The notes under the pieces were generated by a model that saw only the letters and a list, made by a program, of their open reading frames with translations, was not told the DNA's origin and did not search any database. From NCBI RefSeq assembly GCF_014873945.1, contig NZ_JADBEC010000002.1, positions 558,001-622,000 on the forward strand: DNA of 64,000 nucleotides. The letters are read 5' to 3'. The stretch is from Rhizobium viscosum (lineage in GTDB: Bacteria; Pseudomonadota; Alphaproteobacteria; Rhizobiales; Rhizobiaceae). Below, piece after piece: positions 1-64,000 of this stretch; the stretch's first letter is position 1; every line of letters starts with the position of its first letter. The position numbers and the translations under genes were made by a program.

Positions 1-557
1 AGCGCCGACGTCGCCTCGTCTGACAACAACAGTGCCGGTCGGGCGGCCAGCGCACGGGCGATGCCGACACGCTGCTTCTGGCCGCCCGAGAGTGAAGACG
101 GATAAGCCCCTGCCTTGTCGGAGAGGCCGACCAGGTCCAGCAGCTCGTGCGCCCGCTCCAGCCGCTCGGCCTTGGCGATACCTTCTATTTTCAGCGGCAG
201 GGCAACATTCTCCTCGACGGTCTTGGCCGAGAGCAAATTGAAGTGCTGAAAAATCATGCCGATACGGCGGCGTAACGGCTGGAGGTCCTTTTCGGCGAGA
301 GCTGTAATGTTCCGGCCCTCGATAACGATCTCGCCGCTATCGGCGCGCTCCAGACCATTGAGGCAGCGGATCAGCGTCGACTTTCCGGCACCGCTGCGTC
401 CGATAATGCCGAGGATTTCGCCTTTCTTCACACTCAGCGAAATGCCGTCGAGGGCTGGCGTCGCGCCAAACCGGCGCCTGACATCCGTCAGCCGCACGAC
501 TTCTTCGGCGTCGGCGGGCCGCGTCTCAATCCTTGAAGCGGAGACAATGGAATTCAT
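1..557 (-). CDS. metN: Methionine ABC importer ATPase MetN (3' end outside window)
   Basis: This is the ATP-hydrolysing subunit of a D/L-methionine importer of the MetNIQ type, acting on the cytoplasmic face of the inner membrane. The reading frame opens at the ATG at 557 and runs off the left edge, so only about 185 residues are visible. A Walker A motif (GRSGAGKS), the Q-loop region (MIFQHFNLL), the ABC signature LSGGQKQRV and the start of Walker B ([12 protein letters not shown]) are all present. The C-terminal ACT-like methionine-sensing domain, if it exists, lies outside the window. It follows metQ on the same strand, and a permease gene (metI) would be expected further left. The MetN assignment rests on the metQ neighbour and the opening sequence, because the ATPase core alone does not give specificity. 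Confidence 0.88.
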
Positions 558-580
558 GCTCGTTCCTTCACAAATGCTGA

Positions 581-612
581 AGGCGGCCCCGGCAGAAAGG
601 CCCGGGCCGCCT
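581..612 (-). repeat. Hairpin between metQ and metN
   Basis: A perfect 9-bp inverted repeat (AGGCGGCCC at 581-589, GGGCCGCCT at 604-612) with a 14-base loop lies between the metQ stop and the metN start. There is no U-run after it. A stabilising or partly terminating stem that keeps the binding protein more abundant than the ATPase is therefore more likely than a full terminator. That role is inferred. Confidence 0.5.
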
Positions 613-643
613 CAGTTGTTGGCACCCTCAGGAGGGCGGCGGA

Positions 644-1480
644 TCAATAGGCGCTAAGGCCGGTACCCTTATATACCTTATCGAACTCTGCCTTGACCGT
701 GTCGTTCTGATAGGAGGAGACGAGTGTTTTCACCCAATCGGCATCCTTGTTCTCTTCCTTCACCGCGATAAAATTACGGTAGGGGTTATCGGCGATCGGC
801 TCCTGCGCGACGCGTTCTGCCGGGGAAAGACCGCTCTTCAGCGCCCAGTCGGTATTGACGACGCCCGCATCGAGGTCATCGATCGAGCGACCGACGATAC
901 CGGCATCGAGTTCGCGGATTTCAATGTTCTTCGGATTGTCGGCGACATCGACGATCGTGGCAAGAATGCCCGTGCCGTCCTTCAGCTTGATCAGGCCTTC
1001 GTTCTGCAGAACACGCAGCGCACGGCCCTCGTTGGACGGATCGTTCGGCACGCCGATCACGGCACCATCGGGCAATTCAGCAACGGACTTATGCTTCTTG
1101 CTGTAGAGGCCGATCGGCCATACGCCGGTATAGCCAACCCGGACGATGTGGTAGCCGTTCTGCTTGATCTGGTTGTCGAGATACGGCTGGTGCTGGAAAG
1201 CATTCGCGTCAATTTCGCCGCGCTCCAAAGCCTCGTTCGGCTGGGTGTAATCGTTGAAGGTAACCGTCTCGATCTTGAGACCTTTCTTGGCAGCCTCGCT
1301 GGTGACGACGCGCCAGACATCTTCATCCTCACCGCTCATGATGCCGACCTTGATCGACTTGTCTTCCGCGAAGGAAGGAGCCGGCGCCGCAAAGCTAATA
1401 AGTGCAGCCGCAGAGGCGGCAACAGCGAGAGCCGCACGGCGCGAAAGCGAAATGGCATTGATGTTCTTGTTCTTGGTCAT
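644..1480 (-). CDS. metQ: MetQ-family methionine substrate-binding protein
   Basis: This 278-residue periplasmic binding protein belongs to the NlpA/MetQ family and delivers methionine to the MetNI transporter. Residues 1-39 form a signal peptide (basic start with SRRAA, hydrophobic stretch, cleavage near PSFA-ED). No lipobox cysteine is visible, so it would be a soluble periplasmic protein and not the lipoprotein typical of enterobacteria. Family features include the opening KVGIMSGEDEDVW, the NEALERGEIDANAFQHQPYL segment and the conserved late NPYRNF. It is first in a metQ-metN order. An operator-like dyad shared with two other sulfur-type units lies about 146 bp upstream (1626-1644). Specificity for L- or D-methionine, or another sulfur compound, cannot be read from sequence. 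Confidence 0.9.
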   Translation of the reverse strand: MTKNKNINAISLSRRAALAVAASAAALISFAAPAPSFAEDKSIKVGIMSGEDEDVWRVVTSEAAKKGLKIETVTFNDYTQPNEALERGEIDANAFQHQPYLDNQIKQNGYHIVRVGYTGVWPIGLYSKKHKSVAELPDGAVIGVPNDPSNEGRALRVLQNEGLIKLKDGTGILATIVDVADNPKNIEIRELDAGIVGRSIDDLDAGVVNTDWALKSGLSPAERVAQEPIADNPYRNFIAVKEENKDADWVKTLVSSYQNDTVKAEFDKVYKGTGLSAY

Positions 1481-1625
1481 TTTTTATCCCGTCTGACTGA
1501 ATGAGGCCGAGCCCCGAGCAGGCGGATAATTGCAAATACGCTCATTGTGAGCGAAGCACGAACATCCGATGTCCTGTCGTCGCCGGAAAAACTCTTGCCG
1601 CGTCTTCGATAGTGGCAGGATAAAT

Positions 1626-1644
1626 TTCTATCAAATTAATGGAT
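1626..1644. promoter_or_regulatory. Operator-like dyad upstream of metQ (copy 1 of 3)
   Basis: The plus-strand sequence TTCTA-TCAAATTAA-TGGAT fits the consensus TCYATMAAAWYARTRGAT shared with 2336-2354 and 16750-16768. It has partly symmetric ends separated by 9 AT-rich bases. It is about 146 bp upstream of metQ. A regulator of sulfur-source genes is the natural candidate to bind it, but which one is unknown. Confidence 0.5.
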
Positions 1645-1671
1645 TAATGTAAGCCTAGAATATAGCCGAAC

Positions 1672-1696
1672 AAAAACGGCGCCTCCGAAGGCGCCG
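1672..1696 (-). terminator. Rho-independent terminator of the FMN reductase gene
   Basis: Read leftward, a 7-bp perfect GC stem (CGGCGCC / GGCGCCG, 1677-1696) with a 6-base TTCGGA loop is followed by five T residues (1676-1672). It lies 25 bp after the stop codon of the FMN reductase gene and separates it from metQ. Confidence 0.85.
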
Positions 1697-1721
1697 CTGA
1701 AAAACCAATTCCGAAACACGT

Positions 1722-2282
1722 TTATTCTGCTGCAATCAGCCTGGAATTTCGGCCTGGAAAGAAGGCTGCGAGCTCGCCGATGACCTCGCCGATGCGCTTG
1801 GACAGCTGTTCGGAAGAGACACGATAATCGGTGAAGTCGCGGTCCGAGGCGTAGACGGCGGTCGGCAGCGTATGAGCCATGAAGAAGCCGAAGAGCGGGC
1901 GCAGCTGATGCTCGACCATCAGCGCATGGCGATCGCCGCCGCCGGTCGCGGTGATGACGATCGGCTTGGCACGCAGCTCATGCGGGTCGATGAGATCGAT
2001 CAGATGTTTAAAGAGACCCGGATAGCTCCCCTTGAAGGTCGGTGCGCCGATGACGAGGACGTCGGCATCGGCGATGTCGGCGATGATTTCTCTGGCGCGA
2101 TTGTCGAGATCGTCGCGGCGCAACGCCTGGCCGAGCGAGGGGCCGACATCCGTCAGGTCGTAGATCGTGTTGTCGAAACCATATTTTTCGGCAGCGAGGC
2201 CGGCGATATTCTCAACCAGCGCAAAGGTCTTCGAGGGACGATTGAAGCTGCCGGCAAGACCGACCAGTTTGGGTGCAGACAT
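1722..2282 (-). CDS. NADPH-dependent FMN reductase (SsuE/MsuE-like)
   Basis: This is a 186-residue flavodoxin-fold reductase of the NADPH-dependent FMN reductase family, which supplies reduced FMN to two-component flavin monooxygenases. The FMN phosphate-binding loop is at the N terminus (LAGSFNRPSKT), and the core motif is IGAPTFKGSYPGLFKHLIDL. The start at 2282 (MSAPKLV) is preferred over the ATG at 2297 because GGAAGGAAATGAT precedes it at good ribosome-binding distance. It is a single-gene unit closed by a strong terminator. A dyad 53 bp upstream is shared with the monooxygenase operon starting at 16721, so it is a good candidate reductase for those three monooxygenases. That link is inferred. 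Confidence 0.85.
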   Translation of the reverse strand: MSAPKLVGLAGSFNRPSKTFALVENIAGLAAEKYGFDNTIYDLTDVGPSLGQALRRDDLDNRAREIIADIADADVLVIGAPTFKGSYPGLFKHLIDLIDPHELRAKPIVITATGGGDRHALMVEHQLRPLFGFFMAHTLPTAVYASDRDFTDYRVSSEQLSKRIGEVIGELAAFFPGRNSRLIAAE

Positions 2283-2335
2283 ATCATTTCCTTCCACTAT
2301 CGCGCCGTCGATGGCTGCATCATGAGACGGATATT

Positions 2336-2354
2336 ATCCATCAAAATAGTAGAT
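2336..2354. promoter_or_regulatory. Operator-like dyad upstream of the FMN reductase gene (copy 2 of 3)
   Basis: The plus-strand sequence is ATCCA-TCAAAATAG-TAGAT, the most symmetric of the three copies (ATCYA-N9-TRGAT when read toward the gene). It lies 53 bp upstream of the start codon, within promoter distance. Confidence 0.55.
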
Positions 2355-2442
2355 TAAAGAAATGACGATCCCTCTTCGCCGAACGCCGGGGAAAATATGT
2401 TCGTTCGAACGCAACGCCGCGCCGTGTGCTTGTCCGCATGCC

Positions 2443-2475
2443 AACGAGGCAACGAAACGCTTTCGGTGCCTCGTT
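2443..2475 (-). terminator. Long hairpin downstream of the MFS gene
   Basis: A perfect 9-bp arm pair (AACGAGGCA 2443-2451, TGCCTCGTT 2467-2475) continues after one mismatch into CGAAA/TTTCG around a 3-base loop. It lies 13 bp beyond the MFS stop codon. No T-run follows, so it may be a weak terminator or a 3'-end stabiliser. Confidence 0.5.
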
Positions 2476-2488
2476 CCGGGTGCGAGAC

Positions 2489-3691
2489 TTAAACCACTCG
2501 GTGCTTGGGGATGCGCGGCAGGAAGATGGTGAACAGGCCGAGCAACGGCAGGTAGGAGCAGATACGGTAGACGAAGGCGATACCGTGCGAGTCGGCAAAG
2601 CCACCGAGCAAGGCCGCACCGAGACCGCCCGCACCGAAGGCGAAGCCGAAGAAGACGCCGGCGATCAGGCCGACGCGACCTGGCACCAACTCCTGCGCGA
2701 AGACGACGATGGCAGAGAAGGCAGAGGCGAAGATCAGGCCGATGACGACGCTGAGCACGCCTGTCCAGAAGAGGTTCGCATAGGGCAGCAGCAGCGCGAA
2801 CGGAATCACGCCGAGGATCGAGAACCAGATGACGAAGCGAGCGCCGAAACGATCGCCGATAGGACCGCCGAGGAAGGTGCCGGTGGCAACGGAACCTAAA
2901 AACAGGAAGAGCATGAGCTGCGCCTGTTGCACATCGAGCTGGAAACGATCGATGACGTAGAATGTGAAGTAGCTTGAGACGCTTGCCATGTAGACATTTT
3001 TCGTCGCCGTCAGCAACACGAGGATGAGTAGTGCCCAGACGACCTTGCTCTGCGGTAGCGGTAGGGCACGGCTCGGAGCCGCCTTGGTGGCGTTCTGGCG
3101 GCGGTGGCTCATGTACCAGTTCCCGACCCAGCTCAGGACCACGATGCCAACCATGGCGATGCCGGAAAGCCAGGACACGCTGTGTTGACCGTTCGGCAGT
3201 ACGATGAAGGCAGCCAGCAGCGGACCGATCGCCTGGCCGGCATTGCCGCCCACCTGGAAGAAGGATTGCGCAAAGCCGTGGCGACCGCCGGAAGCAAGAC
3301 GCGCGACGCGCGAAGATTCCGGATGAAAGACGGCCGAGCCGAAGCCGATGAGGCTTGCGGCAACCAGAAGCAGTTCAAAGCTGCCGGCATTGCCGAGCAG
3401 GATCAGGCCGCAGAAGGTGCTCGCCATACCAACCGGCAGCGAATAGGGCATCGGCCAACGGTCGGTGACGATGCCGACGAGCGGCTGGAGCAGCGACGCC
3501 GTGACCTGGAAGGTCATGGTCAAGAGACCGATCTGCACGAAATCGAGGTTGTAATTGGCTTTGAAGAGCGGATAGAGCGAGGCAAGCAGCGACTGCATGA
3601 TGTCGTTGAGCATATGGCAGAAGCTGACTGCCACCAGGATGGACATTGCAGTCTTTTCAAATCGGGGGGCGCTCTCGGCAACGGATGCCAT
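2489..3691 (-). CDS. MFS transporter, fosmidomycin-resistance (Fsr) family
   Basis: This 400-residue major facilitator protein appears to have twelve hydrophobic segments. It resembles the Fsr branch: HMLNDIMQSLLASLYPLFKA in the first helix region, the conserved YxxPLVG...DR loop (LLQPLVGIVTDRW), GSAVFHPESSRVAR and SFFQVGGNAGQAIGPLL. Fsr members are drug or small-molecule exporters of the inner membrane. The start at 3691 has GAGGAAGACCC just ahead of the ATG. It stands alone between the FMN reductase and panB, on the same strand. The substrate is unknown, and the fosmidomycin name reflects family membership only. Confidence 0.85.
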   Translation of the reverse strand: MASVAESAPRFEKTAMSILVAVSFCHMLNDIMQSLLASLYPLFKANYNLDFVQIGLLTMTFQVTASLLQPLVGIVTDRWPMPYSLPVGMASTFCGLILLGNAGSFELLLVAASLIGFGSAVFHPESSRVARLASGGRHGFAQSFFQVGGNAGQAIGPLLAAFIVLPNGQHSVSWLSGIAMVGIVVLSWVGNWYMSHRRQNATKAAPSRALPLPQSKVVWALLILVLLTATKNVYMASVSSYFTFYVIDRFQLDVQQAQLMLFLFLGSVATGTFLGGPIGDRFGARFVIWFSILGVIPFALLLPYANLFWTGVLSVVIGLIFASAFSAIVVFAQELVPGRVGLIAGVFFGFAFGAGGLGAALLGGFADSHGIAFVYRICSYLPLLGLFTIFLPRIPKHRVV

Positions 3692-3990
3692 GGGTCTTCC
3701 TCATGCGCGGCCGGAAACATGCCAGGCCATCGTCGGTTTTCGTGCGGGCTGATCTTAAGGCGATCGGGGCTTGGGAAGTGAATTGTCAGCGGCGGTCGCT
3801 AAAAAGCATTTATCGTATGGAGAGGAACGATTACAGCCCAGTTTTACGCGTATCGGTACGCAATCTTTAAGATTTTTGTTCTCGATCTTGCACTCGCCAC
3901 CTCACGCGCCGATTCCGCCCTGGCGACTGTTCCAGGGGTTGGAGCCGATATGGCTTATCGCCAAGCTCTCCAACTCGCTCGGCCGCGCGA
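3692..3990. other. Intergenic stretch between panB and the MFS gene
   Basis: Nearly 300 bp with no convincing gene. It should hold the promoter of the MFS gene, which reads left. The open frames crossing it have no ribosome-binding site and no recognisable protein features. No strong hairpin was seen. Confidence 0.5.
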
Positions 3991-4812
3991 TCAAGACCGG
4001 CGCTTGAATGTGTGTTTTTCCGTGGGGAAAGCGCGGGAGCGCACCTCGTCCGCATAGGCGGCAGCCGCCGCCCCGACCCTCTTTCCAAGTTCGTCGTACC
4101 GTTTGACGAAGCGCGGCGTGAAGTCGTTGAATAGTCCGAGTATGTCGTCCGAAACCAGGATCTGGCCGTCACAGGCAGCCGAGGCACCAATCCCGATCGT
4201 CGGAACAGGAATTGCAGTCGTTACCTCGCGGGCAAATGTTTCGACCGTGCCCTCGATGACGACCGCAAAGGCTCCCGAGTTGCCGATCGCGTCGGCGTCA
4301 CGCCGGATCTTCGTAACCTCCTCCTCGGAATGTCCAACAGATCGGTAGCCGCCTGCGGTATGAACCTGCTGAGGCATGAGCCCGATATGTCCGAGGACCG
4401 GAATACCGCGCGCGGTGAGGAAGGAAATCGTCTCGGCCATCTCCTCGCCGCCTTCGAGCTTGACTGCGTCGCACCCGGTTTCCTGCAGAATGCGCACGGC
4501 ATTGCGATAGGCCAGTTCCTTCGACTCCTGGTAGCTGCCGAAGGGCATGTCGACGACCACGCAGGATTTAGCGACGCCGCGCATCACCGCCTTGCCATGG
4601 GCGATCATCATCTCAAGGGTCACTGCCACGGTGCTCTCCATGCCGTAGAGGACCATGCCGAGCGAATCCCCAACGAGCAGGAGATCGCAGTGTTCATCCA
4701 GGAGCCGCGCCATCGGCGTCGTGTAGGCCGTCAAAGACACAATCGGCGTTCCGCCCTTCATAGCCCGGATTCGTGTTGGCGTCAGGCGTTTTGCGGAACC
4801 GACAGCGCTCAT
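3991..4812 (-). CDS. panB: 3-methyl-2-oxobutanoate hydroxymethyltransferase PanB
   Basis: This 273-residue enzyme transfers a hydroxymethyl group from methylene-tetrahydrofolate to ketoisovalerate, giving ketopantoate, the first committed step of pantothenate synthesis. The TIM-barrel landmarks are clear: [32 protein letters not shown] with the metal-binding Asp, [18 protein letters not shown] with the Lys/Glu pair, [11 protein letters not shown], and [20 protein letters not shown] near the end. The length is normal. The start codon overlaps the stop of panC in an ATGA, so the two are translationally coupled. Confidence 0.97.
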
Positions 4813-5684
4813 TGTACTTCCCCCGTTCCAGACGAACCTTTTCTCGTGATCACCCGGTTGTCGAGGAGCTTGGTCGTACCAAGCCGCACGAACAGCGCGA
4901 CTACCACCGGGTCCTCGATTTTCGAGACATGCCTCAACGTCGAAGCGTCCCTCACAGCGACGACTTCCGGCGTTACCAGGGGTTCACCGCCGATGAAGCC
5001 GATTAACTTCGCTTCAAGGACCTGCGGATCAGTGAGGCCCTGAGCGACAAGGCGCTCCGCCTCGGCCAAAGCACGGGGGACGATGACCGCTGCGCGTCGT
5101 TCCTTCTCGCTGAGATAGACGTTACGAGAAGATAGAGCGAGACCATCCGCATCCCGGACCGTCGGTACCGAAACGATGCGCACCGGCTGAGCCAGATCCT
5201 CAACCATCCGTTTGATGATGACGACTTGCTGGTAATCCTTCTCGCCGAAATAGGCGTTGCTCGGCTGGACGATATTGAAGAGCTTGCTGACAACGGTGGC
5301 AACACCCGCGAAATGCCCCGGTCGAACGGCGCCTTCGAGCTCGCAGCCAAGCTCCGGCACATCAACCACAGTTTTCATCGGGCGCGGATACATATCCTCG
5401 ACGCCGGGCGCAAAGAGAATATCGACGCCTGCTTTTTCCAGCATCGTTCTGTCGCGTTGCAGATCCCGCGGGTATCGGGTCAGGTCCTCCGTTGGCCCGA
5501 ACTGGAGCGGATTGACGAAGATCGAGGCAACGACGATCTCGTTTTCGGCGCGGGCGCGCGCGACAAGTTCCATATGCCCCGCGTGAAGATAACCCATCGT
5601 TGGCACCAAACCGACGCCTTCGCCATTTGCCTTCACCGCCGCAAGCGCTGCGCGCACAGCCTCAATGCTCGATAGGACCTGCAT
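4809..5684 (-). CDS. panC: Pantothenate synthetase PanC
   Basis: This 291-residue cytoplasmic ligase joins pantoate and beta-alanine through a pantoyl-adenylate. The adenylylation motifs are present: [13 protein letters not shown] (HxGH type, about residues 31-43), [20 protein letters not shown] and [10 protein letters not shown] (KMSKS-like). The start at 5684 ([14 protein letters not shown]) matches the family, and the longer in-frame extension upstream is low-complexity and lacks family similarity. It is the first gene of a panC-panB pair with a 4-bp overlap. Confidence 0.97.
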
Positions 5685-5920
5685 GTGCCCTCTCCCTGCC
5701 GCCTTCCTCACGTTGGGGGCGGATAGAAGATGTAAGCAGGGCCCAAGGTCAATGGATTCTTTTCGATAAGACCGATTAGATGAAGAAGGTTCTATCAGGG
5801 CGTGTAAAAATATTGCGAATCGCAACCGAGGCGGCGAATTTCTCGCCGGGCAACAGAAGCAAGAACAGCGACGGCAGCGCACGCCGCACATGCGTCCGAA
5901 CTCGCATCATGTCTGTGGAT

Positions 5921-6514
5921 CTAAAGTTCGTACCATATCCGAGGATTATCGCCGGACTGGATCATCAGCCAGCGAAGATCCGTATCGTTCCAGCTCTTGA
6001 TCGCATTCGTACGGTTGTCAAGCACCAGATCGCCGCGATCGGTCCTGACGACCAGAACCGCGTGGCCCTTGCCGGTGGGCGTCTTGGTCACGGCGATCCT
6101 CAGTGCCTTCGTCGACCAACCCATGGCGACGAGGTGGTCGCGCTTCGTCAGCGCAAAATCCTCGCAATCGCCCGCAGTGACGTTCACCTGCCAGACGTCG
6201 CCCTGATCGGACCGGTCGTCGAGCGAGCGGATCGAGCGGTTGACCGAGGTGTTGACGGCGCGAAGCTGCTCGTCCGCCAGGGGACTCAAGGAGACTTCGG
6301 AAGCATCGCCGCGAGCAGTGCACTCATCGGGATTTCGAGCGCAAAACATCACATGCGCGAAAGGCGCGGCAGTCCGGCGCTTTTCAGAAATATAGCTGAA
6401 CACAGGCGCCGTCTTCAGGCCACGGGCTGCACCGGCAGGACCGTCCGCGTGAGCGGTCTGAACCGCGAGCAGAGATGCAAGCGTCACCACGATAACCAGT
6501 CCATGCTTGTACAT
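5921..6514 (-). CDS. Bacterial transglutaminase-like cysteine proteinase (BTLCP)
   Basis: This 197-residue exported protein has a signal peptide (residues 1-23, ending AHA-DG) and a transglutaminase-like papain fold. The catalytic triad is visible as Cys in GDCEDFALTKR (about 117), His in GKGHAVLVV and Asp/Asn in LVLDNRT. The family is common in rhizobia and is often described as virulence- or symbiosis-associated, but its substrate is not established. It is monocistronic, with a 7-bp GC hairpin (about 6557-6577) in its upstream region. Confidence 0.85.
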   Translation of the reverse strand: MYKHGLVIVVTLASLLAVQTAHADGPAGAARGLKTAPVFSYISEKRRTAAPFAHVMFCARNPDECTARGDASEVSLSPLADEQLRAVNTSVNRSIRSLDDRSDQGDVWQVNVTAGDCEDFALTKRDHLVAMGWSTKALRIAVTKTPTGKGHAVLVVRTDRGDLVLDNRTNAIKSWNDTDLRWLMIQSGDNPRIWYEL

Positions 6515-7030
6515 CTTCTACCCCCGTGTGGTGGTTGATCGAACGATGATGAGGCTCGCCCAGCGATGTTCTGGGCGTGTCCGCTCCTTCAGTCACAGCG
6601 CAACCAGCAGCATGCGCATTACAACCAAATGCAGGCAACCAACGACTTAACAATTTAAACTAGTGCGGACTGACGGCCATTTCAATTGCCGCGATAGATT
6701 CTGTTTTTGGAAAGGCGAGCAACGGCGGATCGAGACCTAACGCCCGTCCTGGGAGCGGCTTCGGCTAACCCTTCATCCGTCCCGGCATCGACGCTCAAGC
6801 GTCACCGAAGGACGCCAGCCTCCAGGTACAGTCAGGAAGGGTGCTGTCAGCTCTGACGAAGAAGTCGCTGGTGTCGCCGGAACGGGAGACGGCGTTATCG
6901 TCGCTGTCGGCATGCCCCATTCGTCGTGGCCGCTCGACCATAGAGCAAGGCCACCGGTATTGCGATGCACCAGAGGATGCGCTTGCAGCCTGCCCACCAG
7001 CTTTTCGGCAGAACGCGCTGCGTCGGCCCT
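6515..7030. other. Intergenic stretch of about 516 bp
   Basis: Nothing here matches a known gene. It holds the promoter side of the BTLCP gene, with a 7-bp inverted repeat (CGCCCAG/CTGGGCG) near 6557-6577, and the 3' region of the large sulfur operon. A 48-codon leftward frame (6795-6941, MVERPRRMGHADS...) has no recognisable features. The lack of any terminator-like hairpin directly after 7031 was noted. Confidence 0.5.
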
Positions 7031-7669
7031 TTACGGCTTGTCGCCATGAAGATGGCGTTCGAGGAAGGGCAGATTGTCCTGCCCCCAGTAGAGCTCGTCC
7101 TCATAGGCAAAGGTCGGGAAGCCGAAGACGCCTCTTTCGCGTGCATGAACGCGATCAGCTGCCCATTTCCGCTGGACATCGTTATCGGCCTGCCGTCGCA
7201 ACAGGGCCGAGCCATCGAAACCGGCAGTGTTGACGATCGTCTCGCGGATATCAGGTCTGCCGATATCTTTTGCTTCGCTCCAGAACGCATGCTGCAGAGC
7301 GCGCGTTACGCCGATCCAATCCTGGCCATCGAGATAGGCGGCAATGACGAAGAAGGAGGCCGGTGTCGGATCACTGAGCTCGGGGCGATTTTCGAGGATG
7401 AGAGTCTTGCCGCGCACCCTTGCCCAGCGCCTGAGATCGCGGATCCAGTAGGCACGGCGAATTTCAGGGCGATTGCGCGAGAAAATCCCGCCATTCTCTT
7501 CAACGACCGTCGTCAGATACGGCTTGACGGTGATGTCGTTCTTTACGGCAAGCTCGGCAAAGGCATCAAGGCCGATATAGGACCAAGGCGAACCGATGGA
7601 GAAGAAGTATTCAACTGGTTTCGTCACGGAGAGATTTCCTACAATTCCAACGTTTGTCGCGCCGCTCAC
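7031..7669 (-). CDS. DsbA-fold 2-hydroxychromene-2-carboxylate isomerase / kappa-GST-like protein
   Basis: This 212-residue protein belongs to the HCCA isomerase/kappa glutathione transferase branch of the DsbA thioredoxin superfamily. The N-terminal active-site region reads EYFFSIGSPWSYIG, with Ser in place of the CxxC cysteines, as in glutathione-dependent members. The C-terminal cis-Pro region is RGVFGFPTFAYEDELYWGQD. It is the last gene of the nine-gene leftward operon and overlaps the preceding monooxygenase by 4 bp (ATGA), which fixes the start at 7669. In this context it may act on a glutathione- or thiol-linked intermediate of sulfur-compound breakdown. The substrate is not known. Confidence 0.8.
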   Translation of the reverse strand: MSGATNVGIVGNLSVTKPVEYFFSIGSPWSYIGLDAFAELAVKNDITVKPYLTTVVEENGGIFSRNRPEIRRAYWIRDLRRWARVRGKTLILENRPELSDPTPASFFVIAAYLDGQDWIGVTRALQHAFWSEAKDIGRPDIRETIVNTAGFDGSALLRRQADNDVQRKWAADRVHARERGVFGFPTFAYEDELYWGQDNLPFLERHLHGDKP

Positions 7670-8703
7670 GATGCCGCTCGGAGGGTAGTCTTCGTGTTCC
7701 AGCCGAGCTCGGGAGCAATGTGCGTGGCGAAGTCATGCAGAATCTGGCGATATTCGTCATGCTCGAACTCGTAGGGCAATTCCAGCCTGAGCTCGCTCAC
7801 ATGCGGCAAGATGGGATCGGCAAGAAGGCGCTCCAGGATTTGCTCTGACGTCCCAACGAGATCGCGGGCAAACAGCGTGTGTCGTTCCCCCTGGGGAGAC
7901 AGCGTGCGCTCATATCGTCCGGCGGCATAGTCTGAATATCGCTGGCGGGTGGCTGCATCCGCACTGTCAAAGGGCACGATAACCCGACCGAGCGCCACGC
8001 GCCGTTCCGCTCCGCCGGAAGCCCGATAGGCTTCGAACTGACGGGACTGGGCGAGGAAAAAATCATCGGTCTCCTCTCCGGACGTGACATTGCCGATCAG
8101 CAGGTTGAAACCGTTCTGGCCGGCCCATGAGGCCGACCGCAGCGAGCCACCGCCATACCAGATGCGATCGACCAGGCCTTTAGCGTAGGGCTGCAGTCTC
8201 GGGCGCTGCGGCCCGAAGGGCGTCTTGATGAACGTATTCTCGTCGCCGAGAAAGGTTCCTTTGAGATTGCCGCAAAAGCGCAGCACGCGCTCGTGCGAGA
8301 AGTCATGGTTCTGCCAGTCACCATCGAAGGCAAGCGGACCGATGAGATCGGCATGCAGCGGACGACCGGCGCTTAAGCCCACATTCAGCCTTCCCTTCGA
8401 CAGAACATCGACGGTCGAGAGATCTTCGGCAAGCCGATAGGGACTTTCATAACCGATCGGAATGACAGCCGTACCGAGTTCGATACGGCTGGTGCGCTGG
8501 GTGGCAGCCGCCAGAAAGGCGGTTGCCGATGAGATGCCGGGCTCCAGATGCCGCTGACGGGCCCAGGCGCTGTTGAAGCCCAGCTCTTCACCGAAGCCAA
8601 GAAGCTGCAATGTCTGTTCGAGCCCGGAGAGCGGGTCGTCATCCGGGTAGTTGCCGGGTGTCAGGAAACCGATATGGCCGATCGAAATCGCGTTGCCGCT
8701 CAT
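7666..8703 (-). CDS. LLM-class flavin-dependent monooxygenase (third of the operon)
   Basis: A 345-residue bacterial-luciferase-like TIM barrel that would use reduced FMN and oxygen. Recognisable segments are the N-terminal strand ISIGHIGFLTPGNYP, the NSAWARQRHLEPG region with the conserved His, AAATQRTSRIELGTAVIPIGYESPYRLAEDLSTVD and LNVGLSAG. The start at 8703 follows GAGTGAGGACAAG, a good ribosome-binding site; the longer frame begins inside the preceding gene. It lies 11 bp after the second binding-protein gene and overlaps the isomerase gene. It has no counterpart I know of in the Bacillus operon, so it may widen the substrate range. Confidence 0.85.
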   Translation of the reverse strand: MSGNAISIGHIGFLTPGNYPDDDPLSGLEQTLQLLGFGEELGFNSAWARQRHLEPGISSATAFLAAATQRTSRIELGTAVIPIGYESPYRLAEDLSTVDVLSKGRLNVGLSAGRPLHADLIGPLAFDGDWQNHDFSHERVLRFCGNLKGTFLGDENTFIKTPFGPQRPRLQPYAKGLVDRIWYGGGSLRSASWAGQNGFNLLIGNVTSGEETDDFFLAQSRQFEAYRASGGAERRVALGRVIVPFDSADAATRQRYSDYAAGRYERTLSPQGERHTLFARDLVGTSEQILERLLADPILPHVSELRLELPYEFEHDEYRQILHDFATHIAPELGWNTKTTLRAAS

Positions 8704-8714
8704 CTTGTCCTCAC

Positions 8715-9650
8715 TCAGAATTTCGGCAGGCCGGGCGGGTTCGTCTCGGAGGCAGGCAGTGCCTCCTCCGACAGCTGCCATTGCGCAAGGATTTTTGCAT
8801 AGGTTCCATCCTTGATCAGGCCATTGGTGGCGAGTGTCAGCGTATCGGCAATGCCGCTTCCCTTGCGGGTGGTGATCGCAACGTCGGAGCGATCGGGCCA
8901 GCCGGCGCTCAGCGTTCCAACTCGTTTGAGGTTCTTGTCGCGGCCGGCGATATAGACGAGTTGGGCATGCGGCTGGACGATGACATCGGCACGGCCCGAG
9001 CGTAGCGCCAGGAGGCTTGCTGCCTCGTCGTCATAATATTGCAGTTCGAGCGGTTTCAGACCCGCTTTGACATCATCATCGCTCCACCTCAACAGTATGC
9101 GCTCCTGATTGGTGCCGGCGCCGACGATGAAGCGCAGTCCTGCCGCATCCTTCGGCTCCTTGATCGAGGTGATCGCACTGTCAGCCTTGACGAAGAAGCC
9201 GTGCAGACCTTTCCGGTAGGTGGAGAAATCGAACTTCTCCTTGCGCTGTTCGGTAACACCGACGTTGGAAATAACAGCATCATATTTGCCTGATGTCAGG
9301 CCAAGTGGCCAATCGATCCAGGCAACGGGGACGAGTTCGAGCTGCAGCCCGAGGCTCTCGGCAATGGCGTTCGCGTACTCCGGATCGGCACCGACGACCG
9401 TCTTGGCATCCGTCGCATAAGTCGCAAGCGGCGGCCCACCCGGGCTTACGGCAACCGTGAATTTGCCTGATGTGACGAACTTGAAACCCTTCGGAATGGA
9501 CGCGATCGCCGCCTCGTTACGCTGAGCGTGCACGCGTTTCGGCTGCTCGGGGCTCAAGTCGAATTCATCAGCCGCGGCCATGCCCGCATAGCAGGTTGTC
9601 AGAGATGCGATGGCGGCAATCGATACAATGCGTAGCCTTGAAAATATCAT
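8715..9650 (-). CDS. Amino-acid-type ABC substrate-binding protein (SBP family 3), paralogue 2
   Basis: A periplasmic binding protein of about 311 residues with a signal peptide (cleavage near MAAA-DE) and the SBP family 3 pattern: [66 protein letters not shown] and YYDDEAASLLALRSGRADV. Start choice is uncertain: an ATG exists at 9668, but the ribosome-binding GGAGAG fits a start at 9653 (GTG) or 9650 (ATG). It is closely similar along its length to the protein at 9732-10676, so the pair arose by duplication. Both would serve the single permease-ATPase fusion upstream, like TcyJ and TcyK in Bacillus. Confidence 0.88.
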   Translation of the reverse strand: MIFSRLRIVSIAAIASLTTCYAGMAAADEFDLSPEQPKRVHAQRNEAAIASIPKGFKFVTSGKFTVAVSPGGPPLATYATDAKTVVGADPEYANAIAESLGLQLELVPVAWIDWPLGLTSGKYDAVISNVGVTEQRKEKFDFSTYRKGLHGFFVKADSAITSIKEPKDAAGLRFIVGAGTNQERILLRWSDDDVKAGLKPLELQYYDDEAASLLALRSGRADVIVQPHAQLVYIAGRDKNLKRVGTLSAGWPDRSDVAITTRKGSGIADTLTLATNGLIKDGTYAKILAQWQLSEEALPASETNPPGLPKF

Positions 9651-9687
9651 CACGAGAGAGCTCTCCATAAGAATATATGTAAACGAG

Positions 9688-9721
9688 GACGGACCGGCGC
9701 GACCTCCGACGCCGGTCCGTC
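9688..9721 (-). repeat. Hairpin between the two binding-protein genes
   Basis: A perfect 12-bp inverted repeat (GACGGACCGGCG 9688-9699, CGCCGGTCCGTC 9710-9721) with a 10-base loop lies 11 bp after the stop of the first binding protein. It lacks a U-run. An RNA-stabilising or partial terminator role, keeping binding protein 1 in excess, is inferred. Confidence 0.6.
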
Positions 9722-9731
9722 AGACCATCCT

Positions 9732-10676
9732 TTACGAACCGCTCTTCGGCAGCCCCGGCGGGTTGGTCTTGGCTTCGTCGACGGCTTCGGCGTTCAGGCT
9801 CCAGTGCGTCAGTACTTCGCCATATTTGCCGTTCTTGATGAGGTCGTTGAGCGCGACTGTCACAGCATCGGCAAGGCCGGCGCCCTTCTTCGTCGTAACA
9901 GCGATTTCAGCCGTCAGCGGCCAGCCGCCGGAGACGATACCGACGAGCTTTGTATGCCCCTTGATGGAGGAGCTGTAAGCCTGCGTCGCGTTGGGATTGA
10001 ACTCGACGTCCGCACGGCCGGACTGCAAGGCCAGATCGGCGGCGGCACGGTCGTCATAATATTGGACCTCGATTGGCTTCAGGCCGGCAGCAACATTCTG
10101 GCGATCCCATTCCAGGATGATCTTTTCCTGATTGGTGCCGGCACCGGTAATGACCTTGAGGCCAGCGACATCCTTCGGTTCCTTGATCTCGGTGATCTTG
10201 CTGTCGGACTTCACGTAGAAGCCGAGCACATCCTTGCGATAGGTGGAGAAATCGAACTTCTCCTTGCGTTCCTCGGTCACCGTGACGTTGGAGATGACGG
10301 CATCATACTTGCCGGAGGTGACGCCCAGCGGCCAATCCGCCCATGCAACCGAAACGAGGTTCAGCTCTAGGCCGAAGGAATCGGCGAGCAGTTGCGCCAG
10401 ATCTGGATCGGCGCCGACCACGGTCGCTGCGTCGGATGCATAGGTTGCAATCGGCGGATCCCAGGCGTTGACAGCCACGGTGAACTTGCCCGGTTCGACG
10501 AACTTGAAGTTCGGCGCGATCGCCTTGATCGCGGCTTCGTCTTTTTCGGCGCGAACGCGGTTTGACGTGTCGGGGCTGAGATTGAACTTCTCAGCGGCCT
10601 GCGCCGTGCCGAAACCGAGTGTCACCAAGGCGACGACACCGGCAAGCAGGTAGCTAGCTCTATTTCTGAATGCCAT
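9732..10676 (-). CDS. Amino-acid-type ABC substrate-binding protein (SBP family 3), paralogue 1
   Basis: This 314-residue periplasmic binding protein has a signal peptide (residues 1-26, ending AQA-AE) and the family 3 fold ([74 protein letters not shown]). The start at 10676 (MAFRNRASY) follows GGAGAAGGGAA, which beats the ATG at 10694. By operon analogy with Bacillus TcyJ/TcyK, the ligand is likely a cystine-like, S-substituted or N-acetylated cysteine. This is inference from context only. Confidence 0.88.
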
Positions 10677-10768
10677 TTCCCTTCTCCATTTCATCTTAAG
10701 GTTGTTGTTCTTTTCATGCCCTCCGGACGCCCGTCGCGGCCGGGATCTGCTGATGCGTTACCTCCTGT

Positions 10769-12547
10769 TCAGAGAACCTTGGCGAGGAATTCACGTGTGC
10801 GGGGATGTTCCGCGCCATTGAAGATGCGAGCCGGCGAGCCGGCCTCGAGGATATGGCCGCCGTCCATAAAGACGACGGTATCGGCAACTTCGCGGGCAAA
10901 GCCGATTTCGTGCGTGACGATGACAAGCGTCGTGCCCGTGCGCGCCAGCTCTTTGATCACATCGAGGACTTCTCCGACCAGTTCCGGATCGAGCGCCGAT
11001 GTCGGCTCATCGAACAGCAGCACCTTCGGGCGAAGTGCCAGGGCGCGGGCAATGGCGACACGCTGCTGCTGGCCGCCCGAGAGCTGGCGCGGATAGGCAT
11101 TGATCTTGTCGCTGAGGCCGACGCGGGCAAGCAGTTCCTGGGCAAGCTGGATGGCCTCTTCACGGCTCACGCCACGCACCTGGATCGGCGCTTCGATCAG
11201 GTTTTCGAGCACTGTCAGGTGCGGGAAGAGATTGAAGCTTTGGAACACCATACCGATATCGGCACGCCGCTTGAGGATGTCCTTTTCCTTGAGTTCGTAG
11301 AGCACATCGCCTTTCTGCTCGTATCCGACGAGATCGCCGTCAACCGAGATGAAACCGCCATCGACGCGCTCCAGATGATTGATGGCGCGCAGCAGAGTCG
11401 ATTTGCCGGAGCCGGAAGGGCCGAGAATGGCGGTGACACTGCCTGCCGGCAGATTGAGATCGATGCCATCGAGCACCTTCAAAGAACCGAAGCTCTTGGA
11501 GATGCCGTGGATGCGCACCGCCCCACCGGCGCGAAGGGTCGTTGCGTCACGAAAACCGGAGGTGCGGGTAAAGTCGCCCGAGACTGCCAGTGCAGACACC
11601 GGACGGACAAAGCGCTGGAAGAAAGAATGGAAGGGAAGCGGCTTCGGGTTGCGCAGCGCGCCCTTGGCGAAATAGCGCTCGATATAATGCTGGGCGATCG
11701 ACAGCACCGTCATGATGACGAGGTACCAGACAGTCGCCACCATCAAGAGCGGAATGACTTCAAGGTTACGGCGATAGATGACCTGGACCGTGTAGAACAG
11801 TTCCGGCAGGGCAAGTACGTAGACCATGGAGGTCGCCTTGGCGAGACCGATGATCTCATTGAACCCGGTCGGCAGGATCGAGCGCATCGCCTGCGGCAGC
11901 ACGATACGGAAAGCCTGACGGCGGCGAGAGAGACCGAGTGCCGAAGCGGCCTCGAGCTGCCCCTGATCGACCGATAGGATGCCGCCGCGGACGATCTCGG
12001 CGAAGAAGGCCGACTGATTGAGCGTGAGGCCGAGGAACGCCGCAGCAAAGGGCGTCAGCAACTGTGTCGTCGGATATTCGAAGAGGACGGTGCCGGTGAA
12101 CGGCACACCGAGTGTCACCGTCTCATAGAGATAGCCGAGATTGTTCAGCACCAAGAGCAGAACGATGACCGGGATCGATCGCAGCAGCCAGATGTAGCCC
12201 CAGGATAATCCCGACAGCAGCGGCGATCTCGAGACGCGGGCGAGCGCCAGTGCCGTGCCAAGGATCGAACCGGAAATCGTTGCCAACAGTGTCAGAAGCA
12301 GCGTGCGCCCGAGGCCGGCAAGAACGGGCGCCGCAAAGAACCATTCGGCAAAAACATTCCAGCCCCAGCGCGGATTGGTGAAGGTCGAATAGAGGACGGC
12401 AGCAATGACGAGAGCGGCGAATATGGTGCCGGCAACCCGGCCGGGATGTCGCGCCGGGACGATCCTCAGTCGGGAATAATCCTGAAGCGTTCGGTCCCCT
12501 GCCCTGCCACCGGTCTCGATGCCGGCATAATCACTCGTCAGTGCCAT
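10769..12547 (-). CDS. Permease-ATPase fusion of a polar amino acid ABC importer
   Basis: This 592-residue protein joins a HisM/GlnP-type membrane domain (about residues 30-300, with the EAA loop [20 protein letters not shown]) to a GlnQ-type ATPase (about residues 345-592). The ATPase part shows Walker [11 protein letters not shown]-loop [12 protein letters not shown], signature LSGGQQQRV, Walker [13 protein letters not shown] and the switch His in VTHEIGF. These parts are normally separate proteins. Because no other permease gene is present, the working transporter is probably a homodimer of this fusion. It sits between the acetyltransferase gene and the two binding-protein genes. By analogy with TcyLMN it should import cystine-like or S-alkyl cysteine derivatives. 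Confidence 0.9.
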
Positions 12548-12583
12548 AGTGTTTCCCCTTTATGGAGTGTTCATTGCCCGGAT

Positions 12584-13129
12584 TCAGTGACCTGCTGCCG
12601 CCTGCAGCGGCAGGCGATCGGCATTGGCCGGCACCTGCGGCACGAGATGGCGGATGTCCTTCTCAAAAGGCAGCGTCTTATAGACTTCCGGATCGACCTT
12701 GGGGTCGAAGAGCGCGGTGTAGCCGTAGTTGAGATAGAGGCCGACGGCCTCCGGCTGGCGGAAACCCGTCGTCAAATAGACCCGCGAATAGCCTTGGCGG
12801 GCAGCCTGGTCCTCCAACTCCACGAGAACCTTGCGTGCAAGGCCCTGTCGGCGCAGGTCGGAGCGTGTCCAGATACGTTTGAATTCCGCCGTCTGCTCAT
12901 CATAATATTTGAAGGCGCCACCGCCGATGGTCTCGCCATTGCGTACGAGCAGCACGAAGTTACCGACGGGCGGCGCGAAAGCCTCGGGCGGATAACGGTT
13001 GAGTTCGGCTGCAGCCCCCTCTTCGCTGAAATAATTCCCGTAGCGGCTGTCATATTCGTAAATCAGCTCGTCGATCAGCGGCTTGGCGCGAGGGTCGAGA
13101 GGGGAAGTGTAGAGAAACGTGTCGCTCAT
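12584..13129 (-). CDS. GNAT-family N-acetyltransferase (SnaA-like by context)
   Basis: This 181-residue acetyl-CoA-dependent N-acetyltransferase has the GNAT fold. The central GGGAFKYYDEQTAEFKRIWTR strand pair leads to the acetyl-CoA pyrophosphate loop LRRQGLARKVL, followed by GYSRVYLTTGFRQPEAVGLYLNYGY. The cytoplasmic enzyme sits directly between an M20 amidohydrolase (9 bp upstream) and the importer. In Bacillus ytm/yxe operons an acetyltransferase in this setting N-acetylates S-substituted cysteines before oxidation, and that role is proposed here. No residue visible in the sequence proves the substrate. Confidence 0.82.
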   Translation of the reverse strand: MSDTFLYTSPLDPRAKPLIDELIYEYDSRYGNYFSEEGAAAELNRYPPEAFAPPVGNFVLLVRNGETIGGGAFKYYDEQTAEFKRIWTRSDLRRQGLARKVLVELEDQAARQGYSRVYLTTGFRQPEAVGLYLNYGYTALFDPKVDPEVYKTLPFEKDIRHLVPQVPANADRLPLQAAAGH

Positions 13130-13138
13130 GTTCGTTCG

Positions 13139-14338
13139 TCACCCGTTGTCGTCAGTGAGGAAGGTCTCGGCGAGCCGCACCCAGTAGCGGGCGGCCGGCG
13201 CAATGATCGCGTCGTTGAAATCGTAATGGGCACTGTGAAGAGGCGCGCTGTCGCCGTTGCCAATGAAGAGATAGCTGCCCGGCTTCTCCTGCAGCATGAA
13301 GGCAAAATCCTCGCTTGCCGTGCGCGGGCGAAATTCCGCTTCGACCTTTCCCGGCTCGAATGAGGACAGTGCGACATCGCGGGCAAAGGCCGTCTCTGCC
13401 CGATGGTTGATGAGCGCCGGAAAGCCAAGCCGATAATCGACCTCGGCCGTCGCACCGAAGCTCTCGGCTTGAGCGCGGGCGAGCGCCGGCACGCGTTCCT
13501 GGAGCTTATCGCGCACCGCCTGGCTGAAGGCACGCATGGTGAGTTTCAGCTCGACGCTTTCCGGAATGACATTCGAAGCTGACCCGGCATGGATCGAGCC
13601 GACAGTAACGACGGCCATATCCTGCGGATCGACATTGCGCGAGACGATGCTCTGCAGCGCCGTGATGAAGGAGGCCGAGGCCAGCACAGGATCGACGGCG
13701 CGATGCGGTTCGGCACCATGTCCACCCTTGCCGATGATGCGGATGACCGCCTGATCGACCGAGGCCATGGCGGCATCGGGAACAAAGCCGAACTTACCGG
13801 CCGGTACAGCTGGCCAATTGTGCAGCCCAAAGACAGCATCGACCGGAAACCGTTCGAACAGACCTTCCGAGATCATCTTGCGGGCGCCGGCACCGATCTC
13901 CTCGGCTGGCTGGAAGATCAGCCGCAACGTACCACTGAAATTGCTGGCCTCTGCCAGATAGCGCGCAGCGGCAAGCAGGATCGTCGTATGGCCATCGTGG
14001 CCGCAGGCATGCATGACGCCGGGATTGCTGCTTGCATAGGAAAGGCTTGTCGCCTCCTCGATCGGCAGGGCATCCATATCGGCTCGAATGGCGATGGAGC
14101 GCTTGCCGTTTCCGCGGGCCAGGGTGGCGACGATGCCGGTGCCGGCAATGCCCGTCGCCACCTCATAGCCCCAGGAGGAAAGGTGTGAGGCCACGAGCTT
14201 GCTCGTGCGGCGCTCCTGAAAGGCAAGCTCCGGATATTGGTGAAGGTCGTGCCGCAGCGCGATGAATTCATCGAGATGAACGGCAATTCCCGTCTCGATC
14301 GGATCGTGGCTGCGCGAGGGCTTTGTAATGACGTTCAT
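13139..14338 (-). CDS. M20 family metallo-amidohydrolase (SndA-like by context)
   Basis: This 399-residue hydrolase of the M20D (hippurate/N-acyl amino acid amidohydrolase) family uses a binuclear metal site. The motifs are IRADMDALPIEE, HACGHDGHTT, the catalytic PAEEIGAGARKM, GLHNWP and the dimerisation domain GKGGHGAEPHRAVDP. It should remove an acyl group, such as acetyl, from an N-acyl amino acid in the cytoplasm. Together with the GNAT gene next door, it forms the acetylate/deacetylate pair of the proposed S-substituted cysteine salvage route. Antisense open frames here are shadows. Confidence 0.88.
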   Translation of the reverse strand: MNVITKPSRSHDPIETGIAVHLDEFIALRHDLHQYPELAFQERRTSKLVASHLSSWGYEVATGIAGTGIVATLARGNGKRSIAIRADMDALPIEEATSLSYASSNPGVMHACGHDGHTTILLAAARYLAEASNFSGTLRLIFQPAEEIGAGARKMISEGLFERFPVDAVFGLHNWPAVPAGKFGFVPDAAMASVDQAVIRIIGKGGHGAEPHRAVDPVLASASFITALQSIVSRNVDPQDMAVVTVGSIHAGSASNVIPESVELKLTMRAFSQAVRDKLQERVPALARAQAESFGATAEVDYRLGFPALINHRAETAFARDVALSSFEPGKVEAEFRPRTASEDFAFMLQEKPGSYLFIGNGDSAPLHSAHYDFNDAIIAPAARYWVRLAETFLTDDNG

Positions 14339-14356
14339 GGAATTGTCCGCCGCGCC

Positions 14357-15706
14357 TCAGGCGCTGGCAGCCTTTCCCTGTTCAACCTCACCGGCATCTG
14401 CCGCGTAGCGGCTCTCGCGGAAGGGCAGCCCCAGATGATCGCGGAGCGTCTCACCCTTCAGGACAGGATCGAAGTAGCCGCGCTTTTCGAGGATCGGCAG
14501 CACATAGCGAGAAAAATCATCGAAGCCTTCGGCGATGACGGGGAAACCGAGGATGAAACCATCGGCGGCCTCACCGTCGATCCAGCGGATGATCTCGTTG
14601 GCGATATGATCCGCAGTACCGATGAACGTCGTGCGCGGCGTTGCCGCGTCGAGCGCGACATCCCGGAGGGTAAGCCCCTTCTCGCGCGCCGTCTTCTTGA
14701 TCCGGTCCGTCGTGGCACGGAAATTGTTGCGCCCGATATCACCGATGTCAGGGAAAGGTTCGTCGAGCGGATAGGCGCTGAAGTCGTGATGGTCGAAAAA
14801 GCGGCCGAGATAGAGCAGCGCCTCTTCGATGGTGACGAGGTTGCGGATCGCCTGATATTTGGCCTCCGCTTCCTCTGGCGTCGCGCCGACGATCGGGCCG
14901 ATTCCTGGATAGATGCCGACCTCGGCGGCGCGACGTCCCTGCGCGATCACGCTCTGCTTGAGTTGCTTGTAGAAAGCCTGGGCCTCCTCGATCGGTCCGC
15001 CATTGGTGAAGACCGCATCGGCATGTTTGCCGGCGAGCCGGATACCGGAATCGGAGGCGCCTGCCTGGAAGACCACCGGCTGCCCCTGTTTCGAGCGGCC
15101 GATATTGAGCGGCCCTTCGATGCGGAAGAAGCGCCCCTTGTGGTTCAGCCGGTGCAGTTTGGTCTTGTCGGCATACACACCGCTATCGCGGTCGCGCACG
15201 AAGGCGTCGTCATCCCACGAGTCCCATAGGCCCTTGATAGCGTCGATATATTCCTCAGCGATCTCGTAACGCAGCTCGTGCTCGGGATGTTCACGTCCAT
15301 AGTTTCGGCCCGAGCCCTCGAGTGGCGAGGTCACGGCATTCCAGCCGGCACGGCCGCCGCTGACCAGGTCGATGGAGGCGAATTGTCGGGCAATCGTGAA
15401 GGGATCGCTGTAGGAAGTGGAGACCGTGCCGACCAGGCCGATCTTCGAAGTGGAGGCCGCAAGCGCTGCAAGGATCGTCAGCGGCTCGAACCGGTTGAGA
15501 AAGTGCGGGATCGATTGTTCGTTGATATAGAGACCGTCGGCAACGAAGGCGAAGGCGATACCGGCGTCCTCGGCCTTACGCGCCGTCTTGACGAAAAAGT
15601 CGAAATTGATGCTGGCGTCAGCCGGGCCACTTGGATGTTTCCAGGCGTTCATATGGCCGCCTGGGCCCTGCAGCATGATACCGAAAGTGATTTTCTTCTT
15701 GGCCAT
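14357..15706 (-). CDS. NtaA/SnaA/DszA-family FMN-dependent monooxygenase (CmoJ-like)
   Basis: This 449-residue member of the NtaA/SnaA/DszA branch of luciferase-like monooxygenases has FGIMLQGPGGHMNAWKHP at the start, FVADGLYINEQ, SKIGLVGTVSTSYSDPFTIARQFASIDLVSGGRAGWNAVTS and QAGASDSG. This branch includes nitrilotriacetate and dibenzothiophene-sulfone monooxygenases and Bacillus YtnJ/CmoJ, which attacks N-acetyl S-substituted cysteine. The start at 15706 is preceded by AGGAGG at 9-10 bp; the longer open frame upstream overlaps the previous gene and lacks similarity. It needs reduced FMN from a separate reductase, for which the gene at 1722-2282 is a candidate. Confidence 0.9.
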   Translation of the reverse strand: MAKKKITFGIMLQGPGGHMNAWKHPSGPADASINFDFFVKTARKAEDAGIAFAFVADGLYINEQSIPHFLNRFEPLTILAALAASTSKIGLVGTVSTSYSDPFTIARQFASIDLVSGGRAGWNAVTSPLEGSGRNYGREHPEHELRYEIAEEYIDAIKGLWDSWDDDAFVRDRDSGVYADKTKLHRLNHKGRFFRIEGPLNIGRSKQGQPVVFQAGASDSGIRLAGKHADAVFTNGGPIEEAQAFYKQLKQSVIAQGRRAAEVGIYPGIGPIVGATPEEAEAKYQAIRNLVTIEEALLYLGRFFDHHDFSAYPLDEPFPDIGDIGRNNFRATTDRIKKTAREKGLTLRDVALDAATPRTTFIGTADHIANEIIRWIDGEAADGFILGFPVIAEGFDDFSRYVLPILEKRGYFDPVLKGETLRDHLGLPFRESRYAADAGEVEQGKAASA

Positions 15707-15728
15707 GGGTTCAATCCTCCTGGGATGG

Positions 15729-16721
15729 TCAGGCTGCGAGGGAAAGCCGCTCCTTGGCGAGCAATTCGATCGAGGAAAGCCGCTCCGAAGCGGCGAGCGC
15801 CGGTGTATCGAGAATGAATTCCTTGACCCCGTAGCGGCGATGCAACTCGTCCAGTTCCTTGCGGATCTGGGCCGCGGTGCCGTGCAGCACGCTCGGCACT
15901 TTTTCCTCGATCCGATACTCGGTGACACCGGCCTGCCTTGCGAATTCGGCCGCCTGTTCTTCGCTGCCGACATTCACGGTCTGGCCGTTCGGCAGGAAAA
16001 CCTTGACGATGCGCAGATTGCCGACGCGCTCGCGCGCCTGCTCCTCGCTGTCGGCTGCGAAGGCAGCCAGCGCCAGGATCGGCCTTTTCCCGCTCGATGC
16101 CCGTTCATAGGCTTCGAAGGTCTTGCGCAGGTTCTCCGGATCGCCGTTGAGATGGCCGGCAAAAACCAGCTCCCAACCCTTCTCGGCGGCAAGTACTGCG
16201 CTCTCGACGCTTGCGCCGAGAAGGAAGCGCTCCGGCGCATGAGGCGGAAAGGGCGTCGCCTGCGCACCTTCATAGGTGGGGTCGGCCGCAAGATAGGTGT
16301 TGATGTCGGAAAGCTGGGCGGCGAAATCCGGCTTTCTTTCAGGATCGAATGCCGCCTGAAGAGCCCGCGTCGACAGCGGAAAGCCACCCGGCGCCTTGCC
16401 GACGCCGAGGTCGACGCGGCCGGGCGCAAGTGAGGCGAGGAGATTGAAGGTCTCGGCCACTTTGTAGGCGCTGTAATGCTGGAGCATTACCCCGCCCGAG
16501 CCGATGCGAATTTTCGATGTTCGCGCCAGGAGATAGGCGATCAATGTTTCTGGCGCGGAACTCGCCAGGTTAGACATATTGTGATGCTCGGCGACCCAGA
16601 ACCGGTGATAGCCGAGTTCCTCGGCCCGGATTGCCAGCCGCACGCTAGCCTGCAAGGCTTCGCTAGCGCTTTTTCCCTGTTCGATCGGGCTCTTGTCGAG
16701 AAGGCTGAGAAAATAGGTCAT
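15729..16721 (-). CDS. LLM-class flavin-dependent oxidoreductase (CmoO-like by context)
   Basis: This 330-residue luciferase-like protein is of the short LLM type: YFLSLLDKSPIEQG, EELGYHRFWVAEHHNMSNLASSAPETL, TSKIRIGSGGVMLQHYSAYKVAETFNLLASLAPGRVDLGVGKAPGG. It is the first gene of the nine-gene operon. I prefer the start at 16721 (MTYFLSLL) because GATGAGG lies at proper distance, whereas the ATG at 16736 lacks a ribosome-binding site. A dyadic operator-like sequence lies 28 bp upstream, close enough for a bound repressor to block initiation or for an activator to touch polymerase. Confidence 0.87.
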   Translation of the reverse strand: MTYFLSLLDKSPIEQGKSASEALQASVRLAIRAEELGYHRFWVAEHHNMSNLASSAPETLIAYLLARTSKIRIGSGGVMLQHYSAYKVAETFNLLASLAPGRVDLGVGKAPGGFPLSTRALQAAFDPERKPDFAAQLSDINTYLAADPTYEGAQATPFPPHAPERFLLGASVESAVLAAEKGWELVFAGHLNGDPENLRKTFEAYERASSGKRPILALAAFAADSEEQARERVGNLRIVKVFLPNGQTVNVGSEEQAAEFARQAGVTEYRIEEKVPSVLHGTAAQIRKELDELHRRYGVKEFILDTPALAASERLSSIELLAKERLSLAA

Positions 16722-16749
16722 GCGAAAACGCCTCATCCGGATCCATTTT

Positions 16750-16768
16750 GTCTATAAAAACAGTAGAT
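16750..16768. promoter_or_regulatory. Operator-like dyad upstream of the nine-gene sulfur operon (copy 3 of 3)
   Basis: The plus-strand sequence is GTCTA-TAAAAACAG-TAGAT, matching copies at 1626-1644 and 2336-2354 with the same 9-base spacing between half-sites. A further AAGAAAT element lies just beyond this copy and copy 2. Confidence 0.55.
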
Positions 16769-16835
16769 AATATGGATTATAAGAAATCGCTTTCTCATTT
16801 CAGGGCAGAGCGGGAAAAAGCGTTTGGGAGACGGG

Positions 16836-16982
16836 ATGGAAAAGCGAACTTCAAAACGCATGCCACCGATAGGTGGATCACGCGCCCTGAGAGCCACGAC
16901 CGATGCCGACAGGCCGAAAAGGCGAGAGATGCTCGACTGCGCCCCCGGCGATGGACGGGAAGGACGTTATGAAGCTATTTAG
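16836..16982 (+). CDS. Possible small basic protein, unrecognised
   Basis: A 48-codon frame starts at an ATG preceded by GGGAG at 5 bases and ends in TAG. The product is rich in Arg, Lys and Gly (MEKRTSKRMPPIGGSRALR...), without membrane segments or known motifs. It is divergent from the sulfur operon and could be read from the same intergenic region. Short frames like this arise easily by chance in GC-rich DNA, so this is only a candidate. Confidence 0.2.
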   Translation: MEKRTSKRMPPIGGSRALRATTDADRPKRREMLDCAPGDGREGRYEAI

Positions 16983-17147
16983 GGATCACACGATGGGAAC
17001 GTGTCTCTCGATCGCTGATCGGCGTCGCAGAGCCCTGGCATCAGATTCGGAATTCACACGACAAGCACGGATGGCCGTACCACCACGGTTTAAACCCACC
17101 TGTGTCCGGGACCTGCATCACGAGCCCGGCGGGTCCTCACACCACAT

Positions 17148-17199
17148 ATATGCCTGCAGAGGCGTCAGCCGTTTCCAACTGACGCCTCTGCAGGCATAT
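17148..17199. repeat. Perfect 21-bp inverted repeat
   Basis: The arms at 17148-17168 and 17179-17199 are exactly complementary over 21 bp, with a 10-base spacer (ccgtttccaa). Each arm contains CTGCAG. It lies 61 bp beyond the stop codon of the leftward permease gene. It could act as a terminator hairpin without a U-run, a protein-binding site or a remnant of a mobile element; the sequence does not decide between these. Confidence 0.85.
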
Positions 17200-17259
17200 G
17201 GTTTCTCTATGCGAGCCAATCACCAGACAAACCTGTCAGAATGACCGGGCAGACGACCC

Positions 17260-19044
17260 TTATGCCGGCAATTGGAAGATCCAATTGGCGATCAATACGA
17301 TGGCGAGGCCGCCGGCAAGCGCGAGGTAGGGCAGTATCCCGGCCTTTTTGACACCGAGGTCCTGGCCCACGAGCCCGAGGTCGTCCATGGCGCCGGGCGG
17401 GAATTTGCCGCCGTCGCGGACGTAGTGGCGATAGGCGAAAACCGGCAGGATAAGCGCGGCGAAGATGAAGCCGACCCAGAGCGCGTTGGCATAGCCCCAG
17501 ACCTTGGCTCCGGCGCCGAGGAAGAGCGCGTTGACGAAGGCAAGCACGGTATTGACGCCGATCAGCCAGGTGGGGGCCTTCCAGGGGCGCTCGACATGAC
17601 CGGAATCCATGCGATGGATCCAGCCGGAATTAAGGTTGAGGAAGTTGAAGATGATGTAGCCGACATTGGAGACGGCGAGCACGAAGAAATAGCCGCCGGC
17701 ATCGGAAGCGATCGCCAGCAGGAAAAGGTTGAAGGCAAAATCTGTCCACATCGCCCGGGTCGGGGCGCCGTGTTCGTTGACATGGTCGAGATATTTCGGC
17801 AGCCAGCCATCCTTCGAGCCCTGGTAGAGCGTGCGCGAGGAGCCTGCCATCGCCGTCATGATGGCGAGGAAAAGCGCCATGATCATCAGCACAACGAGAA
17901 GCTGGGTGACGACACGGCCGGCGCCGATCAGTCCGCCGAGTGCTTCGGCGACACCCGTGCCGTCGACGATGCCCGGCGCCAGCATGCCCGCATGACCGAG
18001 CACGCCCTGGAAGGCGAAAGGTACGAGGAAGAAGAACAGGCAGCAGGCAAGGCCGGAATAGAAGATCGCCTTGAAGGTATCCGTCTTCGGGTTCTTCAGT
18101 TCGCGCGTATAGCAGACCGCAGTCTCGAAACCGTAGGTCGACCAGGCCGCAATATAGAGACCGCCGAGGAAAAGCGTCCAGCCGCCATTGCTCCAGGTAC
18201 CGTCGGTGCCGGCATAGGCGGCCGTCGGCGGAACCAGCCCGGTGACGTTGGCGCTGACGATCTGACCGCTGATGATCGGATAGAGACCGATGATGAGCAG
18301 CGGCACCAGCACGATGATTGCCAGCCATTTCTGGACGCTCGCCGTTTCGGAGATGCCGCGATGCTGGATCGCAAAGATGATCAGCATCAGGATGCCACCG
18401 ATGAAAAAGGTGGCGTTGATATTGGCGGTGGCGAGGAAAGGAATGCTGAAGCTGACGAGCGACCAGCTGCGGATTGCCGGCGTCAGCGCGGCGACGCCGT
18501 CAGCACTCAGCAGCGCCTTGACCGCATCCTCAGGCGAAGTGCCGGCATGGGCTGCAATATATTCGGCGACGCGGGGGCTATCGGCCGTGATGGAGGCGGC
18601 ATGCGCACTGATCCAGGCGAGGACCGCCTGCGAATCCGCCGCCGGGATCGGGAAAAAGGCATTGAGAATATATCCGGCCGCAATGGCGCAGCCGAGCGAA
18701 AGCACAGGCGACCAGGCAAACCAGTTGCACCAGACGGACAGCGGCGCGATGAATTTCGAATAGCGCAGCCAGGCCGTGGCGCCATAGACCGATGCGCCGC
18801 CCGACTTGTTGCCGAACATACCGGCGATTTCGGCATAGGTGAAGGATTGCAGGAAGCCCATGATCATCGAGATGATCCAGACGACAAAGGCGAGCTTGCC
18901 GGTCGTGCCTGCAATACCGCCGATGGAGAAGAGAACAAGCGGCGGCACGCCGGCTGCCACCCAGAACGCGCCCTTCCAGTCAAGCGCGCGTATAAGCTTA
19001 CCTTCGGTGCCGGCGGCAACGCCGGCGTCCACGATATCCGTCAT
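17260..19044 (-). CDS. APC-superfamily amino acid/amine permease (candidate TMA/TMAO permease)
   Basis: This 594-residue inner-membrane permease of the APC superfamily has about twelve hydrophobic segments. It carries the APC-like first helices VAAGVPPLVLFSIGGIAGTTGKLAFVVW and FGNKSGGASVYGATAWLRY, and a helix reading ALFLAIMTAMAGSSRTLYQGSKDGWLPKYL. An unusual loop of about 60 residues (about 150-215) sits between early helices. The start at 19044 (MTDIVDAG) has GGGGA upstream and agrees with the first family-like residues. It is divergent from tdm across a shared 246-bp promoter region, which makes trimethylamine, TMAO or a related amine the most likely substrate. That is inference from position; similar permeases occur beside tdm in marine alphaproteobacteria, as I recall. 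Confidence 0.82.
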   Translation of the reverse strand: MTDIVDAGVAAGTEGKLIRALDWKGAFWVAAGVPPLVLFSIGGIAGTTGKLAFVVWIISMIMGFLQSFTYAEIAGMFGNKSGGASVYGATAWLRYSKFIAPLSVWCNWFAWSPVLSLGCAIAAGYILNAFFPIPAADSQAVLAWISAHAASITADSPRVAEYIAAHAGTSPEDAVKALLSADGVAALTPAIRSWSLVSFSIPFLATANINATFFIGGILMLIIFAIQHRGISETASVQKWLAIIVLVPLLIIGLYPIISGQIVSANVTGLVPPTAAYAGTDGTWSNGGWTLFLGGLYIAAWSTYGFETAVCYTRELKNPKTDTFKAIFYSGLACCLFFFLVPFAFQGVLGHAGMLAPGIVDGTGVAEALGGLIGAGRVVTQLLVVLMIMALFLAIMTAMAGSSRTLYQGSKDGWLPKYLDHVNEHGAPTRAMWTDFAFNLFLLAIASDAGGYFFVLAVSNVGYIIFNFLNLNSGWIHRMDSGHVERPWKAPTWLIGVNTVLAFVNALFLGAGAKVWGYANALWVGFIFAALILPVFAYRHYVRDGGKFPPGAMDDLGLVGQDLGVKKAGILPYLALAGGLAIVLIANWIFQLPA

Positions 19045-19183
19045 CGATGAAATTCCCCATTCTATTTGTTCGGGACGTAGCTTTGCGTACGTCTCCCTGA
19101 ACGCGCCTCCCGTGGCATGCATGGGCTGCCCGGCATTTTCTCGATCCGCGTTCCCGAGCGGATTTCCGAGTCTCGACCCTTTA

Positions 19184-19214
19184 TGTATAGTGAAGATATT
19201 TTCTTTTTAGTCAA
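19184..19214 (-). promoter_or_regulatory. Possible sigma-70 promoter of the permease gene
   Basis: Read leftward, TTGACT (19214-19209) and TATACA (19189-19184) are spaced 19 bp apart within an AT-rich stretch in an otherwise GC-rich region. The spacing is slightly long; ACTATA at 17 bp is an alternative -10. It lies 140 bp upstream of the start codon. Confidence 0.35.
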
Positions 19215-19290
19215 CATCCCTTTACTTTCCGGCGGCATTTTGTCAGCATGATTTGCGTGCCGGAGAGCACATCAATCCCATGAGGACCAC

Positions 19291-21660
19291 ATGCGAGATC
19301 TCCATCCCGGGATGTCAGGGGTGCGACCCGTGTCGGCAAGCATCATCCGCTATCCCGGCATCCCCACGCTACCCGAGAGTGTCGAGCGTTACCGCTGCAA
19401 GGGCGGTGGTTCCCTTGTTGTTCGCGTCGAGGCCGGCGACCACGTCACCCTGATCGACAGCGAAGGCGGACAGACCTGCGAACTCTCATTCCTTGATGAA
19501 AACGGTCGGTTTCAATCGGCCGGCCTCGGCGCGGCCTTCACCGGCTCGGCCGACGGACTGAAGGCCATTCTCTCTTCGGATGACGAGAGTGCCGCCCGGA
19601 CCCGCAGGGCGCTCGAGCGACGCGGGGCTGATCTCGGCACGGCAGGTGCGATCCGCATTTTCAGCGAAGCCTCCGTTGCGGGCAGCAAGGCGGAGTTTGC
19701 GATCGCGATGAAGGGTCTGCTGATTGCCGCCGCACCCGCAGCAGCGATGTCGCCTGACGCGCAGGACACGGCAACGCCGATCGAGATCCGCGTCAGGCGC
19801 AGCAGGCTGATCCGCGACTATGCGGCAGCCCTTCCCGAGCCGATGGCCGATCCGATCGAAGACATTCGCATCAGGGCGGCGACTGCCTCGGCCTACTTCG
19901 TCCGCGCCGGAGAGTTCATCCAGATCATCGACGTCTACGGGAGGCAGTGCACCGATTTCCAGGCCTTTGCCGCCCGCAAGGTCGACAAGGGTCTCGATCT
20001 TGCGCTGGATTCCACCGTCACCCGCACCCTGCTTGGCCGCAGCTATCCGGCCCCCGGCCTGCCGTCCAAAGCTTTCGACCGCGACTTCGAGCCGCTGGTG
20101 GAGATCGTCCAGGATACGGTCGGCCGCCATGACGCATTCGCGACCGCCTGCAATTCGCGCTACTACGACGACATGGGCTATCCCGGCCATGTCAATTGCA
20201 CCGACAATTTCAATGCAGCGCTGGCGCCCTACGGCATACCCGACCGCAAGGGCTGGGAGGCGCTCAACTATTTCTACAATACGAATATCGACCACAACAA
20301 CCAGCTTTATCTCGACGAGCCATGGTCACGGCCGGGCGATTATGTGCTGATGCGGGCGCTGACGGATCTCGTCTGCGTTTCCTCCTCCTGTCCCGACGAT
20401 ATCGATGCGGCCAATGGCTGGGACCCGACCGACATCCACGTCCGCACCTTCTCCGGAAAAGAAAAATTCTCAAGAGCGGTAGCCTATCGCATGACCCCTG
20501 ACGCCGATGTTGAACTGACGCGGGAAACCGCCTTCCACCCTCGCCTTGCGGCACTGACGCGGGATTACACCGAATATCGCGGCTACTGGCTGCCAAATCG
20601 GTTTTCCTCCGAAGGTCCAGTCGAAGAATATTGGGCCTGCCGTGAAAGAGCCGCTGTCATCGACCTGTCGCCGTTGCGCAAATTTGAGGTCACAGGCCCG
20701 GATGCGGAGGAATTGCTGCAATACTGCCTGACGCGCGACGTGCGTAAGCTGTCGACAGGACAGGTCGTCTATTCCGCCATGTGCTACGAGCACGGCGGCA
20801 TGATCGACGATGGCACGCTCTTTCGCCTCGGCGACAAGAATTTCCGCTGGATCGGCGGCGACGATTACAGCGGAATATGGCTGCGCGAACAGGCAGAGAA
20901 GAAGGGCTTCAAGGCCTGGGTCCGCTCCTCGACTGACCAGATGCACAATATCGCCCTGCAGGGTCCGAAGAGCCGCGACATTCTCAAGGAGATCATCTGG
21001 ACGGCGCCGCGCCAGCCCGATATCGGCGAGCTCGAATGGTTCCGCTTTACCGTCGGGCGCATCGGTGGCTTCGAAGGAGCCCCGGTCGTCATCTCGCGCA
21101 CCGGCTATACAGGCGAGCTCGGCTACGAGATCTTCTGTCATCCGAAGGATGCGCTGACCGTCTTCGATGCCGTCTGGAAGGCCGGTGAGCCCTACGGGCT
21201 GAAGCCGATGGGGCTTGAAGCGCTCGACATGGTCCGCATCGAGGCGGGCCTGGTTTTCGCCCATCACGAATTCGACGACCAAACTGATCCGTTCGAGGCC
21301 GGCATCGGCTTCACTGTGCCACTCAAGTCCAAGCAGGACGATTTCATCGGCCGCGAGGCGCTCCTGCGCCGCAAGGAGCATCCGCGCCACCTGATGGTTG
21401 GTCTGGACGTGCAGGCGAACGAAGCGGTCGGCCACGGCGATTGCATTCATGTCGGCCGCGCCCAGATCGGCGTCGTCACCAGCGCGACGCGCTCTCCGAT
21501 CCTCGGCAAGACGATCGCACTCGCCCGCATCGACGTGACCCATGCCGGCGTTGGCACCGAGGTCGAGATCGGCAAGCTCGACGGCCAGCAGAAACGCCTG
21601 CCGGCGGTGATAGTGCCCCTATCACACTACGACCCGCAGAAGACGCGGCCGCGTTCGTAA
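19291..21660 (+). CDS. tdm: Trimethylamine N-oxide demethylase Tdm (DUF1989 + GcvT-like)
   Basis: This 789-residue cytoplasmic enzyme would split TMAO into dimethylamine and formaldehyde, with the C-terminal folate domain able to capture the one-carbon unit. The N-terminal part (about residues 20-400) is DUF1989-like and appears internally repeated (GDHVTLIDSEGGQTCELS and GEFIQIIDVYGRQCTDFQ). The C-terminal part (about 415-775) is an aminomethyltransferase-like folate domain (GYTGELGYEIF...). Cys287, Cys303 and Cys367 are spaced 16 and 64 residues apart, the spacing I recall for the zinc-binding cysteines of characterised Tdm. The start has GAGG five bases before the ATG. It is divergent from the permease and convergent with the PAS gene. 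Confidence 0.92.
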   Translation: MRDLHPGMSGVRPVSASIIRYPGIPTLPESVERYRCKGGGSLVVRVEAGDHVTLIDSEGGQTCELSFLDENGRFQSAGLGAAFTGSADGLKAILSSDDESAARTRRALERRGADLGTAGAIRIFSEASVAGSKAEFAIAMKGLLIAAAPAAAMSPDAQDTATPIEIRVRRSRLIRDYAAALPEPMADPIEDIRIRAATASAYFVRAGEFIQIIDVYGRQCTDFQAFAARKVDKGLDLALDSTVTRTLLGRSYPAPGLPSKAFDRDFEPLVEIVQDTVGRHDAFATACNSRYYDDMGYPGHVNCTDNFNAALAPYGIPDRKGWEALNYFYNTNIDHNNQLYLDEPWSRPGDYVLMRALTDLVCVSSSCPDDIDAANGWDPTDIHVRTFSGKEKFSRAVAYRMTPDADVELTRETAFHPRLAALTRDYTEYRGYWLPNRFSSEGPVEEYWACRERAAVIDLSPLRKFEVTGPDAEELLQYCLTRDVRKLSTGQVVYSAMCYEHGGMIDDGTLFRLGDKNFRWIGGDDYSGIWLREQAEKKGFKAWVRSSTDQMHNIALQGPKSRDILKEIIWTAPRQPDIGELEWFRFTVGRIGGFEGAPVVISRTGYTGELGYEIFCHPKDALTVFDAVWKAGEPYGLKPMGLEALDMVRIEAGLVFAHHEFDDQTDPFEAGIGFTVPLKSKQDDFIGREALLRRKEHPRHLMVGLDVQANEAVGHGDCIHVGRAQIGVVTSATRSPILGKTIALARIDVTHAGVGTEVEIGKLDGQQKRLPAVIVPLSHYDPQKTRPRS

Positions 21661-21666
21661 AAACTT

Positions 21667-22266
21667 TTATTCCACCCTGCGCTGGGCGCTGGTGATCGCC
21701 CTTGCTGCCTCTTCGGACGAATTGGCGAGCTGGCGCATCTCAGCGGCAAGCACGGCGAAGCCGGATCCCGCTGTCCCCGCCCTTGCCGCCTCGATACCGG
21801 CATTGACGGCGAGCAGCTTCAGGTAGCGCAGCGAGTGCAGGATCTCGTTGGTCTTCGAGGCAGTGATGCGCATACCGGCAGTCTGCTCGTCAATGCGCTG
21901 GTAGAGCGACTCGATGTTGATGATGCTGCCCTCGAGATAGAGCAGCTCGCCATTTTCGTCCCAGACGCCTCCTCCCGTCTCCGTCACCCAGACGTAATGT
22001 CCGTCACGGTGGCGGATACGATATTCCATCGTCCAGTCGGTGCGGCTTTCCAGCGCGATGCCGACAACCTTGTCCATCAGCGGCACGTCCTCCTCGCACA
22101 TAATCGACGTGAAGGTGCGTGTCGTGTTGCCGATGATCTCTTCGGCTGGATAGCCGAAGATGCGTTCGATGCCATCGGTCATCTCCAGCATCGTGTAGTT
22201 TTCATCCGCCCGGCAGCGATAGAGAAAACCGCTCATGCGGCCGAGAATGCTGCTCTGAAAATCCAT
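21667..22266 (-). CDS. PAS domain joined to a shortened chemoreceptor signalling tip
   Basis: A 199-residue protein without membrane segments. Residues 5-120 form a PAS fold of the PAS_3 type (YTMLEMTDGIERIFGYPAEEIIGN, WTMEYRIRHRDGHYVWVTE). Residues 130-199 resemble one half of the methyl-accepting chemotaxis hairpin: LLAVNAGIEAARAGTAGSGFAVLAAEMRQLANSSEEAAR, including the CheA/CheW-contact tip, after which the chain stops. HAMP, periplasmic and methylation regions are absent. The start at 22266 has GAGG ahead; a GTG at 22275 is possible. It lies convergent with tdm (6 bp apart) and downstream of tmm on the same strand. It may be a soluble energy or redox sensor, or a truncated receptor. Confidence 0.8.
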   Translation of the reverse strand: MDFQSSILGRMSGFLYRCRADENYTMLEMTDGIERIFGYPAEEIIGNTTRTFTSIMCEEDVPLMDKVVGIALESRTDWTMEYRIRHRDGHYVWVTETGGGVWDENGELLYLEGSIINIESLYQRIDEQTAGMRITASKTNEILHSLRYLKLLAVNAGIEAARAGTAGSGFAVLAAEMRQLANSSEEAARAITSAQRRVE

Positions 22267-22331
22267 GAAGACCACGCCTCGAGAAAATGAGTTGCAGATC
22301 GGGTTTGCTTCGTCTCATTTCAAACACGCCG

Positions 22332-22358
22332 GAAAGGGCCGCGACGGACGACCCTTTC
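22332..22358 (-). terminator. Weak hairpin downstream of tmm
   Basis: A 7-bp stem (GAAAGGG 22332-22338, CCCTTTC 22352-22358), extendable by CCG/CGG with one bulged base, follows the tmm stop codon by 26 bp. A short GTTTGAAA follows in place of a clean U-run. It may reduce read-through into the PAS gene. Confidence 0.35.
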
Positions 22359-22384
22359 TCGGTTACGCGGGAACTTGGGAGAGA

Positions 22385-23722
22385 TCAGTTGCGCAGATAT
22401 TCCTCCATGGAATCGTCGAGCGCCTTCACCCAGGGTGTATGGTGCGTCGGCGACATGTTGCCGGTCATCAGCGAACGATAGGCATGATCGCGGAAACCCA
22501 TGATGTTCTCCGCCTTGTGGTGCTCCCACTCCATGAAGGTCCTGTTGGTCCCCTCGATGTCGAAGCTCGGATAATCGGTTTCGGCGAGCAGCTCCTTCAC
22601 GTAGTCACCCTGATACCAGATCATCTGCTCGGCATCCTCGAGCGTCTCCTCGCGGGCCCGCCACATGTCGAAATTCGCCGTCAGCTCCTCTTCCGACGGC
22701 AATTTGATACGGCCCATCATGACGTCGCGGGCCCACCAGGCCTGCACGTCGAACATGTTGAAGGTGTAGAACTGATCCTGCATGCCGATATAGAAAAGCT
22801 GGGGATTCCCGTCGAAGACCACGCCCTTGTAGAGATGGTCGGCCCAGAGGCGGTTAGCAGTCTTGAGCCTTAGTTCGTCGGGGAGGAAGGGGAAGTGATG
22901 CTGGTATCCCGTGCACAGTATCAGCGCATCCACCTCCTTCGTTGAGCCATCGAGGAAATGGGCGGTGCGGTTTTCGAGCCTGGTGAGCAGCGGCCGTTCT
23001 TCGAAATTATCCGGCCAGTTGAACCCCATCGGCTTCGACCGATAGCTCGTGGTGACCGACTTGGCGCCGTATTTCCAGCATTGCGAGCCGATATCCTCGG
23101 CCGAGTAGCTGCGGCCGACGATGAGGATATCCTTGCCCTTGAATTCCAATGCATCGCGAAAGTCGTGGGCATGCAGTACGCGGCCGTTGAAGGTCTTCAC
23201 GCCTTCGAAATAAGGCACGTTCGGTGTCGAGAAGTGGCCGCTCGCCACCACGACATAGTCGAATTCCTCGTCATACATGCGGTCTTCGAGGCGGTTGTGT
23301 GCGGTGACCGTGAATTTCTTCGTGTCTTCATCGAAACGCACCATGCGAACAGGCGTATTGAAGCGCACCCAATGGCGGACATTCGCCTTCTCGACGCGGC
23401 CCTTGATATAGTCCCAGAGCACGGCGCGCGGCGGATAGGAGGCAATCGGCTTGCCGAAATGTTCCTCGAAGGAATAGTCGGCAAATTCCAGGCATTCCTT
23501 GGGTCCGTTCGACCAGAGGTAACGATACATGCTGCCATGAACCGGCTCGCCATATTCGTCGAGCCCGGTGCGCCAGGTATAGTTCCAAAGCCCGCCCCAG
23601 TCGGACTGCTTTTCGAAGCAGACGATCTCCGGGATCTCGGCACCCTTTTGTGCAGCCGACTGGAAGGCCCGCAACTGGGCAAGCCCGGAAGGACCGGCGC
23701 CGATGACGGCAACTCTTGTCAT
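22385..23722 (-). CDS. tmm: Trimethylamine monooxygenase Tmm
   Basis: This 445-residue flavin-containing monooxygenase oxidises trimethylamine to TMAO with NADPH and oxygen. The FAD site is GAGPSG (about 8-13), the FMO identifying motif is [11 protein letters not shown], and the NADPH site is [10 protein letters not shown]. The stretches [18 protein letters not shown] and [20 protein letters not shown] match the bacterial Tmm subgroup in preference to general FMOs. It is the last gene of the dmmDABC-tmm operon, 66 bp after dmmC. With tdm and dmm next to it, the assignment is strong, although such enzymes also oxidise dimethylsulfide and indole. Confidence 0.93.
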
Positions 23723-23788
23723 GAAGCATTCCCCTTTCGATTGTATCGACGTTTTTATCTCATGCAGTCGTTCGCCACCCGCCCGGCA

Positions 23789-24829
23789 TCAGTCCGGAAA
23801 GATGCCGGGGCTTGTCGGTACGCCATCGTCAAATCTGGAGAGCCAGTCTATGGTCGTCTCGCGGTAGCGGGTCAGTCCCTTGTAGTCGATGAGCTCTACT
23901 GGCAGCGTTTTCAGGACACGGGGAAAGCGGCGCGCCCATTTCGGCACCGTTACCAGCTCCTCCATATTCATCAGGTAGCAGCGGATGACGAAGAGGATGG
24001 CATTCGAGCGCGGCAGGCGCCAAAGGCTCTGCAACTCCACGCGAAGATGCACCTTCTCGCCGACATTCTCCGATGTCACGGTCGTGCGATCCGGACCCCA
24101 TTTGTGATAGTTCTCCGGGCTGGTATCCAGTCTCGGATTGATGGTCATCGTCCAGTTGAAGCGGCGCGTCGGCTTGCCCTGCTGCAGGTTCAGGAGAAAT
24201 TTCAGCGCCCTATCGAAGACGCCGATCTGGTGGGCGAGCGGCACCGGACCGTGCCATTCCATGAAATTCATGCCGATATCGAAATCAAGTGACCAGTCGG
24301 CCTGGGTCGTCACCATGCCCGCATCCATCCAGAGATTGCCGTCACGCTGGTCGACGATGCAGAAATCTCCCTGAGCCTGGCGGGTGATGTATTCGAGCGG
24401 TTCATAGGGCAACGTCGAACGGTCACCGAAGGTGAATGTGTCGTCGATGCCGAGCGGCCGGTTGATCCAGCGCCACTGGTCACCGTTCCTGATCAGCGTG
24501 AAATGCTCGGGATAGCCGGCAGCCTGCTCTTCCATCAAGAGCTCCAGCGTATCCCATTGCGCCGTCATCATATGCGGCAGTGCCTGGTAGCGCAGCGGAT
24601 CTTCTTTCAGCACCAGCGCCCGATCCTGCATCTCGGCGACATAATGCTCATCGACATCGATGAGGCTTTCGAACACGGTGCCCTCGCGGCCCTTCACATG
24701 CGGCTCCATGTTGACCGAATACATGTATTCGTCGCGATCGAAGGGAAACGGAAAGCGGCGGATGTTTTCCGGGCTGTTGCGATAGGTGAAGTCGTCGCGG
24801 AAGGTTTCCTGTTTGAAGACGATGGCCAT
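23789..24829 (-). CDS. dmmC: Dimethylamine monooxygenase haem subunit DmmC (HODM/DUF3445 family)
   Basis: This 346-residue protein belongs to the haem-dependent oxidative N-demethylase alpha-like family (DUF3445). Family segments include FPFPFDRDEYMYSVNMEPH, the central FMEWHGPVPLAHQIGVFDRALKFLLNLQ and the WTMTINPRLDTSPENYHKWG region with candidate haem-contact His residues. It is proposed to be the oxygenase part that converts dimethylamine to methylamine and formaldehyde. It follows the reductase gene by 28 bp and precedes tmm. The letter C follows the dmmDABC gene order known from marine bacteria and pseudomonads; the letters may be assigned differently elsewhere. Confidence 0.85.
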   Translation of the reverse strand: MAIVFKQETFRDDFTYRNSPENIRRFPFPFDRDEYMYSVNMEPHVKGREGTVFESLIDVDEHYVAEMQDRALVLKEDPLRYQALPHMMTAQWDTLELLMEEQAAGYPEHFTLIRNGDQWRWINRPLGIDDTFTFGDRSTLPYEPLEYITRQAQGDFCIVDQRDGNLWMDAGMVTTQADWSLDFDIGMNFMEWHGPVPLAHQIGVFDRALKFLLNLQQGKPTRRFNWTMTINPRLDTSPENYHKWGPDRTTVTSENVGEKVHLRVELQSLWRLPRSNAILFVIRCYLMNMEELVTVPKWARRFPRVLKTLPVELIDYKGLTRYRETTIDWLSRFDDGVPTSPGIFPD

Positions 24830-24857
24830 GTCCGTTCTCCTTGTTCCGCTTTCAGCT

Positions 24858-25823
24858 CTAGAGGTCGAGGCTGAGCCTGCTTCCCTCGAAGCGGGAGACG
24901 CAGATCATCACCTTGCGGCCGGAGGCCTTTTCTTCATCGCTCAGATAGACGTCGTGATGCAGGAGCCTGCCCTCGCAGGCCGCAACTGCCGTCTCGCATT
25001 GTCCGCAGGCGCCTCCTCGACAGAGAAAGGGCGCGTCGACGCCGGCCGCCTCGATCGCCTCCAGCATGCTCTCGTGATGGCCGACATGAACCATCTTTTC
25101 CGACCGCAGCAGCTCTATGTCGAAGGGCTTGCCGGGCTGGGAGGATAGAAACCGTTCCGAATGCAGGTTCTGCTCCGGCCAGCCGGCCTCCAATCCCGCC
25201 CTCAATACGCCATCAATCATGCCCGAGGGTCCGCAGACATAAAGATGCGTGCCGAGCGGCTGGCTGTCGAGCAGGCGGGCGAGAGGAATGAAGTTGCTCT
25301 CCGCGTCGCAATAGATCTTCACCCGATGCGAACCGTAGCGGTCGACCAGTTCCCGGCAATAAGCGCCGCGGTCGTGGGAGCGCACCGCATAATGCAGCTC
25401 GAAATTGGCACCCTCACGGGAAAACTGCTCCATCATCGCGATGAAGGGCGTGATACCGATCCCGCCGGCGATCAGAAGATGCTTGCGGGCGCGCCAGTCC
25501 GGCTGAAAGAGGTTGACGGGATAGGAGACCTTCATCTCGTCTCCTTCGCGCACCTTCTCGTGCATGAAGGTCGAGCCGCCGCGCGAATTCTCGACATGCA
25601 GCACGCTGATCTCATAGGCCGAGCAATCCTGCGGCGGCGACATCAGCGAATAGGCGTTGCGCCGCATATGGCCTTCGTCATTCATCGAGACGATGACATG
25701 CGCGCCGCCGGAAAAATAGGGCATCGGCCGGCCATCGAGGCGTTCGAAGCGGAAGCGCTTGATGCGGTCGACGACCGGCGTCACCTTCGTCACGCAGACG
25801 GGAATTTCTGTACCACCGCTCAC
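24858..25823 (-). CDS. dmmB: Dimethylamine monooxygenase reductase subunit DmmB
   Basis: This 321-residue electron-transfer protein resembles phthalate dioxygenase reductase. It has an N-terminal flavin domain (MRRNAYSLMSPP, the flavin-binding RxYS-type motif), a nucleotide domain (HLLIAGGIGITPFIAMMEQ, HLYVCGPSGMID) and a C-terminal plant-type [2Fe-2S] site (CRGGACGQC then Cys in VMICVSR). It would pass electrons from NAD(P)H to the haem subunit. The true start is the GTG at 25823, preceded by GGAGGA, which overlaps the dmmA stop as GTGA. The much longer ATG frame upstream is not family-like. Confidence 0.88.
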   Translation of the reverse strand: MSGGTEIPVCVTKVTPVVDRIKRFRFERLDGRPMPYFSGGAHVIVSMNDEGHMRRNAYSLMSPPQDCSAYEISVLHVENSRGGSTFMHEKVREGDEMKVSYPVNLFQPDWRARKHLLIAGGIGITPFIAMMEQFSREGANFELHYAVRSHDRGAYCRELVDRYGSHRVKIYCDAESNFIPLARLLDSQPLGTHLYVCGPSGMIDGVLRAGLEAGWPEQNLHSERFLSSQPGKPFDIELLRSEKMVHVGHHESMLEAIEAAGVDAPFLCRGGACGQCETAVAACEGRLLHHDVYLSDEEKASGRKVMICVSRFEGSRLSLDL

Positions 25824-26425
25824 AGGAACAATTCCTCCGGGTCTGGGGCGCTGCCGGGCTCCTCGGCGTCGATATTGACGCCCTGGAAGGCGCCGAGTCG
25901 GCGCGAATAGTGGTCGCGTACGAGGAGCGGCAGGCCGCAATGGCTGCAGGTAAACGGGCTATGCGTGACGTTCTCGGTGATGCCCTTGCAATGCACGCAT
26001 TGCACCCGCCGCGCGAGCGAACCGCGATGCTCCGTGATGATCGAGGCGTAGTCCACGCCATGGTCTAGGGCGACCATCATCGCCTGGCCGATGAAGCCTT
26101 CGGTACCTGCAATATAGAGCCGTGTGCCCATGCGGGCGGTCGTTAGCGATCCCTTCAGCCGGAAGAGCAAAGTGGGGATCGTCGGGGCAACAAAGAACAT
26201 GTCGGCGTCGAGGCGGCGCAGTGCCTCGTCATGGCCCGCCCCCTTCGAACCGCGAGCGACATAGAGGATCTCGCTGCGGGAAAGGATAGCTTCATCAAGC
26301 CCCCCCGTCTGATCGAGAAGAGCATTCGCACCCTCTCCCTCCAGCGCGAAAACATGATGCCGGGCCTGCGGCTGGATCGTCAGCCCCCTGTAGACCGGCC
26401 GGCTCTTGATGCCTTCGACAAGCAT
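25820..26425 (-). CDS. dmmA: Dimethylamine monooxygenase subunit DmmA (zinc-ribbon protein)
   Basis: A 201-residue protein of the DmmA family. The first 120 residues form an alpha/beta domain (ILYVARGSKGAGHDEAL, GTRLYIAGTEGFIGQAMMVALDHG), and the C-terminal part has two CxxC pairs (CVHCKGITENVTHSPFTCSHCG), either a zinc ribbon or a rubredoxin-like metal site. It is assumed to form part of the electron-transfer or assembly core of dimethylamine monooxygenase. It starts 12 bp after dmmD and is translationally coupled to dmmB. Confidence 0.85.
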   Translation of the reverse strand: MLVEGIKSRPVYRGLTIQPQARHHVFALEGEGANALLDQTGGLDEAILSRSEILYVARGSKGAGHDEALRRLDADMFFVAPTIPTLLFRLKGSLTTARMGTRLYIAGTEGFIGQAMMVALDHGVDYASIITEHRGSLARRVQCVHCKGITENVTHSPFTCSHCGLPLLVRDHYSRRLGAFQGVNIDAEEPGSAPDPEELFL

Positions 26426-26437
26426 GTCTGCGCCTCC

Positions 26438-27571
26438 TTAGCCGACTGCCGTCCTCTTCTTCTTTTCCGGATCGTCGAAGGGCAGCGTATGCGCGATCGC
26501 GCTGGTCTTCAGGGTCTTGCCGCGCACTTCGAGCTTCGCGCCGTGCGCAGCCTTGTCGACGTCAAGACGGGCGATCGCCATCGACTTCTTCGTCAACGCA
26601 GAATAGCTCGGGCAGGTGATCACGCCGACCTTCTTTCCGTCGGCATAGACTTCGTCGCCAAGATCGGCCGGACCGTCCGCGTCGATCAGCATGCCAAAGA
26701 TCTTGAACCGTTCCTTGCCCTTCAGCCGCGCATGTTCCTCGGCGCCACGGAAGCCGGTCTTGCCGGGGCTGACCGTGAAATCGAGGCCAAGCTCCCACAG
26801 GCTATCGCCGGGCGGCTGGTCGGCAAAGGGATACATCTGCGAGTTGTCGTAGGGATAGAAGAGCAGGTAGCTCTCGACGCGCAGCATGTCGAGCACAGAG
26901 AAGCAGCAGGGGATGATGCCCATATCTGCGCCTTCGGCTACGATACGATCCCAGACCATGACGGCATCCTGGCCACGCACGAAGATCTCGTAGCCGCGCT
27001 CGCCGGTATAGCCGGTGCGCGAGATCATGACAGGCGCACCGAACAGCGTCGTCTGCATGTGATGGAAATATTTGAGGTCGCGGATGCCGGGCACGTATTT
27101 GGCAAGGTAGTCAACCGCGAGCGGGCCTTGCAGCGACAGGTCATGAAGGTCGTCGTCGAAGAGCACGGCGCAATTGCGGCCGGCCGCCTGCTTGACGATC
27201 TCCTCATGGCCGGAGCCTGAGCCGTGCACCAGCATCCAGGAATTCGGGCCGGTGCGGTAGACGATGCAATCGTCGGTGAAGTGACCGCGGTCGTTCAGCA
27301 TGGTCGCGTAGACCGAGCGGCCGGGATAAATCTTCGTCATGTCGCGGGTGGTGATATAGTCGAGCACGGCGATCGCATGCGGGCCGACCAGATGCACCTT
27401 CTTAAGGCCCGAGACATCCATGATGCCGGCCTTTGTGCGGACCGCGACATGCTCGTCAGACATGTTCTTGTCGTAGGTCCAGGCGGTTCCCATGCCGCTC
27501 CAGTCTTCGAGCTTCGATCCGAGAGCGCGATGCCGATCCGCCAAGGCGGAGAAACGCCAAGATAATGCCAT
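26438..27571 (-). CDS. dmmD: GcvT-family folate protein of the dimethylamine monooxygenase operon (DmmD)
   Basis: This 377-residue aminomethyltransferase-like protein has the three-domain GcvT fold: VAVRTKAGIMDVSGLKKVHLVGP, TTRDMTKIYPGRSVYATMLNDRG, SRTGYTGERGYEIFV and SVLDMLRVESYLLFYPYD. It probably transfers the methyl-derived carbon released by the monooxygenase to tetrahydrofolate, avoiding free formaldehyde. That role is inferred from the fold and the operon. It is first in the dmmDABC-tmm unit. A 17-bp dyad shared with the mgs promoter begins 24 bp upstream of its ATG. The symbol follows operon order. Confidence 0.85.
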   Translation of the reverse strand: MALSWRFSALADRHRALGSKLEDWSGMGTAWTYDKNMSDEHVAVRTKAGIMDVSGLKKVHLVGPHAIAVLDYITTRDMTKIYPGRSVYATMLNDRGHFTDDCIVYRTGPNSWMLVHGSGSGHEEIVKQAAGRNCAVLFDDDLHDLSLQGPLAVDYLAKYVPGIRDLKYFHHMQTTLFGAPVMISRTGYTGERGYEIFVRGQDAVMVWDRIVAEGADMGIIPCCFSVLDMLRVESYLLFYPYDNSQMYPFADQPPGDSLWELGLDFTVSPGKTGFRGAEEHARLKGKERFKIFGMLIDADGPADLGDEVYADGKKVGVITCPSYSALTKKSMAIARLDVDKAAHGAKLEVRGKTLKTSAIAHTLPFDDPEKKKRTAVG

Positions 27572-27595
27572 TTCCGTTCCCTCTTATTTCCTCTA

Positions 27596-27612
27596 CGGAA
27601 TATTTATTTCCT
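27596..27612. promoter_or_regulatory. Operator-like dyad upstream of dmmD (shared with mgsA)
   Basis: The plus-strand sequence CGGAATATTTATTTCCT matches AGGAATATTTTTTTCCT at 34013-34029 in 15 of 17 positions, both with the form GGAA-N7-TTCC. It lies 24-40 bp upstream of the dmmD start, where a bound protein could block or assist initiation. Confidence 0.5.
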
Positions 27613-27682
27613 GACTATATTCGTCTTTCACGCTGTGGCAAGCCGATCCAGGTGATTTTTGTCGGCTGTCCCAGCAGCATTT

Positions 27683-28585
27683 TCACTGGAATACCGGCGG
27701 CGTTAGTCCTGCCGAACGATGGGCGGCAATCACCGTATTGGCCATCAGCATGGCGATCGTCATCGGGCCGACGCCGCCTGGAACCGGAGTGATGACGGCA
27801 GCAACCGGAGAAACCTCGGCAAAGGCGACATCGCCGACGAGGCGGGTCTTGCCCTCGCCGCGCTCGGGGGCGGCGATGCGGTTGATGCCGACGTCGATGA
27901 CGGTGGCGCCGGGTTTGACCCAATCGGCTTTGACCATTTCCGGACGGCCGACCGCGGCCACCAGAATATCGGCATTGCGGCAGATGCCGGCGAGGTCCTT
28001 GGTGCGCGAATGGGCGATGGTGACCGTCGCATTGGCATTCAGCAGAAGCTGCGCCATCGGCTTGCCGAACAGGTTGGAGCGGCCGATGACGGTGGCATTG
28101 AGGCCGGACAGATCGTCACCATGGGTGCGACGGACGAAGACCATGGCGCCGGCCGGCGTACAGGAGACGAGGCCGGTCTTCAGGTCGCCGGTCGCAAGCT
28201 TGCCGGCATTGACGACGCTCAGGCCGTCGACATCCTTCTCCGGCAGGATCGACTGGATGATCGCCTCGCTGTCGAGATGTCTGGGCAGCGGCAACTGCAC
28301 GAGAATGCCGTGGATCGACGGATCGGCATTGAGCGCGGCAACGAGGGCGGCAAGCTCCTCCTGGCTCGTCTCGACAGGCAGCGTGTGCTGGACGGACTTG
28401 AAGCCGCATTCCTTGGCCATGCGGCTCTTGGAGCTGACATAGGTGTGGCTCGCCGGATCGTCGCCGACAATGATGACCGCAAGGCCCGTCCGTACGCCCT
28501 TGGCGGCCTCGAGCGCGGCATTTGCCGATTTCACGGTTTCGATTACGGATGCGGCAACCTGCTTGCCGTCGATGACCTCGACCAT
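27683..28585 (-). CDS. folD: Bifunctional methylene-THF dehydrogenase / methenyl-THF cyclohydrolase FolD
   Basis: This 300-residue cytoplasmic enzyme oxidises methylene-tetrahydrofolate to formyl-tetrahydrofolate. Conserved parts include [16 protein letters not shown] with the catalytic Lys, [45 protein letters not shown] and [13 protein letters not shown]. It is the last gene of the mgsABC-gmaS-purU-folD unit, 3 bp after purU. In this setting it processes the methylene units released during N-methyl removal. Rhizobial genomes usually carry another folD for housekeeping, so this may be a dedicated copy. Confidence 0.95.
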
Positions 28586-28588
28586 GGC

Positions 28589-29473
28589 TCAGCCCATGCG
28601 CTCGGAAGCGTAGCTGCCCGGGCTTGCCGGGAACACGACGGTGCGGTTGCCGTTGATGAAGGTACGATGGTGGATATGGGCGTGGATGGCGCGCGCCAGC
28701 ACCTGGCTTTCGACATCGCGGCCGATCGAAACGTAGTCGTCCGGGCTCTGCGCATGGGTGATGCGGGCCGTGTCCTGCTCGATGATCGGGCCTTCATCAA
28801 GATCGGCCGTCACGTAGTGCGCCGTGGCACCGATCAGCTTCACGCCACGCTGATAGGCCTGCTTGTAGGGATTGGCACCCTTGAAGCTCGGCAGGAAGGA
28901 ATGGTGGATGTTGATGATCCGGCCCGACATTTTCTGGCACATCTCGTCTGACAGAATCTGCATATAGCGGGCCAGCACGATCAGTTCCGTGCCGGTCTGC
29001 TCGGCCACTTCCATGATATGGGCTTCCGCCTGCACCTTGTTGGCCTTGGTGACGGGAATATGGTGGAAGGGAATGTCGTGGTTGACGACGACCTTCTGGT
29101 AATCGAAATGGTTGGAGACGACGCCGACGATATCGATCGGCAGGGCGCCGATCTTCCAGCGATAGAGCAGGTCGTTGAGACAATGGCCGAAGCGCGACAC
29201 CATGAGCAGCACCTTCATGCGCTTCTCGCTGTCGTGGAAATCGTAAGTCATGCCGAAACGTGCGGCGATGCTGTTGAAGCCGGCGCGGATCTCGGCCTCG
29301 GAGATGCCTTCTTCGGAAATGAAGGAGACACGCATGAAGAACTGGCCGGTGTCCAGATCGTCGAATTGCGAGCTGTCGACGATGTTGCAGCCCTGTTCGG
29401 CGAGATAACCCGAAATCGCCGCAACGATGCCGCGCGTCGACTTGCAGGATACCGTCAGTACGTAGCTCTTCAT
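28589..29473 (-). CDS. purU: Formyltetrahydrofolate deformylase PurU
   Basis: This 294-residue enzyme hydrolyses 10-formyl-tetrahydrofolate to formate and free tetrahydrofolate. The N-terminal ACT domain (VLTVSCKSTRGIVAAISGYLAEQGCNI) precedes the formyltransferase-like catalytic domain (VLLMVSRFGHCLNDLLYRWK, NIHHSFLPSFKGANPY, GATAHYVTADLDEGPIIEQD). The start at 29473 follows GGAAGAGATGGC. Paired with folD, it recycles tetrahydrofolate when methyl groups are burned, with formate as the exit product. A formate dehydrogenase must lie elsewhere. Confidence 0.95.
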   Translation of the reverse strand: MKSYVLTVSCKSTRGIVAAISGYLAEQGCNIVDSSQFDDLDTGQFFMRVSFISEEGISEAEIRAGFNSIAARFGMTYDFHDSEKRMKVLLMVSRFGHCLNDLLYRWKIGALPIDIVGVVSNHFDYQKVVVNHDIPFHHIPVTKANKVQAEAHIMEVAEQTGTELIVLARYMQILSDEMCQKMSGRIINIHHSFLPSFKGANPYKQAYQRGVKLIGATAHYVTADLDEGPIIEQDTARITHAQSPDDYVSIGRDVESQVLARAIHAHIHHRTFINGNRTVVFPASPGSYASERMG

Positions 29474-29575
29474 GCCATCTCTTCCTTCGTCTTTTGAAGC
29501 ATAGGCCACCAGCCGGGCCGGTGCGTCGATGCTCCGGCCCGTAGGCGCGTGATGTCAGAACCTCAACCGGTAGGC

Positions 29576-30883
29576 TCAGATATCGAGCGTACTGTCGCGT
29601 TCCCACTGCGTGAAATGCGAACAGTAGGCATTCCACTCCTGGTGTTTGAGCTTGAGATAGGCGGCGGAGAATTCCGAACCGATTGCAGCCTTCAACGTCT
29701 CGTCTGCATCGTAGGCGCGCAGGGCATCGAGCAGGTTCAGCGGCAGACGCGGCGCATTCTTCACGAGATGGCCCTCCGCATACATATCGATATCGTGGTG
29801 CGGGCCAGGATCGGCCCTGTCGTCGAGGCCGTCGAGGCCGGCCGCGATGATGATAGCCTGCAGCAGGTAGGGGTTGACCGCACCATCTGGCAGGCGCAGC
29901 TCGAAACGGCCTGGGCCCGGGACGCGCACCATGTGGGTGCGGTTGTTGCCGGTCCACGTCACCGTATTCGGCGACCATGTGGCGCCAGAGGTCGTGCGCG
30001 GCGCATTGATGCGCTTGTAGGAATTGACGGTCGGGTTGGTGATCGCGGCAAGCGCCGAAGCGTGTTTCATAATGCCGCCGAGGAAGTGCCTACCTTCCGC
30101 AGACAGACCGAATTCGGCCGTCTTGTCGGCGAAGACGTTGACCCTGCCGTCATTGTCCCAGACGGAGATATGGCAATGGCAGCCATTGCCGGTCAGACCT
30201 TTGAAGGGCTTCGGCATGAAGGTGGCACGAAGCCCGTGCTTCTCGGCAATGGACTTGACCATGAACTTGAAGAAGGAATGCTTGTCGGCCGTCTTCAGCG
30301 CATCGTCGAATTCCCAGTTCATCTCGAACTGGCCGTTGGCATCCTCGTGGTCGTTCTGGTAGGCGCCCCAGCCGAGCTCCAGCATGTAGTCGCAAATCTC
30401 GGCGATGACGTCGTAACGGCGCATGACGGCCTGCTGGTCGTAGCAGGGCTTTTCAGCCGTGTCGCGGCCATCGGAAATCTGTTCGCCGTCGGCGGTGATC
30501 AGGAAGAATTCGGCCTCGACACCGGTCTTGACCCGCTTGCCTGCCGCTTCGGCTTTACCGACAAGCTTCTTCAGCACATTGCGCGGCGCCTGCGCCACGA
30601 GCCTGCCTTCCATCATGCAATCTGCGGCGACCCAGGCGACGTCCTTCTTCCAGGGAAGCTGGATGACGGAGGTGGCATCGGGAACGGCGAAGAGATCAGG
30701 ATGGGCGGGCGTCATGTCGAGCCAAGTGGCGAAACCGGCAAAACCCGCGCCCTCCTCCTGCATGCCGGCAATCGCCTGCGCCGGCACCAGCTTGGCACGC
30801 TGGCCGGAGAAGAGATCAGTATAGCTGATCATGAAATATTTGATGCCTTTGTCTTTCGCAAAAGCAGCAAGGTCCAGTGTCAT
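29576..30883 (-). CDS. gmaS: Gamma-glutamylmethylamide synthetase GmaS
   Basis: This 435-residue glutamine-synthetase-fold ligase joins glutamate and methylamine with ATP to give gamma-glutamylmethylamide. It carries the GS signatures GVEAEFFLI, NDHEDANGQFEMNW, NGCHCHISVWD, INAPRTTSGATWSPNTVTWTGNNRTHMVRVPGPGRFELRLPDG. It is of the GlnT/type III-like group found in methylamine utilisers and shorter than housekeeping GlnA. Its position directly after mgsC and before purU separates it from true glutamine synthetases, with which it shares the fold and partly the motifs. The exact substrate preference needs biochemical proof. Confidence 0.92.
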   Translation of the reverse strand: MTLDLAAFAKDKGIKYFMISYTDLFSGQRAKLVPAQAIAGMQEEGAGFAGFATWLDMTPAHPDLFAVPDATSVIQLPWKKDVAWVAADCMMEGRLVAQAPRNVLKKLVGKAEAAGKRVKTGVEAEFFLITADGEQISDGRDTAEKPCYDQQAVMRRYDVIAEICDYMLELGWGAYQNDHEDANGQFEMNWEFDDALKTADKHSFFKFMVKSIAEKHGLRATFMPKPFKGLTGNGCHCHISVWDNDGRVNVFADKTAEFGLSAEGRHFLGGIMKHASALAAITNPTVNSYKRINAPRTTSGATWSPNTVTWTGNNRTHMVRVPGPGRFELRLPDGAVNPYLLQAIIIAAGLDGLDDRADPGPHHDIDMYAEGHLVKNAPRLPLNLLDALRAYDADETLKAAIGSEFSAAYLKLKHQEWNAYCSHFTQWERDSTLDI

Positions 30884-30963
30884 TCTCGTTCCCCTTTGGA
30901 TTTCTCAGAGACACTTTGGTTATGGATGCGAAGCGGCCGGACGTTTTGCCCGGCCGGTAGAAA

Positions 30964-32292
30964 TCAGTAGCCTCCCTTGCCCGGTATCCAGCTCGTTCCC
31001 GCGAGCGGTACCTGCGCCATTGCGGAAGCCTCGATCGTCAATGCGCAGAGGTCTTCCGGTTCCAGATTATGGACGTGATTCTTGCCACAGGCACGCGCAA
31101 TCGTCTGCGCTTCCAGTGCCATGACCTTGAGGTAGTTGGCGAGGCGACGACCGGCGGCGACCGGATCGACGCGCTTCATCAGTTCCGGATTCTGCGTGGT
31201 GATGCCGGCCGGATCCTTGCCTTCGTGCCAGTCATCATAGGCTGCTGCCGTCGTGTGCAGCGCCTCATATTCGGCCGCCCAGCGCGGATCGTTCTCACCG
31301 ATGGCGATGAGGGCGGCCGTGCCGATGGAGACGGCATCGGCACCAAGCGCCAGGGCCTTCGCAACGTCGGCTCCGTTCCTGATGCCGCCGGAAACGATGA
31401 GCTGCACCTTGCGGTGCATGCCGAGATCCTGCAGCGCCTGCACCGCCGGGCGGATACAGGCGAGCGTCGGCATGCCGACATGCTCGATGAAGACTTCCTG
31501 TGTCGCCGCAGTACCGCCTTGCATGCCATCGAGCACGACGACATCAGCGCCGGCCTTCACGGCAAGGGCCGTATCGTAATAGGGACGCGCACCGCCGACC
31601 TTCACATAGATCGGTTTTTCCCAGTTGGTGATCTCGCGCAGTTCGAGGATCTTGATCTCAAGGTCGTCAGGGCCGGTCCAGTCGGGATGACGGCTTGCCG
31701 AACGCTGGTCGATACCCTTCGGCAGGGTGCGCATCTCGGCGACGCGGTCGGAAATCTTCTGGCCGAGCAGCATGCCACCGCCACCGGGCTTGGCGCCTTG
31801 GCCAACCACGATCTCGATCGCGTCGCAGCGGCGCAGGTCCCGCGGGTTCATGCCGTAGCGCGACGGCAGATACTGGTAGACGAGCGTCTGCGAATGACCG
31901 CGCTCCTCCTCGGTCATGCCACCATCACCTGTTGTCGTCGAGGTGCCGGCGATCGTTGCACCACGGCCGAGCGCTTCCTTGGCCGGACCGGAGAGCGAAC
32001 CGAAGCTCATGCCGGCAATCGTGATCGGGATCTTGAGCTCGATCGGCTTTTTAGCATATCGCGAACCGAGCACGACGTTTGTACCGCATTTCTCGCGGTA
32101 ACCTTCGAGCGGATAGCGCGAGATCGAGGCTCCGAGGAACAGGAGATCGTCGAAATGCGGCAGCTTGCGCTTGGCGCCGCCGCCGCGGATATCATAGATG
32201 CCGGTCGCCGCGGCGCGGCGAATTTCCGACATCGTGTATTCGTCGAAGGTTGCCGAAAGGCGAGGCTTTGTGGGCGGGTTGTGATAGCTCAT
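30964..32292 (-). CDS. mgsC: N-methylglutamate synthase subunit C (FMN-binding GltS-like)
   Basis: This 442-residue FMN enzyme of the glutamate synthase large-subunit core fold transfers methylamine from gamma-glutamylmethylamide to 2-oxoglutarate, giving N-methylglutamate. Visible parts include FDDLLFLGASISRYPLEGYREKCGTN, PITIAGMSFGSLSGPAKEAL, the IVVGQGAKPGGGGMLLG loop, KVGGARPYYDTALAVKAGADVVVLDGMQGGT and VSGGIRNGADVAKALALGADAVSIGTAAL. The classical glutamate synthase CxxxxxCxxxxC iron-sulfur pattern is not seen. It follows mgsB by 18 bp. Confidence 0.92.
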   Translation of the reverse strand: MSYHNPPTKPRLSATFDEYTMSEIRRAAATGIYDIRGGGAKRKLPHFDDLLFLGASISRYPLEGYREKCGTNVVLGSRYAKKPIELKIPITIAGMSFGSLSGPAKEALGRGATIAGTSTTTGDGGMTEEERGHSQTLVYQYLPSRYGMNPRDLRRCDAIEIVVGQGAKPGGGGMLLGQKISDRVAEMRTLPKGIDQRSASRHPDWTGPDDLEIKILELREITNWEKPIYVKVGGARPYYDTALAVKAGADVVVLDGMQGGTAATQEVFIEHVGMPTLACIRPAVQALQDLGMHRKVQLIVSGGIRNGADVAKALALGADAVSIGTAALIAIGENDPRWAAEYEALHTTAAAYDDWHEGKDPAGITTQNPELMKRVDPVAAGRRLANYLKVMALEAQTIARACGKNHVHNLEPEDLCALTIEASAMAQVPLAGTSWIPGKGGY

Positions 32293-32310
32293 GGAAAACC
32301 TCGATAAGAT

Positions 32311-32997
32311 TCAATAGGCTTCGGCATTGTCGACGTTGAAATTGTAGAGTTTGCGAGATGAGCCGTAGCGGCTGAACTCCTCCGGTCGCACATCGCTGAT
32401 GCCGGCCTTTGCAAGCAGTGCGGCGAGAAGCTCGATATGTTCGCTCCGCATTTCCTTTTCGATGCAGTCCGCGCCAAGGCTCTCGACCTTGCCGCGCACG
32501 AAGATGCGGGCCTCGTAGAGGGAATCGCCGAGCGCCTCGCCCGCATCGCCGAGTACGACAAGGTTGCCGGCCTGCGCCATGAAGGCGGACATGTGGCCGA
32601 TATTGCCGCGCACGACGATGTCGATGCCCTTCATCGAGATGCCACAACGCGAGGAGGCATTGCCCTCGATGACGAGCAATCCGCCACACCCGGTGGCGCC
32701 GGCATACTGGCTGGCATCACCCTTGATGGTGATACGCCCGGACATCATGTTTTCCGCGACACCGGGGCCGGCCGAGCCGTGCACGGTGATGACGGCTTCC
32801 TCGTTCATGCCGCCGCAATAGTAGCCGACACTGCCGTGGATATCGATGCTGACGGGCGCATGCACGCCTGATGCGACGGCATGATGGCCACGCGGATTGA
32901 CGACATCGAACTGCAGGTCGTTGTCGCCCGGCGCAATGTCATGCAGGGCCTGGTTGAGGTCACGAAGCGGGGTCACCGCAAGATCGAATGTGGGCAT
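32311..32997 (-). CDS. mgsB: N-methylglutamate synthase subunit B (GXGXG domain)
   Basis: This 228-residue protein corresponds to the right-handed beta-helix domain of glutamate synthase (FwdC/GltB domain 3 type), with repeating glycine motifs such as HGSAGPGVAENMMSGRI, GCGGLLVIEGNASSRCG, KGIDIVVRGNIGHMS and AGNLVVLGDAGEALGDS. It forms the structural subunit between the amidotransferase (MgsA) and the FMN subunit (MgsC). The start at 32997 (MPTFDLAV) is taken because the long upstream extension overlaps mgsA out of frame with no similarity. Confidence 0.92.
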   Translation of the reverse strand: MPTFDLAVTPLRDLNQALHDIAPGDNDLQFDVVNPRGHHAVASGVHAPVSIDIHGSVGYYCGGMNEEAVITVHGSAGPGVAENMMSGRITIKGDASQYAGATGCGGLLVIEGNASSRCGISMKGIDIVVRGNIGHMSAFMAQAGNLVVLGDAGEALGDSLYEARIFVRGKVESLGADCIEKEMRSEHIELLAALLAKAGISDVRPEEFSRYGSSRKLYNFNVDNAEAY

Positions 32998-33052
32998 GAA
33001 ATCGTCCTGAAATGAAATCGAGCCGATGGGGTGAGGGCAGCCGCAGCAGCCC

Positions 33053-33949
33053 TCAGCGTTCCCAGAAATAGACAGTCGCAGGCTCCGGCTCCCAGACGCG
33101 CGCGGCCTCGATGCCGGGCAGGTTGACGAGCGCGCGGTATTCCGAGCCGAATGCAACGTAACGGTCGGTCTCAGCCATGACGGCAGGCTTGCAAGCGATC
33201 GCATCGCGCACGACGCCGAAGCCGGACTTGGTGCCGACGACAAAGGTGAAGAAACCATCGAGATCGTCGACGGCACCTTCCAGCGCCTCGCCGAGATTCT
33301 TGCCCTTGGCCATTTCAGCGGTCAGGTAGGCGGCGGCAACCTCGGTGTCGTTCTCGGTCTCGAAGGTCATGCCTTCGCGCTTCAGTTCACGGCGAAGGTT
33401 GTTGTGGTTGGAGAGCGAGCCGTTATGGACGAGGCACTGGTCGGAGCCGGTGGAGAAAGGATGGGCGCCGAGCGTGGTAACAGCCGATTCCGTCGCCATG
33501 CGGGTATGGCCGATGCCATGTGTTCCGGCCATGGAATTGACGGCGAAACGCGAAACGACGTCCTTCGGCAGGCCGGTCTCCTTGTAGATCTCGATCGCGT
33601 CGCCGCTGCTCATGATACGGATGTCGGGGCGCAATTCGGCGATAGCGGCACGGCCCTCTTCGAGCATGCCCTTCGGCAGAGTGACAACGGCATGGGTGCT
33701 CTTGATGTCGATTGAGACGTCCGTGCCGAGTTCCTTCATGAGCTCCGCCTCAAGACCGGAGAAATCCTTCTTCGGCTTGGCGGACTGCACGGTGATCTTT
33801 GCGCTATTGCCGCTGCTTGCGCCGTAGATCGCAATACCTGCGCTATCAGGCCCGCGGTCCGTCATCGTCACCAGCATGGACGACAGCATCGCGCCGAGCT
33901 CCGGTTCCAGGCTTTTATCCTTCAGGAAGAGACCCACAATTCCGCACAT
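33053..33949 (-). CDS. mgsA: N-methylglutamate synthase subunit A (class II glutamine amidotransferase)
   Basis: This 298-residue Ntn-type amidotransferase releases methylamine from gamma-glutamylmethylamide for transfer within MgsABC. The nucleophilic Cys2 follows the initiator (MCGIVGLFL), which fixes the start at 33949, with GAGGTTCTGTC ahead. Further family parts are MTDRGPDSAGIAIYG, GIGHTRMATESAVTTLGAHPF, LVHNGSLSNHNNLRRELK and NDTEVAAAYL. It leads the mgsABC-gmaS-purU-folD unit. Its upstream region has several AGG/CCT dyads, including one shared with dmmD. Confidence 0.93.
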   Translation of the reverse strand: MCGIVGLFLKDKSLEPELGAMLSSMLVTMTDRGPDSAGIAIYGASSGNSAKITVQSAKPKKDFSGLEAELMKELGTDVSIDIKSTHAVVTLPKGMLEEGRAAIAELRPDIRIMSSGDAIEIYKETGLPKDVVSRFAVNSMAGTHGIGHTRMATESAVTTLGAHPFSTGSDQCLVHNGSLSNHNNLRRELKREGMTFETENDTEVAAAYLTAEMAKGKNLGEALEGAVDDLDGFFTFVVGTKSGFGVVRDAIACKPAVMAETDRYVAFGSEYRALVNLPGIEAARVWEPEPATVYFWER

Positions 33950-33997
33950 GACAGAACCTCCATTTCGCGTCTGCAAAATGACTATCAGGTCTATTTT

Positions 33998-34035
33998 AGG
34001 TTTTCAACCTGTAGGAATATTTTTTTCCTTTAAGG
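33998..34035. promoter_or_regulatory. Cluster of dyads between mgsA and the XRE regulator
   Basis: Three symmetric elements lie in 38 bp: AGGTT-TTC-AACCT (33998-34010), AGGAA-N7-TTCCT (34013-34029, shared with dmmD) and CCTT-T-AAGG (34027-34035). They lie 49-86 bp upstream of the mgsA ATG and just after the XRE gene stop, in a locally AT-rich stretch. They are the best operator candidates for the XRE-cupin regulator. Confidence 0.5.
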
Positions 34036-34039
34036 CAAG

Positions 34040-34723
34040 TTAGTCATTCTTGCCGCGCTGCGGATAGCTGATGATGGAGAGATAGCGGCTCGGCAATTTC
34101 ACAAGCTTTTCCGGCCCGTGCGGGGCATCGGCGTCGAAGAACAGGCTGTCGCCCGGCTGCATCGGGAAAAGCTGATCGCCATGGCGATAGACGACCTCTC
34201 CGTCCAGCATATAGATCAGCTCCATGCCTTCATGCTGGAAGGTCGGAAAGACATCCGAATCCGTCGTCAGCGTGATGAGATAGGGTTCGACGATGACGCC
34301 ACTGCTATTGTTGTCGATATGGCCGAGCAAATTGTATTGATGGCCAGCGCGTGTGCCGCGCCGCTCAAGCTCGATGCCTTGGCCGGCCTTGACGAAAACG
34401 GCGTTGCGCGGTTCCTCGTAGCGGCGGAAGAAGGCCGTCAACGGCACGCCGAGGGCGCGCGACAGCGACTGCAAGGTCGTCAGCGACGGTGAAATATTGC
34501 CGTTCTCGATCTTCGACAGCATGCCGAGAGAAATGCCGGTCGCAGCGGCGAGATCGGTGACGGTGATGCCGAGCTTCTTGCGATAGGCGCGCACCTCATG
34601 GCCGATCGCCATTTCGAGATTGTTTTCCTTCGGCTCGCGCACCGCATGCGGATTCTGGGACAGGGCCTGGCGAATCGCATGGGCATGCTCCTGGCTCGAC
34701 GTTTCATCCAGCTTGGTCTTCAT
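34040..34723 (-). CDS. XRE-family regulator with C-terminal cupin domain
   Basis: A 227-residue transcription factor. Residues 45-100 form a lambda-type helix-turn-helix (LGITVTDLAAATGISLGMLSKIENGNISPSLTTLQSLSRALGVPL), and residues 130-225 form a cupin_2 sensor (EGMELIYMLDGEVVYRHGDQLFPMQPGDSLFFDADAPHGP) with metal-binding-type His and Glu residues. The start at 34723 (MKTKLDETS) matches family length; the longer frame has no ribosome-binding site. It lies upstream of mgsA on the same strand and probably controls the methylated-amine genes, with a small-molecule or metal effector bound in the cupin. Confidence 0.88.
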   Translation of the reverse strand: MKTKLDETSSQEHAHAIRQALSQNPHAVREPKENNLEMAIGHEVRAYRKKLGITVTDLAAATGISLGMLSKIENGNISPSLTTLQSLSRALGVPLTAFFRRYEEPRNAVFVKAGQGIELERRGTRAGHQYNLLGHIDNNSSGVIVEPYLITLTTDSDVFPTFQHEGMELIYMLDGEVVYRHGDQLFPMQPGDSLFFDADAPHGPEKLVKLPSRYLSIISYPQRGKND

Positions 34724-34795
34724 TCGCGGTCCTTCGGTGGCTTCCTTGCAAGACACCCTATCGCCAGAGTGAAATCTTCTCAACCGTGAAGAAAG

Positions 34796-35755
34796 TCAGA
34801 GCTTGCGGACTGAACTCGGGCTGGTGCCGTAGAAGCCGCGAAAGAGGCGTGAAAAATGCGCGGCTCCGGAAAAACCTGTCGCAATGGCGATCTCGGAAAT
34901 CGACAGCGGGCTCTGCTCGATGAGCCTTCGGGCATGCTGCAGCCTGATGCGTCTGTATTGCTCGAGGAAGGTCATGCCGAGATGGGCAGTGAACAGACGG
35001 TCGAGATGACGCGGCGTCACCCCGGCAATGCGGGCCATGGCTGTGCGGTTAAGCGGCATCTCGATGGTTTCCTCCATCTTTTCCAGGACGCTCAGCAGAC
35101 CCGGATGATGCACGCCGTAGCGTTCGGCAAGGGAGGCGCGCTGGGGCGCCGCTGGCTCGCCGACCTCGGTGTGCAGGAACCAGTCGCTGACCCGGCGGGC
35201 GAAATCCGGCCCCATGCGCTCGGCGATCAGCGCATGCATCATGTCGAGCGGCGCAATGCCGCCCCCGCAGGTAATGCGGTTGCCGTCGACGACGAAACGC
35301 GCCTGGCGCGGCGACAGGTCGGGAAAGGCTTCGAGGAGCGCCGGCGCATGCTCCCAATGGATCGTAAAGTCACGGCCTGTCAGCAGCCCAGCCTCGGCCA
35401 GAAGATAGGGACCGCCCGAAATGCCGCCGATGCGCACACCCTCGCGTGCGAGTTGGCGCAAGCAGGAGAGTACGGTCGGATAGTGCCAGTCGCGCGGCGA
35501 ACCGCCGGCGCAGACGAAGACAGTGCCGAGCCCGAAACCGCGACCGGGAAGTGGCGCCGCCGGAACAGGCACGCCGCCAGAAGACAACACCGCTCCGCCT
35601 TGCGGCGAGAAGCATGAGATGTGGTAGATTTCCCGCCCGGCAAGCAGATTGGCCGCGCGCAGCGGTTCGCTCGCCGAGGCATAGGACATCAGGGCAAATC
35701 CCGGCAGAAGAATGAAGCCGATGGAATGAAGGTTTTTTGCTTCTATGGACCTCAT
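34796..35755 (-). CDS. GlxA-family transcriptional regulator (DJ-1/PfpI + AraC)
   Basis: This 319-residue activator has an N-terminal DJ-1/PfpI-like domain (IGFILLPGFALMSYASASEPLRAANLLAG, GGISGGPYLLAEAGLLTGRDFTIHWEHAPALLEAFP) and a C-terminal AraC double helix-turn-helix (VTPRHLDRLFTAHLGMTFLEQYRRIRLQHARRLIEQSPLSISEIAIATGFSGAAHFSRLFRGFYG). Regulators of this class control betaine, carnitine and methylamine-type catabolism in Proteobacteria. It is divergent from mgdABCD with 88 bp between starts, so direct control of mgd is likely. A 6-bp repeat spaced 21 bp lies in that region. Confidence 0.88.
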   Translation of the reverse strand: MRSIEAKNLHSIGFILLPGFALMSYASASEPLRAANLLAGREIYHISCFSPQGGAVLSSGGVPVPAAPLPGRGFGLGTVFVCAGGSPRDWHYPTVLSCLRQLAREGVRIGGISGGPYLLAEAGLLTGRDFTIHWEHAPALLEAFPDLSPRQARFVVDGNRITCGGGIAPLDMMHALIAERMGPDFARRVSDWFLHTEVGEPAAPQRASLAERYGVHHPGLLSVLEKMEETIEMPLNRTAMARIAGVTPRHLDRLFTAHLGMTFLEQYRRIRLQHARRLIEQSPLSISEIAIATGFSGAAHFSRLFRGFYGTSPSSVRKL

Positions 35756-35780
35756 GTCCCATTCTTATCGACAAATGTCC
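35754..35780. promoter_or_regulatory. 21-bp-phased direct repeat in the GlxA-mgdA divergent region
   Basis: ATGTCC occurs at 35754-35759 and 35775-35780, exactly 21 bp (two helical turns) apart, as expected for tandem AraC-type half-sites. The first copy overlaps the start codon of the regulator gene, which would suit autoregulation. The repeat is short, so chance is possible. Confidence 0.3.
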
Positions 35781-35843
35781 TAAACAGGCAAGTCTCACCC
35801 CGCCTTTCTGGCATCATGGCACCAGCTCCCACCGGATCTATCC

Positions 35844-37094
35844 ATGCGCTATTCCGCTCTTTCCATCTTCTTAAACGGGCTTCGCGGCAACAGTGGCTGG
35901 GCACCTGCCTGGCGTCAGCCCTCGCCGAAGCCGCATTATGACGTGATCATCGTGGGTGGCGGCGGCCACGGTCTTTCGACGGCCTATTATCTCGCGAAGA
36001 CATTCGGCATCACCAATGTCGCCGTGTTGGAGAAGGGCTATCTCGGCTCCGGCAACATCGGCCGCAACACGACAATCATCCGCTCCAATTACCTGCTGCC
36101 CGGCAACAACCCTTTCTACGAGCTTTCGATGAAGCTCTGGGAAGGGCTGGAACAGGATTTCAATTTCAACGCCATGGTCTCACAGCGCGGCGTGCTGAAC
36201 CTCTTCCATTCCGATGCGCAGCGCGATGCCTACACAAGGCGTGGCAATGCCATGCGCCTGCATGGCGTCGATGCAGAGCTCCTCGACCGGGCTGCGGTCC
36301 GCAAGATGCTGCCCTTCCTCGATTTCGACAATGCCCGATTCCCCATCTTGGGCGGCCTCCGTCAGCCGCGCGGCGGCACGGTGCGCCACGATGCGGTCGC
36401 CTGGGGTTATGCCCGTGGCGCCGACAGCCGCGGCGTCGATATCATCACCAATTGCGAGGTTACCGGCATTCGCAGCGAGAATGGCAGCGTGACAGGCGTC
36501 GAGACCACCCGAGGCTTCATCGGCTGCGGCAAGCTGGCGCTCGCTGCCGCCGGCAATTCCACCGTGGTCGCCGACATGGCGGGCCTGCGCCTGCCAATCG
36601 AGAGCCATGTGCTGCAGGCCTTCGTCACCGAGGGGCTGAAGCCTTTCATCGATACCGTCGTCACCTTTGGCGCCGGCCATTTCTACGTTTCGCAATCGGA
36701 CAAGGGCGGCCTCGTCTTCGGCGGCGATATCGATGGCTACAATTCCTATGCACAGCGCGGCAATCTTGCGACCGTCGAACATGTCGCCGAAGCAGGCGTC
36801 GCGATGATTCCCTCGCTGACGCGGGTCAGGTACCTGCGAACCTGGGGCGGCGTCATGGACATGAGCATGGACGGCTCGCCGATCATCGACCGAACCCATA
36901 TCGATAATCTCTATCTGAATGCCGGCTGGTGCTACGGCGGCTTCAAGGCGACACCCGCCTCCGGCTATTGCTACGCTCATCTGATCGCCCGCAACGAGCC
37001 GCACGAGACGGCGCGCGAGCTGCGCCTCGACCGCTTCCGGCGCGGCTATCAGATCGATGAAAAGGGCGTCGGCGCCCAGCCCAACCTGCATTGA
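35844..37094 (+). CDS. mgdA: N-methylglutamate dehydrogenase subunit A (sarcosine oxidase beta-like)
   Basis: This 416-residue flavoprotein of the DAO/SoxB family carries the N-terminal FAD site VIIVGGGGHGLSTAYYLAKTFGITNVAVLEKG and the flavin-adjacent GSGNIGRNTTIIRSNY stretch typical of heterotetrameric sarcosine oxidases. It would oxidise N-methylglutamate. The mgd genes are paralogues of soxBDAG and sequence alone does not fully separate them; the neighbouring gmaS and mgsABC favour N-methylglutamate. Opening gene of a four-gene operon. Confidence 0.88.
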   Translation: MRYSALSIFLNGLRGNSGWAPAWRQPSPKPHYDVIIVGGGGHGLSTAYYLAKTFGITNVAVLEKGYLGSGNIGRNTTIIRSNYLLPGNNPFYELSMKLWEGLEQDFNFNAMVSQRGVLNLFHSDAQRDAYTRRGNAMRLHGVDAELLDRAAVRKMLPFLDFDNARFPILGGLRQPRGGTVRHDAVAWGYARGADSRGVDIITNCEVTGIRSENGSVTGVETTRGFIGCGKLALAAAGNSTVVADMAGLRLPIESHVLQAFVTEGLKPFIDTVVTFGAGHFYVSQSDKGGLVFGGDIDGYNSYAQRGNLATVEHVAEAGVAMIPSLTRVRYLRTWGGVMDMSMDGSPIIDRTHIDNLYLNAGWCYGGFKATPASGYCYAHLIARNEPHETARELRLDRFRRGYQIDEKGVGAQPNLH

Positions 37095-37106
37095 GGACCT
37101 GACGCC

Positions 37107-37385
37107 ATGGCAAGCCTGATTTCCTGCCCCCATTGCGGTGTCCGTCCCAAGGAAGAATTCACTATTCGCGGTGATGCGAGCCTCGCCCGACCGACAGGGG
37201 ATGCGGATGCCGGCGTCTGGTACGACTACGTCTATCTGCGGGACAATCCGAAGGGACGGCACAAGGAATACTGGCACCATTCCTCCGGCTGCCGGCGCTG
37301 GCTGATTGTCGAGCGCGACACTGTCAGCCATGCCGTTCACACCGTCAGTGATGCCGCGCTCGCCAAGCTCGGAGGTGCGGCATGA
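37107..37385 (+). CDS. mgdB: N-methylglutamate dehydrogenase subunit B (sarcosine oxidase delta-like)
   Basis: This 92-residue small subunit has the SoxD pattern: SCPHCGVRPKEEFTIRGDA near the N terminus (a metal-binding CxxC with a further His and Cys in HHSSGCRRWL) and the conserved YVYLRDNPKGRHKEYWHH. In sarcosine oxidases the delta subunit binds zinc. It starts 12 bp after mgdA and overlaps mgdC by 4 bp. Confidence 0.9.
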   Translation: MASLISCPHCGVRPKEEFTIRGDASLARPTGDADAGVWYDYVYLRDNPKGRHKEYWHHSSGCRRWLIVERDTVSHAVHTVSDAALAKLGGAA

Positions 37386-40312
37386 CGAGTTCGCGGCTTC
37401 CCAGCGGCGGCCGGATCGACCGATCGCGCACGCTGAACTTTTCCTTCGATGGCAGTGAGCTGACGGGCCATCCCGGCGATACGCTTGCCTCCGCCCTTCT
37501 TGCCAATGGCATCCAGCTTGTCGGCCGCAGCTTCAAGTATCACCGGCCGCGCGGCATTCTGACCGCGGGTGCGGCCGAGCCCAACGCGCTGGTGACGACA
37601 GGCACCGGCGGTCGCACGGAAGCCAATACGCGCGCGACGATGATCGAGCTCCATGACGGGCTTGTCGCCCGCAGCCAGAACCGCTGGCCCTCGCTCGGCT
37701 TCGACATTGGCGCCGTCAACGGCTTGCTCTCGCCCTTCCTGAGCGCAGGCTTCTACTACAAGACCTTCATGTGGCCGGCCGCCCTTTGGGAAAAGCTCTA
37801 CGAGCCGCTGATTCGCAAGGCCGCGGGCCTCGGCAAGGCTTCCTACGAGCCAGATCCGGATTCCTACGAGAAGCGCTGGGCTCACTGCGATCTGCTTGTC
37901 GTCGGCGCGGGGCCTGCCGGCCTTGCAGCGGCGCTGACGGCAGGGCGCGCCGGTGCCCGCGTCATCCTCGCCGATGAAAGTTTCGCGCTCGGCGGCAGCC
38001 TGCTCCTCGAAAGCGGCACCGCACTGCAGGACATGCTCGACGAACTCGAGGGCCTGGCGAATGTCCGTCTCCTGGCGCGCACTACAGTCGTCGGCTGGTA
38101 CGACGATAATGTCTTCGGCGCCGTCGAGCGTGTGCAAAAACATGTGGCACTGCCCGATCCGCATCGCCCCGTCGAGCGGCTCTGGCGCATCATCGCCAAA
38201 CAGGCAATCCTCGCCTCGGGCGCCGAGGAGCGCCCGCTGGTCTTCGGCGGCAATGACATTCCGGGCGTGATGATGGCTGACGCAATGCACAGCTATCTCA
38301 GCTGCCAGGCAGTAGCACCCGGCGCCCGCACCGTCGTCTTCACAAGCAACGCTTCCGGCTATCGCACGGCAGCCGCACTCGAAGCTGCCGGCCTCGATGT
38401 CGCCGCCGTCATCGATAGCCGCGCGGCCGGAAATGCCTGGTCCGGCAGGGCGCCCCTCTTGACCGGAAGCCGCGTACTCGACGCACATGGCGGCAAGCGC
38501 CTGCGCCATCTCGCCGTTGAGACGAACTCGGGAATGCAGCGCATCGAGGCCGACGCGCTTGCCATGTCCGGCGGCTGGAGCCCCATCATCCACCTTGCTT
38601 GCCATCGCGGCGCCAGACCGGTCTGGTCGGACGAGAAGGCAGCCTTTCTGGCACCGGAGCGCCAACAGGGGCTATCGATCGCCGGCTCTGCGGCCGGGCT
38701 CGGCGCAACCGCCGCCTGCCTCGGCGATGGCGCGGCCAAGGCGGCCGAGGCGCTGAAGGCGATCGGCTTCACGAAGGTCGAGCCCGCCTTCGCGCCTGTC
38801 GAGGAAACCGAGGCAAACCCGAGGCCGCTCTGGTCCATCAAGGGCTCAAAGGGCAAGGCCTTTATCGATTATCAGAACGACGTGCACCTCAAGGATCTCG
38901 GCCTTGCTGTTCGCGAGGGCTATGGGCATGTCGAGCTTGCCAAACGCTATACGACCAGCGGTATGGCGACCGATCAGGGCAAGCTTTCCAATATCAATGC
39001 AATCGGCATCCTAGCTGAAGTCCGCGGAGTATCGCCTGCCGAAGTCGGCACGACCACATTCCGTCCCTTCTATACGCCTGTCTCCTTCGGCGCGCTGACA
39101 GGCGCCTCGCGCGGCCGTCATTTCCAGCCGGTGCGCAAATCGCCGCTGCATGGCTGGGCCAAGAAGAATGGCGCTGTCTTCGTCGAGACGGGGCTATGGT
39201 ACCGCTCCTCCTGGTTTCCACGCACAGGTGAGACGAGTTGGCGCGAGAGCGTCGACCGTGAGGTGCTGAACATCCGGCGGAATGCCGGCATTTGCGACGT
39301 GTCCACCCTCGGCAAGATCGAGGTCTTCGGCAATGACGCCGCTGCCTTCCTCGACCGCGTCTACTGCAACGGCTTTGCCAAACTGCCCGTCGGCCGGGCG
39401 CGCTACGGCATCATGCTGCGCGAGGACGGCATGATCTACGATGACGGCACGACGAGCCGTTTCGGCGAGGACCATTTCTTCATGACGACAACGACGGCGC
39501 TCGCCGCCGGCGTGCTGACCCATCTCGAATTCTGTTCCCAGACGCTCTGGCCGGAGCTCGACGTCCGTTTTGCCTCTTCGACCGACCAATGGGCGCAGAT
39601 GGCGGTCGCCGGTCCGAAATCACGGGCGATCCTGTCCGAGATCGTCGACGAGGATATTTCCGATGCCGCCTTCCCCTTCATGAGCGCCCGTGTGGTCTCG
39701 CTCTTCGGGGGCTCGCTCGAAGGCCGGCTCTTCCGGATCTCCTTCTCCGGCGAACTCGCCTATGAACTCGCCGTGCCGGCCGGCTACGGCGAATGGGTCG
39801 CCGACCGGATCATACAGGCTGGTGAAAAGCACGGCATTTGCCCCTACGGTGCCGAGGCGCTCGGGGTGATGCGCATCGAGAAGGGCCATGTCACCCATGC
39901 CGAGATCAACGGAACGGTTACGCCGGGCGATCTCGGCTTTGCCCGCATGGTCTCGGCCACCAAACCCGACTTTGTCGGCAAGGCGATGCTCGCCCGTGAA
40001 GGTTTGCAGGCCCGAGACCGCCTCCGCCTCGTCGGCGTCAAGCCGCTCGATCCGGCGATGAGCTTCCGCACCGGCTCACACATCCTTGCCGAACATTCCG
40101 CTGCCACTCTCGAAAACGATCAGGGCTATGTAACCTCGAGCGCCTTCTCGCCGAGCCTTGGCCATACGATCGGACTTGCGCTCGTCAAACGCGGGCCGGA
40201 GCGCATAGGGGAAAAGGTCGTGGTCTGGAATGGACTGAGAAACGAATTCACCGAGGCCGCGCTCTGCAGTCCTGTCTTCATCGATCCCGACAATGAGAAG
40301 CTCCATGCCTGA
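37382..40312 (+). CDS. mgdC: N-methylglutamate dehydrogenase subunit C (sarcosine oxidase alpha-like)
   Basis: This 976-residue large subunit has an N-terminal 2Fe-2S-like fold without obvious cluster cysteines (residues 10-100, RSFKYHRPRGILTAGAAEPNALV). A dinucleotide-binding domain follows (LLVVGAGPAGLAAALTAGRAGARVILADE, about 170-200). A C-terminal GcvT-like tetrahydrofolate domain (about 600-976) holds RRNAGICDVSTLGKIEVFGNDAAAFLDRVY, GRARYGIMLREDGMIYDDGT and GVMRIEKGHVTHAEINGTVTPGDLG. The methyl group leaves as methylene-tetrahydrofolate, which links to folD and purU. Length and order match SoxA/MgdC. Confidence 0.92.
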   Translation: MTSSRLPSGGRIDRSRTLNFSFDGSELTGHPGDTLASALLANGIQLVGRSFKYHRPRGILTAGAAEPNALVTTGTGGRTEANTRATMIELHDGLVARSQNRWPSLGFDIGAVNGLLSPFLSAGFYYKTFMWPAALWEKLYEPLIRKAAGLGKASYEPDPDSYEKRWAHCDLLVVGAGPAGLAAALTAGRAGARVILADESFALGGSLLLESGTALQDMLDELEGLANVRLLARTTVVGWYDDNVFGAVERVQKHVALPDPHRPVERLWRIIAKQAILASGAEERPLVFGGNDIPGVMMADAMHSYLSCQAVAPGARTVVFTSNASGYRTAAALEAAGLDVAAVIDSRAAGNAWSGRAPLLTGSRVLDAHGGKRLRHLAVETNSGMQRIEADALAMSGGWSPIIHLACHRGARPVWSDEKAAFLAPERQQGLSIAGSAAGLGATAACLGDGAAKAAEALKAIGFTKVEPAFAPVEETEANPRPLWSIKGSKGKAFIDYQNDVHLKDLGLAVREGYGHVELAKRYTTSGMATDQGKLSNINAIGILAEVRGVSPAEVGTTTFRPFYTPVSFGALTGASRGRHFQPVRKSPLHGWAKKNGAVFVETGLWYRSSWFPRTGETSWRESVDREVLNIRRNAGICDVSTLGKIEVFGNDAAAFLDRVYCNGFAKLPVGRARYGIMLREDGMIYDDGTTSRFGEDHFFMTTTTALAAGVLTHLEFCSQTLWPELDVRFASSTDQWAQMAVAGPKSRAILSEIVDEDISDAAFPFMSARVVSLFGGSLEGRLFRISFSGELAYELAVPAGYGEWVADRIIQAGEKHGICPYGAEALGVMRIEKGHVTHAEINGTVTPGDLGFARMVSATKPDFVGKAMLAREGLQARDRLRLVGVKPLDPAMSFRTGSHILAEHSAATLENDQGYVTSSAFSPSLGHTIGLALVKRGPERIGEKVVVWNGLRNEFTEAALCSPVFIDPDNEKLHA

Positions 40313-40826
40313 ACGTCCGGAACATAAGCCCGCCCTCGCCGACAAAGCGACAGTTGAAGGCTCCGGCATCCGACTGGAGCCGCTGCCGGAAGGCCATCTC
40401 CTGCATGTCATAGGCGCATTTGATGGCGATAGTCTCGCCAACGCGCTCCCCACCGCTGGATTGGCAACGAGTACTGTGCGAGCGGCCGGTTATCAGCAAT
40501 GGTATATAACAGGCGAAGAAAGCCTGCCGCCCTCGCGCATCGCCCTGCTTGCCGATCATCTGAAAGGCAGAGGCTTCGTCAGCGACCAGAGCCACGGCCG
40601 CATCCGCATCGCTCTTTCCGGTCCCCGCGCTGCCGACCTGCTCGCTCAGGGAACGGCAGTCGATCTCGATGCCGCCGCCTTCCCTATCGGCCAATCGGCC
40701 GTTACGCTTTTCGGGCATGTCTCCGTCCAGCTGACGCGCACGCAGGCAGCACGCTTCGAGCTCACGGTACTGCGCAGCTTCGCCGAGGATCTCTACGAGA
40801 TGCTCGAACATGCCGCGGCAACCTAG
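40305..40826 (+). CDS. mgdD: N-methylglutamate dehydrogenase subunit D (sarcosine oxidase gamma-like)
   Basis: This 173-residue gamma-type subunit has GRIRIALSGPRAADLLAQGTAVDLDAAAFPIGQSAVTLFGHVSVQLTRTQAARFELTVLRSFAEDLYEML, the pattern of SoxG. The gene overlaps mgdC by 8 bp with the start at 40305 (MPERPEHK); an ATG at 40293 is also in frame. It is last in the operon and convergent with the next gene, 70 bp away, with no clear terminator. Confidence 0.85.
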   Translation: MPERPEHKPALADKATVEGSGIRLEPLPEGHLLHVIGAFDGDSLANALPTAGLATSTVRAAGYQQWYITGEESLPPSRIALLADHLKGRGFVSDQSHGRIRIALSGPRAADLLAQGTAVDLDAAAFPIGQSAVTLFGHVSVQLTRTQAARFELTVLRSFAEDLYEMLEHAAAT

Positions 40827-40896
40827 TCCAAAGTCCCACAACATACTGCGCACAAAAGCCAGGCCCACCGCGGTAGGAAACCCCACCGTCAAGAGC

Positions 40897-42939
40897 TCAA
40901 AACAGCGAACATAGCCTCAGAGCATCATAGACTGCAGCGTGGATATTGCGGCTGGAAACGGCGTCACCGATCCGCACGAGGTCGAAACGCCCCTCGCGGT
41001 TGCGCTGTCGCAGCGGTGACTGACGATTGATCAGGGCGGAATAGTCCACGGCACCAAGATTTCGCGAAAGCGGCTTCAGCTCGAGATAGAGCCCATCATT
41101 GGCAAGGGTGCCGTGCTCGACAACGACCTGGGAGACACGCCGCTCCCACTCTGCACGGTCTGCGAAATCCGATCCGAGTACGGCGACGAGGGCATTGCCA
41201 TCGCGGCGGACGGATTTGAGCCGCGTGTTGATGGTAACCCTGACATTGCGTTCGGCGAAGGCACGGGCGTATGGCACGTGATTCATGCCACCCATATCAG
41301 GCGCGAAAAAGCGTTCGGGCGAGACAAGCTCGAGTTCGGCGCCGCTTCTGGCAATCACCTCAGCCGCCGACATGCCCGGATGTCCGCCATTGTCATCGAA
41401 GAGCAGCACCGTGTCGGCGATCCTGGCGCCGCCGGCGAGGATTTCCCAGGAAGATGTCACAAGCTCATCGCCTGCATCGAGTTCTGGTTGCTGCGCGATG
41501 CCACCGGTCGCAATGACAACGAGATCGGGTTCAAGAGCAATGACGTCGCTTGCCTCTGCGTAGACATCATAGTGCATGCGAACACCCAGCCGCTCAAGTT
41601 CCGCCAGCCGCCAATCGATAATGCCTATCATCTCCTTGCGTCGGGGATTTCGGATGAGCAGATTGACTTGTCCGCCAGCCTTTCCTGTCGCTTCCAGTAC
41701 ATCCACCGCATGACCGCGCTCCGCGAGCACACGGGCGGCCTCGAGGCCGCCCGGTCCGGCACCCACCACGACCGCCTTGCGGCGGATTTCCGCCTTGGCG
41801 ATCTCATGTGGGATTTCTCCTTCACGACCGGTCGCAGCGTTGTGGATGCAGAGCGCCTCGCCGCCTTCGTAGATCCGGTCGAGACAATAGGTGGCGCCGA
41901 CGCAGGGCCGGATGCGTGCCTCCTCGCCACTCTCGATCTTGCGCACGATATGCGGGTCGGCAATATGGGCGCGCGTCATGCCGACCATGTCGAGCTTTCC
42001 CTCGGCGATGGCATGACGGGCTGTTGCCACGTCACCGATGCGTGCGGCATGAAAGACGGGGAACTTGGTTGTCGCCCTCACTTCGCCGGCAAAATCGAGA
42101 TGCGGGGCAGATGCCATGCCCTGGATCGGAATGACCTCGGTGAGCGCAACATCATTGTCGATATGACCCCGAATGATGTTGAGAAAATCGATATCGCCGG
42201 ATCGGGCAAATCGTGAGGCGATCTCTATACCTTCCTCGCGCGATAGTCCCTTCTCCCAGTCCTCGTCTGCGACAAGGCGCATGCCGACGATGAAATCCGG
42301 CCCAACCGCCTCGCGAACCGCCTGCGTGACCATGACAGAAAAACGCATGCGGTTGTCGAGCGAGCCGCCAAATTCGTCCTCACGCTGGTTGGTTGCAGGC
42401 GACCAGAAACCATCGAGCAGATGGCCGTAAGCCTCGATCTCGACGCCGTCGAGGCCGGCTTCCTGCATGCGCTGCGCGGCGCTTGCATAGTCGGCCACGA
42501 TACGCTCGATGTCCCAGTCTTCCACCTCTTTCGGGAAGGCCCGGTGCGCCGGCTCGCGGATCGGCGAGGCCGCCAGAACGGGCAGCCAGTCGCCCTTGTT
42601 CCAGCTTGTGCGGCGGCCGAGATGCGTGAGTTGGATCATGACCGCCGCACCGAACTCATGACAGTCGTCGGCAAGTCTCTTCAACCAAGGCACGATCTCG
42701 TCCCGATAGGCATGGAGATTGCCGAAGGACGGCGGAGAGTCAGGCGAGACGACCGCCGATCCCGCCGTCATGGTCAGTGCGATACCGCCTCTCGCCTTTT
42801 CCCTGTGATAGAGCCGGTAGCGATCCGTCGGCATGCCGTTTTCCGAATAAGCCGGCTCGTGAGCGGTCGACATGACGCGGTTTTTCAGCGTCAGGTGCTT
42901 GAGTTGAAACGGCTGCAGCAGGGGGTCTTTGGAGGACAT
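40897..42939 (-). CDS. OYE-type FMN/FAD demethylase (N-methylproline/stachydrine demethylase-like)
   Basis: This 680-residue protein has an N-terminal old-yellow-enzyme barrel (about 1-370; LKHLTLKNRVMSTAHEPAYSENGMPT, YGHLLDGFWSPATNQREDEFGGSLDNRMRF) and a C-terminal FAD/NAD domain (VVVGAGPGGLEAARVLAERGHAVDVLEA). It is built like trimethylamine dehydrogenase and dimethylglycine/N-methylproline demethylases and best resembles the stachydrine-pathway StcD/HpbA group, from memory. The iron-sulfur loop reads CVGATYC...C, with Ala349 where a second cluster Cys is usual. The start at 42939 is uncertain (alternative 42993). Neighbours are an EamA transporter and a divergent LysR gene. Confidence 0.82.
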   Translation of the reverse strand: MSSKDPLLQPFQLKHLTLKNRVMSTAHEPAYSENGMPTDRYRLYHREKARGGIALTMTAGSAVVSPDSPPSFGNLHAYRDEIVPWLKRLADDCHEFGAAVMIQLTHLGRRTSWNKGDWLPVLAASPIREPAHRAFPKEVEDWDIERIVADYASAAQRMQEAGLDGVEIEAYGHLLDGFWSPATNQREDEFGGSLDNRMRFSVMVTQAVREAVGPDFIVGMRLVADEDWEKGLSREEGIEIASRFARSGDIDFLNIIRGHIDNDVALTEVIPIQGMASAPHLDFAGEVRATTKFPVFHAARIGDVATARHAIAEGKLDMVGMTRAHIADPHIVRKIESGEEARIRPCVGATYCLDRIYEGGEALCIHNAATGREGEIPHEIAKAEIRRKAVVVGAGPGGLEAARVLAERGHAVDVLEATGKAGGQVNLLIRNPRRKEMIGIIDWRLAELERLGVRMHYDVYAEASDVIALEPDLVVIATGGIAQQPELDAGDELVTSSWEILAGGARIADTVLLFDDNGGHPGMSAAEVIARSGAELELVSPERFFAPDMGGMNHVPYARAFAERNVRVTINTRLKSVRRDGNALVAVLGSDFADRAEWERRVSQVVVEHGTLANDGLYLELKPLSRNLGAVDYSALINRQSPLRQRNREGRFDLVRIGDAVSSRNIHAAVYDALRLCSLF

Positions 42940-43028
42940 ATCCGCACTCGTTGCTTGGGTGGGAGTGGCAATCAAACCGCTATTCTGACCCATGCCGCCT
43001 GAAATGACGATCCGATCGGCGTCGCTTT

Positions 43029-43934
43029 CTAGCCGGCATGCGCCCGCCGACTACGGCTGAGGTCGACGGCGGTATGCCAGAGAACGGCTGCGAAGATGAT
43101 GGCGCCGCCGAAGAAGGTGGCGACAGGCGGTTGCTCGGAGAACAGAAGCCAGACCCAGAACGGGGTCAGCACGATCTCCATCGTCCCGATCAGCGCAGCT
43201 TCGGCCGGCGGCATTCGCCTGGCCCCGGCGAGGAAAAGCACAAGCGCCAGCGAAAAATTGGTCGCACCGAAAGCAGCAAGCACGATCCAGTTATGAAGAT
43301 CAAGCGAGCCGACCGAGCCGAAGGGAGCGAAGATGACGAGCGTCAGGAAGGCGCTGACAACAGTCGGCGGCAGGCTCGGCACTTCAGGATTGATGCGCGG
43401 GATGACGATGACGAGCGCGAAGGAGACCGTCATGCCAAGCGCCAACAGGTCGCCGACCCCGGTGCCACCGCCGATCGACGAGGCGACGATGACCACAACA
43501 CCCAGAAGAGAAATGCCCCCGGCAATCATCGTGCGCCGTCCGACACCTTCTTTCAGGATGATCCATCCAAACAGGGCGGCGATAAAGGGTGCGGTCGAAT
43601 AGATCATCGTCACATTCGCAACGCTGGTCATATAGAGCGCCCCGATGAAGCAGCCCTGGCTGACCGTCTGGCAGACAATCATCGCCAGGCCGGACGGATG
43701 CAGGACCGAACGCCATTGCTTTCGTGATATCCCGCCTTCGAGGAACAGGCAGGGGATCAGCAGGAACAGCCCGCCGAACAGCGAACGCCAGGCGATCGCC
43801 GTCCAGACGTCTGTCGTCAGGAGCCGCGAGTAGACGCCGCTGGCACTCCAGGCAAGTGTCGCCCCGATGACGAGAAGGATGCCCTTCTCGCGCTCGCCGG
43901 CACCGAGGTGCCTGGCCGGATGGTCAATGGTCAC
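43029..43934 (-). CDS. EamA/DMT-family transporter
   Basis: A membrane protein of about 301 residues with ten hydrophobic helices and two EamA repeats (GILLVIGATLAWSASGVYSRLL; SAPFIAALFGWIILKEGVGRRTMIAGGISLLGVVV; GTMEIVLTPFWVWLLFSEQPPVATFFGGAIIF). The GTG start at 43934 gives a normal family length and leaves about 115 bp for a divergent promoter with the LysR gene. The ATG at 44027 would leave only 21 bp. It precedes the demethylase gene on the same strand. It may move the substrate or product of that enzyme; direction of transport is unknown. Confidence 0.82.
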   Translation of the reverse strand: MTIDHPARHLGAGEREKGILLVIGATLAWSASGVYSRLLTTDVWTAIAWRSLFGGLFLLIPCLFLEGGISRKQWRSVLHPSGLAMIVCQTVSQGCFIGALYMTSVANVTMIYSTAPFIAALFGWIILKEGVGRRTMIAGGISLLGVVVIVASSIGGGTGVGDLLALGMTVSFALVIVIPRINPEVPSLPPTVVSAFLTLVIFAPFGSVGSLDLHNWIVLAAFGATNFSLALVLFLAGARRMPPAEAALIGTMEIVLTPFWVWLLFSEQPPVATFFGGAIIFAAVLWHTAVDLSRSRRAHAG

Positions 43935-43989
43935 GCAAGTTAGTCTCGAAGGAGGAAAAGTCGAACGCACCTCCTTTCTGCACCCGCAA

Positions 43990-44017
43990 TTGACATCAGA
44001 CAAACGAATAGTAGAGA
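43990..44017 (+). promoter_or_regulatory. Possible promoter of the LysR gene
   Basis: TTGACA (43990-43995) is followed after 16 bp by TAGAGA (44012-44017), 32 bp upstream of the LysR ATG. GACATC and GATGTC on either side form a loose dyad that could be an operator. Weak -10 match. Confidence 0.3.
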
Positions 44018-44048
44018 TGGATGTCATCGATTTTTTCTATGGCTGTCC

Positions 44049-44924
44049 ATGCGCGAGCCCATCGAGAGTGATCTTCTCCGGACCTTCCTCGTCGTCGTCG
44101 AGACCACCAATTTCTCTGCGGCCGCACAGCGCGTCGGCAGAACGCAATCTGCGATCAGCGCGGCGATCAAGAAGCTGGAAGACACGATCGGCGAAGCACT
44201 GTTCGAACGCGGCGCCCGCGGGGTGGTGCTGACACGTCAGGGCGTCCAGCTTGTTCCCTATGCCCGCCGTGTCATCGATCTCCTGAGCGAGGCGGCGGCG
44301 ACAATCCGCAGCAAACCGCTCGGCGGACCGGTTCGCATCGGCATTCCCGAGGAATATAGCCAGACCGTGCTGCCCGCAGCACTTGCAGCCTTCGCCGTGC
44401 GTCATCCGGCTGTCGAGGTCACAATCTCCTGCGATTATACTGTTCGCAACATCGCCGCCCTGGAACGCGACGAGCTCGATCTCGCCGTCGTCTTCGACTG
44501 GAGCGATCAGATGAGTGGCGAGGTGCTCTGCATCGATCCGACTGTCTGGGTGACCTCGATCGTCCACCGGCTGCACGACATCGACCCGCTGCCGATCGCA
44601 ACCTACAGAGACTCGAGCTGGTGTCGCGATTTTGCATTGAAATCGCTGCACCAGCTCGGTCGCAACTACCGGGTCGCCTTCATTGCCGATACCAGCTCCG
44701 GACTGAAGAACGCCGTGACCGCCGGTCTTGCCGTCACCACGCTGTCGCGCAGCAACATCCCACCCGGCTGCCGGGAACTGACGACCGAGGACGGCTTCCC
44801 GCCGGTCGATTCCTCAAGGGTCGTGCTTCGTCGCAACACCTTCCGGTCGAGCGAAGCGGTTCGCGAGCTTGCCGAGATGGTGCGCGACGCCTTCCAGCCT
44901 ATGGCCGGGCCTCCGATGGCCTGA
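44049..44924 (+). CDS. LysR-family transcriptional regulator
   Basis: This 291-residue regulator has the N-terminal winged helix (LLRTFLVVVETTNFSAAAQRVGRTQSAISAAIKKLEDTIGEALFERGARGVVLTRQG) and a periplasmic-binding-like effector domain (about 90-290; GGPVRIGIPEEYSQTVLPAALAAFA). It is divergent from the EamA-demethylase pair and very likely controls it. Its last 26 bp overlap the end of the convergent GlxA-family gene. Confidence 0.92.
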   Translation: MREPIESDLLRTFLVVVETTNFSAAAQRVGRTQSAISAAIKKLEDTIGEALFERGARGVVLTRQGVQLVPYARRVIDLLSEAAATIRSKPLGGPVRIGIPEEYSQTVLPAALAAFAVRHPAVEVTISCDYTVRNIAALERDELDLAVVFDWSDQMSGEVLCIDPTVWVTSIVHRLHDIDPLPIATYRDSSWCRDFALKSLHQLGRNYRVAFIADTSSGLKNAVTAGLAVTTLSRSNIPPGCRELTTEDGFPPVDSSRVVLRRNTFRSSEAVRELAEMVRDAFQPMAGPPMA

Positions 44925-45882
44925 CCGGACGCCGCAGCCGTCGCCGCGTTTCCGAGGGACTTTCGGAATAGCTTGCCCGATAGCTTCGCGCGAAGGCGGA
45001 GGCCGAATTGAAGCCGGTTGCGGCTGCGATGTCGGCGAAGGACGCCGTCGTCTCTATCACCTTGCGCCGCGCCGCGTTCAGTCTCAGGGCAAGATAGTGG
45101 ATATGGGGCGGCGCGCCGATCGAGGCCTGAAAGAGATCCTGCAGGTGCCGGGCGCTGATCCCGACCCTGCGGGCAAGCCGCGCTAGCACGATCGGTTGCT
45201 CGATATTGTCCTCCATCAGCCGTACGGCGTGGGCCACCCGCGGATCGTCCATGCGCAAGCCTGCCGATAGCGCCTCGTCGGCATGAAAGGATGGCTGCTC
45301 ATAGCGGAACAGCCGGCTGACCTCGAGCGCCAGCGAATAGCTCTGGCGCCGCCGGATGATCTCCAGCATCAGATCCACGGTCGGCAGTGAGCCTGATGTC
45401 GTCAGCCGCTTGCCGTCGATAACGAACCGGTCCTTGACGGCCGAAACCTGCGGATAGGCAAGCGCGAAATCCTCGTAATCCTCCCAATGCACCGTCGCAG
45501 ACAAGCCGTCGAGCAGGCAGGCTTCGGCAACCAGCCAGGTGCCGGATTCGATGCCGGCGATCATGGTCCGGTGGCGTGCTGCCTGCGATAGCTGCATCTT
45601 CAGGCCCGCTGTCGCGCTTTGCCGCCAGTTGTAGCTCGCCAGCACGAAGAGTGGCGTATCCGATGCCGTGGTCTGGAACGTTCCCTGTGTCGGTATGGCA
45701 ATGTGGCTGGTTGTCGGCACAGCTTCTCCATCAGGCGTGAAGATGCGCCAGCGGTAAAGCTCGCTGCCGGAAATGCGGTTTGCCCCGCGCAGCGGTTCGA
45801 TGACAGAGGCAATGAGGATGAGGTTAGTGTCCGGCAGGACGAGAAGATCGATGTCGAGCCGTTCCGTCGATCGCTCCAGCAC
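44899..45882 (-). CDS. GlxA/AraC-family regulator (CdhR-like, carnitine catabolism)
   Basis: This 327-residue regulator has a DJ-1/PfpI-like sensor domain (DIDLLVLPDTNLILIASVIEPLRGANRISG, AGIESGTWLVAEACLLDGLSATVHWEDYEDFALAYP) and a C-terminal AraC domain (ARRVGISARHLQDLFQASIGAPPHIHYLALRLNAARRKVIETTASFADIAAATGFNSASAFARSYRASY). The GTG start at 45882 follows GGGAGGGGACT; the longer ATG frame is not family-like. It is divergent from the dehydrocarnitine cleavage gene, the position CdhR has beside carnitine genes in pseudomonads. An 11-bp direct repeat phased at 21 bp lies between. Confidence 0.87.
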   Translation of the reverse strand: MLERSTERLDIDLLVLPDTNLILIASVIEPLRGANRISGSELYRWRIFTPDGEAVPTTSHIAIPTQGTFQTTASDTPLFVLASYNWRQSATAGLKMQLSQAARHRTMIAGIESGTWLVAEACLLDGLSATVHWEDYEDFALAYPQVSAVKDRFVIDGKRLTTSGSLPTVDLMLEIIRRRQSYSLALEVSRLFRYEQPSFHADEALSAGLRMDDPRVAHAVRLMEDNIEQPIVLARLARRVGISARHLQDLFQASIGAPPHIHYLALRLNAARRKVIETTASFADIAAATGFNSASAFARSYRASYSESPSETRRRLRRPVRPSEARP

Positions 45883-45898
45883 AGTCCCCTCCCTGGTG

Positions 45899-45930
45899 TT
45901 CCGATAATGTATCGATCGATTCCGAAAATG
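45899..45930. promoter_or_regulatory. 21-bp-phased direct repeat in the divergent carnitine promoter
   Basis: TTCCGATAATG (45899-45909) and TTCCGAAAATG (45920-45930) match in 10 of 11 positions and lie 21 bp apart, two helical turns. They sit between the CdhR-like gene and cdhC. This is the layout expected for an AraC-family dimer site. Confidence 0.5.
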
Positions 45931-45989
45931 CAAAGCATCCTCTCTCATCCTGGCGCGTAATGCCCCCAAGACGAGGGAGAACAACAATC

Positions 45990-46892
45990 ATGCCTCTTGC
46001 GATGAACCGCGATGTCTTCATCACCTGTGCCGTAACCGGTGCCGGCGATACGGTTTCGAAATCCAGCCACGTTCCCATCACTCCCAAGCAGATCGCGGAT
46101 TCCGCGATCGATGCCGCCAAGGCTGGGGCGGCAGTCGTTCACTGCCATGTCCGCGATCCGGAAACGGGTGCTGCGAGCCGCCGCAACGCCCTCTACAGGG
46201 AGGTCACCGACCGCATCCGTTCGGCCGACGTCGACGTGGTGCTGAACCTGACGGCCGGTATGGGCGGAGACCTGATTTTTGGCGATGTCGAAAGTCCCCT
46301 TCCCCTGAAGGCGGCGGGAACGGACATGGCAGGGGCAACCGAGCGCGTCAGCCATGTCGCCGAATGCCTGCCGGAAATCTGCACGCTCGACTGCGGCACG
46401 ATGAACTTCAATCTCGGCGATTACGTCATGACCAACACGCCCGCCATGCTGCGGGCAATGGCCAGGAAAATGACCGATCTCGGCGTGCGCCCGGAGATCG
46501 AAGCCTTCGACACCGGCCATCTGTGGTTTGCAAAGCAGCTCGCCGAAGAAGGCCTGATCGAAGATCCGGTGCTGATCCAGCTCTGCATGGGCATTCCCTG
46601 GGGTGCCCCTGACGATCTCAACACCTTCATGGCCATGGTCAACAACGTGCCCGATAGCTGGACCTTCTCCGCCTTTTCGATCGGTCGCAACGCCATGGCC
46701 TATCCGGCTGCCGCGGTTCTGGCGGGCGGCAATGTCCGCGTTGGCCTGGAGGACAATCTCTATATCGGCAAGGGCACTCTCGCCACCAACGCGCAGCTCG
46801 TCGAAAAGGCCGTGCAGGTGGTCGAAGGCATGGGTGCCAGGATCATCGGTCCTGAGGACGTCCGCAAGAAACTGAAGCTGACGAAACGCTGA
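45990..46892 (+). CDS. cdhC: 3-dehydrocarnitine cleavage enzyme (BKACE/DUF849 family)
   Basis: This 300-residue beta-keto acid cleavage enzyme reacts a beta-keto acid with acetyl-CoA; here 3-dehydrocarnitine would give betainyl-CoA and acetoacetate. The zinc-binding HCHVRDPETG motif, LNLTAGMGGDL, TLDCGTMNF, PEIEAFDTGHLWFAKQLAEEGLI and MGIPWGAPDD are typical. The start at 45990 follows GAGGGAGA at 9 bases. It is directly followed, 7 bp later, by the carnitine dehydrogenase fusion. The order matches cdhC-cdhA-cdhB of pseudomonads, which gives the substrate. Confidence 0.9.
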   Translation: MPLAMNRDVFITCAVTGAGDTVSKSSHVPITPKQIADSAIDAAKAGAAVVHCHVRDPETGAASRRNALYREVTDRIRSADVDVVLNLTAGMGGDLIFGDVESPLPLKAAGTDMAGATERVSHVAECLPEICTLDCGTMNFNLGDYVMTNTPAMLRAMARKMTDLGVRPEIEAFDTGHLWFAKQLAEEGLIEDPVLIQLCMGIPWGAPDDLNTFMAMVNNVPDSWTFSAFSIGRNAMAYPAAAVLAGGNVRVGLEDNLYIGKGTLATNAQLVEKAVQVVEGMGARIIGPEDVRKKLKLTKR

Positions 46893-46899
46893 GGACGAC

Positions 46900-48390
46900 A
46901 TGACAGGAATTACCAAAGCGGCCTGTATTGGCGGCGGCGTCATCGGCGGCGGATGGATTGCACGCTTTCTACTTGCCGGTATCGATGTCAGCGTCTTCGA
47001 TCCGCATCCGGAAGCAAGCCGCATCGTCGGCGAGGTCCTTGCCAATGCGGAAAAAGCCTATGCCATGCTGACTGGCGCACCGCTGCCGCAGCGCGGCCGG
47101 CTTACCTTTGAAACGTCGCTGCAAGAGGCCGTCTCCGACGCGGACTGGATCCAGGAAAGCGTGCCCGAACGGCTTGACCTCAAGCGCCGCGTATTGACGG
47201 AAATCGATGCTGCGGCACGACCGGACGCGCTGATCGGCTCGTCCACATCAGGCCTGCTGCCAAGCGACCTGCAGCGCGACATGAAACATCCCGAGCGCCT
47301 CTTCGTCGCCCATCCCTACAACCCCGTCTACCTGCTGCCGCTGGTGGAAATCGTCGGCGGTGAGAAGACCTCGAAAGCGACTATCGAGGCCGCGATGGAG
47401 CGGCTCGCTCCAATCGGCATGAAGGGCGTTCATATTGCCAAGGAGATCGAGGCCTTCGTCGGCGACCGGCTGCTCGAAGCGCTCTGGCGCGAGGCGCTCT
47501 GGCTCATCCATGACGATATCTGCACCGTCGAAACGCTCGACGACGTCATCCGATATTCCTTCGGATTGCGCTGGGCGCAGATGGGTCTGTTCCAGACCTA
47601 TCGCATTGCCGGCGGCGAGGCCGGAATGCGCCATTTCCTCGCCCAGTTCGGTCCGTGTCTCGCCTGGCCATGGACGAAGCTCACCGACGTCGTGGATCTC
47701 GACGAAGCGCTGATCGAGAAGATCGGAAAACAATCCGACGAACAGGCTGCCGGCCTTTCAATCCGCGCACTGGAGCGCATCCGCGACGAAAATCTCGTCG
47801 GCATCCTGCAGGCGCTGAAGGCCGGAAATGACGGCAAGGGCTGGGGCGCCGGCCAGTTGCTGAAGGATTTCGAACGGTCCCTGTGGGCAGCAGGCGGTGG
47901 GAAAACCACTACTGCCGATCCTTCTGGCCCCCTCAAGCTCGTCGAGACGAAGGTAAGCCCCGCCTGGGTCGACTATAATGGCCATATGACGGAGCATCGC
48001 TACCTGCAGGTTTTCGGCGATACGTCCGACGCGCTTCTGCGGTTGATCGGGGTCGATCTTGCCTATGTCGAGGCCGGGCAGAGCTACTATACGGTCGAGA
48101 CCCATATCCGCCATCTTGGCGAGGCCAAGCTCGGGCAGGCGATCCATTCGACCTGCCAGATCCTCGCAGTCGATGAGAAGCGGCTGCAACTCTTCCACAC
48201 GATCCGCGACACTGAAAGCGGCGCCTTGCTCGCCACCGCCGAGCAGATGCTGCTGCATGTCGATTCCCAAGCCGGCAAGGCGACGCCGGCGCCAATCGCA
48301 GTCCTCGACAAAGCGAACCTGATTGCCGCGGCCCATGCAAAGCTGCCTCCCCCCGATGGGGTTGGCCGCCATGTCGGCCAGAAACGATAG
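46900..48390 (+). CDS. lcdH: L-carnitine dehydrogenase fused to betainyl-CoA thioesterase
   Basis: A 496-residue two-domain enzyme. Residues 1-320 form an NAD-dependent 3-hydroxyacyl-type dehydrogenase (CIGGGVIGGGWIARFLLAGIDVSVFDP, QESVPERLDLKRRVLTEID, GSSTSGLLPSDLQ, FVAHPYNPVYLLPLVEIVGG) that turns carnitine into 3-dehydrocarnitine. Residues 345-496 form a hot-dog thioesterase (SPAWVDYNGHMTEHRYLQVFGDTSDALL) suited to freeing glycine betaine from betainyl-CoA. This fusion is known from rhizobial carnitine dehydrogenases, whereas pseudomonads encode two proteins (CdhA, CdhB). Both flanking steps of the cleavage enzyme are therefore in one polypeptide. Confidence 0.93.
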   Translation: MTGITKAACIGGGVIGGGWIARFLLAGIDVSVFDPHPEASRIVGEVLANAEKAYAMLTGAPLPQRGRLTFETSLQEAVSDADWIQESVPERLDLKRRVLTEIDAAARPDALIGSSTSGLLPSDLQRDMKHPERLFVAHPYNPVYLLPLVEIVGGEKTSKATIEAAMERLAPIGMKGVHIAKEIEAFVGDRLLEALWREALWLIHDDICTVETLDDVIRYSFGLRWAQMGLFQTYRIAGGEAGMRHFLAQFGPCLAWPWTKLTDVVDLDEALIEKIGKQSDEQAAGLSIRALERIRDENLVGILQALKAGNDGKGWGAGQLLKDFERSLWAAGGGKTTTADPSGPLKLVETKVSPAWVDYNGHMTEHRYLQVFGDTSDALLRLIGVDLAYVEAGQSYYTVETHIRHLGEAKLGQAIHSTCQILAVDEKRLQLFHTIRDTESGALLATAEQMLLHVDSQAGKATPAPIAVLDKANLIAAAHAKLPPPDGVGRHVGQKR

Positions 48391-48400
48391 GGAGATCAAC

Positions 48401-49561
48401 ATGGATTTCGGCCTCAGCGAAGAACAGGAAATGATCGTCAAGACGGTCCGCGGCTTCGTCGAAACCGAAATCTATCCGCGTGAGAACGAAGTCGAGCGCA
48501 CGGGTTTCGTTCCGCCAGATCTTGCGGCTCAGATCCGGCGCAAATGCATCGACCTCGGCTTCTACGCCTGCAATTTCCCCGAAGAGGCGGGCGGCGCCGG
48601 CCTCGATCATGTCACTTTCACGCTTGTCGAGCGGGAACTCGGTCGGGGCTCCATGGCGCTGACGGTCTTTTTCGGCCGTCCCTCCGGCATCCTGATGGCC
48701 TGCGAGGGCGAGCAGCGCGAACGGTATCTGCTTCCCGCCGTCCGCGGAGAAAAGATCGACGCGCTGGCGATCACCGAGCCCGATGCCGGTTCCGACATGC
48801 GCGGCATGAAATGCTCCGCTCGCAGCGACGGCGGTGATTTCGTTCTCAATGGCACCAAGCATTTCATCTCGCATGCCGATGTCGCCGATTTCATCATCGT
48901 CTTTGCCGCAACCGGCGAAGAGGAAACGCCAAGGGGTCTCAAGAAGAAGATCACGGCATTTCTGATCGATCGCGGCACTCCAGGCTTTGAAATCCTCAAG
49001 GGCTACGATTCCGTCTCCCACCGCGGCTATCACAATTGCACCTTGAGCTTTGCCGATTGCCGGATTTCGGCCTCCCAGGTGTTGGGCGAGGTGCATCGCG
49101 GTTTCGAACTCGCCAATCAATGGCTCTACGGCACGCGGCTCACTGTCGCCGCCACCTGCGTCGGCCGGGCGCGGCGCGTCTTCGACATGGCCTTGTCCTA
49201 TGCTGCCGAGCGAAAGCAGTTCGGCAGGCCAATCGGAGCCAATCAGGGGGTTTCCTTCAAGCTTGCCGACATGATCACCGAGATCGACGCTGCCGACTGG
49301 CTGACACTTTCGGCGGCATGGCGCTTGGATGCAGGCTTGACTTCCGATCGCGAAATCGCTTCGGCCAAGCTTTACGCCTCCGAAATGCTCGCCCGCGTCA
49401 CCGATGAGGCGATCCAGATCTATGGCGGCATGGGCCTGATGGACGATCTGCCGCTTTCCCGCTTCTGGCGGGATGCGCGCGTCGAACGCATCTGGGACGG
49501 CACGTCGGAAATCCAGCGCCACATCATCAGCCGCGATCTCCTGCGGCCTCTGGGAGCGTAG
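48401..49561 (+). CDS. Acyl-CoA dehydrogenase (candidate gamma-butyrobetainyl-CoA dehydrogenase)
   Basis: This 386-residue FAD enzyme has the acyl-CoA dehydrogenase fold: LSEEQEMIVKTVRGFVETEIYP, ALAITEPDAGSDMRGMKCSA, GTKHFISHADVADF, ERKQFGRPIGANQGVSFKLADM and YGGMGLMDDLPLSRFWRDARVERIW. The usual catalytic Glu in the YEGTSEIQR motif is Asp366 (WDGTSEIQR). The start at 48401 follows GGGAGATCAAC. Between carnitine dehydrogenase, an acyl-CoA synthetase and CaiD it probably oxidises gamma-butyrobetainyl-CoA to crotonobetainyl-CoA; the reverse, CaiA-like direction is less likely in an aerobe. Function is inferred from context. Confidence 0.88.
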   Translation: MDFGLSEEQEMIVKTVRGFVETEIYPRENEVERTGFVPPDLAAQIRRKCIDLGFYACNFPEEAGGAGLDHVTFTLVERELGRGSMALTVFFGRPSGILMACEGEQRERYLLPAVRGEKIDALAITEPDAGSDMRGMKCSARSDGGDFVLNGTKHFISHADVADFIIVFAATGEEETPRGLKKKITAFLIDRGTPGFEILKGYDSVSHRGYHNCTLSFADCRISASQVLGEVHRGFELANQWLYGTRLTVAATCVGRARRVFDMALSYAAERKQFGRPIGANQGVSFKLADMITEIDAADWLTLSAAWRLDAGLTSDREIASAKLYASEMLARVTDEAIQIYGGMGLMDDLPLSRFWRDARVERIWDGTSEIQRHIISRDLLRPLGA

Positions 49562-49564
49562 CCG

Positions 49565-51619
49565 ATGACAGTACGCGCGCTCGACCGCCTGTTCAGACCG
49601 CAAACGATCGCCGTCTTCGGCGGCCGCGAAGCGCGTCGGGTGATCGAGCAGTGCGACCGGATGGGATTTGCCGGCGAGCTCTGGCCCGTTCACCCGACGC
49701 TCGACGAGGTCCTCGGGCGACGCTGCTACAGAAGCGTTTCCGAACTGCCGTCACCACCAGACGCGGCCTTCGTCGGTGTCAACCGGATATTGACCATTGA
49801 GATCGTGCGCAGCCTGTCGGCAGCGGGTGCCGGCGGTGCGGTCTGTTATGCCTCGGGCTTCAGCGAGGCGGTGGCGGAGCTTGCCGATGGCAGCGACCTG
49901 CAACAGGCATTGGTCGACGCCGCCGGCGACATGCCGATCCTCGGACCAAACTGCTATGGCTTCATCAACGGCCTCGACGGCGCACTTCTCTGGCCCGACC
50001 AGCACGGCATGACGCGCGTCGAACGTGGCGTGGCGATCCTGACCCAATCGTCGAATATAGCACTCAACCTGACCATGCAGACGCGCGGTCTGCCGATCGC
50101 CTATGTCGTGACATCAGGCAATCAGGCCCAAACCTCGCTGTCCGATATCGCCTGTGGCCTGCTTTCCGACCCGCGCGTGACGGCGCTTGGCCTGCATGTC
50201 GAAGGCTTTGGAGACAAAGCCGCGCTCGAGCGCCTTGCCGCCGTAGCCCGCCTGACGAAAAAGCCCGTTGTTGTTTTGAAAGTCGGCAAGTCCGAACAGG
50301 CAAGGCAGGCAACGCTCTCCCATACCGCATCCCTTGCCGGCGGCGATGCGGTGGCCGATGCAGTGCTTGCCCGCCTCGGCATCGGCCGCGTCGAAACGCT
50401 GCCAGCGTTGCTTGAAACGCTGAAACTCCTGCATGTCGCAGGCCCGCTGCAAGGTGCCTCGATCTCCTCGATGAGTTGCTCGGGTGGCGAAGCCTCCCTG
50501 ATGGCGGATGCTGCCATCGGACGCGCCGTCACGTTCAGAGATCTTGAATCAAAGCAACTGCCGCGCCTGAGAGGCATACTCGGCGACATGGTGACGCTCT
50601 CCAATCCGCTCGATTACCACACGTTCGTGTGGGGCGATCGTGCGCGTCAGACAGAGGCTTTCACCGCCATGTTCGAAGGTAGCTATGACCTCAATCTCGT
50701 CGTCCTCGATTTTCCCCGTGCCGATCGATGCGAGGCAGCAGACTGGGTGACGACGGCTGACGCGGTCGCCGCTGCGGCATCTGCGACAGGCGCGCTTGCC
50801 GGGATCCTGGCGACCCTACCTGAAACCATGCCGGAGGCTGTTGCCGACCGTCTGATCGCGGAAGGCGTCGTTCCCTTCTGCGGTATTGATGAGACCCTGA
50901 TTGCCGCGGAAGTCGCAGCCGGCATCGGCGATACCTGGCGCAAACCGCCTTGCCTGCCGCTTCTCAGCGTGGCGTCTGTCGAAGGCGCAATCGAAACGCT
51001 GACGGAGGCTGACGCAAAGACCGAACTCGATCTCGCCGGCCTTCGGATCCCCAAAGGTCGGGTTGCAAGTTCGCCGCTTCAGGCGGCGGATTGTGCTGAA
51101 CGGCTCGGCTTTCCTGTTGTCCTCAAAGCTCTTGGCGTCGCACACAAGACCGAAGCAGGCGCTGTCGCACTCAACCTGAAGGATGCCAAGGCCGTATCGG
51201 ATGCCGCATCAAAGATGGCTGCGACAGACGGTTTTCTGGTCGAGAAAATGATCGACAGGCCCGTCGCCGAGCTGATCGTCGGTGCTTCCCGCGACCCGGT
51301 CTTCGGATTATCGCTAACGCTCGGCGCCGGCGGAATTTTCGTCGAATTGCTGGAGGATTCCGTCATTTTGCCTTTGCCGACGACGAGATCGGAGATTTCC
51401 GAGGCAATTTCGCGCCTGAAGATCGCAAAATTGATCGAAGGATATCGTGGGCGCCCGAAAGGAGACCTCGAAGCGACCGTGACGGCTGTCGCACGGGCGG
51501 CAGATTATGTCGTAATGAATGCGGCACGGCTGGAGGAACTGGACATTAATCCGTTGATGGTTCTTCCCGAAGGTCACGGCGTGGCCGCAGTCGATGCCCT
51601 GATCCGGCGGAGGAGGTAG
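49565..51619 (+). CDS. ADP-forming acyl-CoA synthetase (acetate-CoA ligase family), substrate likely a trimethylammonium acid
   Basis: This 684-residue enzyme combines both subunits of the ADP-forming acetyl-CoA synthetase family: an N-terminal CoA-binding Rossmann domain (RLFRPQTIAVFGGREARRVIEQ), two succinyl-CoA-ligase-like domains with the phosphorylated His253 (LSHTASLAGGD), and a C-terminal ATP-grasp domain (VLKALGVAHKTEAGAVALNL, GASRDPVFGLSLTLGAGGIFVELL). It starts 3 bp after the dehydrogenase gene. In the pathway it would activate gamma-butyrobetaine, crotonobetaine or carnitine. Enteric bacteria use the unrelated AMP-forming CaiC or the CoA transferase CaiB, so this is a different solution. 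The substrate is inferred. Confidence 0.88.
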   Translation: MTVRALDRLFRPQTIAVFGGREARRVIEQCDRMGFAGELWPVHPTLDEVLGRRCYRSVSELPSPPDAAFVGVNRILTIEIVRSLSAAGAGGAVCYASGFSEAVAELADGSDLQQALVDAAGDMPILGPNCYGFINGLDGALLWPDQHGMTRVERGVAILTQSSNIALNLTMQTRGLPIAYVVTSGNQAQTSLSDIACGLLSDPRVTALGLHVEGFGDKAALERLAAVARLTKKPVVVLKVGKSEQARQATLSHTASLAGGDAVADAVLARLGIGRVETLPALLETLKLLHVAGPLQGASISSMSCSGGEASLMADAAIGRAVTFRDLESKQLPRLRGILGDMVTLSNPLDYHTFVWGDRARQTEAFTAMFEGSYDLNLVVLDFPRADRCEAADWVTTADAVAAAASATGALAGILATLPETMPEAVADRLIAEGVVPFCGIDETLIAAEVAAGIGDTWRKPPCLPLLSVASVEGAIETLTEADAKTELDLAGLRIPKGRVASSPLQAADCAERLGFPVVLKALGVAHKTEAGAVALNLKDAKAVSDAASKMAATDGFLVEKMIDRPVAELIVGASRDPVFGLSLTLGAGGIFVELLEDSVILPLPTTRSEISEAISRLKIAKLIEGYRGRPKGDLEATVTAVARAADYVVMNAARLEELDINPLMVLPEGHGVAAVDALIRRRR

Positions 51620-51625
51620 CATAGG

Positions 51626-52408
51626 TTGAGCGACCCCATTCGCACCCGACAGGTTGGCGCAGTGCTGGAAGTCATCATCGACCGGCCGAAGGCGAACGCC
51701 ATCGACCTTGCCACCAGCCGCACCATGGGACTGATATTCCGTGATTTCCGCGATGATCCATCGCTGCGCGTGGCAATCATCTCCGGCGCAGGTGAGAAAT
51801 TCTTCTGTGCCGGATGGGACCTGAAGGCTGCAGCGGCAGGCGACGCGGTTGACGGAGATTATGGTGTCGGCGGTTTCGGCGGGCTGCAGGAACTGCGCGA
51901 TCTCAACAAACCTGTCATCTGCGCCGTCAACGGCATCTGTTGCGGCGGCGGGCTGGAGATCGCACTCTCCGCCGACCTGATCCTGGCAGCAGAACATGCA
52001 ACCTTCGCCCTTCCGGAAATCCGCTCCGGCACCGTTGCCGATGCCGCCTCCATAAAGCTGCCAAAGCGCATCCCCTATCATATCGCCATGGACATGCTTT
52101 TGACCGGCCGCTGGCTTGACGTTCAGGAGGCGCATCGCTGGGGCTTCGTCAATGAGATCCTGACAGCAGACAAGCTGATGGAGCGGGCCTGGGATCTCGC
52201 CCGCCTGCTCGAAAGCGGACCGCCGCTCGTCTATGCGGCAATCAAGGAAATCGTGCGTGAATCGGAAGGTTCGACCTTCCAGACTGCCATGAACAAAATC
52301 ACCAAACGGCAGTTTGCAACGGTCGACCGGCTTTATTCGAGCGAGGACCAATTGGAAGGCGCACGGGCTTTCGCCGAGAAACGAAGCCCTAACTGGAAAG
52401 GACGGTAA
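51626..52408 (+). CDS. caiD: Carnitinyl-CoA dehydratase (CaiD-like enoyl-CoA hydratase)
   Basis: This 260-residue crotonase-fold enzyme would hydrate crotonobetainyl-CoA to L-carnitinyl-CoA. It shares much with enteric CaiD: DRPKANAID, GAGEKFFCAGWDLKAAA, the oxyanion segment CGGGLEIAL, and the end FAEKRSPNWKGR. The acid-base pair Glu111 and Glu131 is present at CaiD-like positions, but the following G-x-V-P-x-x-G-G loop has become GTVADAAS. Translation starts at a TTG (51626) with AGGAGG nine bases ahead, which the reading frame and family similarity require. It ends the enzyme part of the operon. Confidence 0.9.
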   Translation: MSDPIRTRQVGAVLEVIIDRPKANAIDLATSRTMGLIFRDFRDDPSLRVAIISGAGEKFFCAGWDLKAAAAGDAVDGDYGVGGFGGLQELRDLNKPVICAVNGICCGGGLEIALSADLILAAEHATFALPEIRSGTVADAASIKLPKRIPYHIAMDMLLTGRWLDVQEAHRWGFVNEILTADKLMERAWDLARLLESGPPLVYAAIKEIVRESEGSTFQTAMNKITKRQFATVDRLYSSEDQLEGARAFAEKRSPNWKGR

Positions 52409-52434
52409 CAAGGCGGCGGCAACCGCATCATCTT

Positions 52435-52450
52435 CCCGCAAGCGTGCGGG
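52435..52450 (+). terminator. Small stem-loop between caiD and the binding-protein gene
   Basis: CCCGCA-AGCG-TGCGGG (6-bp stem, 4-base loop) lies in the 121-bp gap after caiD. It has no U-run. It may mark a processing or pausing point between the enzyme genes and the transporter genes. Confidence 0.25.
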
Positions 52451-52529
52451 CACCTTGGACGGAAGAGGAAACCGTTCGGGGATCATGCCCAAAAATCGAA
52501 GTCAACGCACCATAAGAAGGAGAAGGGGA

Positions 52530-54119
52530 ATGAACGACTACACGAAATATCTCGCAAGCCGGGTGACCGCCGGTGGCCTCAGCCGCCGCGAATTCCTGGG
52601 ACGCGCCATGGCAGCCGGCCTGACGCTTGCCGTTGCCGACAAGCTCTTTACCGAAAGTGCCGAAGCCGCCGAACCGAAGCGCGGCGGTCATCTGAAGCTT
52701 GGCCTGGAAGGCGGGGCTGCAACCGACTCCAAGGACCCGGCGAAATTTCTGTCGCAATTCATGTTCTGCGTCGGCCGCTGCTGGGGCGACATGCTGGTAG
52801 AGTCCGATCCGCTCACCGGTGCCGCCGTACCGGCACTTGCCGAATCCTGGGAACCGTCGAAGGATGCGGCAACCTGGACCTTCAAGATCCGCAAGGGCGT
52901 CAAGTTCCACAATGGCAAGGAACTGACGATCGATGACGTAGTCGCCACACTCAAGCGTCATACCGACAAGGCGTCGGAATCCGGCGCGCTCGGCGTTCTC
53001 GGCTCGATCAAGGAAATCAAGGCGGACGGCGGTAACCTCGTCCTGACGCTTTCGGAAGGCAATGCCGACATGCCGCTGCTGTTGACCGACTATCATCTGG
53101 TCATCCAGCCGAATGGCGGCGTGGACGATCCTCTCGCCTCGATCGGCACTGGCCCGTATAAACTCACGAGCTTCGAGGCCGGTGTGCGCGCCACTTTCGA
53201 GAAGAACAAGGATGACTGGCGCACCGACCGAGGTTATGTCGATTCCATCGAAATCATCGGCATGAACGATGCCACGGCGCGCATCGCCGCGCTCTCGTCC
53301 GGCCAGGTGCACTACATCAACCGTGTCGATCCGAAGACCGTCAACCTCTTGAAGCGTGCTCCGAATGTCGAGATCCTTTCGACCGCCGGACGCGGCCACT
53401 ATGTCTTCATCATGCATTGCGACAAGGCGCCGTTCGACAATAACGACCTGCGCCTGGCGCTCAAATACGCCATGGACCGCGAGACCATGGTGGAGAAGAT
53501 CCTCGGCGGTTACGGCAAGGTCGGCAACGACTTCCCGATCAACAGCACCTATGCGCTTTTCCCCGAGGGCATCGAGCAGCGCGTCTACGATCCCGACAAG
53601 GCGGCCTTCCACTACAAGAAATCAGGCCACAGCGGCTCGGTCCTTCTGCGCACTTCCGAAGTCGCTTTCCCCGGCGGTGTCGACGCGGCCGTCCTCTATC
53701 AGGAAAGCTGCAAGAAGGCCGGCATCGAGATCGAGGTCAAGCGCGAGCCGGGCGACGGTTACTGGACCAACGTCTGGAACGTCCAGCCCTTCTCGACCTC
53801 CTATTGGGGCGGCCGCCCGACGCAGGACCAGATGTATTCCACCGCCTATCTCTCGACGGCGGACTGGAACGACACCAAGTTCAAGCGCCCTGACTTCGAC
53901 AAGCTGTTACTGCAGGCCCGCTCCGAACTTGATGAAGCCAAGCGCAAGGACATGTATCGCGCCATGGCGATGATGGTCCGCGACGAGGGCGGCGTCATTT
54001 TGCCGATGTTCAACGACTTCGTGAACGCCTCCACCAAGCAGGTGAAGGGCTACGTGCACGACATCGGTAACGACATGTCGAACGGCTACGTCGCAACCCG
54101 CGTCTGGCTGGAGGCCTGA
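52530..54119 (+). CDS. Peptide/nickel-type ABC substrate-binding protein (SBP family 5), Tat-exported
   Basis: A 529-residue periplasmic binding protein. The N terminus has a twin-arginine signal (LSRREFLGRAMAAGLTLAVADKL), followed by the family 5 fold (GGHLKLGLEGGAATDSKDPAKF, AESWEPSKDAATWTFKIRKGVKFHNGKELTIDDVVATLKRH, IGTGPYKLTSFEAGVRATFEKN). The start at 52530 follows AAGGAGAAGGGGA; upstream in-frame sequence overlaps caiD. It heads the permease and ATPase genes. Next to carnitine genes it may bind carnitine, an acylcarnitine or a carnitine-containing compound instead of peptides. A close paralogue lies at 58633-60213. Confidence 0.9.
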   Translation: MNDYTKYLASRVTAGGLSRREFLGRAMAAGLTLAVADKLFTESAEAAEPKRGGHLKLGLEGGAATDSKDPAKFLSQFMFCVGRCWGDMLVESDPLTGAAVPALAESWEPSKDAATWTFKIRKGVKFHNGKELTIDDVVATLKRHTDKASESGALGVLGSIKEIKADGGNLVLTLSEGNADMPLLLTDYHLVIQPNGGVDDPLASIGTGPYKLTSFEAGVRATFEKNKDDWRTDRGYVDSIEIIGMNDATARIAALSSGQVHYINRVDPKTVNLLKRAPNVEILSTAGRGHYVFIMHCDKAPFDNNDLRLALKYAMDRETMVEKILGGYGKVGNDFPINSTYALFPEGIEQRVYDPDKAAFHYKKSGHSGSVLLRTSEVAFPGGVDAAVLYQESCKKAGIEIEVKREPGDGYWTNVWNVQPFSTSYWGGRPTQDQMYSTAYLSTADWNDTKFKRPDFDKLLLQARSELDEAKRKDMYRAMAMMVRDEGGVILPMFNDFVNASTKQVKGYVHDIGNDMSNGYVATRVWLEA

Positions 54120-54210
54120 CGCCGGGCGTCTGCCTTCCGATCTCTACCGAAGCCGGGACCGTGGGACAAAACCCGCGGTCCTCCTGACGTTTCAGCGCGA
54201 GGCCATCACC

Positions 54211-55218
54211 ATGTCCAGTCCGACCTCAGGCAATATCCTGCCTGGTCTCAGGTTCCGGCAGCGTTTTCCGCTGCTTGCCCTTATTCTCGAGCGCTTCGTG
54301 CTCAGCATCATCCTGCTCTTTGCCGTCTCCATCCTCATTTTCGGCGGTCTGGAAGCCCTTCCCGGCGATTTCGCCACGACCTATCTGGGCCAGTCGGCAA
54401 CGCCGCAGGCGGTCGCCAATATCCGCAAGGATCTCGGCCTCGACCGGCCGGTGACGACGCGATATGTCGAGTGGCTCGGCAATGCCGTGCAGGGGGATTT
54501 CGGCACATCTTGGGCCAGCAAGAACTCCGTCAGCGAGCAGATCGGAAAGCGGCTCGGCAATTCGCTGTTTCTGGCGGGCTTTGCCGCACTGATCTCCGTG
54601 CCGCTTGCCGTCGGGCTTGGCATGGTTTCGGTGCATTTCCGGGGCCGCCTGCCCGACAAGATCATCAACATCATTTCGCTCGCTGCGATTTCGTTGCCGG
54701 AGTTCTTCATCGGCTACCTGCTGATCATGTTTTTCGCGGTGAAGTTCGGCGTCGCCACCTTTCCCGCAACTGTGTATGAGAGCATGGGCTTTGCCGACCG
54801 CCTGAAGGCGATTGCCCTGCCGACAGCGACCCTCGTACTCGTCGTGCTTGCCCACATGATGCGCATGACGCGCGCCGCAATCCTCTCGGTCATGTCGTCT
54901 GCCTATATGGAGACGGCTGAGCTGAAGGGCCTTTCGGCGTTTCGCTCGATCGTCAAGCATGCCGCACCGAACGCGCTTGCACCGATCATCAACGTCGTGG
55001 CGTTGAACCTCGCCTATCTGGTGGTCGGAGTGGTCGTCGTCGAGGTGGTCTTCGTCTATCCCGGCATGGGCCAGTACATGGTCGATGCCGTGACGGTGCG
55101 CGACATGCCGGTCGTGCAGGCCTGCGGCCTGATCTTTGCCGCCGTCTATATCTTCCTCAACATGCTGGCCGACATTCTCGCCATCATTGCCAACCCCCGG
55201 CTGAGGCATCCAAGATGA
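54211..55218 (+). CDS. ABC importer permease, DppB type
   Basis: This 335-residue inner-membrane permease has about six helices and the BPD_transp_1 EAA loop (SSAYMETAELKGLSAFRSIVKHAAPNALAPIINVVAL). The first cytoplasmic segment is followed by RFVLSIILLFAVSILIFGGLEALPGDFATTYLG, typical of DppB/OppB. It pairs with the DppC-type permease, with which it overlaps by 4 bp. Confidence 0.93.
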   Translation: MSSPTSGNILPGLRFRQRFPLLALILERFVLSIILLFAVSILIFGGLEALPGDFATTYLGQSATPQAVANIRKDLGLDRPVTTRYVEWLGNAVQGDFGTSWASKNSVSEQIGKRLGNSLFLAGFAALISVPLAVGLGMVSVHFRGRLPDKIINIISLAAISLPEFFIGYLLIMFFAVKFGVATFPATVYESMGFADRLKAIALPTATLVLVVLAHMMRMTRAAILSVMSSAYMETAELKGLSAFRSIVKHAAPNALAPIINVVALNLAYLVVGVVVVEVVFVYPGMGQYMVDAVTVRDMPVVQACGLIFAAVYIFLNMLADILAIIANPRLRHPR

Positions 55219-56042
55219 GATTGAGAGACATCCCCATCACCGCCTGGATCGGCATGATCGGCATCGCGATTGCCTTCGTCTTCGCTCTCTTTGCACCCTT
55301 GATCGCGCCTTACGGGGAGACCGAAGTCGTCGGCAGCGTCTGGCAGATGCCGGATGCCCAATATGTCTTCGGCCTTGACAATCTCGGCCGCGACATCCTC
55401 TCGCGGCTGATCTACGGCGCACGTACGACGCTTTTCGTGGCGCTTGCCGCAACGGTCATCTCCTTTTCGCTCGGCGTCATCCTGAGCTTTACGGCAGCCG
55501 TCTCGCGCGGGCTGATCGACATGGTCTTCTCGCGCTTCAACGACCTGATGATGTCGATCCCGACCCTGATCTTCGCGCTCGTGGTTCTGGCGGTCCTGCC
55601 ACAGAACATCATCGTCCTGATCCTTGTCATGGCGATCCTCGATTCCACCCGCGTCTATCGTCTCGGCCGCGCCGTGGCGCTCGATGTCGCCGTCATGGAA
55701 TTCGTCGAGGCGGCCAAACTTCGCGGCGAAGGAAAACTCTGGATCATCTTCCGGGAAATCCTGCCGAACACGCTGACGCCGCTGCTTGCCGAGTTCGGCC
55801 TGCGGTTTGCCTTCTCGATCCTGTTCCTCTCGACATTGTCCTTCCTCGGCCTCGGCATCCAGCCGCCGTCGGCCGACTGGGGCGGCATGGTCAAGGACAA
55901 CAAGGACGGCATCATCTTCGGCATTTCGGCAGCGCTCGTTCCGGGTAGCGCGATCGCCATCCTCGCAGTCTGCGTCAACTTGGTCGTCGACTGGCTTCTG
56001 AAACGAACATCGAGCCTCAAGGGAGGGCGTGGCGATGCCTGA
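55215..56042 (+). CDS. ABC importer permease, DppC type
   Basis: This 275-residue inner-membrane permease of the DppC/OppC type has PDAQYVFGLDNLGRDILSRLIYGARTTLFVALAATVISFSLG and the EAA loop EFVEAAKLRGEGKLWIIFREILPNTLTPLLAEFGL. It overlaps both the upstream permease (ATGA) and the downstream ATPase gene by 8 bp, so the three are made together. Confidence 0.93.
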   Translation: MRLRDIPITAWIGMIGIAIAFVFALFAPLIAPYGETEVVGSVWQMPDAQYVFGLDNLGRDILSRLIYGARTTLFVALAATVISFSLGVILSFTAAVSRGLIDMVFSRFNDLMMSIPTLIFALVVLAVLPQNIIVLILVMAILDSTRVYRLGRAVALDVAVMEFVEAAKLRGEGKLWIIFREILPNTLTPLLAEFGLRFAFSILFLSTLSFLGLGIQPPSADWGGMVKDNKDGIIFGISAALVPGSAIAILAVCVNLVVDWLLKRTSSLKGGRGDA

Positions 56043-57666
56043 TCTTCTTTCCGTCCGCAATCTCAAGATCGAAGCCACCAGCTATCCGCCGGGTGAAGCG
56101 CCGAAACGCGTGACCATCGTTGACGGCGTTTCCTTTGATCTGCAGAAAGGCCGAGTGCTCGGGCTGATCGGTGAATCCGGCGCCGGCAAGTCGACGATCG
56201 GGCTCTCGGCACTTGCCTATGGTCGAGGCGGTGCCGAGATCACCGGCGGGGAAGTGCTGCTCGATGGCGACAATATCCTTGCCCTTGGCAGGAATGGCAT
56301 CAGGCAGATCCGCGGCGCCCGCGTCTGCTACGTGGCTCAGTCGGCCGCGGCCGCCTTCAACCCTGCCCATCGGCTTGGCGACCAGGTGATCGAAGCTTCC
56401 GTCAAACACGGGCTCATGAACAAACAGGAGGCAAAAAACAGAGCGCTCTATCTGTTTCAGGTGCTTGGCCTTCCCCATCCCGAAAGTTTCGGCGAGCGTT
56501 TCCCGCACCAGGTCTCGGGCGGCCAGCTGCAGCGGGCCATGACGGCCATGGCGCTCTGCTCAAACCCCGAACTGATCGTCTTCGACGAACCGACCACGGC
56601 ACTTGACGTTACCACCCAGATCGACGTGCTGGCGGCTATCAAGCATGCGATCGAGGCAACCCATACGGCGGCCCTTTATATCACCCATGATCTCGCCGTC
56701 GTCGCCCAGATCTCCGACGACATCATGGTGCTGCGCCATGGAAAGACAGTGGAATACGGCAGTGTCCGGCACATCATCGAAGCGCCACGGGAGGACTATA
56801 CCCGCGCGCTTGTCAACGTCCGGCAGACGCCGAGGGACGAAGCTCTTGATCAGTCCGATGCGCTGCTGAAGATCGAAAACGTCAGCGCAGAATATTCCAA
56901 TGGCTTCAAGGTCCTGAACAACGTCAGTCTGCATGTGCCGAAGGGACAGACATTGGCGATCGTCGGTGAATCGGGCTCGGGAAAATCGACGCTCGCCCGC
57001 GTCGTTACCGGGCTCTTGTCGCCCAGCGCCGGGACGATCTCTTTTGCCGGCAAACCATTGACGCCCGATGTCCGACACCGGCCACGCGACGACCTGCGCC
57101 GCATCCAGCTCATCTACCAGATGGCCGATACGGCGATGAACCCGCGCCAGACCGTGCGCGACATTATCGGCCGGCCGCTGACCTTCTACTATGGCCTCAG
57201 GGGAGCTGCAAAGACGGACCGTGTGAAGGAGTTGCTCGACCAGATCGAGATGGGCAACGGCTTCCTGAACCGGTACCCGGCAGAGCTCTCGGGCGGCCAG
57301 AAGCAGCGCGTCGCCATCGCCCGCGCGCTTGCGGCCAAGCCGGAACTCATCCTCTGCGACGAGCCGACCTCGGCACTCGACCCGCTGGTTGCCGAAGGCA
57401 TTCTGAAACTGCTGCTGAAGCTGCAGGAAGAGGAACATCTCTCCTACGTCTTCATCACCCATGATATCGCAATCGTGCGCGCCATCGCCGACAGCGTCGC
57501 GGTGATGCATCGCGGCAAGCTCGTCCGCTTCGGTCCCAAATCCCAAGCGCTATCGCCGCCCTTCGACGATTACACCGACCTGCTACTGAAATCCGTACCC
57601 GAGATGGAGATCGGCTGGCTGGAGCGGGTACTGACGACGCGGAAGATGGCAAGCGCTGGAAATTGA
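56035..57666 (+). CDS. Fused double ABC ATPase (DppD-DppF type)
   Basis: This 543-residue protein contains two complete nucleotide-binding domains. Domain 1 (about 5-270) has [18 protein letters not shown] and [16 protein letters not shown]. Domain 2 (about 285-540) has [18 protein letters not shown] and [15 protein letters not shown], with switch His in THDIAIV. It powers the importer formed with the two permeases. The ATG at 56035 is 7 bases after GGGAGGG; a GTG at 56029 is possible. It ends a transporter set convergent with the helix-turn-helix regulator. Confidence 0.93.
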
Positions 57667-57725
57667 AGACTCGAAATCTTGCCGCGCTCATCCGGATCTG
57701 ATGGCTTCGTCGCAAATCGGTGTCT

Positions 57726-58511
57726 TCAATACTCTGCCGGCACAGCATACACTTCCGCGGACGGATCTGCGAGGAACGAGCGCACCGTCGGTGGCAATTG
57801 GCGTGAAGACAGCGGCAGTGGTCCGCAGCGCGACAGAAGCTCGCGCAGGTCGGGCTCTGCGCCGACATGCCGCCAGATCATCCGCGACGCATAGGGGAGA
57901 TTTTCCCTTCGCCAGGAAACTCCCATTGTCGTCCCGCGCAGATAGACGCGCTGGTACTCGTCGAATGGCAGGAGGATCGTCTGTGACAGTATCGGATTCG
58001 GGCCGACGACCCGCTCCGTAATGAAGATCCGGTTTCGATAGAAGGCCGCAAGGCCGACATATTTCGAAAACTGCTGGATGCCGTTTCCAGGATCCCGCAG
58101 ACGCTCCATTGATTTGACATGCACAAGCCCACCCTTCTCGACAATGCGGCTGCACGAACAGACAACCATTCCCGGCCAGGACGGTGAGCGATGATATGTC
58201 TGGAAATAGCCGATATGGCGCCGGAGCGCGGTCAGATCTCCTGGGAACGCCTTTAACAGTTCGGAACTTTGATTGAGGTCTAGAGTCGGTTTGCGAAGCC
58301 GCTCGCGAAAGAGCCTTGGAGCGAGACCAAAGTCGGCTGTGTCGAGATCGAAATACTTGGCTATGCGCGCGAGATTATGGGCAGAGGGCCTCGTCTGGCC
58401 GTTGATATATCGATTGAACTGCTGCCGATTGATATCGATCGCGCGGCACAGATGCGAAATGGAGCGCTGCGTGGCACAGGCAATCTTGAGGTTCTCGACC
58501 AGGTGAGGCAT
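57726..58511 (-). CDS. Helix-turn-helix (XRE-type) transcriptional regulator with unassigned C-terminal domain
   Basis: A 261-residue protein. Residues 5-65 form a lambda-repressor-like helix-turn-helix (SISHLCRAIDINRQQFNRYINGQTRPSAHNLARIAKYFDL). The remaining 190 residues form an alpha/beta region I do not recognise (HIGYFQTYHRSPSWPGMVVCSCSRIVEKGGLVHVKSMERL, MGVSWRRENLPYASRMIWRHVG). It is possibly an effector-binding domain with a CSCS cysteine pair. It is divergent from the second binding-protein gene (121 bp between starts) and convergent with the ATPase gene. Control of the flanking transporter and hydrolases is likely. Confidence 0.8.
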   Translation of the reverse strand: MPHLVENLKIACATQRSISHLCRAIDINRQQFNRYINGQTRPSAHNLARIAKYFDLDTADFGLAPRLFRERLRKPTLDLNQSSELLKAFPGDLTALRRHIGYFQTYHRSPSWPGMVVCSCSRIVEKGGLVHVKSMERLRDPGNGIQQFSKYVGLAAFYRNRIFITERVVGPNPILSQTILLPFDEYQRVYLRGTTMGVSWRRENLPYASRMIWRHVGAEPDLRELLSRCGPLPLSSRQLPPTVRSFLADPSAEVYAVPAEY

Positions 58512-58597
58512 TGGCGGCTCTGTCTTAATGATAGTAGCGTAAACTCGCTGAAAGATGCGTCAAGTCGCGAAATTGTGTGAAGCAGCCTGACCTCTAC

Positions 58598-58628
58598 GTT
58601 CCCTTCTAATAAGGTTGAAAAAGGGAAC
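58598..58628 (+). promoter_or_regulatory. Inverted repeat overlapping the ribosome-binding site of the second binding-protein gene
   Basis: GTTCCCTT (58598-58605) is exactly complementary to AAGGGAAC (58621-58628) across a 15-base spacer. The right arm contains the only ribosome-binding sequence (AAGGGAA) before the ATG at 58633. In RNA the stem could hide the site; in DNA it could be an operator for the divergent regulator. Confidence 0.45.
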
Positions 58629-58632
58629 TGCA

Positions 58633-60213
58633 ATGACACGTGAAAAGGATCAATCTTCGCCGCTGAGTATCGGCCGCCGTCACTTCCTGGGCGGTGCCGT
58701 CGCGCTGGGCGCTTTGCCTGCCCTCACCAACGGCCTCCTGATACCGTGCGAGGCCCGCGCGCAGGAAGCGAAGCGCGGTGGTCATCTGAAACTCGGCCTC
58801 AAGGGCGGCGCCACCAGTGATGCGCTCGACCCTGCGACCTATAGCGCCTCCGTGTTGTTCGTCATTGGCCGTCTCTGGGGCGATACACTTGTCGAATCCG
58901 ACCCCAAGACCGGTGCACCCTTGCCGTCGCTGGCGACGTCCTGGGCGCCATCGGCGGACGCATCCGTCTGGACTTTCAGGATCAGGAACGACGTGCAGTT
59001 TCACGATGGCAGCAAGATGACCGTCGCGGACATCGTCGCGACACTGAAGCGACATGCGGACAAGAATTCGCAGTCGGGTGCTCTGGGGCTCATGGCCTCG
59101 ATCACCGGTATCGAAGAGAAAGCGGGCGACCTTGTCCTGACGCTTTCGGAAGGCAATGCGGACCTGCCTTTGCTTTTGACCGACTACCACCTGATCATCC
59201 AGACGAAGGGCGGCCTCGACAAGCCTGCGGCGGCCATCGGTACAGGTCCTTACATTCTGAAAAGCTTCGAACCGGGCGTTCGTGCAACCTTCGAGAAAAA
59301 CCCTAGGGATTGGCGCTCCGACCGCGGCTTTGTCGACAGCGTCGAAATCCTCGTCATCAACGACAACACCGCCCGCGTTGCCGCACTTGCCTCCGGCCAG
59401 GTCCATTTCGTCAACAATGTCGACCCCAAGACCGTCCCGATGCTGCAGAGAGCCCCGACCGTCGACATCCTCCGGAATACAGGCAAGGGCTTCTATTGTT
59501 TCCTGATGCATTGCGACACGGCTCCCTTCGACAACGCCGATCTTCGGCTTGCCCTGAAATATGCCATCGATCGTCAGGCGATCCTCGACAAGGTTCTGGG
59601 CGGCTACGGAACGATCGGCAACGACTATCCGGTCAATTCCAACTACGCCCTCGCCCCGACCGATATCGAGCAGCGCCCTTATGATCCGGACAAGGCCGCC
59701 TTCCACTTCAAGAAATCGGGTTTCGACCGCTCCATTCAGCTGCTCACGTCAGACGCAGCCTTTCCGGGCGCCGTGGATGCGGCGATCCTGTTCCAGCAAA
59801 GCGCGCGCAAGGCCGGCATCACGATCGATGTCAAGCGCGAACCGGAAGACGGCTACTGGACCAATGTCTGGAACAAGCAGCCCTTCTGCGCCTCGTTCTG
59901 GGGCGGTCGTCCGACCCAGGATTCGCGCTATTCCACCTCCTACCTGTCGACCGCAGAATGGAACGACACGCGTTTCAAGCGCCCTGACTTCGACAAATTG
60001 GTTCTGCAAGCAAGGTCTGAACTCGACGAGGCCAAGCGCAAGGTGCTTTATCGGCAATTGGCGCTGATGGTGCGAGACGATGGCGGTCTGATCCTGCCCG
60101 TCTTCAACGACTACATCATGGCCTCTTCGAAAACGCTGAAGGGATATGTCGACGATATCGGCAACGATATGTCCAACGGCTACATCGGCAGCCGCGTGTG
60201 GCTTAATGCCTAA
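58633..60213 (+). CDS. Peptide-type ABC substrate-binding protein (SBP family 5), second paralogue
   Basis: This 526-residue periplasmic binding protein has a twin-arginine-like signal (SIGRRHFLGGAVALGALPALTNG, cleavage near ARAQ-EA). It is very similar to the protein at 52530-54119 throughout (GGHLKLGLKGGATSDALDPATY, LTLSEGNADLPLLLTDYHLIIQ, KREPEDGYWTNVWNKQPF). The start at 58633 uses AAGGGAA inside an inverted repeat; the in-frame TTG at 58615 is less likely. It lacks its own permease genes and presumably uses the upstream transporter with another ligand, or replaces the first protein under other conditions. Confidence 0.88.
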   Translation: MTREKDQSSPLSIGRRHFLGGAVALGALPALTNGLLIPCEARAQEAKRGGHLKLGLKGGATSDALDPATYSASVLFVIGRLWGDTLVESDPKTGAPLPSLATSWAPSADASVWTFRIRNDVQFHDGSKMTVADIVATLKRHADKNSQSGALGLMASITGIEEKAGDLVLTLSEGNADLPLLLTDYHLIIQTKGGLDKPAAAIGTGPYILKSFEPGVRATFEKNPRDWRSDRGFVDSVEILVINDNTARVAALASGQVHFVNNVDPKTVPMLQRAPTVDILRNTGKGFYCFLMHCDTAPFDNADLRLALKYAIDRQAILDKVLGGYGTIGNDYPVNSNYALAPTDIEQRPYDPDKAAFHFKKSGFDRSIQLLTSDAAFPGAVDAAILFQQSARKAGITIDVKREPEDGYWTNVWNKQPFCASFWGGRPTQDSRYSTSYLSTAEWNDTRFKRPDFDKLVLQARSELDEAKRKVLYRQLALMVRDDGGLILPVFNDYIMASSKTLKGYVDDIGNDMSNGYIGSRVWLNA

Positions 60214-60234
60214 AGCGCTTCTGGATATATGACC

Positions 60235-62238
60235 ATGTCAGACCGCAGCTTCACGACCATTGAAAATCAGTGGATCACCTTGAAGGACGGCACGCGGCTC
60301 GCCGCACGCATCTGGATGCCCGACGGCGCGGAGAAGGATCCCGTGCCGGCGGTCTTCGAGTTCCTGCCCTATCGTAAGCGCGACGGGACAAGCCCGCGTG
60401 ATGAATCCACCTACCCGGTCTTCGCTGCAGCCGGGATTGCCGGCGTGCGTGTCGACATCAGAGGCTCCGGCGAATCCAGCGGCATCATTGATGGCGAATA
60501 TACCGAGCTCGAGCTTGCCAATGCCTGCGAGCTGATCGCCTGGATCGCAGCGCAACCCTGGTCGAACGGCTCGGTCGGCATGATGGGTATTTCCTGGGGC
60601 GGCTTCAACTGTCTGCAGGTCGCAGCCTTGAAGCCCCCCGCGCTAAAGGCGGTGATTTCAATCGCTTCCACGGTCGACCGCTATAATGACGACATCCACT
60701 ACAAGAACGGCTGCCACCTCTCCGCCCAGCTTTCCTGGGCGGCGACCATGCTTGCCTACCAATCGCGCTCCCCCGATCCGGCCATCGTCGGCGACGATTG
60801 GCGCGATATGTGGCGGCAGCGCCTGGAGCAGGAACCCTTCTTCATGGAAGAATGGCTGGAGCATCAGCGCCGTGACGATTTCTGGCGGCATGGGTCGATC
60901 TGCGAAGATTTCGCGGGCTTCGATATTCCCGCCATCGTCATCGCCGGCTGGGCGGATGGCTATCGCAACACGCCCTTGCTGGCCGTCGAGGGTCTCGGCG
61001 AGAAAGCGAAGGCGCTGATCGGTCCATGGATCCACAAGTATCCGCATTTCGCCTGGCCGAAGCCGCGGGTCGATTTCCACGGAGAAGCCATTGCCTGGTG
61101 GAACCATTGGTTGCGCGGCGAATCCAATGGCGCTGAGGCCATGCCATCCTTACGCGCCTATATTCTCGATGCCATAAAGCCCGCCAAGCGCCGCGATTTC
61201 GACCCCGGTTTCTGGATCGCCAAGCGTATTTGGCAGCAGCCGGACATGCAGTGCTTCTATGTCGAGCAGTTCGGTGCCTTGATGGAAGGCATGCCGATCC
61301 CACATGCGCCGGAACATCCTGTTTATCTGCGCTCGCCGCTCGATACGGGCACGGCATCGGGCGAATGGTTCACCTTGAAGCCGGATGCGGAACTGGCGAT
61401 CGATCAGCGCCTCGATGACGCCGGATCGTTAACCTTCCAGACAGCGCCACTGGTCGAGGACCATGATTATCTCGGACGCCCGGCCGTCACATTGACGCTC
61501 AGATGCGACACCGAAACCGCCAATCTCTGCGCAAGGCTCGTCGATGTCCATCCAGACGGCACGGCAACGCGCGTCTCCTTTGGCGTGCTCAACCTCGCTC
61601 ATCGCAATGGCAATGCCGCACCGGAGCCGCTGAACAAGGGGGAACTGACAACCATTACCATCACGCTCGATGCCTGCGGCTATCGTTTCCGCAAGGGGCA
61701 CCGTATCCGCCTGTCGCTATCAACGGCCTATTGGCCGATGGTGCTGCCGCCGCCGGAAGATCCGGGGCTGACAATCGACATCGCCTCAATCGGTCTAGCC
61801 TTACCCAAGCTCGGCGCGCATGAGATCATCGACATCAAGCAGCCTGACAATCCCGATCCCCTACCGAAATATATCGAACACGCACCCGCCTCCACAAAAC
61901 GGCAGGTGGTGCGCGATCTATCGGCCGGCCTCACGCGCTATGAAATCCATGAGGATACCGGCCTTTTCGAGCATCCCGGCACCGGTCTTTCCACCCGGCA
62001 GCTGCGCGAGGAAATCTGGTCAATCGCGCCGAACGATCCGCTATCGATGACGGGCACCTCGACCTGGACTTGCGACATGCAGCGTCCTGGTTGGTCAGTG
62101 ACGACGGTTGCGACAGCATCGATCCGTTGCACGGCAACGCATTGGATCATCGCCGCCTCAGTCGTTGCCCATGAAGGCGGGATAAAGATCTTTGAGAAGG
62201 ATTTTGGCGAGACGGCAATCGCCCGTGACCTGATGTAG
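60235..62238 (+). CDS. CocE/NonD-family alpha/beta hydrolase (X-Pro dipeptidyl-peptidase S15 fold)
   Basis: A hydrolase of about 667 residues. The N-terminal alpha/beta domain has the nucleophile elbow GISWGGFN with Ser120, preceded by VPAVFEFLPYRKRDGTSPRDE and VRVDIRGSGESSG. A C-terminal jelly-roll domain follows (about 430-665; LTLRCDTETANLCARLVDVHPDGTATRVSFG). No signal peptide is seen, so it acts in the cytoplasm. Family members cleave esters or amides (cocaine esterase, glutaryl acylase, X-Pro peptidase). Following a binding-protein gene in a carnitine region, it may hydrolyse imported acyl derivatives. The start is 60235 or 60229. Confidence 0.88.
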   Translation: MSDRSFTTIENQWITLKDGTRLAARIWMPDGAEKDPVPAVFEFLPYRKRDGTSPRDESTYPVFAAAGIAGVRVDIRGSGESSGIIDGEYTELELANACELIAWIAAQPWSNGSVGMMGISWGGFNCLQVAALKPPALKAVISIASTVDRYNDDIHYKNGCHLSAQLSWAATMLAYQSRSPDPAIVGDDWRDMWRQRLEQEPFFMEEWLEHQRRDDFWRHGSICEDFAGFDIPAIVIAGWADGYRNTPLLAVEGLGEKAKALIGPWIHKYPHFAWPKPRVDFHGEAIAWWNHWLRGESNGAEAMPSLRAYILDAIKPAKRRDFDPGFWIAKRIWQQPDMQCFYVEQFGALMEGMPIPHAPEHPVYLRSPLDTGTASGEWFTLKPDAELAIDQRLDDAGSLTFQTAPLVEDHDYLGRPAVTLTLRCDTETANLCARLVDVHPDGTATRVSFGVLNLAHRNGNAAPEPLNKGELTTITITLDACGYRFRKGHRIRLSLSTAYWPMVLPPPEDPGLTIDIASIGLALPKLGAHEIIDIKQPDNPDPLPKYIEHAPASTKRQVVRDLSAGLTRYEIHEDTGLFEHPGTGLSTRQLREEIWSIAPNDPLSMTGTSTWTCDMQRPGWSVTTVATASIRCTATHWIIAASVVAHEGGIKIFEKDFGETAIARDLM

Positions 62239-62241
62239 CCG

Positions 62242-63156
62242 TCAGCGGTGCGCGAAGAGCCGCACCGCCTCGCATACCGCCTTAAAGCCTGCCCGCGCAC
62301 CCTCGCTTATGTGGCGGGCGCGTAGCCACGCATGCACCATCTGCGGTTCCTCCCGGAACCAGACTTCCACGCCAGCCTCCGCAAGCCGGGCCGCGTAGGC
62401 TCGTCCGTCGTCTCGCAGGGGATCGAATCGCGCGACCGTGATGAAGGCGGAAGCAAGCCGTTCGACCGATACCGCGTGAAGCGGCGCGGCGACCGGATGG
62501 CGCGGCGGTGCCTGCAGAACGCTGCGATAATAAGCGACATCAGCCGTGGTCAGCCCCGGCGCATTTGCCATTTCAACATAGGAACCCTTCTGCAGGTCAC
62601 CACCCAGCGCCGGATAGACGAGAACCTGACCGGCGATACCAGGCAGGGCCTCCTCCAGCGCCCTGATGGCGAGCCCCGCCGCCAGGTTGGCACCGGCACT
62701 ATCGCCGATGATGACGACCTTGCTGCCGGCGGACGACAGCAGATGCTTCAAGACGAGGAAGCAATCCTCGCTCTGCGCCGGCCAGCGGTACTCAGGCGCC
62801 AGCCGGTAATCGACGGAAACGAGTTCGGCGCCGGCAAAATCGGCGATTTCAGCACAGATCGAGTGATGGCTTTCGAGTGAGCCGACAACAAATCCGCCAC
62901 CGTGAAGATAGAGGAGAACGGTTGATGTCGTGATCATCCGTGGCCGATACCGGCGGATTGGTATGCGCAGCACCATGCCATCCGCATAGACCATTCCCTG
63001 CGGCAGGGCGTGGTCAAACCGCGCGCAGAGTGCGTCATACCATTGACGCTGCTGCTCGATCGATGCGCCGACCGCATCCGGCGGGTAAAAACCTTCGCAG
63101 ACATCAAGGAATTCCAGAATGCTCTCTTCGGTGGGCATCGGTCGGTCGATCGACAT
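62242..63156 (-). CDS. HSL-type alpha/beta hydrolase (esterase/lipase)
   Basis: This 304-residue esterase of the hormone-sensitive lipase family has the oxyanion HGGGFVVG motif, the nucleophile elbow GDSAGANLA, and the distal Asp and His (ARFDPLRDDGRAYAARLAEAG, MVHAWLRA). The start at 63156 (MSIDRPMP) follows GGAAGGATC and gives normal family length; the long upstream frame has no support. It is convergent with the CocE-type gene (3 bp between stops). A role in releasing carnitine or choline from esters fits the neighbourhood, but the substrate is unknown. Confidence 0.87.
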   Translation of the reverse strand: MSIDRPMPTEESILEFLDVCEGFYPPDAVGASIEQQRQWYDALCARFDHALPQGMVYADGMVLRIPIRRYRPRMITTSTVLLYLHGGGFVVGSLESHHSICAEIADFAGAELVSVDYRLAPEYRWPAQSEDCFLVLKHLLSSAGSKVVIIGDSAGANLAAGLAIRALEEALPGIAGQVLVYPALGGDLQKGSYVEMANAPGLTTADVAYYRSVLQAPPRHPVAAPLHAVSVERLASAFITVARFDPLRDDGRAYAARLAEAGVEVWFREEPQMVHAWLRARHISEGARAGFKAVCEAVRLFAHR

Positions 63157-63562
63157 GAAGATCCTTCCGCGTGCTCGCAAGATGCTGTCAGGCGACAGCC
63201 AGCTAGCCGAGACTGCATCATGCACGCGCTCCGCCGCCACGCCTGTCTTGCTGCGACCCCTGGTGTCGCCGGCAAATCCGCCGCTCGAAAAGAGGCACAC
63301 GCGAGCGCCCGGAACAACGGATGTCGGCAAGGCGATAGTGTGCAATCATCAAGTTGGCTATCGTGAAGGGACAACTGCGACCCACGCCGCCGAGAGGATC
63401 ACTCATGCGACGATCAGTGCCGCTTCTGAAGAGGGTAATGGACCTGATCGGCGCTCGCCGAGCCAGACCAGCACCCGCCGGCGACAGCCGGTTCTCTCAG
63501 ACGACATGATGGTAGACCCCTTCCCCCGAAAAGCCCCCGAACTTGAGCAGCGTCGATATATC
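63157..63562. other. Divergent region between the esterase and betC
   Basis: About 400 bp holding the promoters for the esterase (left) and betC (right). A 6-bp inverted repeat GCTGTC-AGGC-GACAGC (63184-63199) lies 28 bp upstream of the esterase start. A 34-codon frame (63405-63509) with GAGAGG at 8 bases before its ATG ends in an ATGA that overlaps an in-frame upstream start of betC. No betI-like regulator gene is present. Confidence 0.5.
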
Positions 63563-64000
63563 ATGGCCCGTCCCAATATTCTCATCATCATGGTCGACCA
63601 ACTGAACGGCACGCTGTTTCCGGACGGGCCGGCCGATTTCCTGCATGCGCCGCATCTCAGGGCACTCGCTGCCCGCTCGGTCCGTTTTGCCAATAGTTAT
63701 ACAGCAAGCCCCCTCTGCGCACCGGCGCGCGCCTCCTTCATGTCGGGCCAGTTGCCGAGCCGAACGCGGGTCTACGACAATGCGGCCGAATTTGCCTCCG
63801 ACATTCCGACCTATGCGCACCATCTCCGGGCCGCCGGCTATCACACTAGCCTGTCGGGCAAGATGCATTTCGTCGGGCCCGACCAGTTGCATGGCTTCGA
63901 GGAGCGCCTGACGACGGATATCTATCCGGCAGATTTCGGCTGGACCCCCGATTACCGCAAGCCTGGCGAGCGGATCGACTGGTGGTATCATAATCTTGGG
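63563..64000 (+). CDS. betC: Choline-sulfatase BetC (5' part; gene continues past the window)
   Basis: This is the first 146 codons of an arylsulfatase-family enzyme that hydrolyses choline-O-sulfate to choline and sulfate. NILIIMVDQLNGTLFPDGP contains the metal-binding Asp residues, SPLCAPARASFMSGQLPSR carries the Cys to be converted to formylglycine (C-x-P-x-R), and GKMHFVGPDQLHGFEERLTTDIYPADFGW matches BetC closely. The 63563 start matches known BetC ends; ATGs at 63506 and 63509 are in frame and would add 18-19 residues. It would supply choline, hence betaine, and sulfate. The remaining two-thirds of the gene is outside. Confidence 0.9.
   Translation, partial: MARPNILIIMVDQLNGTLFPDGPADFLHAPHLRALAARSVRFANSYTASPLCAPARASFMSGQLPSRTRVYDNAAEFASDIPTYAHHLRAAGYHTSLSGKMHFVGPDQLHGFEERLTTDIYPADFGWTPDYRKPGERIDWWYHNLG

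Follow-up and report, generated by a model that had tools for sequence, protein, structure and literature searches.

A conserved dyad shared by the dmmD and mgsA promoters points to an XRE-cupin regulator of methylated-amine genes

The window analyzed here, a stretch of 64,000 nucleotides from the soil bacterium Rhizobium viscosum, carries two gene sets for growth on methylated amines, whose first genes, named by homology and context, are both encoded on the minus strand. The GcvT-like gene dmmD (26438..27571) opens dmmDABC-tmm, and mgsA (33053..33949), encoding a glxB-type glutamine amidotransferase, opens mgsABC-gmaS-purU-folD; tmm matches NF058570 and gmaS matches TIGR03105, each above cut-off. 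Upstream of mgsA, on the same strand, lies the gene of an XRE-cupin regulator (34040..34723, with the start codon assumed at 34723), which belongs to that family by its matches to PF01381 (HTH_3) and PF07883 (Cupin_2), both above cut-off. Its closest solved structure, by profile as well as by fold, is 1y9q. An AlphaFold model (mean pLDDT 78.9, pTM 0.53) is mostly confident in both domains and a fold search with it returned two-domain matches at TM-scores of 0.3–0.5; model and fold search confirm the two predicted domains. A GlxA/AraC-type regulator gene (34796..35755, minus strand) precedes the longest XRE-cupin ORF by 12 nt and is divergent from mgd. By family and position its product is likely the orthologue of TmaR; passages of the TmaR study place tmaR beside mgd in Ruegeria pomeroyi, matching the arrangement here (PMC13390433).

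The initial annotation had described a pair of related 17-mers in the dmmD and mgsA promoters, and both are present: CGGAATATTTATTTCCT (27596-27612) and AGGAATATTTTTTTCCT (34013-34029) are identical in 15 of 17 positions, differing only at positions 1 and 11, and each has the proposed GGAA-N7-TTCC form. The dyad symmetry is imperfect, with 6/8 complementary pairs at mgsA and 4/8 at dmmD as counted by inspection. When up to three mismatches are allowed, the combined 17-mer matches the window twice, compared with a mean of 0.02 in 100 dinucleotide shuffles, none of which gave two. A scan of the window with a matrix derived from 19 promoters of dmmD, the window's own dmmD site being one of the 19, ranks the two dyads first at 26.7 and 25.2, the third-best site scoring 12.8. 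The element extends beyond the 17-mer first noted, to a 24-bp putative operator of the form GGAA-N7-TTCC-N5-GGAA. At dmmD (27588..27611) it is read on the minus strand, with the third half-site at 27588-27591; at mgsA (34014..34037) it reads GGAA-N7-TTCC-N5-GGCA on the plus strand, with an imperfect third half-site at 34034-34037. The orientation is thus mirrored between the two promoters, the mgsA copy being the one mirrored relative to its gene. The third half-site recurs at the exact window offset in 14/19 dmmD promoters and, under a looser pattern, at the mirrored offset in 41/70 mgsA promoters.

The two copies occupy different places relative to their promoters. A promoter scan of the window finds TTGCCA-N16-TATAGT before dmmD (27614..27641, minus strand), and a single base separates its -10 box from the 17-mer, a gap found equally in 18 of 19 orthologous promoters. 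Because it starts only one base from the -10 box, the 17-mer covers the expected transcription start, and a dyad directly behind the -10 box suggests a repressor position. At mgsA the same scan finds no consensus sigma-70 match, and conserved spacing points to a putative promoter (33979..34007, minus strand) composed of TTGAAA (34007-34002), N17 and TAGTCA (33984-33979), with a TG before the -10 box; the dyad is found a few bases before the -35 box. Among the 70 of 76 mgsA promoters with a score of at least 8 and enough flank, TTGA or TTGC follows the TTC of the dyad by 7 nt in 56 and by 6 nt in 10 (66/70 together), and a conserved TGnTA lies further downstream. Judged from these positions, a site 6–7 bp before the -35 box may serve either sign of regulation, and the fixed spacing and poor -10 box would suit an activator no less than a repressor.

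A scan of related clusters, proposed with the initial annotation, found the dyad conserved and left the idea of a shared site standing. The matrix was derived from dmmD genes at least 85% identical in protein to that of the window (19 promoters, non-redundant at 80% of 130 nt), and the dyad is present in 19/19 of them; upstreams shorter than 80 nt were excluded from the promoter-matrix comparison. This dmmD-only matrix recognizes 69 of 76 non-redundant mgsA promoters, where 3.8 are expected, and four of the seven below threshold read TGAAA-N5-TTTCA or nearly so while one reads TGAAAAATTGTTTCA. The other 34 non-redundant dmmD promoters, remoter and many from Mesorhizobium, were scored separately; most of them lack the site, with three above the shuffle level where 1.7 are expected. 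The control upstreams stay at background or close to it, those of purU (3/15, 0.8 expected) and tdm (3/10, 0.5 expected) being somewhat above it. Across 1.63 Mb, made up of the window plus 80 loci, not de-duplicated, that surround XRE-cupin homologues, 63 of 66 strong matches fall within 400 nt before mgsA (53), dmmD (8) or the XRE gene (2).

Searches for exact copies give a similar picture. The 15-mer GGAATATTTWTTTCC occurs three times in the 7.07-Mb genome, at dmmD, at mgsA and between a 1-Cys peroxiredoxin gene and a creatininase gene; the last copy has no evident methylamine link, and upstream of the creatininase gene in six relatives it is not retained, five of them giving negative scores and the other a best score of 10.1. 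With up to two mismatches the genome holds 13 places, compared with three for a backwards control pattern, and eight of the 10 with two mismatches lie inside mechanically called ORFs. In 297 genomes of the family the exact 15-mer has seven matches beyond its own genome, six of them at dmmD or mgsA, and the reversed control has none. Short motifs present in two copies are often accidental, so that a chance likeness of A/T-rich promoter DNA deserves mention; nevertheless, the shuffles, the family-wide search with the 15-mer, the matches of the dmmD matrix at mgsA promoters, the 1.63-Mb scan and the XRE-linked scores given below all speak against it, and conservation in relatives refutes it, leaving it next to no probability.

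Of 246 matching plasmid records, 12 were scanned, each whole: six hold a site scoring at least 19.6, three a site of 13.8–15.8 and three no notable site. On three related Acinetobacter plasmids the site lies between glnT/gmaS and a divergent XRE gene, and it was equaled 0, 0 and 3 times in 300 shuffles. No comparable site was found near the XRE gene of Paracoccus aminovorans, a Streptomyces or Aquabacterium olei. In seven orphan XRE-cupin loci, where the neighbor is an NdvB-like gene, no site of 9 or more lies within their 20 kb.

The dyad tracks the XRE-cupin gene. In 337 genomes of the class, 32 have both mgsA and the XRE gene, 12 mgsA only and 13 the XRE gene only. Scores before mgsA were obtained for 43 of 44 mgsA genomes, one being left out because its match starts at contig base 11, and their median is 14.7 with XRE (n = 31) versus -8.25 without (n = 12; p = 1e-5). 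A score above 9 is reached in 25/31 genomes with XRE and in 1/12 without (11.7); three of the six with-XRE genomes below 9 are negative. In the four families that hold both kinds, every with-XRE genome outscores the one without. Likewise, the XRE gene (E <= 1e-40) is found in 51/51 genomes with dmmD (E <= 1e-140) versus 48/246 others, and mgsA starts at most 260 nt after the XRE gene in 50 of 76 non-redundant mgsA genes. These data weigh on the possibility that the mgsA element is merely an A/T-rich UP element whose resemblance to the dmmD copy is coincidental. UP elements lie upstream of the -35 box, as the A/T-rich core does at mgsA; however, the most conserved letters are GAA and TTC (1.9–2.0 bits), the dmmD copy lies downstream of the -10 box, and where XRE is missing from the genome, 11 of 12 mgsA promoters lack the dyad. 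We reject this reading as highly improbable.

Another candidate binder is TmaR, the GlxA/AraC-type regulator. Passages of the Ruegeria pomeroyi study describe direct binding to the tmm, tdm, dmm, gmaS-mgs, mgd and tmaR promoters, most tightly to its own (PMC13390433), and the TmaR-like gene adjoins the XRE gene in the window. If the dyad were the TmaR site, it should recur at the other bound promoters, yet it exceeds the shuffle level in only 1/41 TmaR and 1/36 mgdA upstreams of relatives. Genomes G371 and G582 encode a TmaR-like protein (49–52% identity) and have neither XRE nor dyad, while G542 (12.0), G410 (11.8) and G453 (14.7) have XRE and the dyad and no TmaR-like hit at 1e-40; G363 and G478 likewise carry XRE and lack a TmaR hit, but reach no more than 2.2 and 3.8. 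Among 11 loci from genomes without a TmaR-like protein above 36% identity, nine score above 13 and two score 6.5. The dyad follows XRE rather than TmaR, and a TmaR operator is rejected as very improbable. The initial annotation noted that tdm and mgd have no clear copy and suggested that they may answer to the GlxA-type regulator: the absence holds in the window and, among relatives, for all but the few mgdA and tdm upstreams counted above, and the suggestion agrees with the TmaR work, but the division of labor is not exclusive, since TmaR also binds the dmm and gmaS-mgs promoters according to the same passages (PMC13390433).

The proposal that one regulator governs both units, most simply the XRE-cupin protein, is supported by conservation, by co-occurrence and by the association of the mgsA dyad with XRE. 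We consider it probable, at roughly 80%, that the dyad serves the XRE-cupin protein as its operator; this protein would be the local regulator of mgsABC-gmaS and, in Rhizobium-type clusters, also of dmmDABC-tmm. Most likely it controls monomethylamine assimilation locally and is released by a ligand, acting on the monomethylamine (N-methylglutamate) operon in most genomes that have both this operon and the XRE gene. For binding, repression and ligand we infer the following. An XRE-cupin dimer would sit on GGAA-N7-TTCC, its half-sites about one helical turn apart, and a further subunit probably occupies the third half-site. At dmmD the protein would cover the transcription start of a promoter close to consensus and repress it until released by a ligand of the cupin domain; methylamine, or else a product like gamma-glutamylmethylamide or N-methylglutamate, is the most plausible candidate. 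At mgsA it would lie at about -50, over the place of a UP element or of an activator such as TmaR; the simplest expectation is that it would repress there too. Passages on Sinorhizobium meliloti list glxBCD/glnT among nitrogen-responsive genes (PMC2848241, PMC3596328), and therefore nitrogen control may add to dyad control.

Alternatively, the XRE-cupin protein could be a dual regulator, repressing dmmD and activating mgsA in the manner of lambda CI at PR/PRM. The 6–7-nt spacing with the downstream TGnTA, the good promoter at dmmD versus none of consensus type at mgsA, and the mirrored orientation fit this option. However, a center near -50 is not among the standard activator positions, opposite signs at two same-substrate operons demand a special ligand effect, and the Pseudomonas family is described as repressors in the passages available (PMC7901475); we regard dual action as possible but doubtful. 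Still more tentative is a combined scheme in which, through one mirrored, three-half-site 24-bp operator, the XRE-cupin protein would switch dmmD off and, at mgsA, either switch transcription on or shield a UP element, the regulator-operator pair having joined the N-methylglutamate pathway before the alpha/gamma-proteobacterial split and dmmD having been added afterwards, in the Rhizobium lineage.

Soil and sea both offer methylated amines as a source of nitrogen. The analysis indicates that a little-studied XRE-cupin protein encoded beside mgsA reads a switch common to both methylated-amine gene sets, and the candidate operator could be a sequence by which monomethylamine operons of Proteobacteria are recognized. 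In the open literature searched (titles, abstract starts and passages, with subscription papers mostly outside), no operator is assigned to this protein; a word search of PMC12565409, on XRE palindromes, gave no word beginning GGAA or TTCC in the text available. Passages on Rhodobacteraceae clusters mark an XRE-family gene co-located with tmm/tdm/dmm/gmas/mgs genes as co-occurring only, giving no operator or function (PMC7574528).

Among known systems, the Pseudomonas XRE-cupin regulators (ErfA, PauR, PsdR and others) are described as local repressors that bind palindromic sites as dimers beside their own genes, and the protein here resembles them in its HTH and cupin domains, a gene beside its putative target, a palindrome, which by sequence lies between XRE and mgsA as family members' sites adjoin their own genes, and a metabolic operon; the passages on that set, however, include no control of methylamine genes (PMC7901475). 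Operator sequences aside, the present case differs in that one operator unit would serve two operons and has a third half-site. The best NCBIfam match of the protein is PuuR of E. coli (NF007408), likewise XRE-cupin, but identity with PuuR is rejected because the match scores 64.7 bits where the cut-off is 211. The operon under PuuR control includes puuA, a gamma-glutamyl-amine ligase gene, to which gmaS, making gamma-glutamylmethylamide, offers a parallel; the operator sequence of PuuR differs from the dyad. TmaR, the AraC-type master regulator of methylated-amine genes according to passages of the 2026 Ruegeria study (PMC13390433), whose main text contains neither 'XRE' nor 'cupin', regulates the same pathway, yet belongs to another protein family and is not followed by the dyad. 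Beside TmaR, the XRE-cupin protein would be a second, unnamed regulator with a defined candidate operator, one that also occurs where no TmaR was detected, offering a testable second layer of control.

In the window, genes run leftward in the order XRE-cupin, mgsABC-gmaS-purU-folD (the monomethylamine operon) and then dmmDABC-tmm; the putative XRE-cupin regulator gene (34723-34040, leftward) encodes HTH_3 and Cupin_2 domains. Genes were named by homology, with gmaS and tmm exceeding NCBIfam cut-offs and dmmA matching two DmmA-like Pfam domains, and regulator targets were judged from sequence. The dmmD and mgsA promoters carry GGAA-N7-TTCC dyads at 27596-27612 and 34013-34029, respectively, exactly in the form and place given by the initial annotation, and the two 17-mers differ at 2 of 17 positions. 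No further match with three or fewer mismatches occurs in the window (mean of 0.02 in shuffled windows), and the exact 15-mer has three copies in the 7.07 Mb genome. The third copy, GGAATATTTATTTCC at L001:1501-1515 (G000:C1:211424-211438), is flanked by genes for a 1-Cys peroxiredoxin and a creatininase-family protein; this site before the creatininase gene is not conserved in six relatives examined.

Among 297 family genomes, 8, including that of R. viscosum, contain the exact 15-mer and none contains the reversed control pattern. The seven matches beyond its own genome comprise five before dmmD, one before mgsA beside an XRE-cupin gene and one elsewhere. The XRE-cupin gene (E <= 1e-40) is found in 99 of the 297, among them all 51 genomes with dmmD (E <= 1e-140). 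The proposal that the dyad links the two operons held up in a scan of related clusters, where the dyad is present in 19/19 non-redundant close-type dmmD promoters. A symmetric matrix trained solely on these 19 sites, with the threshold for each upstream set placed at the 95% level of dinucleotide shuffles, scored 69 of 76 non-redundant mgsA upstreams above shuffle level versus 3.8 expected (median 19.9 versus -3.8). Corresponding counts were 3/46 for gmaS, 3/39 for dmmA, 0/35 for mgsC, 1/36 for mgdA, 1/41 for TmaR, 2/36 for XRE, 2/35 for tmm and 3/34 for remoter dmmD upstreams; purU (3/15) and tdm (3/10) are thus slightly over expectation. In 1.63 Mb (the window plus 80 named loci around XRE homologues taken from a single scan, redundant loci kept), 66 sites score at least 15; of these, 53 lie no more than 400 nt upstream of mgsA, 8 upstream of dmmD, 2 upstream of XRE and 3 elsewhere.

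Two other elements were noticed along the way. By eye, the remoter dmmD promoters (L079-L082, L084-L087) share an element resembling TTGCCT..(A)AAT(G)AAATT.TTTGC instead of the dyad. A second dyad, AGTGAA-N6-TTC, lies at 19189-19205 in the window, before tdm (also in L096 and L119), and before tmm in 8 of the twelve best tmm upstreams; it is perhaps the site of another regulator.

TmaR, the GlxA/AraC-type regulator of Ruegeria pomeroyi, binds the promoters of tdm, dmm, gmaS-mgs and mgd and activates these units (PMC13390433). Its counterpart here, by place and family, is the GlxA-type gene that is divergent from mgd and lies upstream of the XRE gene. Among 337 genomes of the class, mgsA occurs in 44, the XRE-cupin gene in 45 and both in 32 (Fisher p = 1.4e-24, kinship ignored). 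Scoring 200 nt upstream of mgsA in 43 of the 44 genomes gave a median of 14.7 with XRE (n = 31; 25 above 9, three below zero) versus -8.25 without (n = 12; one above 9, G326 at 11.7), with p = 1e-5, although relatedness among genomes means that the p-values overstate independence. The within-family contrasts number four, and in each, as in the whole set, genomes with XRE outscore those without: 16.7 and 15.3 versus -5.2 (f58), 2.2 versus -15.3 (f69), 15.1 versus -8.5 (f88), and 11.8 and 15.1 versus -13.6 (f115). TmaR fails as an explanation of the dyad's distribution. A TmaR-like protein of at least 45% identity is present in 9 of the 44 mgsA genomes, and two of these nine, G371 and G582, have no XRE gene and no dyad; three genomes (G542, G410, G453) have XRE and a site (12.0, 11.8, 14.7), yet no TmaR hit at 1e-40, and G363 and G478, likewise with XRE and no TmaR hit, score just 2.2 and 3.8. 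Of 15 further XRE loci, 11 belong to genomes with no TmaR-like protein exceeding 36% identity; among all 15, GAA-N7-TTC precedes mgsA in 14 and GCA-N7-TTC in one (L145), and 13 score above 13, while L153 and L174, with TGAAA-N5-TTTCA, reach 6.5. As first suggested, the XRE-cupin protein is the probable regulator acting through the dyad, judging from the mgsA dyad tracking its gene and not TmaR.

Twelve plasmid records were also scanned. In Pseudosulfitobacter, Thioclava and Aminobacter plasmids, the interval from XRE to mgsA contains a site of 19.6-21.4, and two Paraburkholderia and one Methylobacterium have sites of 13.8-15.8; the matrix scan found no site of note in Paracoccus aminovorans, a Streptomyces or Aquabacterium olei. 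Three mutually related Acinetobacter plasmids (L279, L282, L283) carry a gmaS-mgs operon with an ammonium transporter gene and an XRE-cupin gene whose product is 42-43% identical. Between glnT/gmaS and the XRE gene, which is divergent, they have sites of 20.8-23.6, a level reached by 0, 0 and 3 of 300 shuffles; a weaker site upstream of amt was reached by 13, 6 and 8 of 300. In seven orphan loci (L144, L148, L149, L150, L154, L161, L186), the gene for an XRE-cupin homologue of 73-82% identity is followed directly by an NdvB-like gene of 2830-2862 aa (GH94 domains confirmed in L148); four of them have a TPP-enzyme-like gene on the opposite side, which was checked against Pfam in L144. None of the seven has a site scoring at least 9, arguing that the protein family is broader than this regulon; these homologues perhaps have a paralogous role apart from methylamines.

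At dmmD (TTGCCA-N16-TATAGT in the window), the 17-mer lies a single base beyond the -10 box in 18/19 promoters. At mgsA, TTGA/TTGC follows the dyad TTC by 7 nt (56/70) or 6 nt (10/70), with a conserved TGnTA further downstream; the putative window promoter, TTGAAA-N17-TAGTCA, falls under the consensus limit of the promoter scan, and by count the dyad centre lies near -50. In both, a third half-site lies 5 nt past the dyad, on the side opposite the promoter core: RGAA/GKAA at exactly +21 in 14/19 dmmD promoters (other offsets from 17 to 32, at most 4), and TTCC, TGCC, TTCT, TTTC or TCTC at exactly -8 in 41/70 mgsA promoters (other offsets from -30 to -1, at most 5). The operator is thus a 24-bp unit in mirrored orientation.

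A separate feature, an inverted repeat whose sequence varies by species, covers the mgsA ribosome-binding site (33951-33989; mgsA upstreams of L028-L187). Compared with shuffled sequence, the 50 nt before mgsA form the better fold at the 50 loci that have mgsA immediately behind the XRE gene (median z -1.17), but not at the 26 loci with another arrangement (median 0.49; p = 2e-6, kinship ignored). The repeat may block translation of read-through transcripts.

Pseudomonas XRE-cupin proteins are described as repressors acting locally, with dimers bound to palindromic sites (PMC7901475). The operator position at dmmD is compatible with steric repression; that at mgsA is compatible with block of an UP element, block of TmaR, or activation, a possible reading given the strict spacing and weak -10 box. 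Cupin residues H164, E168 and H202 of the XRE-cupin protein (34040-34723) are invariant in 19/19 aligned proteins, and a fold search ranked the XRE-cupin structure 1y9q first, directly followed by the HTH-cupin Fe(II) enzyme HppE. Together, the invariant residues and this rank make a metal-assisted ligand site possible and are a hint of metal binding by the sensor; we infer that its ligand is methylamine or a product of it. HppE holds its iron through a His-x3-Glu...His triad, and the invariant His-x3-Glu...His set of the XRE-cupin protein matches it.
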